Source: Candidatus Hydrogenedentes bacterium CG07_land_8_20_14_0_80_42_17
Lineage (GTDB): Bacteria; UBA8481
Direction of reading: 5' to 3'
NCBI GenBank assembly: GCA_002780065.1
Contig: PEWQ01000198.1
Location: 1 to 10,582 of the forward strand
DNA: 10,582 nucleotides
Positions 1-10,582 of this stretch are shown one piece after another. The stretch's first letter is position 1, and every line of letters begins with the position of its first letter. A program made the translations under genes and the position numbers. The notes under the pieces were generated by a model that searched no databases, was not told the origin of the DNA, and saw nothing but the letters and a program-made list of their open reading frames with translations.

Positions 1-127
1 TTTCATTTTGCAATTATTTCACACGTTCCACGGAAGATAGGCTGGTGACAAGGAAAAAAAGATAAAATAAAAAATCTCCGTGGTTCAAAAATGCGACTTG
101 CACGAGCCCGGTTACTAATTACATTTA
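1..127. other. Downstream flank of gltD with an imperfect inverted repeat
   Basis: No gene is supported here. The stretch follows the gltD stop codon. An imperfect inverted repeat pairs CCACGG (28-33) with CCGTGG (78-83). A further AGAT (35-38) pairs with ATCT (74-77) if A34 is bulged. The loop is about 35 bases and A-rich on the plus strand. Read in the gltD direction it could fold as a long-looped hairpin, but no U-tract follows the outer arm. I therefore do not call it an intrinsic terminator. It could be a degenerate repeat element. Confidence 0.3.
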
Positions 128-1579
128 TCAAAGCGGAACTTGGAGTGATTTTTTTTCGAGTGTTGCTAAATATTTGTTTATCTCATTTGCACAGCGCCTG
201 CCTTCAGAGATTGCCCATACGACTAGAGATTGTCCTCGACGCATGTCTCCGGCAGAGAAGACTCCTTTTATATTTGTCATCATCTTCTCATCAGATTTGA
301 CGTTTCCTCGAGAGTCTAATTCAACTCCAAGATCTTTTATCAAACCGTTAGACTCGGACCCTACAAAACCCATTGCAAGCAGTACTAGGTCGGCTTCCAG
401 TGTAAATTCGGTTCCGGGAACTTCGGACATTGTAAACTTTCCGTTCGAATCTTTTTTCCATTCGCATCGCGCACACTTAATTTTATTTACCGCACCGTTT
501 TCGCCTTCGAATGCCTTTGTGAGAACATTCCAATCTCGAATGCATCCTTCTTCATGCGAAGAAGAAGTTCTTAAAATCGCAGGCCAACGCGGCCAAGGCA
601 TATCAGAGGTTCTTGCCAGCGGCGGTTTCGGCAATATTTCTACCTGAGTGACAGACGCGGCCTTTTGCCGTATTGAAGTGCCTACGCAATCAGAGCCGGT
701 GTCGCCGCCTCCGATTACAATAACTTTTTTCCCTTCTGCTGAAATTGAAATCGTATCGTCTATTATGTCGCCTGCATTGCGTCTGTTCTGCCGGCTCAGA
801 AAATCTATCGCAAAATGTATTCCTCTCAAATTACGATTGGGAATATTTAAATCTCGAGGTATGGTAGAACCTCCAGATAGACAGACAGCATGAAACTCCT
901 TCAACAACCAATCAACAGAGATATCTTTTCCGACATTTGTGTTTGTGCGGAATATGACACCTTCATCTTCCATGAGTTTAATTCGACGATCTAAAATTGC
1001 TTTATCAAGTTTGAAGTCAGGAATTCCGTATCTCAAAAGTCCGCCTATTCTGTCTGCACGCTCAAATAAAGTGACTGTATGTCCGGCTTGATTCAACTGC
1101 GCCGCTGCAGCAAGCCCTGAAGGGCCGGAGCCAACGACAGCAACGCGCCTTCCGGTTCGAAACGGCGGTGGAGAAGGCAGAACCCAGCCTTCTTCGAATG
1201 CTTTGTCGATGATTGCATGTTCGATAAGTTTGATTGATACCGGAGGCTCATTGATTCCCAGGACGCATGAAGTTTCGCATGGCGCGGGACAGACTCGTCC
1301 TGTGATTTCCGGAAAATTATTTGTCTCATGCAGAGCTTCAATTGCACTAATCCATTTCCCGCGATAAACAAAATCATTCCAAACCGGGATCAAGTTTCCG
1401 AGCGGACAGCCGTAGTGGCAGAAGGGAACTCCGCAGTCCATACACCTCGAACCCTGCCGCGATAGATTTTCTTCAGGTAAGGGTATTTCGAACTCGTTCC
1501 AATTCTTTACTCTATCTTTAACAGGAAGTTTTTTCGGTTCTTCTCTGATTTGCTTCATGAATCCTCTCGGGTCTCCCAT
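128..1579 (-). CDS. gltD: Glutamate synthase small (beta) subunit, GltD
   Basis: This is the electron-input subunit of glutamate synthase. It oxidises NAD(P)H at an FAD and passes electrons through Fe-S clusters to GltB, where glutamine plus 2-oxoglutarate yield two glutamates in the cytoplasm. The 483-residue product is full length for the family. The N-terminal ferredoxin-like domain carries two cysteine groups for 4Fe-4S clusters: C46, C49, C54, C58 (CMDCGVPFCHYGC) and C97, C101, C105 (CPAPCETSC). An FAD-binding Rossmann motif GSGPSG lies at 150-155 and an NAD(P)H-binding motif GGGDTG at 290-295. The conserved segment with RTSSSHEEG lies near 337-345, and the C-terminal flavin contact AGDMRRGQSLVVWAI starts near 443. 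The ATG at 1579 has a GAGG ribosome-binding site at 1588-1591, inside the end of gltB, and begins one base after the gltB stop. Tight co-expression is expected. NADPH versus NADH preference cannot be read from the sequence. Confidence 0.97.
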   Translation of the reverse strand: MGDPRGFMKQIREEPKKLPVKDRVKNWNEFEIPLPEENLSRQGSRCMDCGVPFCHYGCPLGNLIPVWNDFVYRGKWISAIEALHETNNFPEITGRVCPAPCETSCVLGINEPPVSIKLIEHAIIDKAFEEGWVLPSPPPFRTGRRVAVVGSGPSGLAAAAQLNQAGHTVTLFERADRIGGLLRYGIPDFKLDKAILDRRIKLMEDEGVIFRTNTNVGKDISVDWLLKEFHAVCLSGGSTIPRDLNIPNRNLRGIHFAIDFLSRQNRRNAGDIIDDTISISAEGKKVIVIGGGDTGSDCVGTSIRQKAASVTQVEILPKPPLARTSDMPWPRWPAILRTSSSHEEGCIRDWNVLTKAFEGENGAVNKIKCARCEWKKDSNGKFTMSEVPGTEFTLEADLVLLAMGFVGSESNGLIKDLGVELDSRGNVKSDEKMMTNIKGVFSAGDMRRGQSLVVWAISEGRRCANEINKYLATLEKKSLQVPL

Positions 1580-1580
1580 G

Positions 1581-4500
1581 CTAATTACCTCGACCTAGAG
1601 ACTTTTGTTTCATCTCATTGAGAACACGTCTGTAATCATGAGGCATTATCTTCTTCAATTTCTTAATCGATTCATCCCACATATCGATAATTCGTTTTGC
1701 AACTGAACTATTTGTGAATTGCAAATGCTTTTCTACCAACTTGCGGACAGTTCGAATATCTTCGTCATCCATCGCTTCAAAATCGACCATCTCTTTGTTG
1801 CAATTTTTTGCAAATGAATTGTTCTCATCAAATACGTACGCAATGCCTCCCGACATACCTGCCGCGAAATTTTTTCCTGTCGAACCGAGCACGACAACGA
1901 CTCCGCCTGTCATGTATTCGCAACCGTGGTCGCCAACACCTTCGACAACTGCATGCGCTCCTGAATTCCGCACGGCGAATCGTTCTCCGGCGAGCCCACG
2001 AATATAACATTCGCCTGAGGTCGCACCATACAGGCAGACATTGCCTATAATAATATTTTCTTCGGGAATATATCCTGCATCTTCAGGCGGCTTTACAATT
2101 ATGATTCCGCCTGAAAGTCCCTTCCCGAGATAATCGTTGGATTCACCTGTTAGCTCCAGCGTAAGCCCTTTTGCCGCCCATGCTCCGAATGACTGTCCTG
2201 CCGAACCTTCGAACTGAAGATGAATAGTGTGATCTGGCAATCCGGAGTTCCCGCAACGCTTGGCAATTTCACCCGATAACATAGCTCCGATTGTCCGGTT
2301 TACATTGCGAATCTTAAATGACGCTTTTACGGGTTTATTGCCGTTGAGTGCGGGCTTGCAAAGTTCGATAAGTTTCAAATCAAGAATATCATCTATCATG
2401 TGATCTTGAGGAGCAATGCATCTAGTCGCAATAGTTTTTGGAACGCGTTGACGGTAGAGCAATGCGGAAAGATCCACGTATTTTGCTTTCCAATGATCGA
2501 TAGCGTCATCTGCTTTCAGATGATCGACTCTGCCAATCATTTCGTTGACTGTTCGAAATCCGAGATCAGCCATAATTCGTCTTAATTCCTCGGCGATGAA
2601 GAAAAAGAAATTTACAACGTGTTCGGGTTTGCCTGCGAATTTTTTGCGAAGCTCAGGATCTTGTGTGGCGACTCCGACAGGACATGTATTCAGATGACAT
2701 TTTCTCATCATGATACAGCCCATCGAGATCAATGGAATCGTCGCAAAACCGAATTCTTCCGCGCCTAGTAATGCCGCTATAGCTACATCTCTTCCTGTAC
2801 ACAGCTTGCCGTCGGTTTGAACAATTATTCGGCCGCGCAAATCGTTTTTGACGAGAACCTGATGGGTCTCGGCAAGCCCGATTTCCCATGGAATTCCTGC
2901 ATGCTTAATCGACGAGATCGGAGAAGCTCCGGTGCCGCCTTCGTATCCGCTAATCAAAACTACATCTGCTTTTGCCTTCGATACTCCCGCCGCTACAGTG
3001 CCTACTCCGTTTTCAGAAACTAATTTGACGCTGATTCTGGCGCGCGGATTTACATTCTTGAGATCAAAAATAAGTTGAGCTAAATCTTCGATAGAGTAGA
3101 TATCGTGATGCGGCGGAGGGGAGATGAGCGCAACTCCAGGAGTAGAATGACGCACTCGAGCGATATCTTCGCTTACCTTGTGACCGGGCAACTGCCCGCC
3201 TTCGCCTGGTTTTGCGCCTTGAGCGATTTTAATCTGAAGTTCGTCTGCATTAATTAAATATTCGGTTGTGACTCCGAATCTGCCTGATGCAACTTGTTTG
3301 ATGGACGATCTCAAAGAATCTCCGTTTTCCAAAAGTTTGAACCGCAAAGGATCTTCTCCGCCTTCACCTGTATTCGATCTTCCGCCAAGCCGGTTCATCG
3401 CGGCGGCAAGAGCTTGATGAGCTTCTTTTGAAATCGAGCCGAATGACATTGCGCCGGTTGCAAAGCGTTTTACGATATCTTTTGCTGGCTCGATTTCATC
3501 GAGCTGAATCGGATTTCGCTTTGTAAATTTCAATAGAGATCTTAATGTAAGATTCTTCTGAGCAGTTTCGTTGACGTAATGCGAATACTCTTCGAACGAC
3601 TCAAATGAGCCTGTTCTGACAGCGTGCTGAAGTTTCGAGATAGTGTCCGGATCGATGAGATGTTTCTCACCATCTCTGCGCCACTGATATTGACCTCCGA
3701 TGTCCAGCCGCGGAGTTGTAGAGAAATCGCGCGGATATGCGCGCTCATGCCTCAGCCGCGCCTCATCTGCGATTACGTCCAGCCCGATGCCTCCGATTCT
3801 TGACGGAGTCTTAGTAAAGAATTCGTCGATTACTTCTTGATTAATTCCAAGCGCTTCAAATATTTGAGCTCCGTGATAGGAAAAAATAGTTGAAATTCCC
3901 ATCTTGGACATTACCTTCAATAGACCTTTATTTATCGCTTTGATATAGTTCTTCTCGGCATTTTCATAATTGATTGATTCAGAGAAGAACTTCGATTCAA
4001 CCATATCTGAGAGCGTATCGAAGACCAGATACGGATTGACTGCGCTTGCGCCGTAACCTATCAAAAGCGCGGTATGGTGCACTTCGCGCGGCTCGCCGCT
4101 CTCGACAATGATTCCGACTTTAGTGCGACTGCCCTCGCGGACAAGATGCTGATGTACTGCTCCGACTGCAAGCAGAGAAGGAATCGGTGCTCGGAATGCA
4201 TCAACCTGACGGTCGGATAGAATGAGAATGGAATATCCTGCTCTGACTGCATCTGAGGCGCGCTGGCATAATTCGTTCAGCGCATGACGCAAACGCACAC
4301 CTCCCTCTTCAGCATGAAAAATTGTCGGAAGAGTTATTGCTCTGAAGTGCTTTATCGAAAAGTGTCGGATTCGTTCGAGCTCGTTGTTTGTAAGAATCGG
4401 GTGTGGGAGTTCGATTTGATGGCACAACCTTGGTTCCTCTTTCAAAAAATTTCCTTCTCCTCCGACGTAAACTGATAAAGACATTACAAGCTTTTCACGT

Positions 4501-6152
4501 ATAGGATCGATTGGAGGATTTGTCACCTGAGCAAAATTCTGTTTGAAATAATTGAAGAGAAGCTGTGGGTGGTCGGAGAGCACCGCAGGAGGAGTATCGG
4601 TTCCCATCGAGCCTACCGGCTCTTCACCTTTTTCAGCTATAGGTCCGAGAATAAATTTCAAGTCTTCAACCGTATATCCGAACAACTGCTGTTTCTCGAG
4701 AAGTGTCGAACGAGAGAGTCTTTGCACCGGAGGCGGCTCGCCTAGATCTTGAAGACTGATCTTGTTCTCTGCGACCCACTGCTTGTATGGTTTTTGTTTT
4801 GAAATTGTCTCTTTCAATTCTTCATCGTTGATAATTCTCTGTTCGACTGTATCGACGAGCAGTATTCGGCCGGGCTGTAGTCTGCCTTTTGAAATAATTT
4901 CGGATTCGGGAATTTCCAGAACTCCGGCTTCGGATGCAAGAACAACAAGACCGCTCTTCGTAATCTTGTAGCGCGCCGGCCTCAACCCGTTTCTGTCAAG
5001 CATCGCGCCTATAGCTCTGCCGTCGCTGAATGCAACGCACGCAGGCCCGTCCCATGGCTCCATCATCGCCGCATGGTATTCGTAAAAACCGCGTCTGTCA
5101 GAATCCATTGACTCGTCATTCTCCCACGCTTCAGGTATCAGCATCATGGCGGCATGAGGAAGAGATCTTCCGGTGAGTAATAGAAATTCCAGAGCGTTGT
5201 CGAGCATTGCCGAGTCACTGCCCATCGGAAGCACAATAGGTGAAATTTTCTTGATGTCTTCTCCGAATAGTTCGCTTTCCAGCATCGATTCTCTTGCGCT
5301 CATCCAATTAATGTTACCCTTCAAGGTATTAATCTCTCCGTTATGGCAGAGATACCTAAACGGATGAGAGAGATCCCATGTTGGGAAAGTGTTGGTGCTG
5401 TACCTTTGATGCACCATTGCAATTGCGCTCGTGAAGTCGGGGTCTGATAGATCGAGAAAATACGGCTTTATCTGCTGAGCAATAAGCATTCCTTTGTAAA
5501 CGACTGTTCGGGTTGAAAATGATGGAATGTAGAAATAGTGGAATGCATTCGGCAACTGCCGTCTTATTTCAGATTGAATTCTTTTTCTGACTACATAGAG
5601 TTTTCGCTCGAACGCGTCTTGACTCATTGAGTCTTGACTCATTGAGTCTTGACTCATTGCAGAGCTCGTAGCCTTTACAAAAACCTGCTTTATTCGTGGC
5701 TCGAGGTCCTGAGCGAATTCACCGATTACTTGAGAATTTGCCGGCACATTTCGCCAACCTAATAGTGTTAGACCTTCTTCTTCAATGACCTCTTCGATAA
5801 TGCCTTCGCAAAAATGTCTGTCAGTTGGAAATTGCGGAAGAAAGAACATTCCGATTCCGTATTGACCTATGGGCGGAAGATCAAATCCATGTTCGCCAGA
5901 AATGCCGTTTGCTTCAGAGCATACCTTTCTGAAAAAATCGTCGGGGATTTGAACCATAATGCCGGCTCCGTCGCCTGTTCTTGGATCGCATCCGCAAGCT
6001 CCGCGATGAGTCAGATTCTCTACGATTTCAATTCCCTTTTCGACAATGTCGTGGGACTTGCGGCCGTACATGTCGACAAGAAATCCGACGCCGCACGAAC
6101 CTTTCGCCGCATTCGGATCGTATAATCCTTCTTTTTTCCAACGACTTTTCAT
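1581..6152 (-). CDS. gltB: Glutamate synthase large (alpha) subunit, GltB
   Basis: This is the catalytic subunit of GOGAT, which hydrolyses glutamine and channels the ammonia to 2-oxoglutarate at an FMN site. Starting at 6152 the protein has 1523 residues, normal for the family. Cys20 (CGVGF) should become the N-terminal nucleophile of the class II glutaminase after removal of a 19-residue propeptide. Further glutaminase motifs are HQRYSTNTFPTW (248-259), HNGEINTLKGN (270-280), GSDSAMLDN (311-319) and DRNGLRPARY (386-395). The FMN/synthase domain spans roughly 880-1260 and includes TGEGGED near 929. The 3Fe-4S ligands are C1146, C1152 and C1157 with the expected C-x5-C-x4-C spacing. The C-terminal GXGXG beta-helix domain spans about 1280-1450. 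I chose ATG 6152 over the upstream in-frame ATG 6170 because GAGAAGG (6158-6164) precedes it by 5 bases, whereas 6170 has no ribosome-binding site. The only oddity is a repeat expansion at residues 166-179. Confidence 0.97.
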   Translation of the reverse strand: MKSRWKKEGLYDPNAAKGSCGVGFLVDMYGRKSHDIVEKGIEIVENLTHRGACGCDPRTGDGAGIMVQIPDDFFRKVCSEANGISGEHGFDLPPIGQYGIGMFFLPQFPTDRHFCEGIIEEVIEEEGLTLLGWRNVPANSQVIGEFAQDLEPRIKQVFVKATSSAMSQDSMSQDSMSQDAFERKLYVVRKRIQSEIRRQLPNAFHYFYIPSFSTRTVVYKGMLIAQQIKPYFLDLSDPDFTSAIAMVHQRYSTNTFPTWDLSHPFRYLCHNGEINTLKGNINWMSARESMLESELFGEDIKKISPIVLPMGSDSAMLDNALEFLLLTGRSLPHAAMMLIPEAWENDESMDSDRRGFYEYHAAMMEPWDGPACVAFSDGRAIGAMLDRNGLRPARYKITKSGLVVLASEAGVLEIPESEIISKGRLQPGRILLVDTVEQRIINDEELKETISKQKPYKQWVAENKISLQDLGEPPPVQRLSRSTLLEKQQLFGYTVEDLKFILGPIAEKGEEPVGSMGTDTPPAVLSDHPQLLFNYFKQNFAQVTNPPIDPIREKLVMSLSVYVGGEGNFLKEEPRLCHQIELPHPILTNNELERIRHFSIKHFRAITLPTIFHAEEGGVRLRHALNELCQRASDAVRAGYSILILSDRQVDAFRAPIPSLLAVGAVHQHLVREGSRTKVGIIVESGEPREVHHTALLIGYGASAVNPYLVFDTLSDMVESKFFSESINYENAEKNYIKAINKGLLKVMSKMGISTIFSYHGAQIFEALGINQEVIDEFFTKTPSRIGGIGLDVIADEARLRHERAYPRDFSTTPRLDIGGQYQWRRDGEKHLIDPDTISKLQHAVRTGSFESFEEYSHYVNETAQKNLTLRSLLKFTKRNPIQLDEIEPAKDIVKRFATGAMSFGSISKEAHQALAAAMNRLGGRSNTGEGGEDPLRFKLLENGDSLRSSIKQVASGRFGVTTEYLINADELQIKIAQGAKPGEGGQLPGHKVSEDIARVRHSTPGVALISPPPHHDIYSIEDLAQLIFDLKNVNPRARISVKLVSENGVGTVAAGVSKAKADVVLISGYEGGTGASPISSIKHAGIPWEIGLAETHQVLVKNDLRGRIIVQTDGKLCTGRDVAIAALLGAEEFGFATIPLISMGCIMMRKCHLNTCPVGVATQDPELRKKFAGKPEHVVNFFFFIAEELRRIMADLGFRTVNEMIGRVDHLKADDAIDHWKAKYVDLSALLYRQRVPKTIATRCIAPQDHMIDDILDLKLIELCKPALNGNKPVKASFKIRNVNRTIGAMLSGEIAKRCGNSGLPDHTIHLQFEGSAGQSFGAWAAKGLTLELTGESNDYLGKGLSGGIIIVKPPEDAGYIPEENIIIGNVCLYGATSGECYIRGLAGERFAVRNSGAHAVVEGVGDHGCEYMTGGVVVVLGSTGKNFAAGMSGGIAYVFDENNSFAKNCNKEMVDFEAMDDEDIRTVRKLVEKHLQFTNSSVAKRIIDMWDESIKKLKKIMPHDYRRVLNEMKQKSLGRGN
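5616..5659 (-). repeat. 15-bp in-frame tandem repeat inside gltB (MSQDS x ~3)
   Basis: A 15-base unit, gtcttgactcattga on the plus strand, occurs 2.9 times with no mismatch: 5616-5630, 5631-5645 and 5646-5659. It encodes MSQDS-MSQDS-MSQD at GltB residues 166-179. This falls between the conserved EPRIKQVFV and DAFERKLYVVRK segments of the glutaminase domain. As I recall the family, these segments are usually separated by fewer residues, so one unit would be about the normal length. Because the unit is a multiple of three, copy-number change would not break the frame. Confidence 0.9.
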
Positions 6153-6157
6153 TTCAA

Positions 6158-6164
6158 CCTTCTC
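6158..6164 (-). promoter_or_regulatory. gltB ribosome-binding site deciding start 6152
   Basis: On the minus strand GAGAAGG is followed by TTGAA and then ATG at 6152. The spacing is good for a Shine-Dalgarno site. It lies inside the open frame that could extend to ATG 6170, which has no such site, so it favours the shorter GltB start. Confidence 0.7.
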
Positions 6165-6172
6165 TTGCATTT

Positions 6173-6190
6173 ATTATGGGCTTACATAAT
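6173..6190. promoter_or_regulatory. Dyad ATTATG-N6-CATAAT in the gltB leader
   Basis: A perfect 6-base inverted repeat, ATTATG (6173-6178) and CATAAT (6185-6190), is separated by six bases. It lies between the proposed gltB -10 element and the gltB start, so a protein bound here could block gltB transcription. Such short A+T-rich dyads also arise by chance. No known regulator's site is recognised. Confidence 0.3.
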
Positions 6191-6200
6191 CAAGGACAAA

Positions 6201-6228
6201 ATTGTATCGATTTCGTACTGCTTTGCAA
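6201..6228 (-). promoter_or_regulatory. Candidate gltB promoter (sigma-70-like)
   Basis: On the minus strand, TTGCAA (6223-6228) is followed by a 16-base spacer and TACAAT (6201-6206). These match TTGACA in four positions and TATAAT in five. Transcription would start near 6194, giving a leader of about 42 bases to ATG 6152. The -35 hexamer lies inside the left copy of the 58-bp repeat. The call rests on consensus matching only. Confidence 0.45.
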
Positions 6229-6230
6229 TG

Positions 6231-6254
6231 AATTATGAAAATAATTATGAAATA
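6231..6254 (+). repeat. Tandem 12-bp motif AATTATGAAAAT / AATTATGAAATA
   Basis: Two adjacent 12-base units share their first ten bases, AATTATGAAA. The same pair occurs at 7344-7367 in the right copy. The units overlap or lie just upstream of the -35 region of the rhuM promoter candidate, a usual place for a repressor or activator site. One turn of helix (about 12 bases) separates equivalent bases. The bound protein is unknown; RhuM itself is one candidate by inference only. Confidence 0.5.
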
Positions 6255-6273
6255 CGCGGCCTTATGGTATGAT
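6245..6273 (+). promoter_or_regulatory. Candidate rhuM promoter with extended -10
   Basis: TTATGA (6245-6250), a 17-base spacer and TATGAT (6268-6273) form a sigma-70-like promoter. The -35 match is weak. It is offset by TG at 6265-6266, one base before the -10, which makes an extended -10 element. Transcription would begin near 6280, just ahead of the GGAAGGAG site of rhuM. It lies wholly inside the left repeat. Confidence 0.55.
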
Positions 6274-6282
6274 TTATTTAGT

Positions 6283-6290
6283 GGAAGGAG
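6283..6290 (+). promoter_or_regulatory. rhuM ribosome-binding site deciding start GTG 6298
   Basis: GGAAGGAG is followed by a seven-base spacer and GTG at 6298. The in-frame ATG codons further upstream (6235 and 6247) lie within the promoter-like repeat and have no such site. This places the true start outside the repeat. Confidence 0.8.
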
Positions 6291-6297
6291 AAACAAA

Positions 6298-7314
6298 GTG
6301 AGCGGCGACAAAAAAAATATAATCATTTACAACACGGTTGACGGCAAAGCCTCTGTTTCTTTATATGCCAAAGACGGCATGGTTTGGATGAACCAGAATC
6401 AGATCGCCGAACTTTTTGCCACCTCGGTTCCGAATATCAGCATGCACGTCTCTGATATACTGAAAGAAGGGGAATTGGAGCTAAATTCAGTTGTTAAGGA
6501 TTACTTAACTACTGCCGCTGACGGCAAACAATACAACGTCACTTATTATGCGCTGGGCATGATCCTGGCGCTCGGTTTTCGGGTGCGGAGCAAGCGGGGA
6601 ACCCAGTTTCGTATCTGGGCCAATCGCAACCTGAAGGAATACATGGTCAAAGGCTTTGTGATGGATGATGAGCGGTTAAAAAATCCCGACGGCCGCCCCG
6701 ACTATTTTGACGAACTGCTGGAACGCATTCGGGATATCAGGGCTTCCGAGAAGCGCTTTTACCAGAAAGTCCGAGACCTTTTTGCTCTCACCAGCGATTA
6801 TGATCCAACAGACAAAGCCACGCAGATGTTTTTTGCCGAAACACAAAACAAACTGCTCCATGCCGTCACCGGCAAAACAGCTGCAGAAATAATCCTTTCA
6901 CGCGCGGATGCGTCAAAGAAAAATATGGCGCTTACCTCGTGGAAGGGATCTATAGTTCGCAAACAGGATATTTTTATCGCCAAGAATTATCTCAGTGAAG
7001 ATGAGATAGATACCTTAAACCGACTGGTCGTCATCTTTCTTGAAACAGCCGAACTACGCGCCAAAAAACGTATGGACTTCACTATGTCATTTTGGAAAGA
7101 AAATGTGGACCGTATTTTGGAATTTAACGATAAAATGGTTCTCACTGGTAAAGGCTCGATCTCCAATGCTGAAATGGAACGAAAAGTCAGAGAAATTTAT
7201 TCCGAATTTGATTACAGGAGAAAAGCCTATGAAGCGGATTTGGCGGACAAACAGGATCTTCAGGAAATCGAGGATATCATAAAAAAGCAGAATAAAAGTC
7301 TGCCAAAAACGTAA
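6298..7314 (+). CDS. rhuM: RhuM family protein (virulence_RhuM)
   Basis: This is a complete 338-residue member of the RhuM family, named after a gene in Salmonella pathogenicity island 3. Members are widespread on mobile DNA and beside type I restriction-modification loci, and their biochemical role is unsettled. Residues about 27-60 (MVWMNQNQIAELFATSVPNI onward) look like a helix-turn-helix DNA-binding segment. The family hallmark RSKRGTQFRIWANRNLKEYM lies near 97-116, followed by GFVMDDERLKNPDGR. Further conserved blocks are SEKRFYQKVRDLFALTSDYD (150-169), FFAETQNKLLHAVTGKTAAE (178-197) and TSWKGSIVRKQDIFIAKNYL (213-232). The C-terminus (about 300-335) is charged and probably coiled. No signal peptide or membrane segment is seen, so it should be cytoplasmic. 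GTG 6298 is chosen for its strong ribosome-binding site; the open frame runs back to 6235, but that part is promoter-like repeat. The gene sits alone between 58-bp direct repeats, with no restriction genes in the window. Transfer is likely; DNA-binding is inferred. Confidence 0.92.
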   Translation: MSGDKKNIIIYNTVDGKASVSLYAKDGMVWMNQNQIAELFATSVPNISMHVSDILKEGELELNSVVKDYLTTAADGKQYNVTYYALGMILALGFRVRSKRGTQFRIWANRNLKEYMVKGFVMDDERLKNPDGRPDYFDELLERIRDIRASEKRFYQKVRDLFALTSDYDPTDKATQMFFAETQNKLLHAVTGKTAAEIILSRADASKKNMALTSWKGSIVRKQDIFIAKNYLSEDEIDTLNRLVVIFLETAELRAKKRMDFTMSFWKENVDRILEFNDKMVLTGKGSISNAEMERKVREIYSEFDYRRKAYEADLADKQDLQEIEDIIKKQNKSLPKT

Positions 7315-7343
7315 GAAAACGAATTGGTATATGCTTTGCAATG

Positions 7344-7367
7344 AATTATGAAAATAATTATGAAATA
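7344..7367 (+). repeat. Tandem 12-bp motif, second occurrence
   Basis: This is the same pair of 12-base units as at 6231-6254, here upstream of the kinase gene. If the motif is an operator, rhuM and the kinase operon would share a regulator. Confidence 0.5.
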
Positions 7368-7386
7368 CGCGGCCTTATGGTATGAT
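7358..7386 (+). promoter_or_regulatory. Candidate promoter of the kinase-FecR operon
   Basis: It has the same elements as the rhuM promoter candidate: TTATGA (7358-7363), a 17-base spacer, and TATGAT (7381-7386) with an extended TG. Transcription would start near 7393, leaving a leader of about 17 bases before ATG 7410. Confidence 0.5.
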
Positions 7387-7409
7387 TTACTCATGGATCA
7401 TTACTTACA

Positions 7410-8648
7410 ATGCTTATAGAAGACGAAAAAAATAAAATATTAAAAGCTGATAAGCTTTTTTCTCTAATCTTGAAAGAAATTAATACTGGTTTAACTCCTA
7501 ATGATGTTCTGGACAAGATTTATGAAACGTTTCGAGAAGTTATACCTTACGACAGAATGGGATGCGCTCTAATTGATGATAAAAACGAAGTTGTGACCTC
7601 AAAGTGGAATCGCGCAGATTATCAAAAAAAGTTTATTTTACACGGTTATTCAGCTTTTCTGAATGGAACGAGCCTTAAGAATATTGTTGATAGCGGTAAT
7701 CCGAGAATAATAAATGATCTCGAAGAATATTTTTCCAAGCATCCTGACTCCAAATCGACTCAATTGATTTTGAAGGAAGGAATCCGATCGAGTTTAACAT
7801 GTCCTCTTGTTTCGATGAACGGGCCTGTCGGGTTTTTGTTCTTTTCGAGCAAAGAGAAAGAGACTTATAAAAATGAGCATGTCGAAATTTATATGACAAT
7901 TGCCGATGAAGTTTCGGTCATAATTGAGAAATCACGTCTGCTTGAAAAAAATATGGAACTGAATGAACTCAAGAATAGGTTTATCGGTATGGCGGCTCAC
8001 GATTTGAGAAACCCTTTGTTTATAATCTCGAGCTATCTATCTATGATAAGACGCGGCAAGTTCGGAAACTTGTCTCCGAAGTTGGAAGAAAAATTGGAAC
8101 TTATTCATGAGACCGCAACTCATATGCAGGACTTGGTAGAAAATATTCTGGATGTAAATATCATTGAGTCTGGAGAGATGAAACTTAATTTAGAACTATT
8201 ATCAATCGCTGAAATATTCAATGAGAAGTGCGGAGAGCAGGAATTATTTGCAATAGAAAAGTCGATAGAAATTGTTCGGGATTTTGAAGAAAAAATTCCA
8301 AATGTGATGATTGACAGAAGTAGAATCGGTCAGGCGATAGAAAATCTTGTCTCGAATGCGCTAAAGTATTCTTACTCAGGCTCCAAAATATTTTGTTGTG
8401 TCAGGCATGAGGATAATTATATTAAAGTTAGTGTACAAAATAAAGGACAGGAAATTCCTGAAGCTGATAGGAATAAGCTTTTTCAGAATTTCGGTAAGAC
8501 GAGTGTTAGACCTACAGGCGGTGAAAAGAGCATTGGACTAGGTCTTGCAATAGTGAAGAAGATAGTGGAAAGTCACGGAGGAACGGTTGGATTCAAGAGT
8601 AACAAGATCGAGAACGAATTCTATTTTCTCTTGCCGTGTAAAGATTAG
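7410..8648 (+). CDS. Soluble GAF-domain sensor histidine kinase
   Basis: This is a 412-residue cytoplasmic sensor kinase. Residues about 15-175 resemble a GAF domain (LFSLILKEINTGLTPNDVLD ... VIPYDRMGCALID ... SSLTCPLV) that could bind a small ligand or chromophore. The phospho-acceptor H-box is FIGMAAHDLRNPL with H197. The N-box has N312 in QAIENLVSNALKY. The G1 box reads NKGQEIP (344-350) instead of the usual D-x-G-x-G. The G2 box GLGL is at 376-379. Autophosphorylation is likely but the G1 change deserves a test. No transmembrane segment or receiver domain is present, and no response regulator lies in the window, so its partner is elsewhere. ATG 7410 is the only early start because a TGA at 7383 closes the frame upstream. 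It has no clear ribosome-binding site. A FecR-domain gene follows at 12 bases, suggesting an operon. The signal sensed is unknown. Confidence 0.92.
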   Translation: MLIEDEKNKILKADKLFSLILKEINTGLTPNDVLDKIYETFREVIPYDRMGCALIDDKNEVVTSKWNRADYQKKFILHGYSAFLNGTSLKNIVDSGNPRIINDLEEYFSKHPDSKSTQLILKEGIRSSLTCPLVSMNGPVGFLFFSSKEKETYKNEHVEIYMTIADEVSVIIEKSRLLEKNMELNELKNRFIGMAAHDLRNPLFIISSYLSMIRRGKFGNLSPKLEEKLELIHETATHMQDLVENILDVNIIESGEMKLNLELLSIAEIFNEKCGEQELFAIEKSIEIVRDFEEKIPNVMIDRSRIGQAIENLVSNALKYSYSGSKIFCCVRHEDNYIKVSVQNKGQEIPEADRNKLFQNFGKTSVRPTGGEKSIGLGLAIVKKIVESHGGTVGFKSNKIENEFYFLLPCKD

Positions 8649-8653
8649 GAGGG
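8647..8653 (+). promoter_or_regulatory. Strong ribosome-binding site overlapping the kinase stop codon
   Basis: AGGAGGG lies seven bases before ATG 8661 and shares bases with the TAG (8646-8648) that ends the kinase. Ribosomes finishing the kinase would sit on the FecR gene start signal, so translational coupling is plausible. Confidence 0.75.
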
Positions 8654-8660
8654 TGAATCG

Positions 8661-9566
8661 ATGAAACGATTTTATTCGAGTTTTGGATTATGGTATTGCA
8701 CTGCGGTTTTTGGGATATGCTTTTTCTCGTGCACAAGTGCTACACCTGATTCATCTAGCGCGGCGACGATTTCTGATACGGCATCTGACTCGGCGCCTGC
8801 CGCAGTAGTTTATCTTTCGTCAGATGATACGGTTCCTGAGGGGACAGAGTTTCAGGAAGGCGACGAGATCAAAACAGATGACGGCATGATGCTTAAACTT
8901 TCCGACGGAAGCGATATTGAGCTCGATAAAAATACCTCTGTAAAATTGTCCGGTGTTCGGAGAACCGGCGCCGGAAACGAGACCGTATTAAAACTTTCGA
9001 GAGGCGCGATACGATCCAGAGTTGATGCGCTTCCTTCCAGAGCAAGATATTCGGTTGTCACTCCGATTTCTGTTGCCGGAGTTCGTGGAACGGATTTTTC
9101 CGTGACTTATGATCCTGTGCCGTCAAATGCAACTGCATCGGGAGTGGATAATTCTGATGTCGATGTATTTGAAGGAACGGTTGAAGTGGAGCAGGGCGAC
9201 AACTCCGTATCGGTCGGCAAAGATGAAGGAGCTACGGTAAGCGGAAGAATGATTCGCCGCCGCGCAATTATAGAGAAAATTAGAGAGCGATGGGATAATC
9301 GTCGCCATGAAATTGTGGAACGCTTGAGGTCGAGACTTGGAGCGGGACCTGACGATGACATTAGAGAACTATTGAAAGAGCGGTTTAAGAATATGTCACC
9401 TCAACAGCGGGAAGCGATCAAAAACCGTCTAAATGAGATTCAAGAGAAAGTTAGGCAGAGAGCCAAAACAGCGGTAGAGAGGGCAAGAGAGCATCGTGAA
9501 GCGGAGAGAAATCAGCGTGAAAAGCGCGTTCGGGAGAACAGGCAGGAGAGAAGAAATGAGAGGTGA
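8661..9566 (+). CDS. FecR-domain putative lipoprotein with Arg/Glu-rich tail
   Basis: The 301-residue product begins with a signal peptide: MKRF, a hydrophobic stretch, then GICFFSC. Cys24 could be lipidated, but the lipobox FFSC lacks the usual Leu at -3, so plain secretion is possible. A Ser/Ala/Asp-rich linker (about 25-50) follows. A FecR domain spans roughly 55-195, with EGTEFQEGDEIKTDDG, LKLSDGSDIELDKNTSVKLS and the hallmark TPISVAGVRGTDFSV (134-148). Residues 197-301 are very rich in Arg and Glu and probably form one or more long helices (ERAREHREAERNQREKRVRE near 273-292). Classical FecR proteins are inner-membrane regulators of a sigma factor with a cytoplasmic N-terminal domain. That domain, a central membrane helix and a sigma-factor gene are all missing here, so an envelope-stress or structural role is as likely as anti-sigma control. 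It is probably co-transcribed with the kinase. Function is not established. Confidence 0.85.
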   Translation: MKRFYSSFGLWYCTAVFGICFFSCTSATPDSSSAATISDTASDSAPAAVVYLSSDDTVPEGTEFQEGDEIKTDDGMMLKLSDGSDIELDKNTSVKLSGVRRTGAGNETVLKLSRGAIRSRVDALPSRARYSVVTPISVAGVRGTDFSVTYDPVPSNATASGVDNSDVDVFEGTVEVEQGDNSVSVGKDEGATVSGRMIRRRAIIEKIRERWDNRRHEIVERLRSRLGAGPDDDIRELLKERFKNMSPQQREAIKNRLNEIQEKVRQRAKTAVERAREHREAERNQREKRVRENRQERRNER

Positions 9567-9637
9567 GGGTATGAAAGAAAAGAACTTTATTTTTTCGCTC
9601 GATTGTACCACAAACGATTAATTTTTTTCACAGCTTC
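9567..9637. other. Convergent intergenic spacer without a convincing terminator
   Basis: This 71-base spacer separates the FecR gene from the convergent transporter gene. A small hairpin TTGT-ACC-ACAA (9603-9613) is followed a few bases later by seven Ts (9622-9628), a poor terminator for the plus strand. A longer imperfect pairing, TTTTTTCGC (9590-9598) with GCGAAGAAA (9642-9650), has a loop above 40 bases. Neither is strong enough to call. Confidence 0.3.
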
Positions 9638-10519
9638 CTATGCGAAGAAATACATTATTTTTATTATAGCAGGCAGAATCAGAGGATATGCGATTGTCGA
9701 AAATAAAACTACTCCTGCCGCATAGTCTGCTTCGAGCCCGTAACGCGCCGGCAAAAGAAAACTCAGTACTGCGGATGGCATTGTCGAAGAGAGAATGATT
9801 ATCTCCGCGACATATCCGTGTATTCCTGTGACAAAGCAATAAAGAATTGCCAAAGAGCCGCCGAGAAGATATCGCCCGATAACTGCGGGATAAATTTTTT
9901 TGAAGCTTGCAGATTTTAATTCAGCTAATGCCGCTCCGACGGAAAAAAGCGCAAGTGGAATACAGGCATTTGCAGGCAGTGTAATAATGCTTCTGATTGA
10001 ATGCGGTAAACCTGTCCCTGAAATTTTCCATATAGCCGCAATAAGTATTGCTAATAAGACAGGATTGAGAAGGAACAAAAATATGCGTTTCGAAAAGCTG
10101 ACGCCTTTGTTGACGATAGAAATTCCGATAGTGAATATGATAAAATTCATCATTTGATCATAGATGATGGCAGGCCCGAGCCATTTTATACCTCCGAGCG
10201 ATTCTGCAACAGGGAACGCGAGAAACCCTGAATTCATGAATGCAATAGGCATCGAATAGCGCATGTAATCTTTATTCGAAGCCATAGAAATTATTTTCAG
10301 AAATAGTAGAGTTCCAAGTATGACAACCGAACATGAAAGAGCAGGATGAAGAATTAAAGAAGAATCTATTTCGGCGTCTATAATTGATATGAAGATGAGC
10401 GGAGGCATAAAAATATCCAGAGTTATTTTTGTCAGAGAAGAGGAATCGATCTTGTGCCACTTCCTCGAAAAGGCTCCGATGATAACTATGACTGCAATAG
10501 AGATAAGACGCTCAAACAT
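9638..10519 (-). CDS. AEC-family (auxin efflux carrier-like) permease
   Basis: The 293-residue product is an integral inner-membrane protein with about ten hydrophobic segments in two halves of five (first half about 1-135, second about 146-291). This is the layout of the AEC/bile-acid-arsenite-riboflavin transporter group. Family motifs are MNSGFLAFPVAESLGG (95-110) in the first half, and ACIPLALFSVGAAL (185-198) and TMPSAVLSFLLPARYG (246-261) in the second. Bacterial members have been linked to malonate, malate or other small organic anions, but the substrate cannot be read from sequence, and no catabolic genes lie beside it in the window. The length is slightly short for the family but both halves are complete. 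ATG 10519 has no obvious ribosome-binding site and lies in a palindrome (10517-10533). It is convergent with the kinase-FecR operon and probably unrelated to it. Confidence 0.9.
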   Translation of the reverse strand: MFERLISIAVIVIIGAFSRKWHKIDSSSLTKITLDIFMPPLIFISIIDAEIDSSLILHPALSCSVVILGTLLFLKIISMASNKDYMRYSMPIAFMNSGFLAFPVAESLGGIKWLGPAIIYDQMMNFIIFTIGISIVNKGVSFSKRIFLFLLNPVLLAILIAAIWKISGTGLPHSIRSIITLPANACIPLALFSVGAALAELKSASFKKIYPAVIGRYLLGGSLAILYCFVTGIHGYVAEIIILSSTMPSAVLSFLLPARYGLEADYAAGVVLFSTIAYPLILPAIIKIMYFFA

Positions 10520-10533
10520 AATGCGGCATTATG
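10517..10533. promoter_or_regulatory. Perfect palindrome over the transporter start codon
   Basis: CATAATGC and GCATTATG form 8-base perfect arms around a single central G. The transporter start codon (10517-10519 on the minus strand) is the left arm's outer end. It may be a dimeric repressor site. As mRNA the arms could pair, but a one-base loop is too tight, so at best a shorter stem with a wider loop would form. No specific regulator is recognised. Confidence 0.5.
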
Positions 10534-10582
10534 CATGAAACAGAGCAGAAAACAATCAACATTTTACTTGCCATACATCACG

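What the first reader, a model, noticed from the sequence alone, without database searches (positions are those of the whole stretch)
6219..7389. One-gene rhuM cassette between perfect 58-bp direct repeats
Two identical 58-base non-coding repeats bracket a single rhuM gene at a period of exactly 1113 bp, inside what would otherwise be the divergent promoter region of gltB and a histidine kinase. The unit carries no recombinase and has no terminal inverted repeats, and the repeats are too long for a standard target duplication. RhuM genes are known from mobile and restriction-linked loci. A minimal recombinase-free RhuM unit with long direct repeats is not something I recognise as described. 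It could be a passive cassette moved by an enzyme encoded elsewhere, or by homologous recombination.
Basis: partly seen in the sequence, partly recalled or inferred. Interest (0 to 1): 0.75.

Follow-up and report, generated by a model that had tools for sequence, protein, structure and literature searches.

The report
rhuM gene inserted with duplicated target
A single suspected phage-defence gene (rhuM) that once sat beside a restriction-modification enzyme gene has landed next to a sensor-kinase gene, flanked by two identical 58-base copies of the landing site; many other rhuM genes carry similar flanking duplications, so this is a new case of a known but poorly understood way for genes to move without a transposase.

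Summary
In detail: two identical 58-bp repeats (6219-6276, 7332-7389) bracket one rhuM gene. They are the only copies in the source genome, and no recombinase gene was found in the window. The repeat is not a cassette-borne attachment site. The closest rhuM relative, in another phylum (88.5% DNA identity), matches only 6281-7324, almost exactly the stretch between the repeats. The 17 bp before the rhuM start correspond to the 3' end of an Eco57I-type restriction-modification methylase gene that precedes rhuM in that relative. Across 152 distinct rhuM loci, 26 (17%) have flanking direct duplications of about 20-450 bp. These are unrelated to each other (host gene ends, a tRNA, a promoter region), against 7/351 control genes (P=3e-9). 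Congeneric genomes have one copy of the duplicated stretch where the rhuM carrier has two (tRNA-Ser, 10 of 10 genomes; dinB, 5 of 5). [quoted passage not shown] In ten other loci the two flanking copies differ mainly at third codon positions, so one copy probably arrived with the incoming DNA. The joining mechanism, and an empty site for this window, remain untested.

The parts
6219..6276 (.). left copy of the 58-bp direct repeat (duplicated target)
   Evidence: identical to 7332-7389; only two copies in the genome
6281..7324 (+). transferred unit: the stretch homologous to rhuM loci in other phyla (88.5% to L055)
   Evidence: blastn match of L055 to window 6281-7324 and nothing beyond
6281..6297 (+). 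remnant of the 3' end of an Eco57I/TaqI_C-type restriction-modification methylase gene, now serving as leader and ribosome-binding site of rhuM
   Evidence: in L055 the aligned bases are the last codons of a PF07669+PF12950 gene whose stop overlaps the rhuM GTG
6298..7314 (+). rhuM (PF13310 Virulence_RhuM; best PADLOC match PDC-S05, candidate single-gene defence)
7325..7331 (.). 7 bp between the end of homology and the right repeat (junction filler or donor DNA)
7332..7389 (.). right copy of the 58-bp direct repeat, upstream of the kinase gene (presumed native copy)
   Evidence: nativeness inferred
7410..8648 (+). GAF domain sensor histidine kinase, native neighbour on the right
1581..6170 (-). 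gltB, glutamate synthase large subunit, native neighbour on the left

Best explanation
The unit is a foreign rhuM gene with no recognisable promoter of its own in the transferred stretch. It was cut out, imprecisely, of a restriction-modification operon and inserted between gltB and the kinase gene. The insertion duplicated 58 bp of the landing site, so one copy now precedes rhuM and one still precedes the kinase. [quoted passage not shown] No recombinase acts at fixed ends; the DNA was probably joined by illegitimate recombination. Two variants of the joining step fit: fill-in or template switching at a staggered break, or one homologous anchor plus one illegitimate join. Shown: the repeats, the limits of the unit, the restriction-modification remnant, the recurrence at other rhuM loci, and single-copy sites in relatives of two other carriers. 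Inferred: that the 58 bp carry the kinase promoter, that a single copy preceded insertion here, and the joining chemistry.
For: Homology to the nearest relative runs from 6281 to 7324, 4 bp and 7 bp inside the repeats. The left edge keeps the 3' end of an Eco57I/TaqI_C methylase gene. Other free-standing rhuM units keep ragged remnants of hsdM 3' ends and hsdS 5' ends: L062, L063, L070, L085, L087. Close rhuM pairs (88-95% DNA identity) in unrelated places share at most about 140 bp of flank on either side. 26/152 rhuM loci have flanking duplications against 7/351 control ORFs from the same regions, P=3e-9; 22/152 after removing four with another possible cause, P=2e-7. The duplicated sequences share no core. 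In Flavobacterium, the carrier L133 has two tRNA-Ser(GGA) genes around rhuM and 10 of 10 congeneric genomes have one. In the genus of L184, dinB is single in 5 of 5 relatives and double around rhuM. Published precedent for restriction-modification genes: PMC3031569, PMC1643837.
Against: No close relative of this genome is held, so no empty site was seen for the window itself. 83% of rhuM loci show no detectable flanking duplication, including a rhuM variant at the same Flavobacterium spot with one tRNA (L305). At ten other loci the two copies differ mostly at third codon positions (23/18/74), which argues that one copy came with the insert rather than arising as a plain target duplication. Short-read assembly of a metagenome bin could in principle misplace a 58-bp repeat.
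Confidence: 0.72

Rival explanations
1. Passive circle: rhuM plus one copy of the repeat circulates as excised DNA, excises by homologous recombination between the repeats, and re-enters any chromosome with the same 58 bp by a single crossover.
For: The geometry is that of a single-crossover (Campbell) integration. Diverged flanking copies with identical tracts at one end (44 bp in L070, over 80 bp in L184, 71 bp in L133) fit a crossover in the identical tract. A circle model was proposed for flanking repeats around transposed Arabidopsis genes (PMC2869330).
Against: It does not explain how rhuM first reached so many unrelated targets, because each locus has a different repeat. No second copy or solo repeat exists in this genome. 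58 bp is short for homologous recombination.
Confidence: 0.2
2. Site-specific cassette: the repeats are attL/attR of an integrase acting in trans.
For: tRNA and gene 3' ends, favoured integrase targets, occur among the duplicated sequences.
Against: No common core among 26 repeats; lengths vary from 19 to about 450 bp; closely related rhuM genes use different targets; unit ends are ragged; no recombinase found in the window.
Confidence: 0.04
3. RhuM itself is the mobility enzyme (nuclease, transposase or homing-type enzyme) of a one-gene element.
For: Only rhuM is inside the unit; the N-terminal region has helix-turn-helix-like secondary structure, and L133 shows a weak Bro-N match below the Pfam cut-off; flanking duplications are frequent.
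Against: No known nuclease or recombinase family match. The structure model is of low confidence (pLDDT 67) and has no significant PDB match, so fold evidence is absent rather than negative. No conserved ends. YhcG and Fic controls (2/34) are too few to show that the effect is specific to rhuM (P=0.12).
Confidence: 0.06
4. Assembly artefact or local promoter duplication unrelated to rhuM mobility.
For: The source is a fragmented bin (207 contigs, 86.9% complete), and reads could not be inspected.
Against: Homology to other phyla ends 4 and 7 bp inside the repeats, which a random duplication or misjoin would not predict; the same layout recurs at 25 other rhuM loci.
Confidence: 0.06

Closest known systems
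Insertion with long target duplication of restriction-modification genes (Nobusato et al. 2000, Helicobacter pylori; Furuta et al. 2010), as cited in PMC1643837 and PMC3031569
   Same: Gene block inserted between long, variable direct duplications of the target; no transposase of its own; linked to restriction-modification genes
   Different: Here a single rhuM gene without methylase or nuclease genes; seen across several phyla; copies at many loci show donor-recipient divergence
Homology-facilitated illegitimate recombination (transformable bacteria; invoked for Vibrio T6SS gene arrays, PMC5361080)
   Same: One homologous anchor plus one illegitimate join can leave a second, diverged gene end beside the insert
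   Different: For the window no donor homology beyond rhuM is visible, and the copies are identical
Transposed Arabidopsis genes with flanking repeats (PMC2869330)
   Same: Non-transposon genes flanked by host-derived direct repeats at a similar excess over controls (17.5% against 5.9%)
   Different: Eukaryote; intrachromosomal movement; no horizontal transfer
PDC-S05 (PADLOC candidate single-gene defence family)
   Same: The window RhuM matches its models (best E=9.8e-145)
   Different: Defence activity is a candidate assignment and was not tested

Membership tests
Insertion with long target duplication | Direct duplication of tens to hundreds of bp flanking an insert | tested here: met
   58/58 bp
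Insertion with long target duplication | Insert is foreign DNA whose ends lie at the duplication | tested here: met
   homology to L055 covers 6281-7324 only
Insertion with long target duplication | Empty site with a single copy in a close relative of this genome | not testable with these tools
   no genome of the same family held; met for L133 (10/10) and L184 (5/5)
Insertion with long target duplication | Both copies derive from the target rather than from the donor | tested here: inconclusive
   identical in the window; at ten other loci third-codon excess suggests one copy is donor-derived
Insertion with long target duplication | Link to restriction-modification genes | tested here: met
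   methylase remnant at the left edge
Transposon or insertion sequence | Terminal inverted repeats and own transposase | tested here: not met
Transposon or insertion sequence | Fixed short target duplication | tested here: not met
   19 to about 450 bp across loci
Integrase/att or integron cassette | Common att core at different insertions | tested here: not met
RhuM family (PF13310) | Profile match over the full domain | tested here: met
   profile positions 1-251 of 252
PDC-S05 candidate defence gene | Anti-phage activity | not testable with these tools
   only sequence match

The most novel reading that the evidence does not exclude
rhuM is a one-gene element with its own insertion process that repeatedly leaves restriction-modification operons and enters unrelated sites with long target duplications, with RhuM (or breaks it provokes) driving the event.
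Probability: 0.12. Interest if true: 0.8.

Novelty: new member of a known kind. Interest (0 to 1): 0.5.

Why it matters
How single defence genes spread across phyla without transposases is an open question. rhuM gives a countable data set: units with ragged restriction-modification remnants, duplicated targets, and single-copy sites in relatives. The third-codon signature offers a way to separate true target duplication from donor-carried homology, which earlier reports of long target duplication left open (my reading). The tRNA-Ser spot in Flavobacterium, with interchangeable one-gene inserts, is a natural test bed.

Tried and rejected
Solo repeat copies in the own genome: none. Repeat core in viral contigs: none. 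rhuM relatives in viral contigs: none confirmed. Empty site for the window: no same-family genome held. E. coli rhuM lies beside the selC tRNA and is often a fragment; not informative for this unit. A shared core among flanking repeats: rejected. RhuM fold: low-confidence model, no PDB match at E<=0.001. Four automated hits were discounted in the strict count: L202 (similar RHFYEYE motifs of hsdM end and hsdS start), L060 (second rhuM paralogue), L081 (two four-helix-bundle-like genes), L205 (larger dnaQ-region duplication). L189: the only close congener with the locus, G404, shares the insertion and its duplication, so there was no empty site. YhcG (2/19) and Fic (0/15) controls were too small to decide specificity. 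The full text of Nobusato 2000 and Furuta 2010 is not held; they are cited through other papers.

Full report
Observation. The two repeats are exact (58/58, spacing 1113 bp) and are the only copies in the own genome, a 207-contig, 86.9% complete assembly. Between them lies only rhuM (PF13310; best PADLOC family PDC-S05), with a probable GTG start at 6298. gltB and a GAF-histidine kinase flank the unit. No recombinase was found among the window's genes searched.

Limits of the unit. A scan of GTDB genomes found rhuM relatives of 90-92% protein identity in a Desulfotomaculum and a Desulfobacterales bin and about 80% in Bacteroidota and others. The best DNA match, L055 (88.5%), covers window 6281-7324 and stops there on both sides, 4 bp and 7 bp inside the repeats. 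In L055 and L056 rhuM follows the end of a gene for a restriction-modification methylase (Eco57I PF07669 and TaqI_C PF12950 in L055), whose stop codon in L055 overlaps the rhuM GTG. The window keeps the last 17 bp of that gene before the GTG (GTGGAAGGAGAAACAAA), now the rhuM leader. Other free-standing units keep similar ragged remnants: L062 and L063 the end of hsdM and the first bases of hsdS, L070 41 bp of hsdS fused to a radical-SAM (lipA-like) gene fragment, L085 and L087 about 75-80 bp of hsdS. L066 shows rhuM directly followed by an intact hsdS start. rhuM has therefore left restriction-modification operons several times, with imprecise ends (inference from these edges).

Recurrence. 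Among 152 distinct rhuM loci with enough flank, 26 have a direct duplication across the gene by one automated rule. This includes the window. The same rule gives 7 of 351 for ORFs of 150-500 aa away from rhuM in the same regions; P=3e-9, or 2e-7 after dropping four hits with other possible causes. Those four I judged by hand. The duplicated sequences are unrelated: gene 5' ends (L160, L189), gene 3' ends (L070, L104, L131, L184, L213), a tRNA (L133), the intergenic stretch here. No core is shared. Two other families gave 2/34, too few to call the effect specific to rhuM (P=0.12).

Single-copy sites in relatives. In Flavobacterium the carrier L133 has two tRNA-Ser(GGA) genes (87/88 identical) around rhuM; ten congeneric genomes have one at the same LysR-tRNA place. 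Seven of them carry another one-gene insert there (by reading of the predicted proteins: a KilA-N-like protein, a RAYT-like transposase, or a RhuM variant) and three carry none of these. In the genus of L184, dinB is single in five relatives and double around rhuM in L184; one relative, L312, keeps a 51-bp rhuM remnant after dinB. These are not plain pre-insertion sites: in L133 the right tRNA copy is followed by sequence different from that after the left copy, and in L184 the right dinB copy has an internal deletion.

Nature of the duplication. At ten loci where the copies differ and lie in coding sequence, the differences fall 23/18/74 on codon positions 1/2/3 (P=1e-11), although one copy is only a gene end. 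The reading frame was taken as the open frame in each case. The copies thus diverged as parts of working genes, most simply in two different genomes, so one copy came with the insert. In the window the copies are identical, which fits either a true target duplication or a donor of the same species.

Mechanism. [quoted passage not shown] pylori and elsewhere (Nobusato 2000, Furuta 2010, as cited in PMC1643837 and PMC3031569). The joining step is inferred: illegitimate recombination, with or without one homologous anchor (compare PMC5361080). A circle moved by homologous recombination (compare PMC2869330) is the main rival. A site-specific cassette is disfavoured. RhuM as its own mobility enzyme is not excluded: the structure model was poor.

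Verdict. The kind of event is known, and the rhuM case is new as far as the searched library shows. Interest 0.5.

Noticed in passing
L300-L309, tRNA-Ser(GGA) locus in ten Flavobacterium genomes: A one-gene insertion spot just after the tRNA terminator: KilA-N-like (L300, L306), RAYT-like transposase (L301, L303, L304, L309) or RhuM variant (L305); L302, L307 and L308 have none of these and a different terminator.
   Followed up: partly
L312:2742-2792: A 51-bp, 98% identical rhuM remnant directly after dinB in a genome without the rest of rhuM at that place, suggesting loss of a former insertion.
   Followed up: no
L238:10435-11484: A YhcG-like (DUF1016) gene near rhuM with a 28-bp direct repeat covering its own start and recurring after its end, like the rhuM layouts.
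   Followed up: no
E. coli, e.g. L135:3997-4158: Most complete E. coli genomes (3956 of 5426) have a DNA match to rhuM; in C600 it is an annotated rhuM fragment beside the selC tRNA, where ExPEC XM (L137) has a full gene.
   Followed up: partly
window 5616-5662: A short in-frame tandem repeat (TTGACTCATTGAGTC units) inside gltB, giving the peptide repeat MSQDS.
   Followed up: no
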